Assembly (NCBI GenBank): GCA_022360445.1
Contig: JAKSCV010000058.1
Span: 1-64,000 of the forward strand
Direction of reading: 5' to 3'
From: Gammaproteobacteria bacterium
GTDB taxonomy: Bacteria; Pseudomonadota; Gammaproteobacteria; UBA5861
DNA length: 64,000 nt
Made by a program: the position numbers and the translations under genes. Of this stretch, positions 1 to 64,000 are shown in pieces; the first letter of the stretch is position 1; each line of letters opens with the position of its first letter. Under the pieces are notes generated by a model. The model worked only from the letters and a program-made list of their open reading frames with translations. It was not told where the DNA came from and did no database searches.

Positions 1-1578
1 CCGACCTTTGGTGACCCACTGGCACGTAATTTCTTATCCGACCAAACTCTCAGCGATCGCTTTTTCTCGCTACTGGTTTTTCTACATATCGGTATCCCTC
101 TGGTCCTTTTATTGGGCATGTTCATTCATATCAACCGGATTGCCAGCGCCAAAACCAACCCACCTTTAGGTTTGGCTGTGGGCACGACCGCGGCTTTCGT
201 GATCCTCTCGCTGATCAAACCCGCTGTCAGCGCAGGTCCGGCTGATCTTTCTCAACTCCAAACGGAACTGCCATTTGACTGGTTCTTTATCACCGCATAC
301 CCCTTGATTGAAACATGGGGCGCCATCCCTGTATGGCTTCTGCTGGCCGGAGGCAGTGCGATTCTGATCATTCTGCCTTGGGTTTTAAACCCAAAACCAC
401 ACACCAAACCCGCCGTTGTCGATCCAGACTATTGCAACGGTTGTGGCTGGTGTGAACAGGACTGTCCCTACAGCGCAATTGAATACATCCCCCATACCAA
501 TCCTCAGTACAAACGAATGGTCCGTGTCATTGAAGACAAGTGCACCGCCTGCGGGATTTGCATGGGTGCTTGCCCGACACACTGGGATAAAACCTCCGGG
601 CAGACGAAAAGTGGTATTGGCCTGCCTGACTTTAACCCCGAGCACTTGCAACAAAAAATCCATGCACATCTAAGCAAGCTCAGAAGCAACAAGACTGTGC
701 TGGTTTTTGGCTGCGACCACAGTGTTGATGTCCGTCTCATTCAAGCCGAAGGCATCACCTGCATGAGTCTACCCTGTACCGGTATGCTCCCTCCTTCTTT
801 TGTTGACATGCTGTTAAAGGATCAGCGCGTTGGCGGGGTATTCATGACCGGTTGCAACCCTAATGACTGCTACTTCCGATCAGGGAGCGAATGGACCTCA
901 CAACGCATGAGCGGGCAACGTATGCCCAAACTGCGCACCAACTTATCAAAAAGTGACAGTAAGCTCTGTCTGCATTGGGAAAGCGCCAACCAACAAAGTG
1001 CCCTGGTCGAAAAAATCTTAACGTTTCAACAATCGTTAAATAACCCACCCATACCGCTCAAACCTAAACACACTCGTCACGTGAGGCACTATGCCGCACA
1101 GGCATTGTTTTACAGTTTTTTTGTTTTCTTTATCGGCTTTTTTGCGACCAGCCCAGCGTATACGCAAATTCCTGCGGGACATGCGGTGATCAAACTCAGC
1201 TTACGCCATACCAGCCAACTCATCGGCGAATGTCAAACCCTTTCAGAAGAAGCGCTGGCACAACTGCCCGCCAATATGCGCCATGCTGAATTATGTCCAC
1301 GAGAAAGATCACCCGTTGATATCCAGCTGCTCATCAATGATGAAGCAATTTTGCATGAAACGATTACCCCTTCCGGCTTCCAAAAAGATGGCCGTGCAAA
1401 TTTTTATCGACGCTTTACAATGCCCAAAGGGCAATACACCCTTACCGTCCGAATGAAAGACAATGTAGAATTAGCGCATTTTAATTACACCAGCGTGCAT
1501 GCTGTAAACCTGAACGAAGGCGAGGTGCTTGTTATCGACTTTGACCCAGACTCGCAAACGTTCTCATTCACGCACTGA
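1..1578 (+). CDS. Cytochrome b / 2x[4Fe-4S] ferredoxin / FlpD-type membrane fusion protein (5' end missing)
   Basis: The reading frame is open from base 1, so the start lies upstream of the window. The first in-window segment is cytochrome b-like, with two His 14 residues apart in one helix (in LHIGIPLVLL and FIHINR), the spacing of heme b ligands. After further membrane spans come two [4Fe-4S] motifs, CNGCGWCEQDCP (about 433-468) and CTACGICMGACP (541-576). A Cys-containing domain at about 700-930 (FGCDHSVDV, LPCTGMLPPS, TGCNPNDC) resembles FlpD/MvhD hydrogenase iron-sulfur subunits. The C-terminus adds another membrane span (about 1090-1160) and a roughly 130-residue probably periplasmic domain that I do not recognise. 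It is followed by ctaA and an unusual heme-copper subunit I, so an electron-transfer role for that protein is likely but inferred. The domain calls are firm; the overall function is unknown. Confidence 0.8.
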   Translation, partial: PTFGDPLARNFLSDQTLSDRFFSLLVFLHIGIPLVLLLGMFIHINRIASAKTNPPLGLAVGTTAAFVILSLIKPAVSAGPADLSQLQTELPFDWFFITAYPLIETWGAIPVWLLLAGGSAILIILPWVLNPKPHTKPAVVDPDYCNGCGWCEQDCPYSAIEYIPHTNPQYKRMVRVIEDKCTACGICMGACPTHWDKTSGQTKSGIGLPDFNPEHLQQKIHAHLSKLRSNKTVLVFGCDHSVDVRLIQAEGITCMSLPCTGMLPPSFVDMLLKDQRVGGVFMTGCNPNDCYFRSGSEWTSQRMSGQRMPKLRTNLSKSDSKLCLHWESANQQSALVEKILTFQQSLNNPPIPLKPKHTRHVRHYAAQALFYSFFVFFIGFFATSPAYTQIPAGHAVIKLSLRHTSQLIGECQTLSEEALAQLPANMRHAELCPRERSPVDIQLLINDEAILHETITPSGFQKDGRANFYRRFTMPKGQYTLTVRMKDNVELAHFNYTSVHAVNLNEGEVLVIDFDPDSQTFSFTH

Positions 1579-1594
1579 AGCTGTGTTACTAAGA

Positions 1595-1612
1595 CGGCGC
1601 TTGAATGCGCCG
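1595..1612 (+). other. Intercistronic GC hairpin before ctaA
   Basis: A perfect 6-bp inverted repeat CGGCGC / GCGCCG with a TTGAAT loop lies 16 bases after the stop of the fusion gene. No T-tract follows, so it is not a standard intrinsic terminator. It could be an mRNA processing or stability element. Confidence 0.35.
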
Positions 1613-1635
1613 CCGACCCTGAGTAAGGATCTCCA

Positions 1636-1692
1636 ATGCATCACCACAAAGACAACAACCATGACAAAGACACTCTCCGAATACAGAAATGA
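1636..1692 (+). CDS. Possible 18-residue His-rich upstream ORF overlapping the ctaA start
   Basis: An ATG eight bases after a good ribosome site (AAGGATCT) opens an 18-codon frame beginning MHHHKDNNHDKD. It ends with TGA inside ctaA and is out of frame with it. The ctaA ATG at 1661 has no comparable ribosome site of its own, so translational coupling through this small frame is possible. It may equally be chance. Confidence 0.2.
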   Translation: MHHHKDNNHDKDTLRIQK

Positions 1693-2740
1693 CCGGATCG
1701 TCGCCGGGTGGCTGATCAGCGTAGCGGCCGTTATTTTTTGCATGATACTACTGGGCGGCGCAACTCGCTTGACCCATTCAGGTTTATCCATGGTCGACTG
1801 GAAACCGATTATGGGCGTGATTCCCCCACTTTCAGAAGCGGACTGGCTGGCCACCTTCGAACAATACAAACAATTCCCCGAATACCAGAAAATCAACCGG
1901 GGGATGTCGTTATCCGACTTCAAGTCCATTTTTTATTTTGAATATTTTCACCGCTTGCTCGGGCGGGCGATCGGGCTGATTTTTTTAATTCCTTTTCTTG
2001 CGCTTTGGGCCCGGGGTATGATCCGCAAGCCGCTCCTCCCGCAAATGATTCTGTTGTTTATTTTAGGTGGCGCACAAGGACTTTTAGGTTGGTACATGGT
2101 TAAAAGCGGTTTGGTCAATAATCCTTTTGTTAGCCAATATCGGCTGACCGCTCATCTCATGGCCGCTGTTATCATATACGGATACCTGCTCTGGATCGCA
2201 TTCAGCCTGTTGTCGAGACGCTCATTAACACCCACCCTACCCAATCGAGGTCTCTATTGTTGGAGCCTCTTCTTGACTGGGTTGATTGCCCTGATGATCG
2301 CAACGGGCGGCTTTGTCGCGGGCACAAAAGCCGGTCTGACTTATAACACCTTCCCGCTGATGGAGGGGCGGTTGATTCCAGAGGGAATGTATTCCATACA
2401 ACCTTTCTGGATAAACTGGTTTGAGAACGTCACCACCATACAGTTTAATCACCGTCTGCTTGCGTATATTTTATTCTTTACTCTGCCTGTCTGGGCGTTG
2501 GCCGTTCGTCGCAACGGCCCGACGTCAAGTAGCCGAAATGCAAGCCATGTCCTCATTATTGTTTTGCTGCTACAAGTCTCACTCGGTATTGCAACCCTTC
2601 TGTTGCGCGTTCCACCCACGCTGGGTGTCCTGCACCAAGGCGGCGCCATCCTGTTGTTTACAGTCGCGCTTTTTATTACTCGTGAAGTGAAACCTCTGCT
2701 GTCAGCCTCACCCAACCCGAACCATTCTAATTATCGTTAA
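1661..2740 (+). CDS. ctaA: Heme A synthase (COX15/CtaA)
   Basis: This 359-residue multi-span membrane protein converts heme O to heme A for terminal oxidases. It shows the family signatures GGATRLTHSGLSMVDW near the N-terminus, FHRLLGR, FNHRLLAY and VLHQGGA, which carry the conserved heme-binding His. The length fits the proteobacterial type. An in-frame start at 1529 would lie inside the upstream gene and add a basic, non-homologous leader, so the ATG at 1661 (MTKTLSEYRND) is preferred. Only four bases separate it from the downstream heme-copper subunit. The partner enzyme, heme O synthase (ctaB), is at 13889-14746. Confidence 0.93.
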   Translation: MTKTLSEYRNDRIVAGWLISVAAVIFCMILLGGATRLTHSGLSMVDWKPIMGVIPPLSEADWLATFEQYKQFPEYQKINRGMSLSDFKSIFYFEYFHRLLGRAIGLIFLIPFLALWARGMIRKPLLPQMILLFILGGAQGLLGWYMVKSGLVNNPFVSQYRLTAHLMAAVIIYGYLLWIAFSLLSRRSLTPTLPNRGLYCWSLFLTGLIALMIATGGFVAGTKAGLTYNTFPLMEGRLIPEGMYSIQPFWINWFENVTTIQFNHRLLAYILFFTLPVWALAVRRNGPTSSSRNASHVLIIVLLLQVSLGIATLLLRVPPTLGVLHQGGAILLFTVALFITREVKPLLSASPNPNHSNYR

Positions 2741-2744
2741 ACCT

Positions 2745-4106
2745 ATGCAAACCCATCGTTACACACTGCAAGCCATTTCAACAACCGCTAACCAGCAGGC
2801 AATTTCCTGGCTCAAACTGGGGATTTTATCGCTCGCAGCTGCCGGAATTTTTTCTATTCTTCTGGTGCTCTCCCGCACACCGGCCATTCAAGAAATCATC
2901 CCATTTACAGACTTTTTCCACATTGCCTTGGTGGTGCATGTCGATCTGTCTGTACTGATCTGGTTTCTTTCCTGTGCTGGCCTTCTTTGGAGCCTCGTCA
3001 CACCCAATCATGGTACACGACTGGACCGGCTTCCACTCGCTTTGGCGCTCGCCGGAAGCATTATGATCATTATTGCGCCCTTCATCGGCATCGGCGCGCC
3101 TCTGATGAATAATTATGTGCCAGTCCTGGATCATCCGTTTTACCTGTCGGCCCTGTGTATTTTTGGCGCAGGCATGTTGATGCAATTACTGCTTACCTTA
3201 ATCTTTGCGCACCCTGAACTCGGCGCAGACACAAACGAAAGCGTGTTGAAGTCCGGCGCCTACCTTGCTGCGGCTGCAACGCTGGCGGCCTTTCTGGGTC
3301 TTTTGCTGAGCTACCTGTCGATACCGCCTGTGGTGGAAGGCCATGGCTACTATGAAATCTTATTCTGGGGCGGCGGACACATTTTGCAATTTGCCTACAC
3401 ATTGCTGATGCTGATGGTGTGGCTGTGGCTGAGTGATGCAACCGGGGCACGCATCAACTTGGGCCCCAGCGTGCTCAAAGGTCTGATGTTCATCACGGTC
3501 GCGCCCATTCTTTACAGCATCTGGATCTATAGTCAGTTCGATGTTCTTTCCCCCCAACACCGGCTGGGGTTTACAGACTTAATGACATACGGGGGGCTGG
3601 CATCTCTGCCACTCGGGCTGATCATCACACAAGCTATCCTGCGGGCCGAAAAAACACAGGCCAGAGACAAGAAGCCGATTAAAGCAGCGCTATTGGCCTC
3701 CATTACGCTGTTCGCAGCCGGCGGTGTGATCGGTTTTATGATCGAAGGCGTGAATGTCGTCATCCCGGCGCACTATCACGGCTCCATTGTCGGCATAACG
3801 CTGGCCTTTATGGGCCTGACTTATTATTTACTGCCCCAATTTGGCTATGCGGCTCCCGACTCAAAGACAGCCCATTGGCAACCGTATATTTACGGTGGGG
3901 GGCAGTTGATGCACATCCTTGGCCTGGCATGGTCTGGGGGTTATGGCGTTCAGCGCAAAACCGCAGGCGCCGCCCAGGGGCTAGACAGACTACCCGAAAT
4001 CGCCGGTATGGGTATGATGGGGCTTGGCGGCGCTATTTCGATTATTGGAGGGTTTTTATTTGTAATCATCGCAATTAAAGCTTTCAATACAAAAAGCATT
4101 AACTGA
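2745..4106 (+). CDS. Divergent heme-copper oxidase superfamily subunit I lacking the helix-VII CuB His pair (candidate NO reductase)
   Basis: This 453-residue polytopic protein aligns with the B-type subunit I at 14825-16522. Heme ligands are kept: H65 (VVHVDLSVLIWF) and H343/H345 in AHYHGSIVGITLAFMG, matching GHFHATVVLGTTLAFMG. The helix VI His is also kept (H212 in GGGHILQF), but the residue four on, Tyr in oxygen reductases, is Phe216. The helix VII His-His pair is replaced by Gln264-Phe265, followed by Asp266 (QFDVLSP against HHLLVDP, ungapped). Such a site should not bind CuB normally. Several nitric oxide reductase families of this superfamily have altered CuB ligands and no Tyr, so NO reduction is a reasonable inference in this denitrifier; a non-catalytic role is also possible. 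It is co-transcribed with ctaA and the cytochrome b/FlpD fusion. Confidence 0.75.
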   Translation: MQTHRYTLQAISTTANQQAISWLKLGILSLAAAGIFSILLVLSRTPAIQEIIPFTDFFHIALVVHVDLSVLIWFLSCAGLLWSLVTPNHGTRLDRLPLALALAGSIMIIIAPFIGIGAPLMNNYVPVLDHPFYLSALCIFGAGMLMQLLLTLIFAHPELGADTNESVLKSGAYLAAAATLAAFLGLLLSYLSIPPVVEGHGYYEILFWGGGHILQFAYTLLMLMVWLWLSDATGARINLGPSVLKGLMFITVAPILYSIWIYSQFDVLSPQHRLGFTDLMTYGGLASLPLGLIITQAILRAEKTQARDKKPIKAALLASITLFAAGGVIGFMIEGVNVVIPAHYHGSIVGITLAFMGLTYYLLPQFGYAAPDSKTAHWQPYIYGGGQLMHILGLAWSGGYGVQRKTAGAAQGLDRLPEIAGMGMMGLGGAISIIGGFLFVIIAIKAFNTKSIN

Positions 4107-4275
4107 TCAAAATCCAACAAAAACCTTTTAAATAGCCCATTCGGTATTTATGATTAAAGGCGGCTGCATTCACAGAATCACCAGGTAATTTTAGATAACA
4201 ATGTAAAATAACCAATAAAGCTGATACTCAGGGCGAACAAATATGAGTATATTTCTCCAACATAACTAATTTGAT
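4107..4275. other. Intergenic region between the heme-copper gene and the CHASE2 gene
   Basis: This is 169 bases of AT-rich DNA. I see no terminator hairpin with a T-tract, no FNR-type box and no good ribosome site before the 4276 ATG. A TAAAAT hexamer at 4204-4209 could be a -10 element but has no clear -35 partner. It probably holds the promoter of the CHASE2 cluster. Confidence 0.3.
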
Positions 4276-5688
4276 ATGAAGTTTTTTCGAATACTGGTCG
4301 TATTAAAATCTTCTTATTCGCGTTTAAAAGAAAAACGCCTTAACGCCCCGGAAAGCTTTCTCGCGATTGCTCTGAATGACCTTAAAGCCGCGTTTTTTAT
4401 TGCCTCTTCAGTCGTCATTATTAACCATTTTCACTTCAACTTTGACATTGAACTTGATGCCATTAAACTGGCGACGTCTGTTTTCCAAAATTTAAGACAA
4501 GACCATTCAGAAGCCTCAAACACCGCAAACGTCATTACGATTGATAACCGGCTCTATGAGTCTTATTTCAACCAATCCTCTCCGCTTGAAAGAAATAAAC
4601 TCACCCAAATATTAGATCTCATTCTAAAAGAGGAGGCCAACAGACCCAACGTACTCGCCATTGATATTGACCTGTCACCCTCCCCCCAGCCTGATGTCTC
4701 TGAGAATATTTTTTATGACTATTTCAAGCAGTTCAAACATACGCCCATTGTGCTCATTACACCCCAAAAAGTTGTTTCAGAATTAGCAACCCACACCAAG
4801 GCCAACTGGCTGATTAAAATGTGCGAACTCCCCAATATTCGCTTTGGTTTCCCGTATTTACCGAGTGTAGATAATGGGGTTGTCCACTATTGGGATGCCC
4901 ATAATTCATTTGCCTATCAGGTACAAGCTGCGACACATCCTTCTAGGCAACGCACAATCTGCGATCACATTCAGCAAGACCCGTCCACTGCGCGGCGTAT
5001 GGTTAATAGCTTCTACGACACCGACCCTGGCATTTTTGGTACAGACCCTGAACATAATCAGGGAAAGCTCTTAAACTACAAATTCATAGAAAATATTGGT
5101 TTCACGGCGATTAAATATGAGAAAGAAAACCCTCATATTCCTGAAGACTACGCGGTAAAAATACGTGATTCTGTAGTTTTCTTCGGCGGGAATTACGGCT
5201 TAAGTGATATTTATGAAACCCCCATAGGCAACCTGCCTGGTATTTATTTGCATGCAGGTACCTACTTTACAATTCATGGCAATAAGGTTAATGAACTTGT
5301 ACACATTGCACAATATATCATTGAAATTCTAATAACTCCCCTTCTGGGCAGCATTTTTTACTTTGCCGCTTCTTATTATCGAAAAACACACTCACTGGCT
5401 GCCATTGTTTTAAATCTAGTCGTACACCCTTTGATCTTTATTTCTTATATGCTTCTATCAGGTTTTATTCTTTATTATTTCAATTTTTGGTTGAGTGTGA
5501 GCTTTATTATTGGCATGGAGCTTTACGCCATTATCTCAGGGCTGGAAGAACCGCACGTGGCAATCGACAAGAACAGAAAACTGCTAGACATTCCGGAGAG
5601 TTACATCAAAAACGCCTTTTACCTTTCCATTATCGGCTGGTCCTGGTTCATTCTGGCACAAGAGGTCATCTCACCACATACCGCCTAG
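4276..5688 (+). CDS. CHASE2-domain membrane protein without an output domain
   Basis: This 470-residue protein has an N-terminal membrane span (about residues 34-50) and an extracytoplasmic region of about 280 residues with CHASE2 hallmarks: VITIDNR, LAIDIDLSP and VVFFGGNYGLSDIYETPIG followed by PGIYLHA. Several C-terminal spans follow (about 345-465). CHASE2 is an extracellular sensory domain usually fused to kinases or cyclases, but the protein ends after the membrane segments with no signalling output domain. It is followed after 19 bases by a secreted protein and then an M48 protease, so the three probably form one operon. The ligand is unknown. No strong ribosome site precedes the ATG. 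Confidence 0.7.
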   Translation: MKFFRILVVLKSSYSRLKEKRLNAPESFLAIALNDLKAAFFIASSVVIINHFHFNFDIELDAIKLATSVFQNLRQDHSEASNTANVITIDNRLYESYFNQSSPLERNKLTQILDLILKEEANRPNVLAIDIDLSPSPQPDVSENIFYDYFKQFKHTPIVLITPQKVVSELATHTKANWLIKMCELPNIRFGFPYLPSVDNGVVHYWDAHNSFAYQVQAATHPSRQRTICDHIQQDPSTARRMVNSFYDTDPGIFGTDPEHNQGKLLNYKFIENIGFTAIKYEKENPHIPEDYAVKIRDSVVFFGGNYGLSDIYETPIGNLPGIYLHAGTYFTIHGNKVNELVHIAQYIIEILITPLLGSIFYFAASYYRKTHSLAAIVLNLVVHPLIFISYMLLSGFILYYFNFWLSVSFIIGMELYAIISGLEEPHVAIDKNRKLLDIPESYIKNAFYLSIIGWSWFILAQEVISPHTA

Positions 5689-5707
5689 TTGAAGGAGCAT
5701 AGTACTT

Positions 5708-6484
5708 ATGAAAAAACACATCGCCTTGATCGTCATACTGCTTAACCCCACCGCTTTTGCCGGCGTTTGTTATGTCACCGAGGGCGAGATTAACGGTATT
5801 TCCTATGGAGAAGTGGATCCGTGTGAAGGTGCTAAAGAAACCAAAGGGGCCGCAGCGACTATTTGTTTTCAAACGCCTTTTGATGAAAAAAAGTGTATTG
5901 ATGTTGAGCCCAAAGGGCAGATACCCAAAGACCTTTCAGAACTGTCTAAAAGCCAATCCTCGCCAAGCTTCTTTCAGGTGCTCTCTCGGCTTTTCAAACC
6001 ACAGCAAGATGTCAGCTATGGGGGCAAACGGCTTAAGAGCTCAAAGACACTTGCGGGCTACCCCACCGGCGATATTCTTTTACCAACCCAAGCGCTGTCT
6101 TTTTCGACCATCCCCGAGGTACAAAAAACCATCAGTCGATTTGAACTCTTCCTGGACGGAAATAAATCACCTGTTTTCACATCACCCAAGGTAAAAACTG
6201 GTATCAGTATTCCTATGCGGGCATTAAAACCAGATACCCAATACGCATGGGTGGCCAAGAGTGCAAAGCAGACATACTCCGGGCAGTTTTCAACCGCGCA
6301 CCCCGAAGATCAGCGCGCGTTTGAAGAAGAATTAAAAAAAGCCACTGCTGCAGGCGACGTCTCCAGCACCACGCTTGCCATTTTAAAAGCTGCTCTGGCA
6401 AAAGATTACGGTTACACCTTCGACATGCAGCAAGCAATGGACAAAACCCGAGACACACTGACTCGGTCAGGCAGTCGAAAATGA
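5708..6484 (+). CDS. Secreted protein of unknown function, CHASE2-associated
   Basis: The 258-residue protein opens with a clear signal peptide (MKKHIALIVILLNPTAFAG), preceded by the ribosome site GAAGGAG. Four Cys near the mature N-terminus could form disulfides. The C-terminal half has a beta-sandwich-like segment (FELFLDG, then DTQYAWVAKSAKQTYSGQFST) followed by a helical tail rich in Ala, Glu and Lys. This resembles small secreted proteins found beside CHASE2 genes, but I cannot name a family. Its stop overlaps the next start (ATGA), which indicates translational coupling to the M48 protease. Confidence 0.6.
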   Translation: MKKHIALIVILLNPTAFAGVCYVTEGEINGISYGEVDPCEGAKETKGAAATICFQTPFDEKKCIDVEPKGQIPKDLSELSKSQSSPSFFQVLSRLFKPQQDVSYGGKRLKSSKTLAGYPTGDILLPTQALSFSTIPEVQKTISRFELFLDGNKSPVFTSPKVKTGISIPMRALKPDTQYAWVAKSAKQTYSGQFSTAHPEDQRAFEEELKKATAAGDVSSTTLAILKAALAKDYGYTFDMQQAMDKTRDTLTRSGSRK

Positions 6485-7587
6485 ATAGGATCGCGGTTTT
6501 TTGTTTTTGTTTCATGGCTTCCGTATGCTTATCTCCATTGACAAGCCAAAACCTCCAAGCCGGCGCACTCGACTCATTCCTGCAAGAGCTGAAAACGACA
6601 ACAGAAGAAGTAATTGAAGAGACAAAAGCGGGGTTACAAGTAGACGACCCAGCGGCCAACCAGCCCAAGAAAATATCATCAAAAACCGCTTTAAAAGCGC
6701 ATGATTACGAAAGCGCATTAACGATTGAAGACAAACTGTGCCAACGAGTGGTTGAGCCATTTGAATTGACAGGCAATTTCTCGAGCCTGTTTAACAACTC
6801 CCTATCAACCTCGCTGACGAGTTTGATCACAACTAGCAAAGTAGACAAAAAAAAGCTACTCAAGTCGGCTAAATTAGAAGCCAAGAAAATGAACTGGTTA
6901 CCTATGAGCCAAGAAGTCTACTTTGGACGGCAGTCTCATAAGGATCGCTTTGCGAATGACCCCCAACTCATCCCTCGCAGCAAGAAAGGACGTGTTAAAC
7001 GACTCTACGCCCAAGCCGACAAACTGCTAGAAAACGTACTTGCCCAAATTAAAGAAGAACACCCGTACCACTTTACAATATTCCTGATCAATAGTGCCGA
7101 GGTAAACGCAACAGCGGTTCAGGGCGGGTTTCTCTACGTGAACACCGGCGTCCTTGACAGCGACATCGCTCCCTTGGTGCTCAGCCATGAAATTGCCCAT
7201 GTCCTCAAACGTCATCAAACACGAGAACTGCAAGCCCAGCTCATTGATACGGTTGAAACCCTCGAAGATTTAAAAGACCTGCTCACAAAAAACACCAAAA
7301 AAGACAGGCTTAAAGACTTAAGCCGCACAATTTCACTGGAAAAAAGGCAAAATGAATTCTCCAGGCAGCAGGAATTGCAAGCAGATGCCTGCGCCATCAG
7401 AATCGCATCGCAAGCCGGCCTTAACTTAAAGCCTCTGATCAATCGGTATATCCAAGCATTGAGCGGCAGCGACCCCAAGGGCGACACAAACCAGGGGCAG
7501 AGCACAACGCATCCCAGCTACCCCGATCGGGAGAAACGCATGCGGGCCGTACTCAAACAGTCACAGCGAAACAACGTGAAGGAATGA
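6481..7587 (+). CDS. M48-family zinc metalloprotease, periplasmic
   Basis: The 368-residue protein has a signal peptide and the gluzincin motif HEIAH (H236-H240). A third zinc ligand candidate, E298, lies in QELQADACAIRIA, the usual M48 arrangement. The region before the catalytic core (residues 30-170) is low-similarity and partly charged. M48 proteins of this secreted type resemble BepA/LoiP-like proteases that act on envelope proteins. It is the third gene of the CHASE2 cluster and overlaps its upstream neighbour by four bases. The substrate is unknown; a role in processing linked to the CHASE2 sensor is only an inference from position. Confidence 0.85.
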   Translation: MNRIAVFCFCFMASVCLSPLTSQNLQAGALDSFLQELKTTTEEVIEETKAGLQVDDPAANQPKKISSKTALKAHDYESALTIEDKLCQRVVEPFELTGNFSSLFNNSLSTSLTSLITTSKVDKKKLLKSAKLEAKKMNWLPMSQEVYFGRQSHKDRFANDPQLIPRSKKGRVKRLYAQADKLLENVLAQIKEEHPYHFTIFLINSAEVNATAVQGGFLYVNTGVLDSDIAPLVLSHEIAHVLKRHQTRELQAQLIDTVETLEDLKDLLTKNTKKDRLKDLSRTISLEKRQNEFSRQQELQADACAIRIASQAGLNLKPLINRYIQALSGSDPKGDTNQGQSTTHPSYPDREKRMRAVLKQSQRNNVKE

Positions 7588-7606
7588 GCACTGCTGCCTG
7601 TTAACT

Positions 7607-7639
7607 GAGTAGCGCGGAAGATTATAATTCCGTCTACTC
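7607..7639 (+). other. Hairpin between the M48 gene and the DUF4266 cluster
   Basis: GAGTAG and CTACTC form an outer 6-bp stem, and CGGAA/TTCCG an inner 5-bp stem, separated by a small internal loop and closing on GATTATAA. There is no T-tract, so it could be an mRNA end structure or an operator-like palindrome. Confidence 0.35.
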
Positions 7640-7667
7640 TGCCTCCGAAATGGAATGCCCACTGAAT

Positions 7668-7874
7668 ATGCGATTTTGTGCCATCCTCATCGTTTGCCTG
7701 ACTTCTGCCTGCACCACCGTTCGCTTTAACGAACGTGAACGACTGCAACAGTTCGACATGCAATTTGATCCAGACCCTTTACAGGCAACCGTAGAAAGCC
7801 ATGTGCACAACCCGCGTCAGGGATCCGCAGGGGTCTTCTCCAGCGGTGGGGGTGGAGGCTGTGGGTGCTATTAA
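7668..7874 (+). CDS. DUF4266 small lipoprotein
   Basis: The 68-residue protein starts MRFCAILIVCLTSACTT, a lipoprotein signal with lipobox LTSAC. The mature part has the DUF4266 pattern: RERLQQFDMQFDPDPLQA, then HNPRQGSAG and a Gly-rich, Cys-containing tail ending GGGGGCGCY. An ATG 18 bases upstream is possible, but the second start gives the normal lipoprotein signal. DUF4266 genes are typically next to DUF3570 and ApbE genes, as here, and this set has been linked to extracytosolic flavinylated redox systems. Its biochemical role is not established. It overlaps the DUF3570 gene by 10 bases. Confidence 0.85.
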   Translation: MRFCAILIVCLTSACTTVRFNERERLQQFDMQFDPDPLQATVESHVHNPRQGSAGVFSSGGGGGCGCY

Positions 7875-9007
7875 TCGAGTCACGCGTTCGTCAGGTATTA
7901 TGTTTACTGGTTTTCACACTTGTCTGTTCAAACCAAGCCACAGCCGCCACCCCAACAGCCAGTGAACTGGATGATGTCTTCGCCATCAAATTGCTGGCCT
8001 ATGAGCAAGAAGACAACAACGGCAAGGGCGGCAACCCGAATCTGGCAGAAGACGCAACCATTTACGAAGGCATTGCGCTGTTAAAACGCCGTGTTTCGGA
8101 TACAGACTTATTGAAAATTCAAGGGCTTTGGGACCAGGTCACCGCCGCTTCATATGATGATGCCAAGAACAAGGCGGAAATTGTCTCCGGTGCAACAGGC
8201 TACAATCCGGGCCGCTGGGGCGTTGATGTGGGCTGGACGCACAAGATGGCGCTTTTTGACTTCTCTCTTAATGCCGGGTATGGCCAGGAATTCGCCTACC
8301 GGGCACACAATATGGGCTTTGGCCTGAGTCGCACCTTGGCTGAGGGCAGCACACAACTCACCCTTGATTTTCAATCCTTCAACGATGTGATCCGCGTGAT
8401 CCGCTGGGACGGCACACAAGAACCAAACGACCGGCGCAAAACACGCACGACGAATATCGGTCTTATTCAGACATTGACTCCGCTGTCCGCCTTGAATATT
8501 GGCTGGTCACACACGGAGCAATCCGGCTTCCTTGCCACATCGTTTAATTCCGTACTGGCCGGAGAAGACCGTCTGTATGAGTCCGTACCCGACACACGCC
8601 GGCGGGATGCATTGTCTATCCGCTACAAACACGCACTTAATGAAGATGTCATTCAACTGGGCTACGGTATTTATCAGGACGACTGGGGAATTGACAGCTC
8701 AACGCTTGAATTGCGCTATATCTATGCTGCTGGCGAGATGATCAGACTCGAACCTCACTACCGCTTTTATACCCAAACCGAGGCGGACTTTTTTGCCCAA
8801 ACATTCGAAAGCGCTGACGACTTTATGACCTCAGACCCAGATTTAGGCGCATTTGATACCCATTCCACGGGCCTACTGATGCGCTTTTTTAATCAGCGCG
8901 TGTTCGGCTACGATAATGTCACGTATGACTTCAGCCTCAATTACAGTCAGCGCAGTGATGACTTAAACTTCTACTGGATAACATTCGGAGCCTCATTCCC
9001 ATTATGA
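7865..9007 (+). CDS. DUF3570 outer-membrane beta-barrel protein
   Basis: This 380-residue protein starts at a GTG inside the end of the DUF4266 gene and has a signal peptide ending near ATAATP. The rest is dominated by alternating-hydrophobicity segments typical of beta strands (for example LNIGWSHTEQSGF and YDFSLNYSQRSDDLNFYWI), and it ends in the terminal aromatic/Leu pattern of outer-membrane barrels (FGASFPL). This matches DUF3570. The neighbouring lipoprotein, thioredoxin and ApbE suggest an envelope redox complex in which this is the outer-membrane part. The start overlaps the upstream gene and the stop overlaps the thioredoxin start, so the set is one transcription unit. Confidence 0.85.
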   Translation: MLLIESRVRQVLCLLVFTLVCSNQATAATPTASELDDVFAIKLLAYEQEDNNGKGGNPNLAEDATIYEGIALLKRRVSDTDLLKIQGLWDQVTAASYDDAKNKAEIVSGATGYNPGRWGVDVGWTHKMALFDFSLNAGYGQEFAYRAHNMGFGLSRTLAEGSTQLTLDFQSFNDVIRVIRWDGTQEPNDRRKTRTTNIGLIQTLTPLSALNIGWSHTEQSGFLATSFNSVLAGEDRLYESVPDTRRRDALSIRYKHALNEDVIQLGYGIYQDDWGIDSSTLELRYIYAAGEMIRLEPHYRFYTQTEADFFAQTFESADDFMTSDPDLGAFDTHSTGLLMRFFNQRVFGYDNVTYDFSLNYSQRSDDLNFYWITFGASFPL

Positions 9008-9468
9008 AAACCCTGCGTTTTATCCTGATCACCCTGCTTTGCTGCACATGCTATCTACCCGCAGCCAAAGCCGCTAAAAAAGCGCCACACTTTTCAGCAC
9101 CCACTTTATCAGGCCCCGAGCTGGCCTTCGAGGCAAAAGCACCCGCTTTATTGATCTTCTGGGCGTCCTGGTGTGGTAGCTGTCTGGCTGAAATTCCCAA
9201 GCTCAAAGGGCTCAACGACAAGTGGGGGCAAGCCGTTCAATTTATCGGCGTGAATGTCAACAAACACCCAAAAGACGGCGCGAAAACAGCCCAAGTCTAC
9301 GCAATACCTTACCCTTCTGTGTCTGACCCGGCGCTTGAAATCTCCGATCAGTTTAACGTTCAGGGCACGCCTACACTGATCGCAATCGACCAGCATGGCA
9401 GCATCATTTACCAAACCCATCGTGTTGACAAAAAGCTGGCTGACACACTTGAAGCTCTTGCGTTTTAG
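9004..9468 (+). CDS. TlpA-like periplasmic thioredoxin
   Basis: The 154-residue protein has a signal peptide (cleavage near AAKAAKKAP) and a thioredoxin fold with the redox motif WCGSC in FWASWCGSCLAEIPKL. The cis-Pro loop follows later as VQGTPTLIAID. It belongs to the TlpA/ResA/DsbE-like group that reduces or oxidises periplasmic Cys pairs. In this operon the candidate client is the Cys-rich tail of the DUF4266 lipoprotein, which is an inference. It overlaps the DUF3570 stop by four bases and the apbE frame at its 3' end. Confidence 0.88.
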   Translation: MKTLRFILITLLCCTCYLPAAKAAKKAPHFSAPTLSGPELAFEAKAPALLIFWASWCGSCLAEIPKLKGLNDKWGQAVQFIGVNVNKHPKDGAKTAQVYAIPYPSVSDPALEISDQFNVQGTPTLIAIDQHGSIIYQTHRVDKKLADTLEALAF

Positions 9469-10483
9469 CGCCATTTCACTTTTTTTCTGGCTGTTCCTCA
9501 GCCTGCCCGCTCTGGCCACGGAGCCTGGCCTTAACTTTCCGAGTGACCAGGTTAAAGTCACTCACAGTGAAGCGCTGATGGGCACACGCATGGATTTTAC
9601 CGTGTACTCAGAAGATAAAGTCGCCGCTCACTCTGCGATTGAGGCGGCCATCGCCGAAGTCCAGCGCATTACCCATCTTGTCTCTGAGTGGGAACCTGAC
9701 AGTGAAATTTCCAAGATCAATCAGGCGGCTGGGCAAGAGGCTGTGGTCGTTTCTAAAGAAGTGTACCGCCTTCTCGATGAAGCGGTGAAAATCAGCACCA
9801 TGACTCAGGGCACGTTTGACATCACCTTTGCCGGTGCCGGAAAACTCTGGGATTTCCGCCAACGCGTCATCCCTTCCCCCCAAAAAGTTGCAGCCGCTCG
9901 GCAGTTTATCGACTACCGCCAAATTACACTGAACTCGGAAAACTTGGGTGTCCAGCTCCAAAAAGAGGGAATGAAAATCGGTTTAGGAGGTATTGCCAAA
10001 GGTTACGCAATTGACCGGTCTGTTCAGATCTTGACGCAACACGGGTTTGTGGATTTTGCAGTCAATGCCGGTGGCGATTTGTATGTCAGCAGTGGCGCTT
10101 CACAAAAGCCGTGGCGTATTGGTCTTCAAGCGCCTCGCAATCAGCAAGCTCTGCTGGCGATTCTGCCCGTTGCCAATGTCGCCATCGCCACATCGGGTGA
10201 TTACGAACGTTTTTTTATCCAGAACGGCAAGCGCTATCACCATATTATCGACCCAGCGACGGGCTACCCGGCAGAAGCCAGCCAAAGCGTGACGATTGTG
10301 GCACAACGCGCCTATCTTGCTGACGCGCTGGCAACCGGTGTCTTTGTCTTAGGCCCGCGTGTGGGCATGGCGTTAGTCGAAACATTGCCCGATGTGGAAG
10401 CATTAATTGTTGGGCATGACGGGGCAATCACGCTTTCCAGCGGGTTGACGGCCAAGTTGGCGAAACCCCATCAGGGTGGATGA
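9395..10483 (+). CDS. apbE: FAD:protein FMN transferase (ApbE)
   Basis: ApbE moves FMN from FAD onto Thr/Ser of target proteins in the periplasm, using Mg. Family features are MGTRMDFTVYS near the start, GGIAKGYAIDR, NAGGDLYVSSG, the GDYERFF segment and HHIIDPATGYPA. A hydrophobic signal segment (SAISLFFWLFLSLPALA) precedes the mature part. The first ATG gives an unusually long basic leader and overlaps the thioredoxin gene by 74 bases. A TTG at 9449 would give a more normal signal peptide (20-base overlap), but no clear ribosome site supports either. The gene completes the DUF4266-DUF3570-thioredoxin-ApbE set; no FMN acceptor is obvious in the window. Confidence 0.9.
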   Translation: MAASFTKPIVLTKSWLTHLKLLRFSAISLFFWLFLSLPALATEPGLNFPSDQVKVTHSEALMGTRMDFTVYSEDKVAAHSAIEAAIAEVQRITHLVSEWEPDSEISKINQAAGQEAVVVSKEVYRLLDEAVKISTMTQGTFDITFAGAGKLWDFRQRVIPSPQKVAAARQFIDYRQITLNSENLGVQLQKEGMKIGLGGIAKGYAIDRSVQILTQHGFVDFAVNAGGDLYVSSGASQKPWRIGLQAPRNQQALLAILPVANVAIATSGDYERFFIQNGKRYHHIIDPATGYPAEASQSVTIVAQRAYLADALATGVFVLGPRVGMALVETLPDVEALIVGHDGAITLSSGLTAKLAKPHQGG

Positions 10484-10512
10484 CACCAACCGACGTACGC
10501 CCAAATACCCGG

Positions 10513-10920
10513 CTAATCGATCAGTTGTGCCAAGCCTTTGAATACAAGCTCACTGTAACTGACGACACCCACGACATTACCTTCTTTGATCACCGGTGCA
10601 TTGGATAAACCGAAGCGGTTAAACAGCCGGGCACAATATCGCACATCCAACTCGGGATCGACGGGAACAACGGGTTTCGACATAATCTCATACACATTCA
10701 CCCGATTGGGCGCTTTATCTTTTGCCAGCACTTTTTTCACAATATCTGACAACAATATAAGCCCGTAAGCATCGTGCTCATCCCGTTTTTTAACAATGGC
10801 CATTTCCGTATTGTGTGCTTGCATTTCACGCAATGCGTCCTTGACTGTGACCAAGCCTTCGATTTCCAAATGCTGCTCACGCATGACATCACGTACCTTA
10901 ATGACTTTTCCCTTGATCAC
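10513..10920 (-). CDS. CBS-domain pair protein
   Basis: This 135-residue protein is built almost entirely of two CBS motifs: VRDVMREQHLEIEG...ILLSDIVKKVL, and YEIMSKPVVPVDPELDV...APVIKEGNVVGVVSYSEL. CBS pairs bind adenine nucleotides and regulate enzymes or transporters. It overlaps the end of the P-II-like gene by four bases and is the last gene of a cluster with two DUF1538 membrane proteins. A role in sensing energy charge for those proteins is a reasonable inference. Confidence 0.85.
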   Translation of the reverse strand: MIKGKVIKVRDVMREQHLEIEGLVTVKDALREMQAHNTEMAIVKKRDEHDAYGLILLSDIVKKVLAKDKAPNRVNVYEIMSKPVVPVDPELDVRYCARLFNRFGLSNAPVIKEGNVVGVVSYSELVFKGLAQLID

Positions 10921-11267
10921 AGCATGTCCTCCACTTCCTGAGTAATTTTTTCAGCCTGGTGTACAACGCCAACAGCGTCCTCTACATCCACCTGAAACGC
11001 GATGCCCGTGCCTGGTTTGGAGTCAAACTCACCAACCTGGCCGATTTCTTCCAAAATATGGCGGCTTAAGTGCTCTTCAACCAAAAACAGGATGACGTCA
11101 CGCTGCGTTTCCAGGGAGAGCCCGAAAAATGTCTTGGACTTTTTAAGCCCTTCACCCCGTGCATTGTTAATCACTGTCGCCCCGGTTGCACCCGCTTTGC
11201 GCGCAGCATCCATGACAGCATCGGTTTTGTCATCTTCAACGAAGACCATAATCATTTTAAAGTGCAT
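10917..11267 (-). CDS. P-II-family signalling protein, non-canonical
   Basis: The 116-residue protein has the P-II-like ferredoxin fold: it starts MHFKMIMVFVEDDKTDAVMDAARKAGATGATV, has a central loop INNARGEGLKKSKTFFGL, and the C-terminal TGIAFQVDVEDAVGV. The T-loop is shorter than in GlnB/GlnK and lacks the Tyr that is uridylylated there, so it is not a standard nitrogen regulator. Its neighbours suggest it controls the adjacent DUF1538 membrane proteins, much as GlnK controls AmtB. The effector is unknown. Confidence 0.82.
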   Translation of the reverse strand: MHFKMIMVFVEDDKTDAVMDAARKAGATGATVINNARGEGLKKSKTFFGLSLETQRDVILFLVEEHLSRHILEEIGQVGEFDSKPGTGIAFQVDVEDAVGVVHQAEKITQEVEDML

Positions 11268-11287
11268 GTTTTAACCTCATACAGGCT

Positions 11288-12100
11288 TTATTGGCTCTGC
11301 GCGACGTCTCTTTTTTTCCGCGCCCTCTTAATATAGGTTGTTTTAAGTTCCGACAACTGTGCATATGCCATGACCGACATGATCGGAAACAAGCTGGCAA
11401 ACGCAATCAAACCAAATCCATCAATTAAGGGGTTTCTCCCTGGCACCGTTTCCGACAACCCCAACCCTAACGCAGCAACGAGTGGCACGGTCACTGTCGA
11501 TGTCGTCACGCCGCCAGAATCATACGCCAGCGGAATAATTAACTTGGGCGCAATGGACGTTTGCATGACAACAATGACGTAGCCGGCAATAATGTACCAG
11601 TGAATCGGATCACCCACGACAATCCGGTAGCAGCCCAGTGAAATCCCCACGGCCACACCAATGGCTACCGCAATGCGCAGACCCCAGACGCCAATAGCCC
11701 CGCCCGACACGGTATTGGCCTTAATGGCTACTGCAATCAGTGAAGGCTCGGCGATTGTAGTACTGAAACCAATTAAAAATGCGAACAAATACACCCAGTA
11801 ATAGTCACGCCAGTTAATGCCCGCAATGGCGTCGGCACTGACACTGGCGGCTTGAATGAAATCCGGGTTGGTGAGCTGTTCGGCCATGAGACGGCCAAGC
11901 GGGAACAAGCACCATTCCAAACCCAGGAGAAAAAAAGAGAGCCCAATCAACACCCAGGCAAACCCCATTAAAATTTGCCCAAGATTCGCCGGCTTCTTCC
12001 GAATGACGAGAAATTGAAAGCCAAAAATAATCGCAGCGATGGGCAACACATCCAGCACTGTGCCGGCTAGAGTTTCTGTCAGATCCGCCAAAATATCCAT
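11288..12100 (-). CDS. DUF1538 membrane protein (copy 2)
   Basis: This 270-residue polytopic protein shares with its upstream neighbour the motifs TTIAEPSLIAVA and [20 protein letters not shown], and ends with [17 protein letters not shown]. These recur in DUF1538 proteins. The conserved DSGG and polar Thr/Ser motifs inside hydrophobic segments suggest a transporter or channel, though the substrate is unknown. It abuts the upstream DUF1538 gene with a one-base overlap and is followed by the P-II-like and CBS genes, indicating a regulated two-subunit transport system. Confidence 0.85.
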   Translation of the reverse strand: MDILADLTETLAGTVLDVLPIAAIIFGFQFLVIRKKPANLGQILMGFAWVLIGLSFFLLGLEWCLFPLGRLMAEQLTNPDFIQAASVSADAIAGINWRDYYWVYLFAFLIGFSTTIAEPSLIAVAIKANTVSGGAIGVWGLRIAVAIGVAVGISLGCYRIVVGDPIHWYIIAGYVIVVMQTSIAPKLIIPLAYDSGGVTTSTVTVPLVAALGLGLSETVPGRNPLIDGFGLIAFASLFPIMSVMAYAQLSELKTTYIKRARKKRDVAQSQ

Positions 12101-12846
12101 CAGATAATCATTCCATAGGCCATAACAAAGATCATGGGTGTCAATGATGCGAAAGCAATCAGACCAAAACCGTCAACCATCGGATTCCGCCCCCGAATGG
12201 AAGAGGCCAGCCCCACTCCCAGAGCCGTCACCAGAGGCACCGTAATCGTTGAAGTCGTCACCCCACCTGAGTCATAGGCGATGCCAATAATCTCTTTGGG
12301 TGCAAAAAAGGTCATAATGACCACAATGATATAACCGCCAATAATGATCCATTGGATTGGCCAACCTTTAAGAATACGTATCACGCCGACGACAATCGCG
12401 ATCCCCACCGAAAATGCCACCGTGATACGTAACCCCGTGGCATACTCTTCTTTGGCAGCAGCGGTGGCCTTGATCATATTGCCGTTCGCCGCCACCTCTG
12501 CTGCCTCTGCCGCAACGGCGATTAAGGCAGGCTCTGCAACGGTCGTCCCAAAGCCCAACGCAAAAGCAAATACAATCAACCAAAATGCGCTGCCTTTGCG
12601 GGCAAAAGCATGGGCCATGGACTCGCCAATGGGAAACAGGCCTTGCTCAAGCCCATGAATAAAAAACGTCAACCCGAGTACAACAAAGAGAACTCCGACT
12701 AATAATTGAGTCACATTGGGCAACGGCTGTTGCAGTACGGCAAGCTGAAAGAAAAGAATGACGCATACAATCGGCAGTAAATCACGAAAGCTACCCATCA
12801 TCGATTTTATTAAGTTAAGAAGCGTTCCTTTCACCACACATTCCAT
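12100..12846 (-). CDS. DUF1538 membrane protein (copy 1)
   Basis: The 248-residue paralogue of the following gene carries [41 protein letters not shown] and [17 protein letters not shown]. It has many membrane spans and no cytoplasmic enzyme domain. It is the first gene of the four-gene cluster. The 156 bases upstream (12847-13002), before the SCO1 stop, should carry the promoter, but I see no clear -10/-35 pair. The ATG at 12846 lacks a strong ribosome site, so the exact start is uncertain. Confidence 0.82.
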
Positions 12847-13002
12847 TTTTACAGATACTTAAAGCATAGTCGCTCCCGATCCAAACGATAACAACAGCTG
12901 CTTTGAAACAGGCCAAACCTGAATGACTTGAAAATGAAGCAAAGCTTATACCAGCCAAAATACCATCTATTGAAAAGGAGACAGCGATCAATAGCCAACC
13001 TG

Positions 13003-13857
13003 TTATTTCCTGTCGGACCTATTTTGAACCGCGCGTGAATACCGCCACTCACGCCGCAGAATGATTAAAAAGATGCTCCCTAAGAGTAAGCCCACGAATA
13101 CGCCAACAAAAATTGAAAAGTCATAAAAGTAGCGGTCCTGTTTGGGGTCATAAACTGTACAAAATAATTTGACTTGCTTAGCCAGCTTTGAGAAAAAGCT
13201 GTCCTCCAGCTTTTCGCCAAAAATCAGGGCCTTCAGAGGTTCAACAAAATGGGGCGTTTGCGGCAGGTTGCCATACACCTGACGAACAACTTTGCCATGA
13301 CGATCAAGAATCGTCGCCTGAATGAGGTGATCAAACCCTACAGCACTTTTGACAAAAATAAAGCCCAGTTCATGGCTCAAGGCCTGAATAACGCCTGGAC
13401 CCGCCGCCAGGAAAAACCAATTATCCGCCCCCGCATACTGTGCCTTGGCAAAGTGCCCCATGGCTTCTGGCGTATCCCGAGCAGAATCAAAACCAATGGT
13501 CAGCACATTAAAGCTGTCGGCCCCTAAAACATCACGGGCTTTCATAACAACTTTATGCAAGTTTTGGGTCGTCATGGGGCAAATGTGATAGCAACTGGTG
13601 TAGATCATACTGATCACGAGTGGTTTATCCCGAAACTGTTGCAAGGAAACAGACTGCCCCTGGCTATCCGTCAGCGGATAATTCCCCACGATATTCCCAA
13701 GAGCGGATTGACTCACCGCTAACGCGTCTTCCGTACTAAATGTTTGAATTTGATCAAGCTCTCTCTTTGCGGATTCCACATTGGCCAGCACCCATTGGGG
13801 ACCGAACAAACAAAACAAAAGGAGATATCGCCAACTAATTTCGAAAGCTGTTTTCAT
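13003..13857 (-). CDS. senC: SCO1/SenC copper chaperone
   Basis: This SCO family protein (about 284 residues) delivers copper to CuA of subunit II and is part of norSY-senC clusters. It has a signal or anchor segment, the metal and redox motif SCYHICP (Cys about 89 and 93), the distal His in VGFDHLIQA (about 177), and an unusual C-terminal membrane span (FVGVFVGLLLGSIFLIIL) with a short basic tail. A TTG nine bases upstream is possible, but ATG gives the better signal segment. It lies downstream of ctaB and the oxidase-like pair in the same direction. Confidence 0.9.
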   Translation of the reverse strand: MKTAFEISWRYLLLFCLFGPQWVLANVESAKRELDQIQTFSTEDALAVSQSALGNIVGNYPLTDSQGQSVSLQQFRDKPLVISMIYTSCYHICPMTTQNLHKVVMKARDVLGADSFNVLTIGFDSARDTPEAMGHFAKAQYAGADNWFFLAAGPGVIQALSHELGFIFVKSAVGFDHLIQATILDRHGKVVRQVYGNLPQTPHFVEPLKALIFGEKLEDSFFSKLAKQVKLFCTVYDPKQDRYFYDFSIFVGVFVGLLLGSIFLIILRREWRYSRAVQNRSDRK

Positions 13858-13888
13858 GATGATCAATATGCCGCTTGTGGGTATTGTC

Positions 13889-14746
13889 CTACGTAAGCTG
13901 ATCCAGAAAAGCCCCCAAAAGCACTGCCGTTAACTGCACCAGGGAGCCCAAAAAGCACCCTTTGGCCGTCGTGATGCCGGGATTACCCAGAAGCCGTACA
14001 CTTTTATAGATAAAATAACTCCCACCTAATGCTGCGCAGACCAGGTAAATATTCCCCAACCCCAGTTCCCAAAACAAAGGCATAAGTGACACGGCTACCA
14101 ACACGATCGTATTCAACAAAATGACTTGTGCAGCCCGCTTATCCCCAACAACAACAGGAAGCATGGGCACCTTGGCCTGTTCATAGTCTTGATGCAATGC
14201 AATTGCCAGACTCCAGAAGTGAGGTGGCGTCCATAGAAACAAAACCAGTGCAAGCAATAACGATGCGGGGGCTAAGTACGGATCGGCAGCTGCTGCGCCT
14301 GCCAACACAGCAAAACCGCCGGCAGCCCCCCCAATAACAATATTCCACACACTGCGCCGCTTTAGCCACAAGGTATAGATGACGCCATAAAAAAAGGCGC
14401 CTAAAAACAAATGAATAGAAACAGCAAAGTTAAAAACCCATGCTGCGATCAACACGGAAAAAGCAAGCAGGCCGACAATCACAAACAACCAATATTGACT
14501 GTGTTGAAAGTGCCCGGCGGCAAATACTCGATTCTGCGTTCGCTTCATGAGTGCATCGAGGTCCTTCTCGGCGTATTGGTTAAACGCTCCGGCACTCGCA
14601 GAAGAGGCCAAGACCAAACAAGCCAGCAAGATCATTTCCGGCATGCTCAACGTTGTACCCGGCGTTACGGCAAATCCTGCCATGGCAGTAAATGCCATCA
14701 TGACACCAATACGTATCTTAAATAAATCAATGAGCTGCGCAATCAT
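13889..14746 (-). CDS. ctaB: Protoheme IX farnesyltransferase (heme O synthase)
   Basis: This 285-residue UbiA-superfamily membrane enzyme attaches farnesyl to heme b. Its signatures are NQYAEKDLDALMKRTQNR (the prenyl-diphosphate NxxxDxxxD-type site), LWLKRRSVWNIVIGG and LFLWTPPHFWSLAIALHQDYEQAKVPM with the YxxxxxPM element. Together with ctaA at 1661 it makes heme A. It sits between the subunit I gene and SCO1, so it probably supplies the heme for that enzyme. A hairpin with a T-rich end just upstream may reduce read-through into it. Confidence 0.93.
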   Translation of the reverse strand: MIAQLIDLFKIRIGVMMAFTAMAGFAVTPGTTLSMPEMILLACLVLASSASAGAFNQYAEKDLDALMKRTQNRVFAAGHFQHSQYWLFVIVGLLAFSVLIAAWVFNFAVSIHLFLGAFFYGVIYTLWLKRRSVWNIVIGGAAGGFAVLAGAAAADPYLAPASLLLALVLFLWTPPHFWSLAIALHQDYEQAKVPMLPVVVGDKRAAQVILLNTIVLVAVSLMPLFWELGLGNIYLVCAALGGSYFIYKSVRLLGNPGITTAKGCFLGSLVQLTAVLLGAFLDQLT

Positions 14747-14777
14747 AGTAGCTTACTCTTCAAGCACCTTAACCCTA

Positions 14778-14807
14778 GAAAAGAAAGCCCTAAACCAGCG
14801 TAGGGCT
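14778..14807 (-). terminator. Candidate intrinsic terminator or attenuator between subunit I gene and ctaB
   Basis: On the minus strand, AGCCCTA and TAGGGCT form a 7-bp stem around an 8-base loop, followed by TTCTTTTC. It lies between the stop of the subunit I gene and the ctaB start. It may lower transcription of ctaB-senC relative to the structural genes. Confidence 0.5.
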
Positions 14808-14824
14808 GTCTCCCTGAGCGGCAC

Positions 14825-16522
14825 TTAACTCATTCCCCATGTCTCTGCCAGGTACTTCCAGTTAATGAAGTAATAGACAACAAAGGCAATCAAAAAGACA
14901 CCGGCAAGCAGCAGGGTTCCTGAAATCGCATTACCTGAGCGATGCAAGGTGACATATTGTGCTTCGGTGGGTGGCGTGGCGACCATAACACGGGGAAACG
15001 TTTCTTCCTGTCCCACCTTTTTGCCAAAGAGTAGGGTGCCAACAATGACCAGGCAGAACATGCCTCCGCCAATCGCCGCGAGCACCACACTTAAACCATT
15101 TAATGACATTAAAGCCATGGCCGAGGAGGGGAACTCATAAGGAAAGCTGCTACTTGTGAAAGCAGCATCCCAATGACGTCGTGGCAGGCCTAAAGTGCCT
15201 GCACCCATCATAAAGACAGATACGCCAGTCATACCCAAACCAAAAATATAAGGCTGCCATTTACACCAGGACGTTAAGATCAGTTCGCGCCGAAATAGCA
15301 CAGGGACTAACCAGTAAGTAATACCCATAAATGCAAGTGTGGTACCTAAGACGACGGTTGCGTGAAAGTGCCCAGGAACATAAAGCGTATTATGCACGAT
15401 CAAATTCAGCTGCTCTGCTCCCATCATCACCCCGGAAATCCCTCCGAGAAAACCAAACCCGACAATCGAAATCATGGTTGATGAAAAGACAGGGTTACCC
15501 CAAGGGGCTTTACGCAACCACTCAAACAGTCCATTCGTGTAACCACGCGCTCTTTGGGCAGCCTCCATGGAACCGGGAACAGTCAGGCCATGAACCATGC
15601 TGGCCATAACGGCCAAGTACATGGCATAGCTGGTGTTGAATATTTTCCACTCTGTTCCAACCCCCGGATCCACCAGTAAATGATGCGCACTGGCAATTTG
15701 AAGGACAGCAATGTAGAGCACAAAAGCAAACCGGCTGACTTTTTCAGACAAAGGCTTGGCACCAAATACCAGTGCGCCGACCATGTACCAGACTGTCACA
15801 TGCGTTGCGACATTGATCTGCTGTGAGGAGTGCCCGAAGGCCCACCAGATCAAGCGGTATACACCCGCATCAATGTTGCTTACGTACCCCAGTTGCCACA
15901 ACAATGTGGGCACTAAAATAATCGCCCCGGAGGCAATGGTGAAAATCGCGATAATACAAGCTGTTAGCCCGCCGAATGTCACCAGAGGAATAGAACCTTC
16001 ATAGGTTTTTTCCTTTTTGGCAATCACCAGGGTTCCGAGAAAAATAAAACAGCCGATCAACGCACCAACGGCGAATAATATCAAGCCCAGATAAAATGCC
16101 CAGTGCGCGGGCATCGGTGCATAAGACGTCATCATCACCGCGGAGCTCAACGACCACACCGCATAGTTATTGACCAAGGCCCCAATAACCATCAACAAAA
16201 AGGCGAGATACCCCAGTTTTGGTGTTGCCAGGCGACACCCCAAAACCACCGACGAAACAAAATACAAGGCTGCAATTTCAAAGAAAATAATCCAGAAAAT
16301 TAAGACGTTAATGCCATGCGATGTCAACGTTGTATAAAAATCCTGAGGCCCCAGCAAGTGAACTTCCGGCCAGCGCGTTAAGCCCACACCGATCCCCATG
16401 ATTCCACCTACCAGGAGAAAGACAACTGCCGCCACAGCGTTCAGTTTAATTAATGTTTCAGCTGGACCGTGGAATCGCAGCCCCGTATCGGGGCAGGTCC
16501 TGAAAATAGCGTTATTTGTCAC
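14825..16522 (-). CDS. B-type heme-copper subunit I with active-site Tyr replaced by Gln (sNOR/NorS-like)
   Basis: The 565-residue polytopic subunit retains the low-spin heme ligand H69 (LTSHGINVLIFW), the helix X pair H385/H387 (GHFHATVVLGTTLAFMG) and all three CuB His: H231 and H280-H281 (ASAHHLLVDPG). Family B oxygen reductases have Tyr four residues after the helix VI His (HPxxY). Here the sequence is H231-S-S-Q-Q235, so the cross-linked Tyr is absent. The order subunit II, subunit I, heme O synthase, SenC with loss of this Tyr resembles sNOR (norSY-senC) NO reductases rather than a ba3 oxidase. NO reduction is inferred; an atypical oxygen reductase is the alternative. Confidence 0.85.
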   Translation of the reverse strand: MTNNAIFRTCPDTGLRFHGPAETLIKLNAVAAVVFLLVGGIMGIGVGLTRWPEVHLLGPQDFYTTLTSHGINVLIFWIIFFEIAALYFVSSVVLGCRLATPKLGYLAFLLMVIGALVNNYAVWSLSSAVMMTSYAPMPAHWAFYLGLILFAVGALIGCFIFLGTLVIAKKEKTYEGSIPLVTFGGLTACIIAIFTIASGAIILVPTLLWQLGYVSNIDAGVYRLIWWAFGHSSQQINVATHVTVWYMVGALVFGAKPLSEKVSRFAFVLYIAVLQIASAHHLLVDPGVGTEWKIFNTSYAMYLAVMASMVHGLTVPGSMEAAQRARGYTNGLFEWLRKAPWGNPVFSSTMISIVGFGFLGGISGVMMGAEQLNLIVHNTLYVPGHFHATVVLGTTLAFMGITYWLVPVLFRRELILTSWCKWQPYIFGLGMTGVSVFMMGAGTLGLPRRHWDAAFTSSSFPYEFPSSAMALMSLNGLSVVLAAIGGGMFCLVIVGTLLFGKKVGQEETFPRVMVATPPTEAQYVTLHRSGNAISGTLLLAGVFLIAFVVYYFINWKYLAETWGMS

Positions 16523-16534
16523 GACTACCCCTCC

Positions 16535-17083
16535 TTACTCAACAACGTAAATTTTACCCACCATGTTATGGTGGTTGATGCCGCAGTACTCGTTACAGAT
16601 AACAGAGTACTCGCCTGTCGCATTGGGTGTGATTGTCAGCACGTGTTCATATCCTGGCAACACCTGGATATTCAGATTCGCAGGTTGCAGAGAAAAGCCG
16701 TGATTCCAATCGATTGAGTTCAAGTGAAGGCGGTAACTCTGGCCTTGTTTAAGCTCCAGAATCGGCCACCAGTCCCACAAGCGCGCCACCATATAAATAT
16801 CTTCACCCGCCGGTGGGGCAACCACTGGGAACTGACGATCCCCCTCTGTTCTCACTGTGTACTGATCAACAAAGGCCTGAGTTTTTTCCATATACCTTTG
16901 TGGCGTGGTTCGGTAAGTTTCCGTCGACAAATTCTGTTCACCGAAAATATGCCAGAGCGGCATCATCAAGGTCAGAATAATGCCCCAAATAACAACAATA
17001 AAAATCCAGATCAATTCTGCCCGGTCAATCGGTTTTTTCCACCAGACTTTTTGATCAGGAGGCGATAAGCTGGTCATTGCCAT
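16535..17083 (-). CDS. CuA-containing subunit II of the B-type heme-copper enzyme (NorY-like)
   Basis: The short 182-residue subunit II has one N-terminal membrane anchor (about 25-45, AELIWIFIVVIWGIILTLMM) and a cupredoxin domain. The complete CuA site is visible: H128 (DWNHGF), C163 and C167, H171 and M174 in CNEYCGINHHNM. It therefore accepts electrons from a soluble donor such as cytochrome c. The length matches ba3-type and NorY proteins. The GAGG ribosome site fits either of two nearby ATGs (17083 or 17077). It precedes subunit I by 12 bases. Confidence 0.93.
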   Translation of the reverse strand: MAMTSLSPPDQKVWWKKPIDRAELIWIFIVVIWGIILTLMMPLWHIFGEQNLSTETYRTTPQRYMEKTQAFVDQYTVRTEGDRQFPVVAPPAGEDIYMVARLWDWWPILELKQGQSYRLHLNSIDWNHGFSLQPANLNIQVLPGYEHVLTITPNATGEYSVICNEYCGINHHNMVGKIYVVE

Positions 17084-17125
17084 ACCCTCAACTAGATTCG
17101 TTATCTATCAAATAAAAGCGCACGA

Positions 17126-17281
17126 TTAATTGGCAATAGGAATGGAAACAATCTCCACAATCCCCCAAATAATATATGTCACCGTTGGAATGGCGATACC
17201 AATAAACAGTAAGAGAAACGGGTTATCGATTAACTGCTGCATAATAGGAATTTTTTCTTCTTCTTGATCATTCTCGTTCAT
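17126..17281 (-). CDS. Single-span small subunit (subunit IIa-like), 51 residues
   Basis: A short frame encodes a 51-residue protein starting MNENDQEEEKIPIMQQLID, followed by one strongly hydrophobic helix (LLLFIGIAIPTVTYIIWGIVEI). An AGAGGG ribosome site lies at the right distance upstream. Position, size and a single membrane span match subunit IIa of ba3-type heme-copper enzymes, which is encoded ahead of subunit II. The FNR-type box at 17399-17412 lies upstream, making this the first gene of the cluster. Confidence 0.75.
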   Translation of the reverse strand: MNENDQEEEKIPIMQQLIDNPFLLLFIGIAIPTVTYIIWGIVEIVSIPIAN

Positions 17282-17398
17282 TTTAAACGCCCTCTTTTTT
17301 CCGAAAGCCCATCAATAAATATTTTTATTTTCTTCAGCCCAGCGTTTCACTGCCCAAAGACTTGCGGCTAAGCATGAAAGACTTGTTAAATCTCCTCC

Positions 17399-17412
17399 TT
17401 GACATAAATCAA
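17399..17412 (-). promoter_or_regulatory. FNR/DNR-type box upstream of the sNOR-like cluster
   Basis: TTGACATAAATCAA matches the FNR/DNR consensus TTGAT-N4-ATCAA at nine of ten positions. Its centre lies about 125 bases before the start of the small subunit gene. With the usual -41.5 placement the transcript would start near 17364. CRP/FNR-family NO sensors (Dnr, NnrR) use the same site. Confidence 0.65.
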
Positions 17413-17441
17413 CTCGCTCATTGATTGAGTGTGCCAAAAAA

Positions 17442-17981
17442 CTATCTCAACAATGACCTTCTAACTTGTTTTGAATTAAAGATAATTTCTGTAACCACTT
17501 GATTTTCAGCATCATAAATTGCGCCCCAATAATCGTTTCCACCACCGCAGACATTGATAGCTGATGCCCGCCAGTCTTCAACATCCACCTCTTTCCAAAC
17601 CTTGCTTCCACGCTGCCGCTCGATACTGGCTTTTCGGGCATCTTTACGAAAACCATTGATATAGATGTAAGGTCGGCGAAGGACTTCAAAAGCGATGTAC
17701 TGCCGGTAATAATCACTCAATTGAAAATCCACTTTTTCACTCTTGTTTAACTGATTCTGCAGCATATCCGGCATTAAATTGTCAACTTCATCCACCAGGT
17801 TCTCACTCAATTTCCGGTGCCCGGTAATAAAAGAAGGTGTCATTCTTGAACATTGATCCAACGCTGTTTTGACGTGAAACGGATCAGAAATAATGACGTA
17901 ATCTTTTACCGAATGATTTTCACTCGCGTGAACAAACGCTACCATCGCGGCATAAAAAACTAAAAGCATAAAAAACTTCAT
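17442..17981 (-). CDS. Secreted protein of unknown function, divergent from nirS
   Basis: The 179-residue protein starts MKFFMLLVFYAAMVAFVHAS, a signal peptide, after a strong GAGGTGG ribosome site; a 45-base longer frame lacks such support. The mature protein has only two Cys (DQCSRM and INVCGGGNDYWG), perhaps a disulfide, with a charged helical middle and a C-terminal beta-like segment (YWGAIYDAENQVVTEIIF). I do not recognise the family. It shares a perfect FNR/DNR box with nirS, each start lying about 75-85 bases from it, so it is probably induced with denitrification. A periplasmic accessory role is only an inference. Confidence 0.6.
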   Translation of the reverse strand: MKFFMLLVFYAAMVAFVHASENHSVKDYVIISDPFHVKTALDQCSRMTPSFITGHRKLSENLVDEVDNLMPDMLQNQLNKSEKVDFQLSDYYRQYIAFEVLRRPYIYINGFRKDARKASIERQRGSKVWKEVDVEDWRASAINVCGGGNDYWGAIYDAENQVVTEIIFNSKQVRRSLLR

Positions 17982-18029
17982 TTCAAACCACCTCACCGGA
18001 ATCCATGTAGATAAAAACTTACGCATTGA

Positions 18030-19877
<1,848 letters not shown>

Positions 19878-19884
19878 GCAACCC

Positions 19885-19910
19885 AGGGGTGGCTTCATGC
19901 CACCCCTTTT
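19885..19910 (+). terminator. Intrinsic terminator or attenuator after nirS
   Basis: AGGGGTGGC and GCCACCCCT form a 9-bp stem with a TTCAT loop, ending in TTTT. It begins 8 bases after the nirS stop. Partial termination here would leave nirS mRNA in excess over the d1-heme genes downstream. Confidence 0.8.
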
Positions 19911-19952
19911 CAATCGCATCCCACGTAAAACCAAAACAAAAGGATTGCCGAG

Positions 19953-20744
19953 ATGAAACACCCTGCCCTTGTTTACCTCGTTGGTGCCGGCCCCGGAGAC
20001 TCTGAGTTATTGACTGTTAAGGCCCTTCGCTTATTACAAACGGCCGATACCGTCATATATGACCGTCTGGTTTCAAAAGATATTATCGGCCTTATCCCTC
20101 AGGGCGTGTGCAAACTTTATGTTGGCAAAGCTACGGGCAATCATGCACTTGATCAATCGGAAATTAACCAGCTACTGGCACAGCTCGCGCGTAAGAACCG
20201 CAAAATTGTTCGCCTTAAAGGGGGTGACCCCTTTATTTTTGGGCGCGGTGGAGAAGAAGCGCTGTTCCTCAAAAAACAGGGAATTCCGTTTGAAATCGTC
20301 CCAGGTATTACCGCTGCTCAAGCGTGCTCAGCATACAGTGGCATTCCCTTAACCCACCGCTCGGTTGCTCGCTCAGTACAATATCTGACGGGACACTGGG
20401 AAAACAATGCAGACATTCAAGTGGATTCCAATACATTAGCTGACCCTAAGCAAACCCTGGTCATCTACATGGGCCTGGCCAATCTCAGCCACATCATCAC
20501 AAAAATTATTGATGCCGGGCGCTTGCCTGAAACGCCCGTCGCAATCATTGAAAAGGGCACAACCGCACAGCACCGACAAGTCACTTGTTCACTCATAACA
20601 TGCGTTAAAACTGTCCAGGATCAAGAAATCCAACCCCCCTCCTTAATTATCATAGGTGACGTCGTAACGTTTTCTCATCACTTAAATTGGTTTGAACCCG
20701 AAACTCAAAAGCAAGAAAGCAACCATTATGCGCAAGGCCATTGA
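19953..20744 (+). CDS. nirE: Uroporphyrinogen-III C-methyltransferase (SUMT), NirE
   Basis: NirE makes precorrin-2 from uroporphyrinogen III using two SAM, the first step towards siroheme and heme d1. The 263-residue protein has the family signatures VYLVGAGPGDSELLTVKALR, YVGKATGNHA, VRLKGGDPFIFGRGGEE, VPGITAAQACSAYSGIPLTHR and MGLANL. It has no CysG oxidase/chelatase domain. An AAAGGA ribosome site lies upstream. Its 3' end overlaps the nirC-like start by 17 bases. Being inside the nir cluster supports the NirE name over CobA. Confidence 0.95.
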   Translation: MKHPALVYLVGAGPGDSELLTVKALRLLQTADTVIYDRLVSKDIIGLIPQGVCKLYVGKATGNHALDQSEINQLLAQLARKNRKIVRLKGGDPFIFGRGGEEALFLKKQGIPFEIVPGITAAQACSAYSGIPLTHRSVARSVQYLTGHWENNADIQVDSNTLADPKQTLVIYMGLANLSHIITKIIDAGRLPETPVAIIEKGTTAQHRQVTCSLITCVKTVQDQEIQPPSLIIIGDVVTFSHHLNWFEPETQKQESNHYAQGH

Positions 20745-21096
20745 TTCAATTTGGAACTTACTGGGTAGACCACTGAAACACACCGGTCAGGCAATGCTCC
20801 TTACGCTGTTCTTCTCCTCTTCCACAGCAGCATGGGCAGATTTGTCCTCCCAGGAAGTAGCGGCACTGCGCCATCTGCTGTATCAGGACTGCGGCTCGTG
20901 CCACGGCTTACATCTCACGGGTGGTCTCGGTCCAGCCATCACGCGCACTGCACTGCAAAGCAAACCCACCGGTTATCTTTTTACAGTCATCGCGAAAGGC
21001 ATACCAGGGACACCCATGCCGCCATGGGAATCCCTGCTGAGTGAGAAAGAAATTCAGTGGCTTATCACGGAACTAAAAGGACCATCCACGCAATGA
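20728..21096 (+). CDS. nirC: Small c-type cytochrome NirC
   Basis: The 122-residue precursor has a signal segment (about residues 20-37, cleavage near AAWA) and one class I heme c motif CGSCH (C55, C58, H59) with a probable distal Met in TPMPPWESLLSE. NirC acts as a periplasmic electron carrier for NirS or for d1-heme maturation. The ATG at 20728 follows AAGAAAG; an ATG at 20692 would lengthen the leader without homologous support. It overlaps nirE at the start and nirF at the stop, consistent with tight co-translation. Confidence 0.9.
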   Translation: MRKAIDSIWNLLGRPLKHTGQAMLLTLFFSSSTAAWADLSSQEVAALRHLLYQDCGSCHGLHLTGGLGPAITRTALQSKPTGYLFTVIAKGIPGTPMPPWESLLSEKEIQWLITELKGPSTQ

Positions 21097-22271
21097 AACA
21101 CCTATCCATGCTATTGATACTGACTTGCCTTTGGCTCCCCGCCACGGTGATGGCCACATTGAGAGGAACAGGCGATTTAGGCGTTGTCATCGAAAGAGCC
21201 AGCGGTTCAATATTGATTGTTGAACACAGCCAGCATACGGTACTGGGCCGTGTATCCGGCTTGGGTGATCTGTCCCATGCTTCTGTCGTATTTTCACGTG
21301 ATGCTCGTTACGCTTTTATTTTTGGACGAGATGGTGGGCTTAGCAAGGTTGATCTGCTTAAACAGCGTATCGTCAAGCGCACTATCCAATCGGGTAACAG
21401 TATTGGAGGTGCCATTTCCCAAGACGGCCGTCTCATCGCAGTCTCAAACTACACACCTGGCGGTGTTCGCATTTTTAATGCCGACACTCTTTCGAAGGTG
21501 GCGGACATCCCGGCCGACTATGGTCAAAAAACATACTCTAAAGTGATCGGTTTGGTGGATGCACCCAACAATCGGTTTGTGTTCTCACTATATGATGCCG
21601 GGGAAATATGGGTTGCAGACGTCACGGACTCACAGGATCCGAAATTAACCAAGTATAAAGATGTGGGCCGACAACCTTACGATGGCTTAATCAGTGCCAA
21701 TGGCCGTCACTACCTGGCCGGGCTTTTTGGTGAAGATGGACTGGCTCACCTGGATTTATGGCATCCGGATCGCGGGATAAAAAAAATTCTCCCGGGTTAC
21801 GGCAAAGGCCAAAACGATCAAAAGTTGCCTGTCTACAAAATGCCTCATCTGGAAGGCTGGGCGATCGCAGGCTCACAGGCCTTTTTCCCGGCTATCGGTA
21901 AACACCAAGTCTTAGTCGCAGACACAGAAAACTGGCAACAAACTGGAACAATTCCGGTGATCGGCCAACCGGTTTTTGTCATGGCAGAACCCACACAGCG
22001 CCAAGTGTGGGTGAACTTTGCACTTCCCAATAATCAGTGGGTACAAGTCATTAATGTTGAAAGCCAAAAACCAGTGAAAACGCTAGAACCAGGGAAAGGC
22101 GTGCTGCATATGGAATTTACGCCTCGTGGCCAGGCTGTCTGGATATCTGTGCGCGATGAAAACCGGATTGATGTCTACGATACCCAAACCATGCAATTGA
22201 TCATACAAATTCCAGCCGAAGCCCCGAGTGGCATATTTTTTACCAACCGTGCCCACAAAATAGGTTTGTAA
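21093..22271 (+). CDS. nirF: Heme d1 biosynthesis protein NirF
   Basis: NirF is a periplasmic propeller protein with NirS-like repeats, required at a late step of heme d1 formation. The 392-residue precursor begins with a signal peptide (MKHLSMLLILTCLWLPATVMA). Propeller-blade signatures include SHASVVFSRDARYAFIFGRDG, GGAISQDGRLIAVSNYTPGG and MEFTPRGQAVWISVRDENRIDVYD in three separate stretches. It lacks a heme c motif, unlike NirN and NirS. The ATG overlaps the nirC stop (ATGA), and its stop overlaps the nirDL start by one base. Confidence 0.95.
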   Translation: MKHLSMLLILTCLWLPATVMATLRGTGDLGVVIERASGSILIVEHSQHTVLGRVSGLGDLSHASVVFSRDARYAFIFGRDGGLSKVDLLKQRIVKRTIQSGNSIGGAISQDGRLIAVSNYTPGGVRIFNADTLSKVADIPADYGQKTYSKVIGLVDAPNNRFVFSLYDAGEIWVADVTDSQDPKLTKYKDVGRQPYDGLISANGRHYLAGLFGEDGLAHLDLWHPDRGIKKILPGYGKGQNDQKLPVYKMPHLEGWAIAGSQAFFPAIGKHQVLVADTENWQQTGTIPVIGQPVFVMAEPTQRQVWVNFALPNNQWVQVINVESQKPVKTLEPGKGVLHMEFTPRGQAVWISVRDENRIDVYDTQTMQLIIQIPAEAPSGIFFTNRAHKIGL

Positions 22272-23254
22272 TGAAGACCGTCCTCTCTCAACAGCGATTA
22301 TTAAACGAATTCCAGCATGGGTTTCCGTTGGTTATTGAACCCTTTGCCGACATGGCGGCACAAATCGGTGTCACCGTTCAGTTCCTCTTAGCGCAACTCA
22401 GAGTCTTTCAACAACAACACATCATCAGCCGGGTTGGACCCGTGTTCCGGCCCAATACTATTGGCGTTAGCACACTGGCCGCGATGTCTGTCCCTGACGC
22501 AGATATAGACAAGATCGCCGCCATGATTAGTCGCTATCCACAAGTAAATCATAATTATGAGCGCGAACATGCTTACAACTTATGGTTTGTGCTCAATGAC
22601 AGTGACTCAGCTTCCCTTGAGCATACCCTGGCCTGCATAAGCCGACAAACCGGCCACCCCATACTTTCTTTACCCTTGGTGAAGGCTTATCACATCGATT
22701 TAGGCTTTGATCTGGAAACAGGCACAAAAAAGAAACAAACACGACCCTGTCATCGGACTCATACACCACATACCCCTCTACAGGAAGACTACAAACCACT
22801 GATTACAGTCACTCAAAAAGGCCTGCCCTTAACTGAGCGACCTTATCTGGCAATTGCTAAAAAGCTCAAACGAACTGAACAAAGTGTGATCACTCAACTG
22901 ACAGCACTTCTACAGGAAGGCATTATCAAGCGCATGGGAGTGATCGTGCAGCACCGCAAACTTGGGTTTCTGGCCAATGGCATGGTTGTTTTTGACATCC
23001 CAGATACCATGGTCGACGCCATCGCTGATGAGTTCAGCGCCGAACCTCGGATCAGTCTCTGCTATCAGCGCCCTCGCCAGAAACCGCATTGGCCTTACAA
23101 TTTATTTTGCATGATTCATGGTAAAAGCCGCCAGGAAGTTTTGGAGCATGTAACCAACCTACGATTCAGACATAACCTGTCCGAAATTCCACACGATGTT
23201 TTATTCAGCAAAAAGTGCTTTAAACAACGCGGGGCCACGTACCGTTATGGATGA
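22271..23254 (+). CDS. nirDL: Fused siroheme decarboxylase NirD-NirL
   Basis: The 327-residue protein holds two Lrp/AsnC-like halves joined at about 150-175 by a basic His/Thr-rich linker. The first half (NirD-like) has SRVGPVFRPNTIG and VNHNYEREHAYNLWFV. The second (NirL-like) has KRMGVIVQHRKLGFLANGM and SLCYQRPRQKPHWPYNLF. With NirG and NirH it decarboxylates siroheme to 12,18-didecarboxysiroheme. The DL fusion is known in some denitrifiers, whereas D and L are separate in Pseudomonas. NirG has the same overall half type as D, NirH as L. Confidence 0.93.
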   Translation: MKTVLSQQRLLNEFQHGFPLVIEPFADMAAQIGVTVQFLLAQLRVFQQQHIISRVGPVFRPNTIGVSTLAAMSVPDADIDKIAAMISRYPQVNHNYEREHAYNLWFVLNDSDSASLEHTLACISRQTGHPILSLPLVKAYHIDLGFDLETGTKKKQTRPCHRTHTPHTPLQEDYKPLITVTQKGLPLTERPYLAIAKKLKRTEQSVITQLTALLQEGIIKRMGVIVQHRKLGFLANGMVVFDIPDTMVDAIADEFSAEPRISLCYQRPRQKPHWPYNLFCMIHGKSRQEVLEHVTNLRFRHNLSEIPHDVLFSKKCFKQRGATYRYG

Positions 23255-23690
23255 CCTGGACCGTCAAATTATTAATCGTTTGCAAAAAAATCTGCCGGTT
23301 TGTACACGCCCGTTTGAGCAGGTTGCTCAGGAACTCGGCACAACGGAAGACAAACTCATCAGCCGTATCCAGGCTCTGCTTGACGATGGTACTTTGACCC
23401 GGTTTGGGCCTTTATTCAATGCCGCTGAACTCGGTGGTGAACTGAGCCTGTGCGCCATGTCCATCCCTGAACAAGCGTTTGACTCGGTGGCCGATATTGT
23501 GGGTGACTTTCCTCAAGTAGCGCATAATTATGCCCGTAACCACACTCTCAATATGTGGTTTGTGCTGGCAACCAGCTATCCCGGTGAACTCGAAAAGACC
23601 CTGGAATCTATTGAAATAAAAACCGGCTATACCGTGTACAACTTTCCTAAAAAGAAAGAATTTTTTATTGGCCTTTATTTGAACGCATGA
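23247..23690 (+). CDS. nirG: Siroheme decarboxylase subunit NirG
   Basis: The 147-residue AsnC-like protein starts MDDLDRQIINRLQKNLPV and overlaps nirDL by 8 bases; a start 51 bases upstream lies in the previous gene and lacks homology. It has the NirD/G-type core TRFGPLFNAAELGG and VAHNYARNHTLNMWFVL. It partners with NirH, forming together with NirDL the siroheme decarboxylase of heme d1 synthesis. Its stop overlaps nirH by ATGA. Confidence 0.93.
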   Translation: MDDLDRQIINRLQKNLPVCTRPFEQVAQELGTTEDKLISRIQALLDDGTLTRFGPLFNAAELGGELSLCAMSIPEQAFDSVADIVGDFPQVAHNYARNHTLNMWFVLATSYPGELEKTLESIEIKTGYTVYNFPKKKEFFIGLYLNA

Positions 23691-24190
23691 CCATGTCCAA
23701 GAATGATTCATCGAACAATAAGTTAGACCAAAACATTGTTACCCTGACGCAATCCGGACTACCTTTGGTGCCTCAACCCTATCACCACCTGGCAAAACAA
23801 CTGAGCGTAGATGCCGAGTCCGTAATGACGCGTTTGAAGGCCATGCAACAGGACGGCCGAGTTCGCCGCATTGGCGCGGTGCCCAACCATTACCGGCTCG
23901 GATACAAGGCCAATGGCATGTCCGTGTGGGATGTGGACGATGCTTTCATCCAGGCTGCGGGTGAAAAAGTCGGGCAGTTAACGTTTGTCAGTCACTGCTA
24001 CGAACGTCCTCGGGCACCCGGCATCTGGCCCTATAATTTATTCGCCATGGTGCATGCCCATACAAAAGCCGAAGTCTACACCCTCGTTGATCACATCCAG
24101 AATGTGCTGAGTGATTGGTCCCGACAGCACGATGTTTTGTTCAGCACCCGGATTCTGAAAAAAACCGGGTTTCGTTTGGGAGACAAATAA
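23687..24190 (+). CDS. nirH: Siroheme decarboxylase subunit NirH
   Basis: The 167-residue protein has the NirL/H-type core VRRIGAVPNHYRLGYKANGMS and VSHCYERPRAPGIWPYNLF, ending with QHDVLFSTRILKKTGFRL. It belongs to the siroheme decarboxylase family. Unlike the corresponding half of NirDL (SLCYQRP), it keeps a His before the Cys-Tyr pair (SHCYERP). Start and stop overlap nirG and nirJ respectively. Confidence 0.93.
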   Translation: MTMSKNDSSNNKLDQNIVTLTQSGLPLVPQPYHHLAKQLSVDAESVMTRLKAMQQDGRVRRIGAVPNHYRLGYKANGMSVWDVDDAFIQAAGEKVGQLTFVSHCYERPRAPGIWPYNLFAMVHAHTKAEVYTLVDHIQNVLSDWSRQHDVLFSTRILKKTGFRLGDK

Positions 24191-25413
24191 TGTTCCGCAT
24201 CAGCCAGTTTATGCAAGACCTTATCGCCCCCGGAGTGTCCCTGAACGAACGCAAACCCACAGGGCCGGTTGTTATTTGGAACTTGATACGCCGTTGCAAT
24301 CTGCGTTGCCAGCACTGTTACACCACATCGAAAGATCAAAATTACCCGGGTGAATTGGGAACGGAGGAAGTATTCAAGGTGATGGAAGAGTTGCGCGCTT
24401 ACGGCGTGCCCGTTCTGATACTCTCCGGCGGCGAACCCTTGATGCGACCGGACATTTTTAAGCTCACAGCCTATGCCAAGCAGTTAGGCTTTTATGTCGC
24501 CCTCTCAACCAATGGCACACTGATCAACGAACAGAATATTGACACCATTGCCGCATGTGATTATCAATACGTGGGAATCAGTATTGACGGTATCGGGCCT
24601 ACGCATGATCGTTTCCGTGGAAAAAAAGGCGCATTTAACGATTCCATGGCTGCCGTCCAGCTCTGTCAGCAAGCGGGCATCAAAGTCGGGCTCCGCTTTA
24701 CACCTGTGCAAAACAACGTCGATGAGCTACCACAGTTACTTGAGCTCGTACGCAAGGAAAACATTAATAAATTTTATCTCTCGCACTTGAACTACGGTGG
24801 CCGTGGCAATCGTAGTCGCAAGCAGGATACACACCATCAAATGACCCGCGATATGATGGACCGCTTGCTAGAGGCGGCCTATGAAGATGCCAGAGATGGC
24901 ACTGGCCGGGAGTATGTCACCGGTAACAACGATGCGGATGGCGTCTACTTTTTGCAGTGGGTGAAAAAACACTTTCCTGAAAAAGAAACCGCCATTCGGA
25001 AAAAGTTAATTGCGTGGGGTGGAAACGCTTCCGGCCTTCACATTGCCAATATTGATAACCTTGGGAATGTCCATCCGGACACCTTTTGGTGGGATTACAC
25101 CTTAGGCAATATCAAAGAACGTCCGTTCTCGGATATCTGGTCTGATACCCGTGACCCGCTGATGGCGGGTCTCAAACAGAAACCGCGCCCATTAGGCGGC
25201 CGCTGCGGCGCCTGCCCAGCACAAAGTATTTGTGGCGGGAACACACGAGTACGCGCCTACCAAACAACGAATGACCCCTGGTGGGAAGACCCAGGCTGCT
25301 ATCTCCATGATGATGAACTCGGTCTCGTCGAAGCCGACTACATCCACACCCGACCACACCCCATCCCATTGCAAACAAACACTGTTGGGCAGGCTATCCA
25401 ATGGGCAAAATAA
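24190..25413 (+). CDS. nirJ: Radical SAM heme d1 biosynthesis protein NirJ
   Basis: NirJ is a cytoplasmic radical SAM enzyme that removes two propionate side chains on the way to heme d1. The 407-residue protein has the radical SAM motif CNLRCQHC (C36, C40, C43), SGGEPLMRPD, and a C-terminal Cys cluster typical of NirJ (RCGACPAQSICGG, then GCYLHDDE) for an auxiliary [4Fe-4S] cluster. The ATG at 24190 lies in the nirH stop (TAATG); a longer frame begins inside nirH and is rejected. Its 3' end overlaps the nirN start by 13 bases. Confidence 0.96.
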   Translation: MFRISQFMQDLIAPGVSLNERKPTGPVVIWNLIRRCNLRCQHCYTTSKDQNYPGELGTEEVFKVMEELRAYGVPVLILSGGEPLMRPDIFKLTAYAKQLGFYVALSTNGTLINEQNIDTIAACDYQYVGISIDGIGPTHDRFRGKKGAFNDSMAAVQLCQQAGIKVGLRFTPVQNNVDELPQLLELVRKENINKFYLSHLNYGGRGNRSRKQDTHHQMTRDMMDRLLEAAYEDARDGTGREYVTGNNDADGVYFLQWVKKHFPEKETAIRKKLIAWGGNASGLHIANIDNLGNVHPDTFWWDYTLGNIKERPFSDIWSDTRDPLMAGLKQKPRPLGGRCGACPAQSICGGNTRVRAYQTTNDPWWEDPGCYLHDDELGLVEADYIHTRPHPIPLQTNTVGQAIQWAK

Positions 25414-26990
25414 CCCCTTTTTTTTACATCATCAGCGGCCTTTGGTTTCTAAACTTCCATACCGTTTGGGCGGCTCCGCCGTCAGCTGAAGCATTGTATG
25501 AGCAGCATTGTGGCCAATGCCATAGTGCAGATCGACTGGGACATACAGGCCCGGCTCTCCTTCCCGAAAGCTTAAAACGCTTGCCCTTCAAACAAACCCT
25601 AGCGACCATCCGCTCAGGGTTATCTGCCACACAGATGCCCGCGTTTGGCGAGCAATTAACCTCGACTGAAATTGAGTCGATCGCACACTATATATACACC
25701 TCACCCGCTGTCTCTCCAAACTGGCCTGAAGACGCTATTCGCAATAGCCGTATCGTTCACCACCCTGAGCTACTCAAGCTTGAGGCGGCTGCACTAAAAC
25801 CCGTTTATGAAGCAGACCCACTTAATCTCTTCCTGATTGTGGAAACAGGCGACCACCACGTCACGGTACTCGATGGCGACAGCATTACACCCATCCACCG
25901 GTTCAAGTCCCGTTACGCACTGCACGGTGGCCCCAAATACACCGCAAATGGCCGGTATGTCTACTTTGCCTCTCGCGATGGTTGGATCAGCAAATTTGAT
26001 ATGTATCAGCTCAAAACCATTGTTGAAGTGCGCGCCGGCATCAATACCCGTAATTTGGCGGTCTCAGATGATGGGCGCTACGTCATGGTTGCCAACTATT
26101 TACCACATACGCTTGTGATGCTTGATGCGCATGACCTGCGTTTAATTCAAGTCATTCCTGTGACAAACGATGCGGGAAAAACCTCACGGGTCAGCGCTGT
26201 CTATACTGCACCTCCCCGACAAAGTTTTATCGCCGCATTGAAAGACTTTAAACAGATTTGGGAAATCCACTATAGTGACAATCCGCCTCCTGTCTATCAG
26301 GGTTATGTACATGACTACCGCATGGGAGAAGGTCTGGCAGATCGCAGCCGCTTTCCCATCCGAAAAATCCAACTGGATGACGTTCTGGATGACTTTTTCT
26401 TTGATCAAAACTACGAGCACATCATCGGAGCTTCGCGCAAAGCACAGCAAGGGCAAGTGGTTAATTTGATCGTCGGCAGGAAAATTGCCGACCTTGACCT
26501 TGCCGGTATGCCGCACCTTGGTTCAGGCATCACGTGGCCTTACATCACTCCAGAAGGTCAACAAACCACTGTTCTGGTCACTCCGAATCTCAAGTTAAGC
26601 TTGATCAACGTCATTGATATGTCGACGTGGCGGGTGATCAAAAAAATTCCCACGAAGGGCCCCGGCTTTTTTATCCGTAGCCACGAGAATAGCCCCTACG
26701 CCTGGATTGATGTTTTTTTTGGCCCAAACCGGGATTTAATGCATATCCTGGATAAGAAAACGCTGGAGATTGTTAAAACATTGAAACCAAGGCCAGGGAA
26801 AACGTCCACCCATGTCGAATTCACTCGCGATGGTCGCCACGCTTTACTCAGCATTTGGGACACTGAAGGTGAAGTGATCGCCTACGACAGCCATAGTCTG
26901 AAAGAAACAAAACACCTGCCTATGAGCAAACCAGTTGGCAAATATAACGTCTACAACAAAATCTCTCGCTCCGAAGGCACAAGCCACTGA
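25401..26990 (+). CDS. nirN: Heme d1 biosynthesis cytochrome NirN
   Basis: NirN is a periplasmic NirS paralogue that binds heme c and heme d1. It catalyses the last oxidation, dihydro-heme d1 to heme d1. The 529-residue precursor has a signal peptide, heme motif CGQCH (C37, C40, H41) and a cd1-type propeller ending with KPVGKYNVYNK. Distal-Met candidates occur in TQMPAFGEQL. It closes the nir operon; no clear terminator follows before hinT. Confidence 0.94.
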   Translation: MGKITPFFYIISGLWFLNFHTVWAAPPSAEALYEQHCGQCHSADRLGHTGPALLPESLKRLPFKQTLATIRSGLSATQMPAFGEQLTSTEIESIAHYIYTSPAVSPNWPEDAIRNSRIVHHPELLKLEAAALKPVYEADPLNLFLIVETGDHHVTVLDGDSITPIHRFKSRYALHGGPKYTANGRYVYFASRDGWISKFDMYQLKTIVEVRAGINTRNLAVSDDGRYVMVANYLPHTLVMLDAHDLRLIQVIPVTNDAGKTSRVSAVYTAPPRQSFIAALKDFKQIWEIHYSDNPPPVYQGYVHDYRMGEGLADRSRFPIRKIQLDDVLDDFFFDQNYEHIIGASRKAQQGQVVNLIVGRKIADLDLAGMPHLGSGITWPYITPEGQQTTVLVTPNLKLSLINVIDMSTWRVIKKIPTKGPGFFIRSHENSPYAWIDVFFGPNRDLMHILDKKTLEIVKTLKPRPGKTSTHVEFTRDGRHALLSIWDTEGEVIAYDSHSLKETKHLPMSKPVGKYNVYNKISRSEGTSH

Positions 26991-27052
26991 CTCAGTTCCC
27001 CACAAAGCATCAACCGCGCCGACACTTTTCTTCACAGCGTTCCGTGTTTACA

Positions 27053-27072
27053 CTGAGTCTTTTTACACTCAG
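27053..27072 (+). other. Inverted repeat at the hinT ribosome site
   Basis: CTGAGT and ACTCAG form a 6-bp stem around CTTTTTAC, ending at the AGGA ribosome site of hinT. It may sequester the site or be chance; no terminator tract follows. Confidence 0.25.
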
Positions 27073-27080
27073 GAAAAATC

Positions 27081-27437
27081 ATGGCCGAAGAAACCATTTT
27101 CAGTAAAATTATCCGCAAAGAAATACCTGCAGAGATTCTCTACCAGGACGACCTGGTGACTGCATTCAGGGACATCAACCCCGCGGCCCCTAGCCATATT
27201 TTGATTATTCCTAACAAGCTGATCCCCACAGCCGCAGATGTCGAGAGCGAGGATGAAGTCACTCTGGGCCGCTTGTTCATCGTCGCCCGTAAGCTGGCCG
27301 AGCAGGAAGGTATCGCGGAAAGCGGTTATCGTCTGATTGTGAATTGCAAGCAAGATGGCCGACAAGAGGTCTATCACCTGCATATGCACTTGCTAGGTGG
27401 CCGAGATATGGGTTTTATGGTCAACCGAAAGCCTTAA
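27081..27437 (+). CDS. hinT: HIT-family purine nucleoside phosphoramidase (HinT)
   Basis: The 118-residue protein hydrolyses adenosine phosphoramidates such as AMP-lysine. It carries [36 protein letters not shown] and the histidine triad [10 protein letters not shown]. The size is typical. It has its own AGGA ribosome site 90 bases after nirN and is convergent with yggT. The 91 bases between them contain an imperfect inverted repeat (27477-27515) without T-tract. Confidence 0.95.
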
Positions 27438-27528
27438 CTCAACGGATCAAAAGCGGCCACTCGACGACTGGAGAAAACCGCCGCGAGACCGAGTGCCTCG
27501 GCAGCGGTAGGCGGTCTACTCTGAATAA

Positions 27529-28128
27529 TCAAAGCACCTGCATCAAGGTGCCAATGACCAAAATCTTAAGCACTTGCAAACCAATCAAAACCACCAAAGG
27601 AGACAAATCAAGCCCACCCAGTGGGGGAATGTAACGCCTCACTGGCCGAATGAGGGGGTCACTAATACCGCTCACAAGCGCACCCACAGGATTATAACCA
27701 CCGGGCGAAATCCAACTCAGCACGGCCATGATAATAATAGCGAAGAAAAAGATATTAAAAAATAATGCCAACAAATCAATGGCTGCCAAGGCTATCACGG
27801 TGACCACTCCCAGGTTACCCACTACAATGCCATGCCCCCCGATATTGACCACACCTAAGCCAAGCGCCATAAAAAGAAACAGTTTGCCTACCAACAATAA
27901 CCAGCATAACAACAACGCGGCAATATCCTGCCTACCCCAGCCTGGAATCACACGCCGTAAGGGCACAAGAATGGGGTTGGTGGCTTTGATGACAAATTGA
28001 GCAATCGGATTATAGTAATCTACCCGCATCGCCTGCATTAAAAACCGCAGAGCAACCACCATTACATAAAGATCAATCACTGTGTTAAGCAAAAAGCTCA
28101 ACGCACTCATTCCGGGACTGGCTCCCAT
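27529..28128 (-). CDS. yggT: YggT-family membrane protein
   Basis: The 199-residue protein has two YggT repeats, each with a hydrophobic helix followed by NP(I/L)LVPLRRVIPGWG or DPLIRPVRRYIPPLGG. YggT-family proteins have an ill-defined role in cell division or membrane organisation and are commonly downstream of proC, as here. The AGGGAGA ribosome site supports the 28128 ATG, though an internal Met (MSALSFLL) could be used. Confidence 0.93.
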   Translation of the reverse strand: MGASPGMSALSFLLNTVIDLYVMVVALRFLMQAMRVDYYNPIAQFVIKATNPILVPLRRVIPGWGRQDIAALLLCWLLLVGKLFLFMALGLGVVNIGGHGIVVGNLGVVTVIALAAIDLLALFFNIFFFAIIIMAVLSWISPGGYNPVGALVSGISDPLIRPVRRYIPPLGGLDLSPLVVLIGLQVLKILVIGTLMQVL

Positions 28129-28165
28129 TCACATTCTCCCTAAAATAGTTTACGAGACATGTCGA

Positions 28166-28993
28166 CTAAGACTGTCCTATCAACTCACCCAACTCCTCAG
28201 AGCGATGATGCGCGGCTTGCATAGCCTCACGAAACAGACCCTTCAAATGGTGCCGCTCGAAGACATCCAATGCTGCGGCGGTTGTTCCGCCTTCTGAGGT
28301 GACGTTCGCTCGCAATACCGATGGACTGTTTTCACTCTCTCGAGCCATTTTTGCGGCGCCGTAAGCCGTTTCTATAGCCATTTTGCGAGCTTGTTCCGGT
28401 TTCAAGCCCAACTCAACAGCAGCAGCTTCCATCGCTTCCATCACCAGAAAAAAGTAAGCGGGACCACTACCGGACGCAGCCGTCACGGCATCCATTTTAG
28501 CTTCACCGTCAACCCAGAACGTTATGCCAACGGCATCCATGATCGCACTGGCCACCTGCCGTTGATCAGGAGATACATGTGCATTGGCATACAAGCCGGT
28601 CACACCCGCGCTCACCAGTGCTGGGGTATTCGGCATGCAACGCACAACGGCAACCTGGCCACCAACCCACGCACTGATATCCTGCTCACGCACACCGGCT
28701 GCGATCGACATGATCAAGGGCTGAGCCCGGTTGATCAAACCACCCAATGGTTCCAGTACTTGCTTCATCACCTGTGGTTTGACGGCAAAGATCACAACAT
28801 CACTGTTCTGAACGACATCCTGATTGTCTTGTGTCGTTGTCACACCAAAATCAGCCTGCAACGTTGCCAGTGCCTCAGTATTAATATCCGCCACGCGGAG
28901 AAACCCAGCTGGGAAGCCATTATTGATCAAACCTCCCACTAAACTTCGGGCCATATTCCCGCCACCAATAAAGCCAATTTTTTGACCTATCAT
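28166..28993 (-). CDS. proC: Pyrroline-5-carboxylate reductase
   Basis: ProC completes proline synthesis, reducing pyrroline-5-carboxylate with NAD(P)H. The 275-residue protein has the Rossmann start IGFIGGGNMARSLVGGLI, VIFAVKPQVM, RCMPNTPALVSAGVTG and the C-terminal signature VTSEGGTTAAALDVF, where the substrate binds. The ATG follows an AGGGGCGG ribosome site; a TTG directly before it is rejected. It is followed by yggT after 37 bases. Confidence 0.97.
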   Translation of the reverse strand: MIGQKIGFIGGGNMARSLVGGLINNGFPAGFLRVADINTEALATLQADFGVTTTQDNQDVVQNSDVVIFAVKPQVMKQVLEPLGGLINRAQPLIMSIAAGVREQDISAWVGGQVAVVRCMPNTPALVSAGVTGLYANAHVSPDQRQVASAIMDAVGITFWVDGEAKMDAVTAASGSGPAYFFLVMEAMEAAAVELGLKPEQARKMAIETAYGAAKMARESENSPSVLRANVTSEGGTTAAALDVFERHHLKGLFREAMQAAHHRSEELGELIGQS

Positions 28994-29002
28994 CAACCGC
29001 CC

Positions 29003-30121
29003 CTACGTCAAGGCATGGCGTTTAACGGCCAATGCTTCCAACAGACGATCAAACGCTTGGGTAAACTGCTCTACGCCTTCTGTTTCCAACTGGTCAGTCA
29101 CAGCGTTCAGGTCTATGCCCAACGACTTGAGCGCATCGACTTGTTGCTGCGCTGTGGACACACCTTGTCCTAAACGGCTTTCGGGCTGTCCATGATCCCG
29201 ATAGGCGTCCAGCGTGGCTGGAGGCACTGTGTTCACCGTGTCCGGCCCGAGCAATTCTTCGATATAATACACATCGCTGTAATCCGGGTTTTTGGTACTG
29301 GTGCTGGCCCACAAGAGGCGCTGTGGCAGCGCTCCTGCCGCTTTTAATGCCGCAAAGGCTTCGCCATTGAATAGATCGTCATAGTAGGCATAGGCTAACT
29401 TGGCGTTTGCAACCGCTATTTTCCCCATAAGCGCATTGGCTGCATCCGTATCTTTGCCTGCAAGCGCTTTGTCGACAGCGGTATCCACCCGACTGATAAA
29501 GAAGCTGGCCACAGATGAAATTCCCGCTAAGGGTTGGCCTGCTGCGTGACGTTCAGCCAGGCCATTAACATAGGCTTGAGCAATATCTTGATAACGGCTG
29601 ATGGAGAATAATAGTGTCACGTTAACGCTAATCCCCATAGCCGTCAGCCGGCGGAAGGCCTCAATACCCGCTTTTGTGCCGGGGACTTTGATCATGACAT
29701 TGGGCCGATTCAAACGGTCGTGCAATGAAATGGCTTCTTTAACGGTGCCTTCCACATCATCAGCCAATGAAGGCGATACTTCCAGACTCACCATGCCGTC
29801 ATCCCCCCGGCTGGCCTGGTGAACCGGTGCAAAAATATCCGCTGCAGCGGCAATGTCCTGAATCGCAAGTGCTGTGTATAAGTCGTAGTCGCTGGCGTGG
29901 CGGTCTTCGGTAATCAACTTTTCGAGAGCAGCATCATATTCATCCGTTTCAGCAATGGCTTTTTCAAAAATGCTGGGATTAGAGGTCAACCCGCAAATGT
30001 CATCGTCTGAAATTAAACGCTGAAGCGCCCCAGATGCCATCATACTGCGTTGTATAAAGTCGATCCAAATACTCTGGCCAAGTGCTTTGACACTAACCAA
30101 CGGGTTTTCTGTTTGAGGCAT
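29003..30121 (-). CDS. tal: Transaldolase (long form)
   Basis: Transaldolase of the pentose phosphate pathway moves a dihydroxyacetone unit between sugars. The 372-residue protein is of the longer (about 370 residue) class. It shows SIWIDFIQRSMM, ISDDDICGLTSNPSIFEKA and the Schiff-base Lys in NVMIKVPGTKAG, and later GISSVASFFISRVDTAVDK. AAGGA lies 8 bases before ATG 30121; a Met nine bases upstream is too close to it. It sits 9 bases ahead of proC. Confidence 0.94.
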   Translation of the reverse strand: MPQTENPLVSVKALGQSIWIDFIQRSMMASGALQRLISDDDICGLTSNPSIFEKAIAETDEYDAALEKLITEDRHASDYDLYTALAIQDIAAAADIFAPVHQASRGDDGMVSLEVSPSLADDVEGTVKEAISLHDRLNRPNVMIKVPGTKAGIEAFRRLTAMGISVNVTLLFSISRYQDIAQAYVNGLAERHAAGQPLAGISSVASFFISRVDTAVDKALAGKDTDAANALMGKIAVANAKLAYAYYDDLFNGEAFAALKAAGALPQRLLWASTSTKNPDYSDVYYIEELLGPDTVNTVPPATLDAYRDHGQPESRLGQGVSTAQQQVDALKSLGIDLNAVTDQLETEGVEQFTQAFDRLLEALAVKRHALT

Positions 30122-30205
30122 AGACACCATCCTTTAAAACTGTGGGCATAGAATTAAACGTTTATCTCATCGCCTGAATTATACCCGATCAGGCGACAGA
30201 CAAAA

Positions 30206-30910
30206 TCACACACGGGGCCCAAAAAGCGCTGTCCCAACCCTAAGCATAGTCGTCCCTTCCGCAATAGCCGCTTCAATATCGGCACTCATACCCATGGACA
30301 GGGTATCCAGCTTTGGCTCGACAGATTTTAAACGCTCAAACAGTTGCCGCAAGCGAGCAAAAGGTTCGCGCTGTTCATTCAAGACTGTTCGAGGCCGGGG
30401 TACCGCCATCAAACCCCGTAAGCGGAGCTTCGGCATCAGTAAGATGGCCTCAACCAATGCTAGAGCGTGCTCTGGCAAAGCGCCTGACTTGGTGGATTCC
30501 AGGTCAATATTAACCTGTATGCAAACATTAAGGGGTGGCAAATGGCCGGGGCGCTGGTCATTAAGGCGTTGGGCCACTTTAACCCGATCAATGCTGTGTA
30601 CCCACATAAACTGCTCGGCAATGCGCCGGGTTTTGTTGGATTGAATAGGCCCGATGTAATGCCAATCAATCTTTAAATCCTGCAGTATCTTTATCTTAGC
30701 CTCGGCCTCATCTACATAGTTCTCGCCAAATGCTGTTTGCCCGTGGTGATAGGCCGTGCGAATGTTATTCACGGAGTGTTTTTTGCTGACAGCCAGTAAA
30801 CGAATCTCATCCGGTTGCCGATGGTATTTGACAGCCAGATCAGCGATTGTCTCACGTAGCTGCATCAATCGTTCACTTAAAGCGACCTCGCATATAGCTT
30901 CACTTTCCAT
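30206..30910 (-). CDS. yggS: YggS/PLPBP pyridoxal-phosphate homeostasis protein
   Basis: The 234-residue protein belongs to the PLP-binding protein family that buffers free PLP and affects amino-acid pools. It shows the PLP Lys in LLAVSKKHS, FGENYVDEAEAK, WHYIGPIQSNK, VHSIDRVKVA and LSMGMSADIEAAIAEG with the phosphate-binding end. A proC-yggT-yggS association is common in Gammaproteobacteria; here tal intervenes. It is divergent from pilT with an 80-94 base shared promoter region. Confidence 0.95.
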   Translation of the reverse strand: MESEAICEVALSERLMQLRETIADLAVKYHRQPDEIRLLAVSKKHSVNNIRTAYHHGQTAFGENYVDEAEAKIKILQDLKIDWHYIGPIQSNKTRRIAEQFMWVHSIDRVKVAQRLNDQRPGHLPPLNVCIQVNIDLESTKSGALPEHALALVEAILLMPKLRLRGLMAVPRPRTVLNEQREPFARLRQLFERLKSVEPKLDTLSMGMSADIEAAIAEGTTMLRVGTALFGPRV

Positions 30911-31004
30911 TGCAGTTTTCCAAAACCTGGCCGAAATAAGGTGTATTCAAATCTTTCCCATGTGCATGAACGCAGGGCTATTTTAACCGAGAATGGTAAC
31001 GCAG

Positions 31005-32039
31005 ATGGATATATCCCAGCTTTTAGCTTTTAGTGTCAAAAATGGTGCATCAGATTTACATCTTTCAGCCGATTTACCTCCAATGATTCGGGTAGACGGT
31101 GATGTACGGCGCATTAACGTACCAGCTCTGGAGCATAAACAGGTTCACTCGATGGTCTACGACATTATGACAGACCGCCAAAGAAAAGCCTTTGAAGAGC
31201 ACTTAGAGACAGACTTCTCGTTCGAAATTCCTAATCTTGCCCGATTCCGGGTCAATGCATTCAACCACAATCGCGGCGCGGCTGCCGTCTTCAGAACGAT
31301 TCCATCCGAAATTCTGACGTTGGAACAACTGGCTGCCCCCAAAATTTTTGAAAGTATCGCCAGTTACCCCCGTGGTCTGGTCCTGGTGACCGGCCCGACC
31401 GGCTCAGGTAAGTCCACGACGCTGGCAGCAATGATCAACTACAAAAACGAATCAGAGTACGGCCATATTCTCACGATTGAAGACCCTATCGAGTTTGTAC
31501 ACCCGAGTAAAAAGTGCCTTGTCAACCAGCGGGAGGTTCACCGGGATACACACAGTTTCAACAATGCACTGCGCTCGGCTCTGCGTGAGGACCCTGATAC
31601 CATCCTTGTTGGCGAACTACGTGACTTGGAAACGATCCAGCTCGCCCTTTCTGCGGCTGAAACCGGTCACCTGGTGTTTGGCACTCTGCATACCAGTTCC
31701 GCAGCCAAAACCATCGACCGGATTATTGATGTCTTCCCGGCGGCTGAAAAATCCATGGTGCGTTCCATGCTGTCCGAGTCTTTACGTGCCGCCATTTCGC
31801 AAACGCTGTTAAAGAAAAACGGCGGGGGCCGGGTTGCCGTTCATGAAATTATGATCGGTACACCCGCTATTCGTAACTTGATCCGGGAAGATAAAGTGGC
31901 ACAAATGTACTCGTCTATTCAGACAGGCCAGGCCCACGGCATGCAAACACTGGATCAAAACCTGAAAGACCTTGTGGGTAAAGGCCTCGTCACACCCGCG
32001 GAAGCCAGAAAAAAAGCCGCTCACCCGGATACCTTTTAG
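31005..32039 (+). CDS. pilT: Type IV pilus retraction ATPase PilT
   Basis: PilT is the hexameric ATPase that depolymerises type IV pili for twitching. The 344-residue protein starts MDISQLLAFSVKNGASDLHL, the length and sequence pattern of Pseudomonas PilT. Domains are the N-terminal PAS-like region and RecA-type core with Walker A GPTGSGKST, Asp box ILTIEDPIEF, Walker B DTILVGELRD, His box TGHLVFGTLHT and the PilT tail motif AIRNLIREDKVAQMYS. A start at 30993 adds four residues and is less likely. It heads a run of three retraction-ATPase genes. Confidence 0.97.
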   Translation: MDISQLLAFSVKNGASDLHLSADLPPMIRVDGDVRRINVPALEHKQVHSMVYDIMTDRQRKAFEEHLETDFSFEIPNLARFRVNAFNHNRGAAAVFRTIPSEILTLEQLAAPKIFESIASYPRGLVLVTGPTGSGKSTTLAAMINYKNESEYGHILTIEDPIEFVHPSKKCLVNQREVHRDTHSFNNALRSALREDPDTILVGELRDLETIQLALSAAETGHLVFGTLHTSSAAKTIDRIIDVFPAAEKSMVRSMLSESLRAAISQTLLKKNGGGRVAVHEIMIGTPAIRNLIREDKVAQMYSSIQTGQAHGMQTLDQNLKDLVGKGLVTPAEARKKAAHPDTF

Positions 32040-32049
32040 GGCCTGATCC

Positions 32050-33222
32050 ATGGACCGTAACGACGCCATTAAATATATTCACAATTTGCTGCGATCTTTG
32101 CATAAAGAAAAAGGGTCGGACCTTTATATCAGTGCAGGCGCACCTCCGGCTATGCGTGTCAAAGGCAAAATTCTCAAAATCACATCACCTGCCTTAACCC
32201 CTTCACACACGCAGGTTTTAACCCGATCCATTATGAGTGATAAGCAAGCGGCAGAGTTTGAAGCTACAAATGAGTGTAACTTCAGTATTGCTCTGCAAAA
32301 CCTGTCGCGCTTCCGAATCAGTGCTTTTGTTCAGCGTGGCAGTACTGCGATGGTCATTCGACAAATATCCGATGACATCCCATCCATTGAGACACTGCAC
32401 CTCCCCTCTGTCGTGCGCGATATCGTCATGGCAAAACGCGGCCTGGTCATTGTTGTCGGAGGCACGGGCACAGGTAAGTCCACTTCGCTGGCTTCCATGA
32501 TCGATTTCCGCAATCAAAATACGCAGGGGCACATCATCACGATTGAAGATCCTATTGAGTTCATCCATCAACACAAAGGCTGTCTTGTCAGCCAAAGGGA
32601 AATTGGCACCGATACTGAAAGCTTTGAAATCGCCTTGAAAAATAGCCTCCGCCAAGCACCGGATGTCATTCTTATCGGCGAAATTCGCGACAGTGAAACC
32701 ATGGAGCACGGCATCAAGTTTGCTGAAACAGGCCATCTTTGCCTGGCAACACTCCATGCGAACAACAGTAATCAGGCCGTCGATCGCATTATCAATTTTT
32801 TTCCCGAAGAGCGGCATGAACAGGTCTTGTCCGATCTTTCCTTAAATCTGCGGGCATTGATCTCTCAACGTTTGGTTCCCACACAAGATGCAAAGGGTAT
32901 GCGCCCTGCCGTTGAAGTACTCATCAATACCCCTTTAATGCAAGACTTGATTGCCAAGGGGTCGGTGACCGAAATGAAGGAGTTAATGTCACGCTCGACA
33001 GAGGCAGGTATGCAGACGTTTGACCAGGCGCTATTCAAACTCGTTCAAACAGGTGACATCTCGTTGGAGGAAGGCTTAAAACATGCTGACTCTGAAAACG
33101 ATTTACGCTTGCAAATTAAGCTGCACGGTAATCAAGCAGCCAACAACTTGCTGCCTGACTCACTCAACCTAACGCTTGAGGAAAATGAAAAAACGAATGG
33201 TCTGTTTAAAAAACTACGATAA
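32050..33222 (+). CDS. pilU: Type IV pilus retraction ATPase PilU
   Basis: PilU is the PilT-dependent accessory retraction ATPase. The 390-residue protein has Walker A GGTGTGKST, GHIITIEDPIEFIHQHKGC, the PilU-type SQREIGTDTESFEIALKNS, VILIGEIRDSETM and TGHLCLATLHANN. A longer PilU-type C-terminus ends with a Glu/Asn-rich and Lys tail (NEKTNGLFKKLR). Only 10 bases separate it from pilT and 12 from the next paralogue. Confidence 0.95.
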   Translation: MDRNDAIKYIHNLLRSLHKEKGSDLYISAGAPPAMRVKGKILKITSPALTPSHTQVLTRSIMSDKQAAEFEATNECNFSIALQNLSRFRISAFVQRGSTAMVIRQISDDIPSIETLHLPSVVRDIVMAKRGLVIVVGGTGTGKSTSLASMIDFRNQNTQGHIITIEDPIEFIHQHKGCLVSQREIGTDTESFEIALKNSLRQAPDVILIGEIRDSETMEHGIKFAETGHLCLATLHANNSNQAVDRIINFFPEERHEQVLSDLSLNLRALISQRLVPTQDAKGMRPAVEVLINTPLMQDLIAKGSVTEMKELMSRSTEAGMQTFDQALFKLVQTGDISLEEGLKHADSENDLRLQIKLHGNQAANNLLPDSLNLTLEENEKTNGLFKKLR

Positions 33223-33234
33223 ATTGAGAGCCCC

Positions 33235-34368
33235 ATGGAAAGTCTCGCCCGCTACCTGAAACATATGGCGGCTAATCATGCCTCCGATCTGTTTTTAACC
33301 ACAGGCGCTCGCCCAAGTGTTAAAATCGATGGCACCTTACATCCCATTCAGCGGCAACCACTGACGCGTGGTCAGTCCAAAGAGATCATCTATGATGTCA
33401 TTGACGAGCTCCAGGCCGCTGAGTTTGAGCAAAACCTTGAACTGAACTTTGGCATCACCTTACCGGAGGGGCGCTTTAGAATTAACGTCTTCCAGCAACG
33501 CGGGGAAATGTCACTGGTTGCACGTTTTATCAAACACGATATTCCGTCTCTTTCGCAACTGAATATGCCCCCCATACTTGAGACGCTCACTGAAAACAAA
33601 AAAGGCCTGGTATTGGTGGTTGGCTCGACAGGCTCGGGTAAATCAACCACGCTGGCCTCCATGCTCAATCACCGAAACAAAACCCAAGCCGGGCATATTC
33701 TCACGATTGAAGACCCGATCGAGTATACCTTCAAGCACGCGCAGTCGATTGTCTGTCAACGTGAAGTGGGCGTCGATACACTCTCCTACGACAACGCACT
33801 GAGAGAGGCATTGCGAGAAGCGCCTGATGTGATCTTCATTGGCGAAGTGCGTGACAATAAGACGATGGAGGCGGCACTCAAGTTTGCGGATACCGGGCAC
33901 CTTTGCCTGACGACTCTGCACGCAGTGAATGCCTATCAGGCCCTGGACAGAATCGTCCACCTGTTTCCTTCTTCGGCTCATAATCAAGTCCTCATGGACC
34001 TATCTCTCAACCTCAATGCCATAGTGTCGCTGCGACTGCTACCGGGAGCAGAGGAAACAAAGCGCTGTGCAGCCACCGAAGTGATGATTAATAGCCCTTA
34101 TGTGTCTGAATTAGTCCGAAGCGGGGACTTCCACGAAATCAAAAACGTGATGGAAAAAGGTAACCAGGAAGGTATGCAGACATTTGATCAATCCATTACA
34201 GAATTATATAACCGAGGAAAAATCACCCTCGAAACAGCGCTCAACCATGCCGACTCTCGTACAGACCTGGAATGGAAACTGAACTTTGGAAGTGAGCCCG
34301 ACAGCATCTCTGCCAATGGCCAGACGGCTCACTATGATGATGAGGAAATTGGTTTTCAAACCGATTAA
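33235..34368 (+). CDS. Third PilT/PilU-type retraction ATPase (PilU paralogue)
   Basis: The 377-residue protein is a full-length ATPase of the PilT/PilU family: Walker A GSTGSGKST, AGHILTIEDPIEYTFKH, VCQREVGVDTLSYDNALREA, VIFIGEVRDNKTM and TGHLCLTTLHAVN. It is closer to PilU than PilT (MQTFDQSITELYNRG and LNHADSRTDLEWKL match PilU's end), but has its own acidic tail (HYDDEEIGFQTD). All catalytic motifs look intact. It is co-directional with pilT-pilU and converges on dcd with only 9 bases between stops. Confidence 0.92.
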   Translation: MESLARYLKHMAANHASDLFLTTGARPSVKIDGTLHPIQRQPLTRGQSKEIIYDVIDELQAAEFEQNLELNFGITLPEGRFRINVFQQRGEMSLVARFIKHDIPSLSQLNMPPILETLTENKKGLVLVVGSTGSGKSTTLASMLNHRNKTQAGHILTIEDPIEYTFKHAQSIVCQREVGVDTLSYDNALREALREAPDVIFIGEVRDNKTMEAALKFADTGHLCLTTLHAVNAYQALDRIVHLFPSSAHNQVLMDLSLNLNAIVSLRLLPGAEETKRCAATEVMINSPYVSELVRSGDFHEIKNVMEKGNQEGMQTFDQSITELYNRGKITLETALNHADSRTDLEWKLNFGSEPDSISANGQTAHYDDEEIGFQTD

Positions 34369-34377
34369 CGGCGCATC

Positions 34378-34944
34378 TTACGTTTTAGGCAAAGTCACAC
34401 CCGTTTGCCCTTGGTATTTCCCGCCTCGGTCTCGATAAGATGTTTCACAAACCTCATCGGATTCAAAAAATAACATCTGTGCCACACCTTCATTCGCGTA
34501 AATCCGAGCCGGCAGGGGTGTTGTGTTTGAAAACTCCAACGTGACGTGGCCTTCCCACTCTGGCTCCAGCGGTGTGACATTCACAATAATGCCACAACGG
34601 GCATACGTTGATTTACCCAGACAAATCGTCAACACATTGCGAGGAATGCGAAAATACTCAACCGTTCGCGCCAGCGCAAAAGAGTTCGGCGGAATAATGC
34701 AAGCCTCACCCTTGAAGTCGACAAAACTGTCCGTATCAAATGCCTTCGGGTCCACGATCGCATGATTGATGTTGGTGAATATTTTAAACTCATCAGCACA
34801 GCGGACATCATAACCATAACTGGACGTTCCATAGGAGACGATCCGCTGGCCATCGTGTTCACGGACCTGCCCTGGCTCAAACGGCGAAATAAGGCCCTCG
34901 CTCTCGGCCATTCGCTGAATCCATTTATCTGACTTTATACTCAT
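34378..34944 (-). CDS. dcd: dCTP deaminase
   Basis: Dcd converts dCTP to dUTP for thymidylate synthesis. The 188-residue protein has [53 protein letters not shown] and [17 protein letters not shown] 12 bases upstream is possible, but ATG with the GAGAGAG site is preferred. It follows mrp, a common gammaproteobacterial pair. Confidence 0.97.
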
Positions 34945-34952
34945 CAACTCTC

Positions 34953-36044
34953 TCAATTATTTTCGATGACAATTTTTGGAAATGCAGCACTGTAATCTTT
35001 TTTCTTTTGCGACAGAAGTGCGGCCGCATGCAGGGAAATATCACGGTACTTCTGTGCCAGTTCGCCTTCGGGGTCCGCTGCAACAGAAGGTAAGCCCGCG
35101 TCGGCCTGCTCGCGTATGCGGATATCCAGCGGCAGGGAACCAAGCAGCTCAACATCATAATCGGTCGCCATTTTCACACCTCCGCCTATACCAAAGATAT
35201 GCTCTTCATGGCCACATTCGCTGCAGATATGCGTGCTCATATTTTCAATGACGCCCAGTACAGGCACGTCCACCTTCCGAAACATTTGCAGGCCTTTACG
35301 TGCATCCAGTAACGCAATATCCTGCGGTGTTGTCACAATAATCGCTGCACTGACAGGAATTTTTTGCACCAAAGTCAGCTGAGTGTCCCCAGTGCCGGGC
35401 GGCAAATCAATAATGAGGTAATCAAGCTCTCCCCAATCCGTGTCATTCAGCATCTGAGTCAAAGCACCGGTCACCATCGGGCCTCGCCAAATTGTGGGGG
35501 TTTCCTCATCGACCATTAAGCCAATGGATACCAGTTTAACGCCATGACTTTCAAGAGGCTCAATTTTATTATCGCGGCTACCCAGTTTTTGCTGATCAAG
35601 CCCTAACATCCGCGGTTGACTGGGTCCATAGATATCGGCATCCAGCATGCCAACCCGGGCGCCTTCCTGAGCCAGCGCCAACGCCACATTTGCCGAAACA
35701 GTTGATTTACCAACCCCCCCCTTTCCCGAGCCAATCGCAATGATGTTTTTGATATGACTCATCCGCTGGAGTGTGCTTTGTACTGCGTGCGCTTTGATCA
35801 CTGAGCCAATCTCTATATTGACCGCTTTCACTCCGCTCACTGCTTGCAAACGGTGCTCCAATGTCTGCCGTAGCTGTTCGGCATAGTGTTTGGCAGGGAA
35901 ACCCAACTCAATACGGAGAGAGACCTTACCCTCCTCCTCGGCAAGTTGTTTAATTGCGCCCGCTTCAATCAAGTGGGCTTGCAGGTAAGGATCACAATAA
36001 CCTTCGAGGGCTTCTTCTATCTCGCGTTTCGATACTTCAGACAT
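34953..36044 (-). CDS. mrp: Mrp/ApbC iron-sulfur carrier ATPase
   Basis: The 363-residue Mrp/NBP35-type P-loop protein binds and transfers Fe-S clusters. Its N-terminal DUF59-like domain spans residues 1-95, then comes the deviant Walker [37 protein letters not shown] and the cluster-binding [12 protein letters not shown] (CxxC). The start and length fit the family. It is followed by dcd after 8 bases. Confidence 0.95.
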
Positions 36045-36142
36045 AACAATCTACTCCCCGGTAATTCAAGCGCATGACTCGCTGAAACTCGCCAAAATAA
36101 TGGCCTTAGGCGCTTATCCAAGGCTGACGATTGACTCCCATT

Positions 36143-36823
36143 TTATCTCAAAAGATTGAAGTCCAAATGCTTAGCGACCTGAATTTTATCCGGCCTTTGA
36201 GAAAAATGAGGCACCTCCCCAAGCAGAGGCGCATCAAGGCGTTCAATGAGCGTATCAACATTCTCCCGATAATACGGCATATCAACTTCAATGGCATTCG
36301 CCACCCAGCCCGCTAATGTGAGCTCATCATGGGTAATCGCCTCAGCCGTCAAGAGTGCATGCGATATACATCCCAGTGTCATCCCGACAACCATGATGAC
36401 TGGAATATTCAGCAATTTGGGAAGCTCAGAAAAAGTTTCGTGCCGATTAATGGGTACGCGCCATCCGCCTGCGCCCTCGATCAAGGTAAATTCCCCCCGG
36501 GCAATAGACGCCTGACTTAAGTCGGCCAGGCCTCTTGCCGTGACCTCACGGTCAGCGAGCGCAGCCGCGATATGGGGGGCAATCGCCGGCTCCAGTGCAA
36601 TGGGGTTAATTTCCTCATAGCTTTGGTCCGTATTTACTGCGGCCTGAAGCGCTAATGCATCGTCATTACGCCAACCCTGCTCTGTCCATACACACCCCGA
36701 TGCCAGCGGCTTAAATGCCGCCGTTTTGAGCCCAACCTCATTGGCACACGCCAACAACCCGGTTCCAATGATCGTTTTCCCGACCTCTGTCGAGGTACCT
36801 GTAACAAAGTAACAATGCGACAT
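36143..36823 (-). CDS. bioD: Dethiobiotin synthetase
   Basis: BioD closes the ureido ring of dethiobiotin from DAPA, CO2 and ATP. The 226-residue protein has the P-loop FVTGTSTEVGKTIIGTGLL, KPLASGC and EGAGGWRVPIN. It is the last gene of a bioB-A-F-D run, 13 bases after bioF. No bioC or bioH is in the window. Confidence 0.95.
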   Translation of the reverse strand: MSHCYFVTGTSTEVGKTIIGTGLLACANEVGLKTAAFKPLASGCVWTEQGWRNDDALALQAAVNTDQSYEEINPIALEPAIAPHIAAALADREVTARGLADLSQASIARGEFTLIEGAGGWRVPINRHETFSELPKLLNIPVIMVVGMTLGCISHALLTAEAITHDELTLAGWVANAIEVDMPYYRENVDTLIERLDAPLLGEVPHFSQRPDKIQVAKHLDFNLLR

Positions 36824-36836
36824 AAACGTTGTGCCT

Positions 36837-38054
36837 TTAAGAGCCTAAATCAAATACTTTACGGGCTTTATCCAAGGCATCCAGTAACCGGTTTACATGT
36901 GTTTCAGTATGCGTTGCACTTAATGTGATGCGTAGCCGGGCCGTGCCTTTCGGGACAGTCGGTGGACGAATGGCACCAATCAACAGCCCTTCGTCAGCGA
37001 GTGCCTGGCTGATCGCCAGTGATTTCATGGCATCACCGACCATCAACGGCTGAATCGGTGTTTCTGAAGGCAATACGGATAAGCCTAATGCATTTGCACC
37101 GGCACGAAACTGCCGAATTAACTGAGCCAGCCTGTCCCGTCGCCATTCATCAGATTCAAGCACAGAAAGCGCTGCACGTGTCGCCGCCGCAACAGCCGGC
37201 GGCATGGCCGTCGTGTAAATGTAGGAGCGTGCATGCTGTATCAGGCTTTCAATTAGCATCTCACTGCCGGCGACAAACGCTCCAGCTGTACCAAAAGCCT
37301 TTCCAAAAGTTCCCACTAAAACCGGGACATCATTCTGCGTGAGCCCAAAGTGATCGACAGCCCCTCGTCCTTGTCGACCCAGTACACCAAATCCATGCGC
37401 ATCATCAACCATTAACCAGGCGCCTTGCGCCTGGGTGAGTTCTGCCAGATCCGACAGTGGTGCCAGGTCACCATCCATGCTGAAGACGCCATCTGTTACA
37501 ACCAGTGTGCGTGATGTTTGTGTATCAACACCTTCAAGGTGTGCTGCCAAGCCGGCAGCACTCGCATGTTGATAGCGGCTAAAGCGTGCCCGGCTCAGCC
37601 AGCCTCCGTCTAACAGGGATGCATGGTTGAGCTGGTCTTCAATCACGACATCATTCTGTCCTAGTAATCCACGAATGGCGCCCATGTTCGCCATGTAGCC
37701 CGTCGAAAAAAGCAACGCACGGGAACGGCCAGTGAAGTCAGCCAGCGCCTCTTCCAGCTCATGATGCACACGACTATGGCCAATGACAAGGTGCGAGGCA
37801 CCGCTGCCAAAACCATAGTCATCCATCGCTTTTTTGGCTGCTGATATGATCGCTGGATGCTGAGCGAGACCAAGGTAATCATTGCTGCAAAAACAGATAT
37901 AGGGTTTACCATCGCAAATGATTTCAGGCCCTTGCGCACTGTCAAGCATTTTTCTGACTCGGTATAAGTGCTGAGCCCGGCGTTCTTGCAAGTCAGCCGC
38001 TAAATGATCAAAGGCGCTTTCTCGCAAGGCCCTACCCAGCTTGGGACACCACAT
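36837..38054 (-). CDS. bioF: 8-amino-7-oxononanoate synthase
   Basis: BioF condenses pimeloyl thioester with alanine (PLP). The 405-residue protein shows [59 protein letters not shown]-type sequence (here [13 protein letters not shown]) and the PLP Lys in [15 protein letters not shown]. The 5' end overlaps bioA by 23 bases, suggesting translational coupling. Confidence 0.95.
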
Positions 38055-39324
38055 GACAGATGGCGCGCGTCAGGTGACCCAGATCGTCATCATCGATAAT
38101 GTAAGGTGGCATGGCATAAACCAGCTTACCAAACGGGCGTACCCAGACGCCTTGTTCAACAAATTGCGCCTGGACGGTGGCCATGTCGACGTCTTCTTTC
38201 ATTTCCACGACGCCAATGGCGCCCATCACGCGGGCATCCGCGACCTGCGCTAGCCCTCGACAAGGTGCCAGGCCTTCCCTCAACTGAAGTTCAATGCGGT
38301 TAATATTCGCTTGCCAATTTGAGGAGAGCAATAAATCGATACTGGCGGATGCCACCGCACATGCCAGAGGATTTCCCATGAAAGTCGGACCATGCATGAA
38401 AACACCGGCTTTTCCAGAACAGATGCCTTCTGCAACCTGGTTTGTTGTCAATGTGGCCGCCAGTGTCATATAGCCGCCAGTCAGTGCTTTCCCCAAGCAC
38501 ATGATATCCGGGTGGACACCCGCAAAATCGCTAGCAAACAGGTAGCCTGTTCGCCCAAAACCTGTGGCAATTTCGTCAAAAATCAGTAGAACGCTGTACT
38601 TGTCACACAGCTGCCGCGCACGGCGCACGTATTCTGGTGCATAGAAGCGCATGCCGCCCGCGCCTTGCACAATGGGTTCTAAAATAACTGCTGCGATTTG
38701 TTTATGATGACGTCGCAAGGCCTCTTCCAGGCTCTTGATGTCTTGTTCATCCCAAACACCATCCGGCTTGGATTCCGGCCTGTCAGCAAAAAACTGCGTG
38801 GGCAGTACACGAGAAAAAAGCTCATGCATGCCAGTAACCGGGTCACATACGGACATCGCGCCAAACGTATCACCATGATAGCCGGAGCGAATCGTGAGCA
38901 TTTTATGCTTCTCGGGTTGCCCGAGAGCCTGCCAGTACTGAATGGCCATTTTTAGCGCAACTTCAACGGATACCGATCCGGAGTCGCTCAAAAAAACCTT
39001 ATCCAAAGGTTCCGGTGTAATTGCCAGCAAGCGCTCAACCAGCTCAACGGCCGGACGGTGCGTGAAGCCACCAAACATGACGTGGGCCATATTATCTAAC
39101 TGGCGACTCACCGCTGCATTGAGCTCGGGGTGATTATAACCATGAATAGCCGCCCACCAAGACGACATGCCATCGATCAGTTCAGCACCTGTTTCCAATT
39201 GAATGCGCACACCCGAGGCCGAGGCCACAGGGTAAACGGGTAATGGCGAAGTCGTCGAAGTATAAGGGTGCCAGATATGCTGTTCATCAACTTCAAGCAC
39301 AGATTCCAGTGTGCTACGGGCCAC
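38032..39324 (-). CDS. bioA: Adenosylmethionine-8-amino-7-oxononanoate transaminase
   Basis: BioA transaminates KAPA to DAPA using SAM as amino donor. The 430-residue class III aminotransferase has [57 protein letters not shown] and the PLP Lys region [17 protein letters not shown]. The length is standard. It follows bioB after 38 bases. Confidence 0.96.
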
Positions 39325-39362
39325 GCTAACGCCCCCTTCTTGCTTTGGCTGAGTACGGGAAA

Positions 39363-40451
39363 TCAGTTAGCCCCCGGCGTGTAGAATTGGACAATGTTGC
39401 GTCTTCGAATGCTATCCAACAGCGCTTGTTGCTCGTCATCCGGCGTCTGTTCGACGTGATTTTCCTCTGGCTTGATACCTAACCGGGCAAATAATGCCTG
39501 GTCCTTTTGTGCTTGCGGATTACCCGTCGTCAGCAGCTTTTCGCCGTAAAAGATGGAGTTGGCTCCCGCCAGAAAACACATTGCCTGCATTTGTTCATTC
39601 ATCTGCTCACGTCCAGCGGATAACCGTACATGAGAGGCTGGCATCATGATGCGGGCAACAGCGATCGTACGCACAAATTCAAACGGATCAATGTCTTCAA
39701 CATTTTCCAGCGGTGTACCTTCTACTTTGACCAACATATTAATCGGCACACTTTCGGGATGCTCGTCCATATTGGCAAGCTCAATCAGTAACTTAGCCCG
39801 ATCTGATTGCTCTTCACCCATACCAACGATACCGCCCGAGCAAACCTTGATGCCCGCGCCGCGAACCCGGCCTAAAGTATCCAGCCGATCCTGATAAGTG
39901 CGCGTCGAAATAATTTCACCATAGTACTCTTCCGAGGTATCCAGATTATGATTGTAGTAATCGAGACCTGCCTTGCTCAGTTCTTCAGCTTGATCGTCAT
40001 CCAGCATGCCCAGCGTCATGCAAGTTTCCATGCCTAACGCCTTCACACCTTGGACCATTTTTAAGATATATTTCATGTCACGCTCTTTCGGTGAGCGCCA
40101 GGCAGCTCCCATACAAAAACGGGTTGCACCATTCTTTTTTGCAGCCTCAGCTTCCTCTAAAACACGTTCTACTTCGAGCAGCTTTTCCGTTTCGAGATCG
40201 GTGTTGTAGCGAGCGCTCTGCGGACAATATTTACAGTCTTCCGGGCAACTTCCGGTTTTGATTGACAACAGTGTGCTGACTTGCACTCGATTCGGATCAA
40301 AATACTGTCTGTGGATAGCCTGCGCTTCAAACATCAGGTCATTGAGAGGACGCTGAAAAAGCTCGACGACCTCTTCTGTTGTCCAATCATGACGGAGTTC
40401 AACTCGTTGTGAATCACTGCCTGTATTCAGATGTGTTACGTTCTCGGCCAT
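39363..40451 (-). CDS. bioB: Biotin synthase
   Basis: BioB is the radical SAM enzyme that inserts sulfur into dethiobiotin. The protein (about 362 residues) has the radical SAM motif [13 protein letters not shown], then NLDTSEEYY and GGIVGMGE, and the [2Fe-2S]-site region [26 protein letters not shown] split across its end. An ATG six bases upstream exists, but the spacing to the GAGAGA ribosome site favours 40451. It is the first gene of the bio operon. Confidence 0.96.
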
Positions 40452-40540
40452 TCCCATTCTCTCTTCATTGAATGCTGTTTAATCAGGTTAGCCAAACATA
40501 GTACCGCCGCTACTCCTAAAGTCAAATCTGCCAGACCGGC

Positions 40541-42040
40541 TTAATTCACCGCGATCCACGTCGTTTTTAGCTGTGTGTATTTTTCCATGGCATGCAGAGA
40601 CTTGTCACGTCCAAAACCCGATTGTTTGTAGCCACCAAACGGAACTGTCACATCACTGGTATCAAAGCAATTAACCCAAACCGTACCCGCCCGCAGTTCC
40701 CGGGATGTCTTAATGGCGGTGTTGATATCACGCGTCCACACGGCTGCCGCAAGCCCATACATACTGTCGTTAGCGATCTGAATGGCTTGCTCTGCTTCGG
40801 TAAAGCTCAACACGGATAATACTGGCCCAAAAATTTCTTCCTGTGCGATCGTCATCTTGTTGCTGACTTGGTCAAATATGGTAGGTTCGATGTAGAATCC
40901 GCCGGTTTCCTGTAGAACCTGCTGCCCACCGAGCACCAAGCTCGCACCCTCCTGCGCACCTTTTTCGATGTAGCCCATCACGCGCTGTGTTTGCGTCTCA
41001 TCAACAATCGAGCCGACCGTGACTGAAGGATCCAATGGGTTCCCGTAACGCATTTTTTTGCCTGCAGCCAGTACTTTCTCCAAAAACTTATCTTTGATGG
41101 ATGCTTGAACCAATAACCTTGAGCCGGCATTACAAATCTGGCCAGTATTGAAGAAGATACCGAATGCGGCCGATTTTGCAGCAGCGTCCAAATCTGGCGC
41201 GTCCGCCATGACGATATTAGGTGTTTTACCACCACACTCCAGACTAACCGCTTTCATATTCGACTCGCCTGAGTATTTGAGGAAATACTTGCCAATCTCT
41301 GTCGAACCGGTAAATGTCACGGCATCCACATCCATATGTCTGCCAAGGGCTTGCCCCGCTGTTTCCCCCATGCCGGGAACAACGTTAAAAACGCCCGGTG
41401 GAATGCCGGCTTCAACCGCAAGTGATGCAATGCGAATCGCTGTTAACGGAGATTGCTCCGCAGGCTTTAATACCAAACTGTTCCCTGTTGCCAGCACGGG
41501 CGCTATCTTCCACATCGCCATTAAAAGCGGAAAGTTCCACGGCACAACAGCCCCCACAACACCGACCGGTTCACGTGTGATGGTGGCAAGCGCTGAGTCA
41601 CCAGCTGGGGCGACTTCATCATAAACTTTATCAATGCTCTCGGCGAACCAACGCAGGCAATTGATCGACCCGGCAATATCGACAGCCTGTGAATAACGGA
41701 TCGGCTTGCCCATATCTAATGTTTCCAGCAAAGCCAATTCTTCCGCATGCGTTTGCATTAAATCGGCAAATGCCAACAAAATGCGCTTCCTTTTAGCGGG
41801 CGGCAGCTTTCGCCATACTCCTTTTTGAAAGGCCGAGCGTGCCGCTTTCACGGCCTGGTCAATGTCCTCGCTTCCTCCAGCTGAAACGACGGCTATTTCT
41901 CGCCCATCAATCGGACTCATGCAAGGAAAGGTCTCTCCCGATGCCGACTCACGGTATTGGCCATTAATAAACAGGCGAGTTTCAACACGAATCGCCTTGG
42001 CTTTTTCTTCCCAATTTTCCAATGATGGTGATGTCATCAT
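40541..42040 (-). CDS. NAD-dependent aldehyde dehydrogenase (PuuC-like)
   Basis: The 499-residue enzyme oxidises an aldehyde to an acid. It has NFPLLMAMWKIAPVLATGN, TFTGSTEIGK, the catalytic Glu region LECGGKTPNIV, the catalytic Cys in NTGQICNAGSRL and QEEIFGPVLSV. It resembles gamma-glutamyl-aminobutyraldehyde or betaine aldehyde dehydrogenases, but the substrate cannot be set by sequence alone. GGAGGAACTT directly precedes ATG 42040; a longer frame into sohB is rejected. Confidence 0.9.
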   Translation of the reverse strand: MMTSPSLENWEEKAKAIRVETRLFINGQYRESASGETFPCMSPIDGREIAVVSAGGSEDIDQAVKAARSAFQKGVWRKLPPAKRKRILLAFADLMQTHAEELALLETLDMGKPIRYSQAVDIAGSINCLRWFAESIDKVYDEVAPAGDSALATITREPVGVVGAVVPWNFPLLMAMWKIAPVLATGNSLVLKPAEQSPLTAIRIASLAVEAGIPPGVFNVVPGMGETAGQALGRHMDVDAVTFTGSTEIGKYFLKYSGESNMKAVSLECGGKTPNIVMADAPDLDAAAKSAAFGIFFNTGQICNAGSRLLVQASIKDKFLEKVLAAGKKMRYGNPLDPSVTVGSIVDETQTQRVMGYIEKGAQEGASLVLGGQQVLQETGGFYIEPTIFDQVSNKMTIAQEEIFGPVLSVLSFTEAEQAIQIANDSMYGLAAAVWTRDINTAIKTSRELRAGTVWVNCFDTSDVTVPFGGYKQSGFGRDKSLHAMEKYTQLKTTWIAVN

Positions 42041-42062
42041 AAGTTCCTCCAATGATTCGATG

Positions 42063-43139
42063 TTATAGGTGATAACGTGACTGAGCTGTTTTTTCCCAAA
42101 AGCGTTGCGCCACCTGCTCGAGTGCGTGCGGTAGCGCGAGCCCCAATTTTTTTGCCAGGGGCTCCGGGTGAACATATTTCAACGCGTAAACATCCGCCTG
42201 TTCACAACAATTGACAATGTACTCATCACTTGATTGAAGTAGGTCTACCAGCTTTTTTTCGATGGCTCGACGCCCATACCAGTGCTCGCCTGTCGCCACT
42301 TCGTTCAAAGCCAGCTGGGGACGGTTTTCACCAACAAATTTTTTGAACAACTCATGTGTATCTTCAAGCTCTTCTATAAACTTTTTGCGGCTTTTTTCTG
42401 TGTTTTCGCCCAAAATGGTCAATGTACGCTTGTATTCACCCGCTGTTAAAACCTCTACATCTACATCATTTTTCTTCAACAGGCGGTGGATATTGGGTAC
42501 TTGCGCAACCACGCCAATTGACCCTAAAACAGCAAACGGCGCCGCCACAATCTTATCGGCAATACAGGCCATCAGATACCCACCACTTGCAGCAACCTTA
42601 TCAACACAAACCGTCAACGGGATGCCTTTATCTTTTATGCGCATGAGTTGCGAGGCGGCCAAACCATAGCTGTGGACCATACCGCCAGGACTTTCCAAGC
42701 GGATAACTACTTCATCGCTGGTATCAGCCACGGTCAACAACGCGGTGATTTCCCGGCGTAAATTTTTAATGGCCGAAGCCTTGATGTCCCCCAGGAAATC
42801 GATAATAAAAACCCGCTTTTTCTTTTCATCCAGAGCTTCTTCAGGGTTCTCCTTGTGCGCTTTGAGCGCCTTTTTCAATGCTTTCTGCTCTGTCTTCTTA
42901 TCCGCTTTGTCCCGCTTATGAAGCTGTTTGATTACTGTATCCTCAAGCACAGCCCGACGTACCGTCGCTTTGTAAGTATCCAGCTCTTCATTCAGTTTTT
43001 TAACCTCTATCTTTCCCTCTGTTTCTTTTTTCCCTCGGCTACCTGCCGCGACGATGGCAATAATGACAGCGACAATGGCGATAACGATCGTTATTGCTTT
43101 GAGTAGAAATAAACCGTACTCGTATAAAAATTCAGCCAC
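42063..43139 (-). CDS. sohB: SohB inner-membrane S49-type protease
   Basis: The 358-residue protein has an N-terminal membrane anchor (residues 10-32), a charged coiled region (about 35-110) and an S49 peptidase domain. Catalytic Ser is in VDKVAASGGYLMACIADKI and Lys is expected in the following segment, with RLESPGGMVHSYG before it. SohB is a homologue of signal peptide peptidase SppA with an ill-defined physiological role. It follows lipA after 36 bases. Confidence 0.93.
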   Translation of the reverse strand: MAEFLYEYGLFLLKAITIVIAIVAVIIAIVAAGSRGKKETEGKIEVKKLNEELDTYKATVRRAVLEDTVIKQLHKRDKADKKTEQKALKKALKAHKENPEEALDEKKKRVFIIDFLGDIKASAIKNLRREITALLTVADTSDEVVIRLESPGGMVHSYGLAASQLMRIKDKGIPLTVCVDKVAASGGYLMACIADKIVAAPFAVLGSIGVVAQVPNIHRLLKKNDVDVEVLTAGEYKRTLTILGENTEKSRKKFIEELEDTHELFKKFVGENRPQLALNEVATGEHWYGRRAIEKKLVDLLQSSDEYIVNCCEQADVYALKYVHPEPLAKKLGLALPHALEQVAQRFWEKTAQSRYHL

Positions 43140-43175
43140 TTGCGTGATTCTCCCAATACTGACTTGTTTATTTGG

Positions 43176-44141
43176 TTAACGTGTAACCCCGGCGGCCTGC
43201 TGATCGGCGTGATAAGAAGACCTTACCATGGGGCCACTGGCGACATGAGAGAAGCCCATGGCATCACCCACTTCAGCCAGATGATCAAACTCTTCCGGCG
43301 TTACGAACCGGGCAACCGGCAGGTGGTCCAAGCTCGGCTGTAGATATTGGCCCAAGGTCAACATATCACACCCATATGCCCGAAGGTCATGCATCACTTG
43401 TTCAGTTTCTTCCAGCGTTTCACCGAGACCCAGCATTAAACCAGACTTGGTTGGCACTGAGGGGAACTGTTTTTTATGGGCAGCGAGTAGCGCTAACGAG
43501 CCTTCATAATCGGCACCGGGACGGCACTGCGTATAAAGTCGAGGAACAGTTTCGAGGTTGTGATTGAACACATCGGCCGGAGCTTGAGCCATAACGGCCA
43601 AGGCAAGCTCCATCCGGCCTCGGAAGTCCGGCACAAGAATTTCAACAGTGGTCTCGGGACAGTGTTCTCGAATGGCGCGAATGCAAGCCACGAAATGAGC
43701 CGCTCCACCGTCACGCAGGTCATCTCGATCGACCGAGGTAATGACAACATACGACAAGGCCATCTCGGCAATGGCCGCCGCAAGTTTTACAGGTTCTTGA
43801 GGGTTCAGGGGATTAGGCCGTCCATTAGCGACATCACAAAAAGGACAACGGCGCGTGCAAATATCCCCCATGATCATAAATGTGGCGGTACCGTGAGAAA
43901 AGCACTCACCTAGATTGGGACAGCTCGCCTCTTCGCACACCGAGTGCAACCCCTTTTCGCGCATGAGCTTTTTAATTTCCGTCACCCGCGCTGAGGTATG
44001 TGCTTTTGCCCGGATCCACGCCGGCTTGCGAATCATGTCGCTCGTCCGCTGCACCTTAACAGGAATATTTGCCAGCTTGTCGTGCCCTCGTCTATGACCC
44101 TGCGGGTCTTGCCGTGAGGGCGCTACATAACGTTGAGTCAT
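43176..44141 (-). CDS. lipA: Lipoyl synthase
   Basis: LipA is a radical SAM enzyme that inserts two sulfurs into protein-bound octanoate. The 321-residue protein carries the auxiliary cluster [12 protein letters not shown] and the SAM cluster [13 protein letters not shown], then [11 protein letters not shown] and [10 protein letters not shown] with the C-terminal Ser ligand. It overlaps lipB by four bases. Confidence 0.97.
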
Positions 44142-44806
44142 ACCAGTCCTTCCAGTAATGGCAAACCTGTTTCAATTCTCGTACAGTGATAGCCTAATTG
44201 ATCGGCAAGTTTTGCAACCAGCTGCTCTTCTAATATATGTTGCTCAGCCATGACCCCTTCGTCCACTAATTGCGTCACCTGCAGACCAGCATATCCACAC
44301 GGGTTTATCAAAGCGTAGGGACTTAAATCCATCTCAATATTTAATGCTAAACCGTGATAACTACAGCCTCTGCGGATGCGCAGCCCCAATGATGCCACTT
44401 TACGCCCGTCAATATACACACCAGGGGCATCTGCACGGGCTGCAGAAGCAATACCGTACTGGCCGAGTAACTCTATCACAGCTGTTTCCAAATGTGTGAC
44501 CAACTGGCGAACCCCCAACTTGAGGCGGCGTATGTCAATGAGCGTGTACAGCACAATTTGTCCAGGCCCGTGGTAGGTAACTTGCCCACCTCGGTCCGTT
44601 TGAACAATAGGAATGAAACTATGACTCAGAATGTGCTCCCTTTTACCAGCTTGCCCTAAGGTAAAAACAGGAGGGTGTGTAACCAGCCAAAACTCATCAG
44701 CCGACGCTGCATCACGATGTTCGTTAAACCATTTCATGGCGTGCCAAACAGGGGTGTAGAGAGAGAAACCCAGTTGTCGAACGATCAGCGACGGTTGATC
44801 AATCAA
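44138..44806 (-). CDS. lipB: Octanoyl-ACP:protein octanoyltransferase
   Basis: LipB transfers octanoate from ACP to lipoyl domains. The 222-residue protein has [16 protein letters not shown] with the active-site area, [21 protein letters not shown] with the catalytic Lys, and [11 protein letters not shown] with the catalytic Cys. The start is a TTG overlapping the ybeD stop (TTGA); no ATG occurs before conserved sequence, so it is probably translated by coupling. Confidence 0.94.
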
Positions 44807-45066
44807 AGTGCCATTACCACACGCTCATGCGCGGTGAGTGCCCGGTAAATATTGTCAAGCTGATGCTGGCTACTCGCCGTGAAAGTAACTGTGACGGCCA
44901 GATACTTGCCCTTACGACTGGGCCGACTGCGAACAGCTTCTCGGCTGAGACCTTCAACAAACGTCTCAACAATGCTGTGAACAATGTACGGAAAATCCTG
45001 GTCGCCCAAACCAAAAGCCTTGATTGAAAATTGACAGGGGAACTCTAACAGTGTCTCGTCAGGCAT
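44803..45066 (-). CDS. ybeD: DUF493 (YbeD) regulatory protein
   Basis: The 87-residue protein fits the YbeD/DUF493 family, with an ACT-like fold: [14 protein letters not shown], the [18 protein letters not shown] strand and [18 protein letters not shown] at the end. It is usual between dacA and lipB in Gammaproteobacteria. Its function is thought to be regulatory but is not established. Confidence 0.93.
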
Positions 45067-45070
45067 AGAA

Positions 45071-45931
45071 TTAACGATGTAAATTTATCTTAAACTCAGA
45101 AAACAGCTGTGTCAGCTTATGCCAGAGTGGCCCAGGCTTCCCATCGGCGATCACCGTATCGTCAACTTGTGTAACAGGCAAAATTTCTCTCACCGAGCTG
45201 GTCAACCAGACTTCGTCCGCGCGAAGCAACGTTTCAAGCTTAACCGCTTCTTCTCTAACCGGAATACGGGCCTCTTCCGCCAGCTCCAGGATAAGATCTC
45301 GAGTAATGCCTGGCAACAATTGATGGGTTTTCGGTGGTGTCACTAAGACCCCTTGTTGCACCATAAAAAAATTGCTGGCTGAGCCTTCTGTGACCCAACC
45401 ATCTCTCACGAGCAAAGCTTCCACACCACCGGCATCTTCTGCTTGTTGTCTCAGCAATACATTGGAAATCAAAGAGATTACTTTTAAATGACAGTACTGC
45501 CAGCGGATATCGTCTAAGGTGACTGAGCGCACCCCTTTTTCGAACAGCTCTTTGTCCGGCGCTTTTAGTGGTGAGCACATGGCAAAAACGGTTGGTGTAC
45601 CCGCATCCTGGCGACGAAAACTATGATCGCGGGTCGTGACTTCGCCACGAGTCACTTGAAGATACAGGTTCTGATCAGCGCCCGGGTGTTGTTGAATCAG
45701 CTGATAACACACCTCTTGCCAGGCTTCAGTGGTGAGTGGGTTATCAAGCTGAATGCCATCCAGGCTAAATTGCAAGCGTTTTAGATGTTCATCCAACCGG
45801 AAGGCTTTTCCCGCATAAACGGGGATCACTTCATAAACCCCATCACCAAACAAAAAGCCTCGATCCATTGGTGAAATCCGTGCTTCCGATAGAGGAAGGT
45901 ATGCACCGTTGAGATAAATACTGTCCATCAT
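45071..45931 (-). CDS. dat: D-amino-acid aminotransferase
   Basis: The 286-residue class IV aminotransferase has LSEARISPMDRGFLFGDGVYEV with the conserved Asp-Arg-Gly, the PLP Lys in CHLKVISLISNVLL, EALLVRDGWVTEGSASNFF and LPGITRD. It probably makes D-Ala or D-Glu for peptidoglycan. It overlaps dacA by four bases, in line with a cell wall role. Confidence 0.92.
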   Translation of the reverse strand: MMDSIYLNGAYLPLSEARISPMDRGFLFGDGVYEVIPVYAGKAFRLDEHLKRLQFSLDGIQLDNPLTTEAWQEVCYQLIQQHPGADQNLYLQVTRGEVTTRDHSFRRQDAGTPTVFAMCSPLKAPDKELFEKGVRSVTLDDIRWQYCHLKVISLISNVLLRQQAEDAGGVEALLVRDGWVTEGSASNFFMVQQGVLVTPPKTHQLLPGITRDLILELAEEARIPVREEAVKLETLLRADEVWLTSSVREILPVTQVDDTVIADGKPGPLWHKLTQLFSEFKINLHR

Positions 45932-47070
45932 TTAAAATACAGTAGGGCCGAATCCAACAGTTTTCTGAAAAAGTGGCCTTCCGAGATATTTTCTAGCGCA
46001 ATCACCGGTGATGTAAACAGCCGTTCATCCGCCAGCATGACCTCCAGGCTTCCCACGGTGTCGCCCGCCATGACGGGTGCCAGCAGCGGGGAGTTCATTA
46101 GAATAGCGGGTTTAAGTTGGCTATACTGGCCTCGTTCAACGGTGATGTACAGATCTTCCTGCAAACCAACAGGGACCGTTTTGATCTCGCCTTTCCAAAT
46201 TCTGGGTGTATCAAGAGCAGCGCCCGCCTGGTAAAGCTTGTGGGTTTCATAAAAGCTGAAACCATAGCGTAGTAATTTCGCATTTTCTCGGGTACGGACT
46301 GTGTCACTTTTCGCACCCATCACGATGCTGATCAAGCGCATATCATTCTTTTTTGCAGAAGCTACAAGGCTATAGCCTGCCGACTGGGTATGGCCTGTTT
46401 TAATTCCGTCGACACTGTCATCTCGCCATAACAGGCGATTACGGTTTTTCTGCCGGATTTTATTGTAGGTAAATTCTTTTTGTGAATACGTTTTATAACG
46501 TTCTGGGAATTGTTTGATCAAGGCACGCGCAAGAATGCCCATGTCTCGCGCTGTGGTGTAATGCTCTGGATGAGGCAGGCCAGTCGCGTTCATAAAGTGT
46601 GTATTGGACATACCCAGTTTTTGAGCATATTGGTTCATGTAACCTGCAAAACTGGCTTCATCTCCCGCCACTAATTCCGCGAGCACGATACTGGCATCAT
46701 TACCAGACTGAATCACCAACCCTTTGATTAATGGGCCAACTTTAACTTTTTTGCCAACTTCCAAAAACATGCGCGACCCTTCCATGCGCCATGCTTTTTC
46801 GCTCACAACGGTTTCTGTATCCAGCGTGATACGACCTTTTGCGATCTCGTCATACACAATATAGGCGGTCATCATTTTTGTTAGGCTGGCTGGCTCAACC
46901 CGCTCGTCAGCGTTCACCGCAACCAATACTTTCCCGGAGTAATAGTCGATCAACGTAGAGCTTGTGGCATCAATTTTTGGAGGCGCAGGAATCGCCTGAA
47001 CAGCACATGAAAAGGCTGTTAACCATAAAAAAAAGAAAAAATTAAACGTTCTGAAATGGATAAGAATCAT
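45928..47070 (-). CDS. dacA: D-alanyl-D-alanine carboxypeptidase (PBP5/6-type)
   Basis: The 380-residue periplasmic enzyme trims D-Ala from peptidoglycan pentapeptides. It has a signal segment ending near AVQA and the motifs SLTKMM (SxxK), SGNDASIVLAEL (SxN) and KTGHT (KTG). The C-terminal domain ends with a likely amphipathic helix (FFRKLLDSALLYFK) that would anchor it to the membrane, as in PBP5. Confidence 0.97.
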   Translation of the reverse strand: MILIHFRTFNFFFFLWLTAFSCAVQAIPAPPKIDATSSTLIDYYSGKVLVAVNADERVEPASLTKMMTAYIVYDEIAKGRITLDTETVVSEKAWRMEGSRMFLEVGKKVKVGPLIKGLVIQSGNDASIVLAELVAGDEASFAGYMNQYAQKLGMSNTHFMNATGLPHPEHYTTARDMGILARALIKQFPERYKTYSQKEFTYNKIRQKNRNRLLWRDDSVDGIKTGHTQSAGYSLVASAKKNDMRLISIVMGAKSDTVRTRENAKLLRYGFSFYETHKLYQAGAALDTPRIWKGEIKTVPVGLQEDLYITVERGQYSQLKPAILMNSPLLAPVMAGDTVGSLEVMLADERLFTSPVIALENISEGHFFRKLLDSALLYFK

Positions 47071-47186
47071 TGATCTCGTTCGGCAAACTGCATTGTAGGC
47101 TCAACCGTTTATTCTAGTATCTAATATTCGAAAAGGGTAGTTACCAAACCTCAGGCAATATCTGACTCGCAAAAACACAGGTCATA

Positions 47187-47738
47187 CTAATGACTAAAGC
47201 ATGGCGCATCATTATCAGAAATGGGACGGACCGCCATCGAATCACACGCCAGATTTGCCAGCAGCGTCGCAAGCGCTCCTTGACCCGGAACCACCAAATC
47301 GGGGTTTAAGTCCCATAAAGGTTGTAACACGAACAACCGCTGTGAAATACCAGAATGAGGCACCGTCAAGGATGGACATGCGATTTCTTCTTCGCCGTAT
47401 AACAGTAAATCAAGGTCCAATGTTCTGGCCTGCCACCGAGTATTGTCACGCACCCGTCCTTGTTGATGCTCGATCACCTGCAGTGCCAAGAGCAAACGGT
47501 CAGCACCCAGGTGAGTATCCAAACAAACAGCGGCATTGATGTAGTCTGGTTGATCTTGTGGCCCCATAGGCGCACTCTGGTATAAGCGGGAAACCGAGGC
47601 TAACTGAGAGCCGGGTAGCAAACGTAATGCTGCAATTGCTGAGTGTATTTGGGATACAGGATCATTTAGATTACTGCCAAGGCCAATGTAAGCACGAACA
47701 ACCGAAGGAGCCGCCTCATACGTTGCCGTTGATTTCAT
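47187..47738 (-). CDS. folK: HPPK, 2-amino-4-hydroxy-6-hydroxymethyldihydropteridine diphosphokinase
   Basis: FolK pyrophosphorylates the pterin in folate synthesis. The 183-residue protein carries AYIGLGSNLNDP, LYQSAPMGPQDQPDYINA, ARTLDLDLLLYG and VPHSGISQRLFVLQPL. The ATG at 47738 follows GGTGG and overlaps pcnB by 23 bases; an earlier start adds a non-homologous leader. pcnB-folK is the usual gammaproteobacterial order. Confidence 0.94.
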   Translation of the reverse strand: MKSTATYEAAPSVVRAYIGLGSNLNDPVSQIHSAIAALRLLPGSQLASVSRLYQSAPMGPQDQPDYINAAVCLDTHLGADRLLLALQVIEHQQGRVRDNTRWQARTLDLDLLLYGEEEIACPSLTVPHSGISQRLFVLQPLWDLNPDLVVPGQGALATLLANLACDSMAVRPISDNDAPCFSH

Positions 47739-49059
47739 TTCCACCACCCTGCCTGGGCCGTCGATTGCGCCTTCGTCGTTTGCGCCTTGGCTGTTCACCG
47801 TAGCTGTCTTTACGGACACGGTTAACCCGCTCCTGGGGATTCTTTTCCTGAATCTCAGTCCACCACTTGCTGAGGGGTTTCAGTTTGCTTTCACCTGATT
47901 CCGCCCGCAGACAAAAAAAGTCATAGGCTGCGCGAAACCTTGGGGATTCCAAGAGTTTAAGGGCCCGTGGCCCTTTGTTGTTAAGTAGCCTGGGCTGCAT
48001 CATCCAGATTTCCCGCATAGGCACCGCAAAGCGTTTAGGAATCGCTGTATGATACAACTGGTGTGCAACAATTTCGTCAGCCGCCTGCTGAAGCGCCGGA
48101 TAAACCGACACACCATCACTTTGCAAGCTTTCCGCTCGCCTCCACACCATGGGCCAGAGAAAAACCGCAAATAAAAAGGCAGGATTCACAGATTGATTAG
48201 CATGAATCCGCTTGTCCGTATTAGTTAGAGCTTGCTTAATAAACCGCTCATATTGCTGCTCCCCGTCTTTTAACCGCTTATCCGAAAGCGGGAATAAATA
48301 CTGAAGCAGGTCATATTTGATGAGTTGTCCAAAGCTGGCCGTGGCATGACCGGTATGCAACAGCTTTAACGCTTCTTCAAACAAACGAGCCGGGGGAATT
48401 TCCTCCAGCATATAGGCGTGTTCAACTAAATATTTTTCTGTTTCCGGGTGAATGGAGAAGTTCAATTTGGCGGCAAACCGAGCAGCACGCAGGGTACGTA
48501 CCGGATCTTCAGTAAAGCGTTTCTCTGGGTCACCAATCAGACGCAAGGTATTCGATTTCAGATCATCCATTGCACCGACGTAGTCAATGATTGAGAAATC
48601 AGCGATGTTGTAGTAAAGGGCATTGACCGTAAAATCTCGCCGCAGTACATCATCTTTGAGATCACCATAGACATTGTCTCGAAGGATCCGACCACTGTCT
48701 TCTGCTTCACCCCCTTGACCCGAACTATGATCCGCGCGGAAGGTGGCTACCTCAATCACGTCCCTCCCAAACAAAACATGCGCCAAACGAAAGCGCCGCC
48801 CCACCAGCCGGGAATTTCGGAAGAGTGACTTAACCTGCTCAGGGCTTGCATCCGTGGCAACATCAAAGTCTTTGGGTTTAATACCCATCATCAAGTCACG
48901 CACACCACCACCCACCAGGTGCGCCTGATACCCGGCATCTTTCAAGCGATAGAGGACTTTAGTCGCATTTTTGCTAATATTAGAACGGGATACGGGGTGC
49001 TCAGATCGGGGGTAAACGCGCGCCACTAATGTCTTTTCACTGATTGAACCATCCGTCAT
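47716..49059 (-). CDS. pcnB: Poly(A) polymerase I
   Basis: PcnB adds poly(A) tails to RNA to aid decay. The 447-residue protein has the nucleotidyltransferase core HLVGGGVRDLMMGIKPKDFDVA, VGRRFRLAHVLFG, DFTVNALYYN and the RNA-binding region of this class. The C-terminus is a Arg/Lys-rich tail (RRKRRRRNRRPRQGGG), typical of PcnB rather than tRNA nucleotidyltransferase. Confidence 0.95.
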   Translation of the reverse strand: MTDGSISEKTLVARVYPRSEHPVSRSNISKNATKVLYRLKDAGYQAHLVGGGVRDLMMGIKPKDFDVATDASPEQVKSLFRNSRLVGRRFRLAHVLFGRDVIEVATFRADHSSGQGGEAEDSGRILRDNVYGDLKDDVLRRDFTVNALYYNIADFSIIDYVGAMDDLKSNTLRLIGDPEKRFTEDPVRTLRAARFAAKLNFSIHPETEKYLVEHAYMLEEIPPARLFEEALKLLHTGHATASFGQLIKYDLLQYLFPLSDKRLKDGEQQYERFIKQALTNTDKRIHANQSVNPAFLFAVFLWPMVWRRAESLQSDGVSVYPALQQAADEIVAHQLYHTAIPKRFAVPMREIWMMQPRLLNNKGPRALKLLESPRFRAAYDFFCLRAESGESKLKPLSKWWTEIQEKNPQERVNRVRKDSYGEQPRRKRRRRNRRPRQGGGNEINGNV

Positions 49060-49080
49060 TAATACACTTCCACCACATCC

Positions 49081-50172
49081 TCACACATTAAATCGAAAGT
49101 GGACAACATCACCCTCTGCCAGGGTGTAATCCTTGCCTTCCAACCGCCACTTGCCAGCGTCTTTGGCTCCTTGCTCACCGCTATGCTCAACAAAATCGTC
49201 GTAGGCAATCACTTCGGCACGGATAAAGCCTTTTTCAAAGTCTGTGTGAATCCGGCCCGCCCCTTGAGGTGCCGTTGAGTCTTGCCTGACTGTCCAAGCC
49301 CGAACCTCTTTGACACCCGCGGTAAAGAATGTCTGCAGCCCTAACAGCGAATAGCCCGCTCGTGTCACACGATTAAGGCCGGGCTCTTCGAGCCCAAGGT
49401 CTCTTAGAAAATCTAACTTTTCTTCGTCTTCAAGAAGCGCAATTTCGGCTTCAATAGCCGCGCAAACAGGTACCACTTGAGTCCCTTCCTGCTCACCCAA
49501 AACGTGTAGTTTGTCGAGCAAAGGGTTGTTATCAAAACCCGACTCATCAACGTTAGCTACATACATAACAGGCTTGAGGGTTAGGAGGTGAAGCTCTTTA
49601 AAATACATTTGCTCTTGCTCATTCACCGGAAACGTGCGGGCAGGCTGGCCCTCATCTACATGTGCCTGGAGGCGCTCTAAAAAAGCTTTTTCCGCCAGCT
49701 TTTCCTTATTGCCAGACTTAGCCAGTTTCGAGACGCGCTGGACCGCTGTTGCAACACTTTCCATGTCCGCTAAAAGCAACTCGGTATTGATGACATCAAT
49801 ATCGTCAATCGGGCTCACACGTCCCGCAACATGCACAACGTCATCATCTTCAAAACAGCGGACAACATGTACTATGGCCTCGGTTTCACGGATATGACCA
49901 AGAAACTGATTGCCCAACCCCTCTCCTTTGGACGCGCCTGCCACCAACCCAGCAATGTCTACAAATTCCATTGTCGTGGGAAGAATACGCTCTGGCTTGA
50001 CAATATCCGCCAAAACATCCAGCCGCTTGTCTGGGACAGGAACAATCCCAACATTGGGGTCAATCGTGCAAAAAGGATAGTTTTCCGCTGCAATTTCAGC
50101 TCGCGTCAAGGCATTAAACAACGTTGACTTACCAACATTGGGTAAACCGACAATGCCACACTTAAACCCCAT
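49081..50172 (-). CDS. ychF: YchF/OLA1-type ribosome-binding ATPase
   Basis: The 363-residue Obg-related P-loop protein has [31 protein letters not shown], the NxxE-like NVDESG replacing the GTPase NKxD, and a C-terminal TGS domain ending [13 protein letters not shown]. It is 5 bases downstream of pth, the usual neighbour. Confidence 0.97.
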
Positions 50173-50177
50173 AATGG

Positions 50178-50786
50178 CTATCCTTTTTTGTTTTCCTTTG
50201 AATCCGAATGCAACTTATGCATAGCGCGTTCCAGGCGACCGCCGGTGATATCAGGCCAATTGGCCATGACGCGATCCATCGCCAAGTCAATCGCTCGCAT
50301 TTCATCTTTTGTCGGCTTATCCAGAACATAATTGATTACCTGACTTCTTTCACCTGGATGACCAACACCAATTCTCAACCGCCAGAAGTTTCCATTGCCT
50401 AAATGAGATATGAGGTCACGCAAACCATTATGTCCGCCATGGCCGCCCTGACGCTTGATTCTCACGACCCCGGGGCGCAAATCCAGTTCATCATGTATAA
50501 CCAAAATTTTTTCTGGAGGAACCTTAAAGTAGCGAGCAATACCTGCAACTGCCTGACCACTCCTGTTCATATAAGTGAGTGGTTTTACCAAAAAAAGCTC
50601 TTGATCCTGGTGGGTAACTTTTGCCACCTCAGAAGTAAATTTAGTCTCGTGGCGAAATACCCGGCCCAATGCTCCCGCAACTTTATCAACAACCCAAAAC
50701 CCCGCATTGTGGCGGGTATTTTCGTACTGATCGCCTGGGTTCCCAAGGCCAACAATCAATTTAAATTGTTCACTTGCGGGGGACAC
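50178..50786 (-). CDS. pth: Peptidyl-tRNA hydrolase
   Basis: Pth frees tRNA from prematurely released peptidyl-tRNA. The 202-residue protein shows [19 protein letters not shown] with the catalytic His, [30 protein letters not shown] and HNGLRDL. It lies 16 bases after rplY. Confidence 0.97.
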
Positions 50787-50802
50787 GATACAACGTTTTT
50801 AC

Positions 50803-51441
50803 TTAAGACTCGTCTTCATCCTCAGCTTCGCCTTCCTCTTCTTCACTGTCTAACTTACTGACACGCGTGGTATGTACAGAGGCAATGGCACGGTCATGAT
50901 CTTCACCATGCGTGAGATCAACGGAGATCACCCCTTCTGGAAGCGTGACGTCAGAAATATGGATAGACTCACCAAGTTCTAGTTGGCTCAGATCAACCTC
51001 TAAAAACTCCGGCAGGTTTTTCGGTAAACAGCTCACCAAAATTTCCGTTTCAATGTGGCTGATTGCCCCACCGCCCATTTTCACACCCACACACTCCTCT
51101 TCACCAATAAAGTGGATAGGCAGATTGACCTGAACTTCCTGATCCTCTCGAACTCGCAAGAAGTCCATATGCATAAGCAGGCGCTTGTAAGGGTGGCGCT
51201 GTAGATCACGCAAGATCACTTTTTCGCTTGTGCCACCAGTGTTTAACATTAATACCTGTGAATAAAAGTGTTCAAACTCACTATAGCGGACCATTTCATT
51301 ATGATCGAGGGTCAAAGACACGGGTTCTCCCCCTCCGCCATAAACAACAGCAGGCAGTTTGTTCTCACGGCGTAGGCGGCGGCTCGCACCCTTCCCCGCA
51401 TCCGTTCGAACTTCAGCGTGTATTACTATTTCTTCACTCAT
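50803..51441 (-). CDS. rplY: Ribosomal protein bL25, CTC long form
   Basis: The 212-residue protein binds 5S rRNA. The N-terminal L25 domain (VIHAEVRTDAGKGASRRLRRENKLPAVVYG) is followed by the TL5/CTC C-terminal domain (DFLRVREDQEVQVNLPIHFIGEE) and an acidic tail. The ATG follows GGAGAC; a 69-base longer frame is not supported. Confidence 0.95.
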   Translation of the reverse strand: MSEEIVIHAEVRTDAGKGASRRLRRENKLPAVVYGGGGEPVSLTLDHNEMVRYSEFEHFYSQVLMLNTGGTSEKVILRDLQRHPYKRLLMHMDFLRVREDQEVQVNLPIHFIGEEECVGVKMGGGAISHIETEILVSCLPKNLPEFLEVDLSQLELGESIHISDVTLPEGVISVDLTHGEDHDRAIASVHTTRVSKLDSEEEEGEAEDEDES

Positions 51442-51530
51442 CAGTTGAAGTCTCCTATTCAAAATATGGGCGTATAACACCCAAACATTAAAAATCACAC
51501 CCGCGACCAAGTGTGATCAAGTGATAATCA

Positions 51531-52484
51531 TTAATCCATGTACAGTGAACTCACAGACTCCCCTACATGGACTCGCCTCAGGGTTTCTGCCAACATATTG
51601 GCCACTGTAATCTGTCGAATCCGATCTGAAACAGCACCCTCTTCGGACAGAGGTATTGTGTCCGTCACAACCAACTCATCAATTTCAGAGTTATTGATAT
51701 TTTGAATGGCTGCTCCTGATAAAACGGCATGCGTGGCGTAAGCTACTACCTTGTTTGCGCCATGCTCCTTAAGCGCTTGAGCCGCCTTGCAAAGGGTGCC
51801 TGCTGTATCAACCATATCATCCACAACAACACAGGTCTTGTCTTTTACATCGCCAATAATATGCATCACCTGCGACATGTTTGCCTGGGGCCGACGCTTA
51901 TCAATGATGGCAAGATCAGCGTCATCCAGCTGTTTCGCCACAGCGCGCGCGCGGACGACACCACCCACATCAGGCGATACGACAATCAGCTCTGGATACT
52001 TTTGTCGCCATATATCCCCTAATAATAACGGCGAGGCGTAAACGTTATCCACCGGAATATCGAAAAAACCCTGGATTTGATCGGCATGCAAATCAATTGT
52101 CAACACACGATCAACACCTGCTGTTGTCAACATGTTTGCAACCAGTTTGGCTGTAATGGGAACACGCATAGACCGAACTCTCCGATCCTGTCTGGCATAG
52201 CCAAAATAAGGAATTACTGCGGTGATACGATCAGCAGATGCACGGTACAATGCATCTACCATCACCATCAACTCCATTAAATTGTCATTCGTTGGCTGGC
52301 ATGTTGACTGAATAATGAAAACATCCTTACCACGGACGTTTTCAAGAATTTCAACATAGACTTCACCATCACTAAACGTACTTACAGTTGCCTTACCTAA
52401 AGGCAAACTCAGAAACGAAGCTATTTTTTTGGCGAGTACTGGGGTGGCGTTCCCTGCGAACACCATCATATTACTATCAGACAC
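51531..52484 (-). CDS. prs: Ribose-phosphate pyrophosphokinase
   Basis: Prs makes PRPP from ribose 5-phosphate and ATP. The 317-residue protein has [49 protein letters not shown] and the PRPP-binding [13 protein letters not shown]. It lies downstream of tRNA-Gln in the usual ispE-prs-rplY-pth order. Confidence 0.97.
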
Positions 52485-52569
52485 AGGCGAATCGCTCTTT
52501 ATTAGGGCTTTCTAGAAAAGCCGGGCATTATTTTTAAGAATGCTTTAGGCACATAATCGCACCAAAAAA

Positions 52570-52644
52570 TGGCTGGGCCGGCAGGATTCGAACCTGCGCA
52601 TGCTGGGATCAAAACCCAGTGCCTTACCGCTTGGCGACGGCCCA
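52570..52644 (-). tRNA. tRNA-Gln (anticodon UUG)
   Basis: The 75-base gene has a TGGGCCG/CGGCCCA acceptor stem, a D-arm GCCAAGCGGTAAGGC, an anticodon stem CTGGG/CCCAG around TTTTGAT (anticodon TTG), a GGTTCGAATCC T-loop and encoded CCA. It lies 30 bases after ispE, between it and prs, an arrangement common in Gammaproteobacteria. Confidence 0.97.
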
Positions 52645-52674
52645 ATTTAAAATTTTTAAGGCTCAATTCTCACC

Positions 52675-53562
52675 TTAATTGGGTTCGAGCCTTTCGTGTA
52701 AAGGCGATTGACTTATGCCTTTCGCCAAAAAAAACGGCCAGTCTCTCGGAATCTGACTACATACACGTTTCGCAGCAGTCAAGTCACTAAATGCGGCAAA
52801 AATGCTGCTCCCCGTCCCCGTCAACCTCGCGCCTGGCGCAAACATGCCCCTGTGGCCTGCATTTAGCCAGTCTAATACATCCCCAACCAAGGGATACTTT
52901 TTCCTAACTACAGGTTCACAAACATTGACCACAGGAACCGAGAAGAAGTCCGGTATTGTGATCGGTTGACAATCGCGTGTCAATTCTTTTGCCAAAAATA
53001 TCTCCTCTGTACTCACACTAATCGGCGGAGTAATCACCACATACCACGCATCAGCAAGCTCTATAGGGGTTAAAACCTCGCCAACGCCTTCAGCCCAAGC
53101 GGTCTGCCCATAAACAAAGGCAGGTACATCCGCACCTAAACGACCTCCTAGCTCGGACAAGTCATCGAGAGTAAATCGCGTGTCCCAGAGATCGTTTAAT
53201 GCACACAACGTCGTTGCTGCATCCGAGCTGCCGCCACCCAATCCGGCACCCATCGGTATGCGCTTCTTTACGCGTATTCGAGCGCCGGACCGACTCCCAG
53301 TTTCACACTGAAGTAGCCGGGCTGCACGCACAACCAAATCGTTTTCAGGGTTAACGCCTGGCAGTGGGTTCAATAACTCAATTGCGGCTGAGTCGCACTT
53401 TTCAAAAAAAATCTCATCACCAAAATCAAGCAACTGGAAGACTGTTTGCAATAAGTGATAGCCATCAGCACGCTGACCGGTAATGTGTAAGAATAAATTC
53501 AATTTTGCAGGCGCAGGCCAGCCTTCATTCACTTTAGAGCCGCATTGTTCTACTGTATTCAC
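52675..53562 (-). CDS. ispE: 4-diphosphocytidyl-2-C-methyl-D-erythritol kinase
   Basis: IspE is the GHMP kinase of the MEP isoprenoid pathway. The 295-residue protein shows PAPAKLNLFLHITGQRADGYH, the ATP site RIPMGAGLGGGSSDAA and the GARLTGTGSSIFAAF motif. It overlaps the lolB stop by four bases. Confidence 0.96.
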   Translation of the reverse strand: MNTVEQCGSKVNEGWPAPAKLNLFLHITGQRADGYHLLQTVFQLLDFGDEIFFEKCDSAAIELLNPLPGVNPENDLVVRAARLLQCETGSRSGARIRVKKRIPMGAGLGGGSSDAATTLCALNDLWDTRFTLDDLSELGGRLGADVPAFVYGQTAWAEGVGEVLTPIELADAWYVVITPPISVSTEEIFLAKELTRDCQPITIPDFFSVPVVNVCEPVVRKKYPLVGDVLDWLNAGHRGMFAPGARLTGTGSSIFAAFSDLTAAKRVCSQIPRDWPFFLAKGISQSPLHERLEPN

Positions 53563-54194
53563 TCGGGTATAGAAAACCTTTTTTTACTGGGTTTGGCAAT
53601 AGACGAACGGTGCCATTGTTTAATCACGACCCGAATATTAGTCGCTTGATGGCTCAGGTCAATCCGTTTCGGCAACTCTAGGCCTAGCGCTTGTTGGTAC
53701 TCTTTATACTCAATGGTCCATCCATCATGATGAAACCGCAGCACACGTCCGTAAGGATCCAATGCGGGAACAGCATATTTCTCCACAGTGCCTTTTAACC
53801 ATAATTTGAATTGACTTACAGGGGGAGCCCACCCAACCTCTTCTGACAGGAGGTTCTCCACATTAGATGAAACAAGAATGGGACGACTGGGCTGATAAAA
53901 TGTCACTTTGGAGCCCTTTCTCAGCAGACGGACAGCTCCTTTACCAAAGGGCCCGACAAAACGGACGTCGTAATCATCAGCGGCTTGGCGCCAGTCCAGC
54001 CCCAAGCTCGCTCGCTCTTGAGGACTCTTGATAGAGACACTCCCCTCTATCCGCCAATGCGTTAAAGCCGCTAATGAATCTTGTCGCTGCTGCCAAGCAA
54101 CTCGGGGGTCTTTAACCGGAGTTCGAGTCTGTGGTCCTGCGCAAGCACTAAGCAATAACACAACCACCAAGGACCACCAATAGGTGTAACTCAT
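53559..54194 (-). CDS. lolB: Outer-membrane lipoprotein insertion protein LolB
   Basis: LolB accepts lipoproteins from LolA and places them in the outer membrane. The 211-residue protein has a lipoprotein signal with lipobox LLSAC, WRIEGSVSIKSPQERASLGLDW and the beta-barrel-like body of the family, with a C-terminal basic region. lolB-ispE is a classic pair opposite hemA. Confidence 0.92.
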   Translation of the reverse strand: MSYTYWWSLVVVLLLSACAGPQTRTPVKDPRVAWQQRQDSLAALTHWRIEGSVSIKSPQERASLGLDWRQAADDYDVRFVGPFGKGAVRLLRKGSKVTFYQPSRPILVSSNVENLLSEEVGWAPPVSQFKLWLKGTVEKYAVPALDPYGRVLRFHHDGWTIEYKEYQQALGLELPKRIDLSHQATNIRVVIKQWHRSSIAKPSKKRFSIPE

Positions 54195-55915
54195 GGTTTA
54201 AAGCGCTCGAGGACCTTACGTAAAATTTTATCTTTGGGAGATCGTTCCAATGCTTCCGCCCAAACATCTCTGGCTTCCGCTTTTTTCCCCATTACCCACA
54301 GTACTTCACCTAAATGTGCGGCCACTTCTGCCTCAGGCAATAGTGTATAGGCTTTACGCAAGTGTACCAGTGCCTCTTCCAAATTACCTAGCCGATAATG
54401 AATCCATCCCACGCTATCGATAATCGCAGGATCATTCGGCAATAAAGCAATAGCCTGCTCGATGTATGCTTTTGCTTCATTGAGCCGAATGCCTTTATCG
54501 GCCCAGTAATACCCAAGTGCATTAAGCGCATGCGCATTTTTAGGTTCTTTTTCTAGAACAATATGAATATCTGACTCAAACTGCTCACTCATGCCCGCCG
54601 AGTCAGAGATCAGCGCTCGCATGTAACGTAATTGCGTGTTTTCCGGTCGGGATTCTAATGAGCGAGTAAGCAACGCTAAGGCCTCTTCAATTCGGCCCGC
54701 CTGGCGGAGGATTTCGGCTTCAGACAGGTCAAAATCAACTTGATTTGTTACCCCCGAATAGCGGCTGCGCAATAGTGATAGGTGCGTGAGTGCAGGCTCG
54801 ATTTCTCCCTGCGCAGCCATCAGTTCTGCAATCCTGAGCTGCGCTTCAAATTGCCCTTCTTCATGGCGGACGCGCGCATAATGCGCTGTGGCCTTATCGT
54901 ACTTTTTTTGATTGTCGGCAATACGCGCCAGATAAAGGTGCGCTTCACTCGTCCGCACATCCAGACTCACAGCCTGATTCAGATATTTTTCTGCCTTCTC
55001 AAGTGCCTGTGACTCCATTGCGAGCAAACCAAGGCCAAAAACTAAGTTGCCGTTAGCGGAGTTCTCCCCATAAAGACGTTCAATTTGTCCTATCGCCTCA
55101 TCATATTGTTGATCAGCAACCAGCAAGCGGGCATATCCTAACCTCAAACCCAGATTATCAGGGTAACGAGACAAAGCTTCTTCAAGGGCCTTAAAACCTT
55201 CGCCCGCTCGCTTTTGCTGAATGAGCAGTTGCGCTTCAAGTAAAAGCGCCGATATGTGCTCCGGATCAAGCGCAAGCGTGTGACGCACGGCTTGCTCTGC
55301 CAACGGTATATCGCCATGATGTACTGCGAGCCTGGCTTGCAGAAAATGCCGGGATGCTACTTGGGTATCTGCTTGGACCAATTTTCCCGCGATAGCTCCC
55401 GTTACATCAGGTTTGTTCACTCGCTTGAATACCGCGAGCAAACCATCATACGTCCTTTTCTCCGACGTTCGGCTAAGGGCTATCACTTTTTCGGCCTCTT
55501 CAACAGCCGGCTCAATATTCCCTTGCCGAATGTAGGCAGTCAATAAAACACGGTGGGGAGCCGACTCTTTCGGGGACAAACGGATCCAGCGCTTTGCAGT
55601 CGACTCCACACTCTTCCAACGCTGACTGTATAACGCAATTTGCAGAGCCCGCTCAGCCACTTCAGGGTCCTGGCTAAGCATCGATGCTTTTTCATAACTC
55701 TCGAGCGCAATATCAATATTGCCACGCCGGCCCGCTAATTCACCCAGAAGAAGGTTGTATACCAGACTATCTTCCCTCTTGGTGGGCTTAAGAGCCGATA
55801 CCTGACCCTCCGTATGCGGCGCTTGCATGCCACCCGATGGCGTGCTACATCCCACCACTAAAAGTGAAAAAACAGCAATCAGATGAGCCCCACGGCGTGT
55901 TATGACCTGCATCAC
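54191..55915 (-). CDS. TPR-repeat lipoprotein
   Basis: The 574-residue protein has a lipoprotein signal (VFSLLVVGCST) and about 13-15 tetratricopeptide repeats from residue about 50 to the end, such as ALNALGYYWADKGIRLNEAKAYIEQA. It corresponds to the TPR protein often found between hemA and lolB in pseudomonads. It is a likely scaffold for an envelope complex; the partner is unknown. Confidence 0.9.
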   Translation of the reverse strand: MMQVITRRGAHLIAVFSLLVVGCSTPSGGMQAPHTEGQVSALKPTKREDSLVYNLLLGELAGRRGNIDIALESYEKASMLSQDPEVAERALQIALYSQRWKSVESTAKRWIRLSPKESAPHRVLLTAYIRQGNIEPAVEEAEKVIALSRTSEKRTYDGLLAVFKRVNKPDVTGAIAGKLVQADTQVASRHFLQARLAVHHGDIPLAEQAVRHTLALDPEHISALLLEAQLLIQQKRAGEGFKALEEALSRYPDNLGLRLGYARLLVADQQYDEAIGQIERLYGENSANGNLVFGLGLLAMESQALEKAEKYLNQAVSLDVRTSEAHLYLARIADNQKKYDKATAHYARVRHEEGQFEAQLRIAELMAAQGEIEPALTHLSLLRSRYSGVTNQVDFDLSEAEILRQAGRIEEALALLTRSLESRPENTQLRYMRALISDSAGMSEQFESDIHIVLEKEPKNAHALNALGYYWADKGIRLNEAKAYIEQAIALLPNDPAIIDSVGWIHYRLGNLEEALVHLRKAYTLLPEAEVAAHLGEVLWVMGKKAEARDVWAEALERSPKDKILRKVLERFKP

Positions 55916-55990
55916 ATTAAATCCTTGAGTTCCTTCAGTAAATGTACTTTCCTAAACACTGTAGACGAATTTATATCAAACCTTAGAGTA

Positions 55991-56018
55991 TTGTGAGTTG
56001 CAATTCAGATAATATATA
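55991..56018 (+). promoter_or_regulatory. Candidate hemA promoter
   Basis: TTGTGA (55991-55996) and TATATA (56013-56018) are 16 bases apart, about 40 bases before the hemA ATG, in an AT-rich divergent intergenic region of 141 bases. Spacing and match are only fair; no strong ribosome site precedes the ATG. Confidence 0.3.
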
Positions 56019-56056
56019 TCAATGCAATCCATGATTTTTGATAAAATCGTAATGTT

Positions 56057-57322
56057 ATGTCGCTACTTGCACTGGGCTTAAACCACAAAACAGCGCCTGT
56101 TGAGGTGCGAGAACGTGTTGCTTTTCCGGACGATTTGATTAACACGTCTCTGCAAGACTTGCGCACGCTATCGGGTGTAAAAGAGGCAGCGATCGTTTCT
56201 ACGTGTAACCGTACTGAAATTTACTGCGGTATCGAGTCCCTACCAACCAAAACACTGATCGATTGGTTTCATACTTGGCATGGTGCGAAAAATAATGAAT
56301 ATACACCCTACCTGTTTACCCACTTGAACCGTGATGCGGTCAAGCATTTGCTACGCGTCTCCTGCGGCCTCGACTCCCTGATCCTGGGTGAACCTCAAAT
56401 TCTGGGGCAAATCAAAAATGCGTTCCGCGTGGCTCACCAGAACGGCGCAGTGGGCAAAGAGCTGGACAAGTTATTCAGCTATGCTTTTTCTGTTGCCAAA
56501 GAAGTTCGTACGGATACCCGCATTGGGTCAAGCCCCATCTCTGTGGCATTTGCAGCCGTCACACTGGCCAAACAAATATTTGGTGAATTAACCCATAAAA
56601 CCGCGTTAATGATTGGCGCTGGGGAAACCAGTGAACTTGTTGTACGTCACCTGCATACCAACGATATCGGCAGCATTATTATCGCCAACCGTCGTGCCGA
56701 ACGCGCCATCGAATTGGCTAATCAATACGAAGGCGCCGTCGGTACCGGGCTGTCTGGGCTCACAGCTATACTGCATCAAGCCGACATTGTTATTTCCTCT
56801 ACAGCAAGCCCACTCCCTATCCTAGGTAAAGGCGCCGTGGAGCAGGCTTTAAAGCAGCGCAAACATCGTCCTATATTCATGGTTGATATCGCTATCCCCC
56901 GCGACATTGAACCTCAGGTTGGTAAACTCAATGACGTTTATCTCTACACCGTCGATGATCTTCAAGAAGTTATCAAAGATGGCCAAAGATCGCGTGAAGA
57001 AGCGGCTAACCAAGCAGAAGAGATCATCGATGCTAAAACAGATGAGTTTATGCTCTGGCTACGCTCCCTCAATGCCGTTGACACGATTAAAGCTTTTCGC
57101 AATCAGGCTGGAATGATTCAGCAGAAAGTCTTGACCCAGGCCCTTCTCGCATTGGAAAATGGCCAGCCGCCTCAACAAGTAGTCACACAGCTCGCCCATA
57201 GTCTGACAAATAAATTACTCAATACGCCCACTCAACAGCTTCGACATGCAGGAGCGCAAAGCCGTCATGAGCTGATTCATGCGGCCCAAGAACTTTTTGA
57301 TCTGGATTTAAAAGATAAATGA
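56057..57322 (+). CDS. hemA: Glutamyl-tRNA reductase
   Basis: HemA reduces glutamyl-tRNA to glutamate-1-semialdehyde, the start of tetrapyrrole synthesis. The 421-residue protein has the catalytic Cys in [27 protein letters not shown], the NADPH-binding [11 protein letters not shown] and the coiled C-terminal dimerisation domain. This supplies precursor for the hemes used by NirS and the oxidases. It overlaps prfA by four bases. Confidence 0.97.
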
Positions 57323-58401
57323 AACCCTCAATTCAAGCACGCCTTGAACAAATTGCTGCACGCCAAGAAGAAGTCGCTGCACTACTTTCTGACAGCGAAG
57401 TGATTGCGGACCAAAATCAATTTCGTACCCTGTCTCAAGAATACGCTCAAATGGAACCCATCGTCAGCCACTACAACCGCTACAAGGGTACTCAAGAAGA
57501 CTTGTTCGCCGCAGAAGAAATGGTGCGTGACAGTGACCCGGATATTCGCGACATGGCCGAAGAAGAAAAACAACAGGCAGAAGCGCGACTGGATACCTTA
57601 AATATCGAATTACAAAAATTGTTGCTTCCTAAAGATCCGCATGATGAGAGCAACGTATTCCTGGAAATTCGTGCAGGCACAGGAGGGGATGAAGCGGCCA
57701 TTTTCGCCGGCGACTTGTTACGGATGTATACGCGGTATGCGGAGGCACAAGGCTGGGTGGTTGAACTGATCAATGAACGGGAAGGCGAACACGGTGGCTA
57801 TAAAGAAGTCATCGCCAGGCTCATTGGAAAAGGTGCCTATTCAAAATTGAAATTCGAGTCCGGCGCACACCGGGTTCAGCGCGTCCCCGAAACAGAGTCC
57901 CAAGGGCGCATCCACACCTCCGCAGCTACCGTTGCAATTTTACCGGAAATTGATGAAGTTGAAGCCGTTGAGATCAACAGTGCAGACCTGAGGGTCGATA
58001 CTTTTCGTGCCTCTGGTGCTGGTGGCCAGCATGTCAATAAAACAGACTCCGCCATCCGCATTACCCACCTGCCGACAGGCATGGTCATCGAATGCCAGGA
58101 CGAGCGCTCTCAACATAAAAACCGCGCACGCGCCATGTCACTCCTGCAAGCACGACTATTGGCTGCGGAGCAAGAAAAGCAACGTTCAGAACAAACAGAA
58201 ACACGACGCCTACAAGTGGGCAGCGGGGACCGTTCCGAGCGTATCCGCACGTACAATTTTCCCCAAGGCCGAGTCACTGACCATCGAATCAACCTCACCC
58301 TGTACAAGCTGGAAGAAATTATCGCAGGCGATATTGGGCAAATCATTGACCCACTGTTGGCGGAAGACCAAGCTGCTCAATTGGCAGAATTGGGGGCATA
58401 A
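57319..58401 (+). CDS. prfA: Peptide chain release factor 1
   Basis: RF1 terminates translation at UAA/UAG. The 360-residue protein has the GGQ loop in [15 protein letters not shown], the codon-recognition PxT region ([20 protein letters not shown]) and the usual coiled N-terminal domain. It is followed by its own methylase prmC after 3 bases. Confidence 0.97.
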
Positions 58402-58404
58402 ATT

Positions 58405-59244
58405 ATGCCTTGCGTGGCAGATGCTTTAGCCGCTGGGCAAGCCACACTGCACCTCTGTAGTGAGACCGCCCGGCTGGATGCCGAAGTCTTACTCGCTAAA
58501 GTGACGGGCAAAAGCCGCACGCAGCTCTTTGCCTGGCCAAACGCTGACCTCCCCAAACCTGCCTTAAAGGCCTATGAACAGCTGATTGCCCAAAGAGCTG
58601 CCGGCCAGCCCGTAGCTTACTTGACAGGCGAACAGGAATTCTGGTCATTGAGTCTTGCTGTGAATGCATCCACATTGATTCCCAGACCAGAAACTGAGCG
58701 ACTGGTTGAATTGGCACTGGAGTACATCCACATGCATCAGGCCACAAAGGTCCTGGACTTGGGCACAGGCAGCGGCGCCATTGCCTGTGCGTTGATGTCT
58801 GATCGCCCCGATATAAACATGACCATCACCGACCAATCCGCTGCAGCGCTGGCAACAGCCACCCGCAACATCAATCGCCATACGAATGCCTCTGTATCAA
58901 CAGCTTTGGGAGATTGGTTTAATGCAGTGGACGACGAACATTTTGATCTTATCATCTCCAATCCACCCTACATTGCAATCAATGATCCTCATCTCACCCA
59001 AGGGGATGTCGCGGCTGAACCCCGTGCAGCACTCATCAGCGGCAAAGATGGTCTGGATGATTTGCGGAAAATTATCGCTGCGGCCCCTGACCACCTTCAT
59101 CGTCCTGGCGGCCTCATAGTTGAACACGGCTATCAGCAAGCGGCAGCAGTCAGGCAGCTGTTTCAACAGCACCAATTCCAGAATATTCGTTCTTTCCATG
59201 ACCTTAGTGGACATGAGCGCGTGACAGCAGGTGACCAACCATGA
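58405..59244 (+). CDS. prmC: Release factor glutamine methyltransferase
   Basis: PrmC methylates the GGQ Gln of release factors with SAM. The 279-residue protein has the SAM motif VLDLGTGSGAIACAL and the substrate-binding ISNPPYIA. The N-terminal helical domain is present (SRTQLFAWPNADLP, GQPVAYLTGEQEFW). It overlaps moeB by four bases. Confidence 0.96.
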   Translation: MPCVADALAAGQATLHLCSETARLDAEVLLAKVTGKSRTQLFAWPNADLPKPALKAYEQLIAQRAAGQPVAYLTGEQEFWSLSLAVNASTLIPRPETERLVELALEYIHMHQATKVLDLGTGSGAIACALMSDRPDINMTITDQSAAALATATRNINRHTNASVSTALGDWFNAVDDEHFDLIISNPPYIAINDPHLTQGDVAAEPRAALISGKDGLDDLRKIIAAAPDHLHRPGGLIVEHGYQQAAAVRQLFQQHQFQNIRSFHDLSGHERVTAGDQP

Positions 59245-59996
59245 TGGACATTCAAGACGATGCACTGCTGCGCTATAGCCGGCAAATCATGCTGCCCCAA
59301 GTAGGCTATGAGGGGCAGGCTAAATTGTTGGAAAGCCACGCACTGGTCATTGGCCTGGGAGGGCTCGGCTGCCCCATCGCCCTCTACCTGGCGGCAGCTG
59401 GAGTAGGCGAGTTGACGCTGGCTGACTTCGACACTGTCGAGCTATCGAATTTACAGCGTCAAATTGCTCATACAACAGAAAGCCTGGGGGCAAACAAAGC
59501 CCTATCCGCAAAACGCGCTTGTCTGGCGCTCAATCCTCATATTCAAATTAACACTGCCACCGAAAAACTCGCCAACAAACGGCTGCTAGAACTGATCGCC
59601 AAGGCCGATATTGTTCTGGATGCCAGCGACAATTACACCACCCGATTTGCAATCAACGATGCCTGCATTCAGCAAAAAAAGCCTCTCATCTCAGGGGCGG
59701 CCATCCGCATGGAAGCACAAATCAGTGTATTCAAAGGCTACCTGACAGATAAGCCTTGCTACCGATGCCTCTACACACCCGAAGGCCACGATGACGAAAC
59801 CTGTAGTGAAAGCGGCGTACTGGCACCCATTGTTGGTGTTGCAGGCTCCATACAGTCTGTTGAGGCCATCAAAGTGTTACTGGGCCTTGGCGAGGATCTG
59901 AGTGGGCAACTGTTACTCTTTGATGCACTGGCTATGGACTGGCGAAAATTGAAATTACCTAAAGATCCCGCCTGCCCCACTTGTAAGCGAGACTAG
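59241..59996 (+). CDS. moeB: Molybdopterin-synthase adenylyltransferase (MoeB/ThiF family)
   Basis: The 251-residue E1-like enzyme adenylates the C-terminal glycine of MoaD-type proteins. It shows RYSRQIMLPQVGYEGQAKL, the nucleotide-binding GLGGLGCPIALYLA, DFDTVELSNLQRQ, the zinc CxxC pairs (CYRCL and CPTCK) and GSIQSVEAIK. MoeB or HesA/ThiF cannot be fully separated. Its last 38 bases overlap the end of acpH on the other strand. Confidence 0.92.
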   Translation: MMDIQDDALLRYSRQIMLPQVGYEGQAKLLESHALVIGLGGLGCPIALYLAAAGVGELTLADFDTVELSNLQRQIAHTTESLGANKALSAKRACLALNPHIQINTATEKLANKRLLELIAKADIVLDASDNYTTRFAINDACIQQKKPLISGAAIRMEAQISVFKGYLTDKPCYRCLYTPEGHDDETCSESGVLAPIVGVAGSIQSVEAIKVLLGLGEDLSGQLLLFDALAMDWRKLKLPKDPACPTCKRD

Positions 59997-60594
59997 CCTC
60001 ATCTCTGGCATGACGCTCAGCGCGCTGCACACGAATATATGTGATCACTTCCGGAAAGAACGCCAGAAAGTCAGACTCAAGCGCTTTATCATGAGCAATA
60101 ACATCGCTAAGCGCGTCGCCTAAGGCATTTTGTCGTTTTAAGCGTCGGCTGATTCGTTGAAATGCCTGTGCTAAGCCCCGATGTGTTCCATAGGAAGCCA
60201 GCAATTGAGATTCAATGATCCGTGGTGCAACCTGCTTTAAACCCTCCGGAAGCAGCTCATGATATTGCTTCAGTACCCGATGCACGTGAGCGATGAATTC
60301 TAACTGGTCTTGGTCGGCAAACTCCCGCCAATGACGGCTCAAATAATAGTCGTAGGCAATATCAACAATGACTCTGGCGTAACGGCGGCGAATGGGAGAA
60401 ATCCGCCGCCAGCTTCTTGTGACGGCCGGGTGTTGGTCGGTATAAACATCTAGCTTTCTGTGCTCAGAAATTCCGATTTCAACAGCTCCATTCCACTGGC
60501 CTTTTAACGGCCCTTTGACAAAATCACCGGCCAGTTGACCAATCAACGAAGCCGGCGTGTTTTCAGCTAACAAGAGGTGTGCGAGATAGTTCAA
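59959..60594 (-). CDS. acpH: Acyl carrier protein phosphodiesterase
   Basis: AcpH removes 4'-phosphopantetheine from ACP. The 211-residue protein has the family start MNYLAHLLLAENTPASLIGQLAGDFVKG, then HRKLDVYTDQHPAV and IVDIAYDYYLSRHW with HD-type metal ligands. Convergent with moeB, with a 38-base overlap of the two coding ends. Confidence 0.92.
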   Translation of the reverse strand: MNYLAHLLLAENTPASLIGQLAGDFVKGPLKGQWNGAVEIGISEHRKLDVYTDQHPAVTRSWRRISPIRRRYARVIVDIAYDYYLSRHWREFADQDQLEFIAHVHRVLKQYHELLPEGLKQVAPRIIESQLLASYGTHRGLAQAFQRISRRLKRQNALGDALSDVIAHDKALESDFLAFFPEVITYIRVQRAERHARDEASLAYKWGRRDL

Positions 60595-60647
60595 AGGTTA
60601 CCTGCCTTCACTGAACAATAGCGCACTTCTATGTGCATTCAGTACAA

Positions 60648-61988
60648 TCACATTGCCTGATTGAAAATAGTCATGCCCCTGAGCAGATTAAGCGCTTCAA
60701 ACAGAACGTAATCTGTTTTAGCCAGCGACGCTGGAGATTCACTTTCAGATGCAGAGACTGCTTCTTCTGACTTAACCGGCTGACTCTCCAAGTCGCCTTT
60801 ACCGTTGGTGTTTTCCAGATGCCCATTCAATGTGGCTTCATTCACCGGTGAAATGGCAGACTGTTCAACCGCTTCAACACGCAGGTTGTCGACTAAAATA
60901 TCAGGATTGATCCCCTCAGCTTGAATTGAACGGCCAGAGGCGGTGAAGTAACGTGCCGTTGTTAACTTCAAAGCTCCGCCAGCAGGTAAGTCCTGAATCG
61001 TCTGTACGGAACCTTTGCCAAATGATTGTCCGCCCATAATGACAGCACGTTTGTGATCCTGTAATGCCCCGGCAACAATTTCTGAGGCCGATGCCGAACC
61101 ACCATTAATAAGTACAATCACCGGAGCGCCTTCAATAATGTCTCCCGGCGTCGCTTCAAAATTCTGGCGGGAACTGGCTTCACGGCCGTCGGTATAAACA
61201 ATTAACCCTTCATCCAGAAACGCATCCGATACCCCAACTGCTGCAGACAGCACACCACCCGGGTTGTTGCGCAAATCCAGAACAATGCCTTTCAGCTTGC
61301 GGCCATTGTCACTCTGTAGCTTTTCAACGGCCTTGAGCAGTGATTCGGGTGTCTTGACCTGAAATTGTGTAATTCGAACATAACCAAAATCATCATCCAG
61401 CATGCGGTTACGCACACTGTTGACCTGGATGATGGCTCGCGTGATGGAGACATTAAATGGCTTATCCACTCCATCTCGCACGACCGTCAATAAAATTTTG
61501 GTTTTGGGCTTGCCGCGCATTTTTTTAACCGCGTCGCTCAAGGTCAAACCTTTTACCGGTTCATTGTCTATGCGCACTATCAAGTCACCGCTTTGGATGC
61601 CTGCTCGCTGCGCTGGTGTATCGTCGATGGGCGCTACAACTTTAACAAAGCCGTTTTCCATACTGACTTCGATACCCAGGCCACCAAATTCACCGGTCGT
61701 TCCAACCCGCAGTTCTTTGATCTCATCTTCATTAAGATAACTGGAGTGCGGGTCCAGACCCGAGAGCATGCCCCGAATAGCATTCTCCAGCAACTCTACA
61801 TCGTCGATCTCTTCAACATAATTGCGCTTTACCTGCTCAAACACGCTGGCAAAAACCCTCAGTTGCTGCAAAGGCAAACCCTTAACAGCCTCGTCTTTGG
61901 TTGCCATAACACCCTGACCTACAGTCAGCGAGATGCCAATAAAAACACCGAGAACAACCAACATAAAGCTACGTGATCTAAACGACAT
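60648..61988 (-). CDS. ctpA: Carboxy-terminal processing protease (S41 family)
   Basis: The 446-residue periplasmic Ser protease has a signal segment, a PDZ domain (GLGIEVSMENGFVKVVAPIDD through IDNEPVKGLTL) and the catalytic Ser/Lys core GGSASASEIVAGALQ and GQSFGKGSVQT. The C-terminal part is Glu/Ser-rich. The ATG at 61988 has a TGGAGC site; a 27-base longer start is weaker. It follows envC with 94 bases between. Confidence 0.93.
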   Translation of the reverse strand: MSFRSRSFMLVVLGVFIGISLTVGQGVMATKDEAVKGLPLQQLRVFASVFEQVKRNYVEEIDDVELLENAIRGMLSGLDPHSSYLNEDEIKELRVGTTGEFGGLGIEVSMENGFVKVVAPIDDTPAQRAGIQSGDLIVRIDNEPVKGLTLSDAVKKMRGKPKTKILLTVVRDGVDKPFNVSITRAIIQVNSVRNRMLDDDFGYVRITQFQVKTPESLLKAVEKLQSDNGRKLKGIVLDLRNNPGGVLSAAVGVSDAFLDEGLIVYTDGREASSRQNFEATPGDIIEGAPVIVLINGGSASASEIVAGALQDHKRAVIMGGQSFGKGSVQTIQDLPAGGALKLTTARYFTASGRSIQAEGINPDILVDNLRVEAVEQSAISPVNEATLNGHLENTNGKGDLESQPVKSEEAVSASESESPASLAKTDYVLFEALNLLRGMTIFNQAM

Positions 61989-62082
61989 TAAATGCTCCAA
62001 ACTCTTTCGCGGCAAATACGCCTGTAATAGTAATAGGTGAGTCTATCACCACCATTGTACTTAGACACTGGCATTTTACTTT

Positions 62083-63246
62083 TTAACCCGAACCTTTATT
62101 TTTAGTAATCCAGGCAATCGGACTCATTGGTTTACCTTTGTGACGCAATTCAAAGTACAAGCCTGTTTTTTTTTGCCCGCCCGAACTGCCCGTTAGGGCT
62201 ATGGTCTCACCCGGCAACACCCAGTCACCCACCTCCCTTTCAAGGGATTGATTATAACCATATAAACTCAAGTATTCCTGACCATGATCTAAAATGATCA
62301 AATAGCCGTAACCTCTCAGCCATTCGGCGAAAACGACCTGTCCGTGTGAAACAGCTCGCACCGAAGTCCCTGCCGGCGTGTCAATCAAAATCCCGCTCCA
62401 GCGCAAACCACTCCGATTTTTCGAGCTGCCAAAGGTTACACTCACGCGCCCTTTCACGGGCCGAATCAGTTTCCCTTTCAGCGTTTTGAAGGGTCGGCTT
62501 TCTTGAGAAAGCTCAGGTACGTCTTCCAATACGCTACTCAACTCAGATAACAATTTTTCCAACACCCGCTGATCCTGCTGGGTCCTGGATAACGCCGACT
62601 GGTCCTGCTGAATTGATCGCGCCAGCGTCTCGATCACCTGCTCTCTTTGTTCCCGGAGTTGCTCTAGCTCATTTTGCTCCGCGAGCAACTGCACTTTGGC
62701 CGCCTTCAATCCAGCAGCCGCAGAAGAAAGCTCATGTTCTACAGAGTCCAGCTGATCAACCAGTGTTTGCGCTTGTGTGATGACTCGACCCTGAGCTTGG
62801 CTGACGTAGCGGAAATAAACCGTCATGCGACTGACGAACGTCGGGTTTTCTTGATTTAGAAGCATTTTCAGCTGAGGCTGCTGCCCCATTCGATACGCCG
62901 TGCGGATTTGTTCATACAACGCCTCCCGGGACGCTCCAAGCTGTGCCAGCACGCGCTTTTTTTCACCACCGAGACGCGCCAGTTCCATGTTGTATTGCTT
63001 GACGTCCTGATTGAGCGCGGCCATTTTATGCCCTAACCCGGCGACCCGCCCATCCAACTTTTTCAACGCGCGTTCAACCGAGTTTTTTTCCGTTTGCTGC
63101 GCACTGATCTGCTTTTGTATTTTGATTACCTTTGCGCGCAATTGTTTCAATTGGCGCTCTGTATCTGCCCGCTCATCCGCACCGGCTGCAACAGCAAACC
63201 AAACAAGAGCAAACACCAAAAAAGACTTGAGAAAATGTACGGCCAT
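62083..63246 (-). CDS. envC: Murein hydrolase activator EnvC
   Basis: EnvC activates the amidases AmiA/B at the septum. The 387-residue protein has a signal peptide (ends near AAGA), a long coiled coil (about residues 25-245) and a degenerate LytM/M23 domain (GRVSVTFGSSKNRSGLRW, LIILDHGQEYLSLYGYN). This domain lacks full zinc ligands, as in other EnvC proteins. It precedes ctpA, as is usual. Confidence 0.93.
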   Translation of the reverse strand: MAVHFLKSFLVFALVWFAVAAGADERADTERQLKQLRAKVIKIQKQISAQQTEKNSVERALKKLDGRVAGLGHKMAALNQDVKQYNMELARLGGEKKRVLAQLGASREALYEQIRTAYRMGQQPQLKMLLNQENPTFVSRMTVYFRYVSQAQGRVITQAQTLVDQLDSVEHELSSAAAGLKAAKVQLLAEQNELEQLREQREQVIETLARSIQQDQSALSRTQQDQRVLEKLLSELSSVLEDVPELSQESRPFKTLKGKLIRPVKGRVSVTFGSSKNRSGLRWSGILIDTPAGTSVRAVSHGQVVFAEWLRGYGYLIILDHGQEYLSLYGYNQSLEREVGDWVLPGETIALTGSSGGQKKTGLYFELRHKGKPMSPIAWITKNKGSG

Positions 63247-63364
63247 AGGGTTATTTTAGTCAGCTCTTGCAAACCGTCCAATGAATATGTCGCAAAGGCA
63301 AACAATAAAGTAGGCATTTTGATAAGCTACGCGTTTTAACCCCCAGCACGAACACAGCAATATC

Positions 63365-64000
63365 ATGGCAATACTCAGTTTACAGGGCGTTAGCATCAGC
63401 TATGGCGGGCCTTCACTTTTGGATCGTGTCGACTTAACCATCGAACCCAGGGAGCGCATCTGCCTCGTAGGCCGCAATGGTGCAGGCAAATCCACCTTAA
63501 TGAAAGTCATCAAGGGCGAACTCAAACCTGATGCGGGGGAAATCAAGCAGCAACAGGGCATATGCATATCACGCTTGCAGCAGGACGTTCCGACAGGCGA
63601 TTCGGCTGATGTTTTTTCAACGGTCGCTCGGGGCTTAGGCCCACTGGGGCAGCAGGTTATTGACTATCACATGGCCTTGGCGAGTCAGGACACAGCGGCC
63701 CTCGAAAAACTTCAGCAAGAGATCGACCGCCAAAATGGCTGGGACGTGGAAAGTAAAATCAACAACCTGCTAACCCGCCTGTCTTTGGACGGCAGCCGGC
63801 CACTCAGCAAGCTGTCTGGTGGCCTGCAGCGAAGAGCACTACTTGCCCAGGCACTGATCAGCGAACCCGACCTTTTGTTACTTGATGAACCGACGAACCA
63901 TCTGGAAGTGGAAGCCATTGAATGGCTGGAAACCTTCCTGCTTAACTTCCCCTCTACCTTACTCTTCATCACACACGACCGTGCCTTTTTGAAAAAACTG
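63365..64000 (+). CDS. uup: ABC-F ATPase, Uup-like (3' end beyond window)
   Basis: The first 212 codons encode an ABC ATPase starting MAILSLQGVSISYGGPSLL, with Walker A VGRNGAGKSTLMKV, signature LSGGLQRRALLAQAL and Walker B LLLLDEPTNHLEVEAIEW. The lack of membrane spans and the LEVEAIEWLE form fit ABC-F proteins, closest to Uup. The second ATPase half lies outside the window. ABC-F proteins act on ribosomes; Uup is also linked to DNA. Divergent from envC with 118 bases between. Confidence 0.88.
   Translation, partial: MAILSLQGVSISYGGPSLLDRVDLTIEPRERICLVGRNGAGKSTLMKVIKGELKPDAGEIKQQQGICISRLQQDVPTGDSADVFSTVARGLGPLGQQVIDYHMALASQDTAALEKLQQEIDRQNGWDVESKINNLLTRLSLDGSRPLSKLSGGLQRRALLAQALISEPDLLLLDEPTNHLEVEAIEWLETFLLNFPSTLLFITHDRAFLKKL

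Follow-up and report, generated by a model that had tools for sequence, protein, structure and literature searches.

What can a homologue of heme-copper subunit I do if it carries the heme ligands of a terminal oxidase and no His pair for CuB? This question is raised by a gene located near the beginning of the window, i.e. the whole 64,000-nucleotide stretch analysed in this study (contig JAKSCV010000058.1 of a gammaproteobacterium of the UBA5861 lineage). We coined the name HCOx for the product of this gene and for the family to which it belongs. The features of the window that bear on the question are as follows:

1..1578 (+): membrane fusion protein (N-terminal cytochrome b/b6 domain, two 4Fe-4S, FlpD/MvhD domain) whose gene runs off the contig at its 5′ side
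1661..2740 (+): ctaA, encoding the heme A synthase (COX15-CtaA) and separated by 4 bp from the downstream HCOx gene
2745..4106 (+): HCOx, CuB-less heme-copper subunit I homologue (453 aa, complete ORF)
13003..13866 (-): copper chaperone of SCO1/SenC type, belonging to the eNOR cluster
13889..14746 (-): heme O synthase gene ctaB (TIGR01473 match exceeding the cut-off)
14825..16522 (-): subunit I of eNOR type, the second such gene in the window (HH in helix VII; GHSSQQ, with Gln where the Tyr would be)
16535..17083 (-): subunit II with the CuA motif CNEYCGINHHNM
18063..19877 (+): nirS-type cytochrome cd1 nitrite reductase, as read from the sequence alone and listed for context only

The HCOx gene and its genome

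The coordinates and reading frame of the HCOx ORF are those reported in an earlier note on this DNA, which had assigned the product to the heme-copper subunit I proteins. This assignment was upheld by a match to the Pfam profile PF00115 (COX1; 53 bits, curated cut-off 34.8) and by an AlphaFold model built with 16 homologues (pTM 0.88, mean pLDDT 83), for which a Foldseek search returned subunits I of ba3 and aa3 oxidases as the top PDB folds (E about 1e-7, TM about 0.7). HCOx, having both the 12-helix fold and the COX1 profile, is a heme-copper subunit I homologue. No NCBIfam model matches the protein, nor does NCBIfam hold a name for the family; a phmmer search of the PDB with the single sequence and a search of a plasmid collection gave no matches. 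We found no prior description of the family in the open-access literature; an earlier mention is possible. Comparison with a 94%-identical relative from Halothiobacillaceae bacterium UBA5861 (locus L005) yielded a dN/dS of 0.10, i.e. the gene is under purifying selection and is a working gene.

The same relative helped to define the neighbouring genes. The ctaA ORF is listed from position 1529, and its start at 1661 was inferred from the L005 orthologue (MTKTLSEYRN). The complete counterpart of the truncated cytochrome b/FeS/FlpD fusion gene is located at L005 4788-6836, where it is preceded by a gene for a Crp/Fnr-type regulator; the start of this row of genes lies off the window's contig. 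The eNOR assignment of the second subunit I rests on a published signature table, in which the Tyr position is occupied by Gln in eNOR, Asp in gNOR and Asn in sNOR (PMC8756737); an sNOR label for this gene was dropped, since its Gln signature matches eNOR. On the minus strand (10513-12846), the window also encodes a CBS-domain protein, a P-II-like protein and two neighbouring, similar membrane proteins, which, judging from their translations, apparently form one operon.

The source genome (97.9% complete) contains four COX1 genes (A-type, cbb3, eNOR-type and HCOx); cNOR and qNOR genes were not found in it. The only ctaA gene detected is the one adjoining HCOx, and the aa3 cluster, located on another contig (C63; coxII-coxI-ctaG-coxIII-surf1-ctaB), has no ctaA. 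For this reason the CtaA-HCOx pair presumably serves the aa3 oxidase; perhaps it would serve eNOR as well.

Heme ligands and the CuB site

We surveyed the residues of 80 HCOx homologues, originating from Gammaproteobacteria (as defined by GTDB), from other members of the same phylum and from a single MAG with the label Nitrospirae. This analysis revealed that H212, Q215, H343, H345, W208, W226 and Y124 are conserved in 100% of the proteins, and R44, H65, R404 and K405 in approximately 99%. The His ligands of the low-spin heme (helices II and X) and of the high-spin heme (helix X), i.e. H65, H343 and H345, are thus nearly invariant, and the earlier note was right in describing them, as well as H212 of helix VI, as intact. 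It was also right in reporting a helix VII devoid of the CuB His pair: HH occurs in 0/80 members within the aligned columns 255-272, and its absence is a trait of the whole family. From the His triad that binds CuB or FeB in catalytic reductases, H212 alone is present. The cross-linked Tyr of oxygen reductases, four positions beyond the helix VI His, is replaced by Phe216 (F in 72/80 members), exactly as the note had read it. Since H65, H212, Q215, H343, H345, R404 and K405 are nearly invariant and the helix VII pair is absent, HCOx probably binds hemes and probably binds no CuB. The aligned counterparts of R44 are Arg50 in eNOR and the helix I Arg in A-type enzymes. In aa3 oxidases this Arg contacts the formyl group of heme a; the presence of R44 and its presumed formyl contact fit the linkage with ctaA and prove nothing.

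A further claim of the note, that Gln-Phe-Asp (Q264-F265-D266) stands in place of the CuB pair, with Q264 and D266 contributing to an unusual metal site, had to be abandoned. Profile-profile alignments place the His pair on I261-Y262 (eNOR clade, E 2e-29), between Y262 and S263 (B family, 6e-16) or on Y262-S263 (A family, 1.6e-5), in all cases a few residues before Q264-F265, and D266 aligns with an invariant, non-ligand Asp of the eNOR loop HHLLVDPG. The Q264-F265 register was reproduced by a low-scoring HMM match to 7deg, with an individual E-value of 3.1. Columns 260-266 are mostly variable within the family (n = 80). Their conservation percentiles (0 = most conserved) place Q264 (0.88), F265 (0.69) and D266 (0.72) among the less conserved columns, and the L005 relative has R at 264 and S at 265. 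Column variability and alignment register together rule out Q264-F265-D266 as a metal site. The note had stated that its reading would be refuted by a structure-based alignment with a different pair, such as Q271-H272, at the heme site; this has partly come true, as the profile alignment points to another pair, I261-Y262. Judging from these alignments, one His position appears to be often taken over by Tyr in the main branch of the family (Y262 is Tyr in 54/70 main-branch members), and Tyr is not among the leading residues at this position in the divergent branch associated with ccs genes.

These data also bear on the idea, put forward in the note, of an active enzyme reducing NO or O2 at a novel metal site that contains no copper. 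The invariance of one CuB His (H212) and of Gln215, the common occurrence of D or E at column 266 and the relatedness to eNOR (see below) would all be compatible with such an enzyme. We nevertheless regard it as highly improbable, because helix VII offers no conserved second or third ligand, position 262 is occupied by Tyr in only part of the main branch and not by Tyr among the leading residues of the ccs branch, Phe replaces the active-site Tyr, Gln or Glu, and nearly all loci are without a dedicated subunit II. A non-catalytic role, which the note had likewise considered, is plausible.

Phylogenetic position

In a tree with references of the A, B and C families, cNOR, qNOR and eNOR, all drawn from the same class, the HCOx proteins form one clade (SH-aLRT 99) with a long stem, located on the eNOR/B side. 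The eNOR references constitute a clade of their own (support 99), and HCOx lies outside it. The joining of HCOx with eNOR is not firm (support 93; an odd, long branch lies close by). It is consistent with the profile scores and, on this comparison of sequences, eNOR appears to be the nearest of the six reference groups. Placement of HCOx inside any of them is ruled out by the tree and the motifs. The view that the protein is neither a cNOR nor a qNOR is therefore corroborated by its clade as well as by its helix VII. Regarding the more recently defined NOR families, with which the note had wished to see it compared in a tree, HCOx is separated from eNOR by the tree, and from gNOR and sNOR by motif only, Phe216 occupying the position of their Asp and Asn. 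The Gln typical of eNOR is likewise absent from this position, Gln215 being located one residue earlier; a signature of nNOR at the Tyr position was not found in the literature searched.

The subunit I of eNOR, an NO reductase related to the B family, resembles HCOx in its fold and in Arg44, Gln215, Trp226, Trp73, HxH and Arg404. It keeps the helix VII HH and a CuA subunit II, and its Tyr position is occupied by Gln, whereas HCOx has no HH, has Phe at the Tyr position, is accompanied by a subunit II in one locus only and forms its own clade. The ba3 (B-family) and aa3 (A-family) oxygen reductases share the fold and the heme ligands with HCOx, which differs from them in having no CuB pair and no cross-linked Tyr, and in belonging to a separate clade. 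Two very long-branched COX1 proteins (L134 and L135), with the helix VI motifs GHTMTVIAAM and SAHAAALFMGG, fit no known group.

Gene neighbourhoods of the family

HCOx loci were collected by similarity to the query, so the linkage counts describe the sampled family, and contig ends hide some neighbours. A ctaA, ctaB, ccsA or resB gene is located within 8 kb of HCOx in 61/78 loci; together with the position of the sole ctaA directly upstream of HCOx in the window, this is the linkage to heme A synthesis and oxidase assembly genes that an assembly factor would show. At distances of up to 400 bp, ctaA was found in 18 loci, ctaB in 12 and a ccsA-like gene in 10. A gene of DUF420/CtaM, a known aa3 assembly factor (PMC9145763), is present near HCOx in 8 loci, in 7 of them no more than 430 bp away. 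In 12 loci, some of which suffer from a contig end, no heme or oxidase gene was found nearby.

The following contexts were distinguished: (i) eNOR clusters, containing genes of subunit II, subunit I, ctaB, senC/SCO, cytochrome b/4Fe-4S/FlpD, HCOx and often ctaA, (ii) aa3 oxidase assembly clusters, in which HCOx is accompanied by ctaB, ctaA, SURF1, Cox11 and coxIII, and (iii) ResB-CcsA-HCOx-TPR-thioredoxin clusters, occupied by a divergent branch of the family. One member of this branch was modelled with AlphaFold and has the subunit I fold too (pTM 0.74). The third context represents a System II locus for cytochrome c maturation that is unusual in holding a heme-copper homologue; the adjoining CcsA-like and ResB-like proteins (CcsB/CcsA) belong to a protein family other than HCOx. 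The full or partial set of ResB-like, CcsA-like, HCOx, TPR and thioredoxin genes was observed in L094, L097, L098, L099, L101, L156, L158, L159, L161 and L162. Several genomes (e.g. G392, G402, G408, G419 and G456) harbor HCOx copies of the first or second context together with copies of the third, and in L067 two divergent copies (1514 and 5020) flank ctaA beside one eNOR cluster.

A cytochrome b/FeS/FlpD gene, whose product has ExtP as its best named relative (far below the cut-off), lies no more than 400 bp from HCOx in 21 loci. This proximity, the retained heme ligands and propionate Arg-Lys, and the thioredoxin or SCO genes of HCOx clusters would suit a two-heme, quinol- or cytochrome-linked electron carrier that would provide or withdraw electrons for CtaA/CcsA chemistry or act with the cytochrome b/FeS/FlpD protein, and that neither stores nor hands over heme. 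A CuA-type subunit II gene, which in L160 (7142-9439) overlaps in one row with DUF420 and HCOx, also speaks for such a redox partner. An adjacent subunit II was, however, found in no HCOx locus other than L160, and the loci of the aa3 and ccs contexts yielded no cytochrome b/FeS/FlpD gene, which therefore cannot be a general partner. We consider a purely electron-carrying function rather unlikely.

Exchange between clusters and co-occurrence

On the HCOx tree, the protein of the window falls among aa3-context members (L006, L007 and L009), outside the main eNOR-context clade. A constraint uniting the eNOR-context copies in one clade was rejected (AU p 1e-29); these copies were grouped by neighbourhood and not by the tree, with uncertain labels in the case of a few loci truncated at a contig end. 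The well-supported (starred) branches force at least 7 changes of context. The HCOx gene has therefore moved repeatedly between eNOR and aa3 clusters. Exchanges this frequent speak for a function from which both enzymes benefit, e.g. heme supply or insertion, and would not be expected of a dedicated eNOR subunit.

HCOx was identified in 48/370 genomes of the class (a weak, 94-bit match in G055 was left out) and eNOR in 34/370. The former is present in 28/34 genomes with eNOR vs 20/336 without it (Fisher 1.7e-23, relatedness ignored), an association that a structural accessory subunit of eNOR would readily explain. Many copies, however, reside in aa3 or ccs clusters, some HCOx genomes have no eNOR, and the contexts swap on the tree; an accessory subunit thus appears improbable, and the AU test, together with the existence of aa3 and ccs contexts, rules out a subunit confined to eNOR. 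Six of the 34 eNOR genomes are without HCOx (L104-L109), which shows that it is not essential for eNOR. The cytochrome b/FeS/FlpD gene is kept in 5/6 of these clusters, the sixth (L108) being cut by a contig end.

Genes of bacteriohemerythrin occur in or beside the eNOR clusters of L104 (12966-13364), L105, L106 (3422-3814) and L107, and adjoin ctaA in three of these HCOx-less clusters (L104, L106 and L107). Their location in some of these clusters, flanked by the FeS gene and ctaA, and the capacity of a copper-less heme pocket to bind gas, might suggest that the high-spin heme of HCOx binds O2 or NO reversibly and so buffers or senses gas, protecting heme synthesis and assembly. Bacteriohemerythrin also occurs together with HCOx (L057, L060, L075 and L102) and is ruled out as its replacement, the invariant H212 could cap the heme, and HCOx has no sensor domain; the probability of a gas-binding role is, in our opinion, low.

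A proposed role in heme handling

We propose that HCOx arose from a heme-copper subunit I by degeneration, does not reduce gases any more and was recruited as a heme-handling assembly factor, a proposal whose chances of being correct and incorrect we judge to be evenly balanced. It is based on the following: (i) H212, Q215, HxH and other residues of the heme sites are conserved, while columns 260-266 are mostly free and HH is missing, (ii) most loci are linked to heme-delivery genes, with DUF420/CtaM in eight, (iii) two distinct heme-delivery systems (heme A/O synthesis and ResB/CcsA/TPR/thioredoxin) adjoin HCOx, (iv) the sole detected ctaA lies immediately upstream of HCOx in a genome whose aa3 cluster lacks this gene, (v) the predicted fold is that of ba3/aa3 subunit I, (vi) HCOx swaps between eNOR and aa3 contexts and (vii) ctaA is more common in genomes with HCOx (44/48) than in others (198/322; Fisher 1.4e-5, relatedness ignored).

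From conservation, fold, clade, linkage and swapping, which the data show, we infer heme occupancy, ligation by H212, the transfer of heme with its direction, and the partner proteins. It would have kept the two-heme scaffold (helix II His, helix X HxH, the Arg-Lys for propionates and the helix VI His), whereas the CuB ligands of helix VII and the Tyr of the active site have disappeared. HCOx would accept heme O or A in the membrane, beside CtaA/CtaB, hold it, perhaps with H212 as the distal ligand now that copper is gone, and pass it to, or stabilise, the apo form of subunit I of eNOR and/or aa3 oxidase. The divergent branch may perform an equivalent task for c-type cytochromes beside CcsB/CcsA. 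CtaM/DUF420, Surf1 and CtaA share gene neighbourhoods and the membrane location with HCOx; their folds are unrelated to it, HCOx being built on subunit I itself. CtaA has a His-ligated heme, as is predicted for HCOx. The same likeness applies to Surf1, a proposed heme A chaperone that also has a His-ligated heme (PMC9145763).

Several observations count against a heme-handling role. The ctaA gene is present in 242/370 genomes of the class, most of which have no HCOx. Conversely, four HCOx genomes have no detectable ctaA (G237, G294 and G317 represent the ccs context, which does not account for G229), and 12 loci are without heme or oxidase genes. The dispensability of HCOx in some eNOR genomes also speaks against it. 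SURF1 co-occurs with HCOx in 9 loci, so the latter is not a simple SURF1 substitute. The best single contrary evidence is the overlapping CuA subunit II gene of L160, as expected of an electron-accepting enzyme. The more specific reading, that an oxidase subunit has turned into a heme-delivery protein, with sub-branches dedicated to heme A/O synthesis (for aa3 and eNOR) and to CcsBA (for cytochromes c), is possible, although we place it somewhat below an even chance.

HCOx, a copper-less homologue of subunit I without a name so far, is widespread in the class (48 of 370 genomes sampled) and linked to ctaA, ctaB, ctaM and ccsA. Its existence calls for caution with COX1 matches located next to nir genes, since these can be wrongly counted as terminal oxidases or NO reductases. 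According to a review of 2022 (PMC9145763), it is unknown by which route heme A enters subunit I, and HCOx offers a concrete gene and protein with which to address its insertion. If HCOx does deliver heme, one way for heme A to reach subunit I would be through the heme-copper fold itself.
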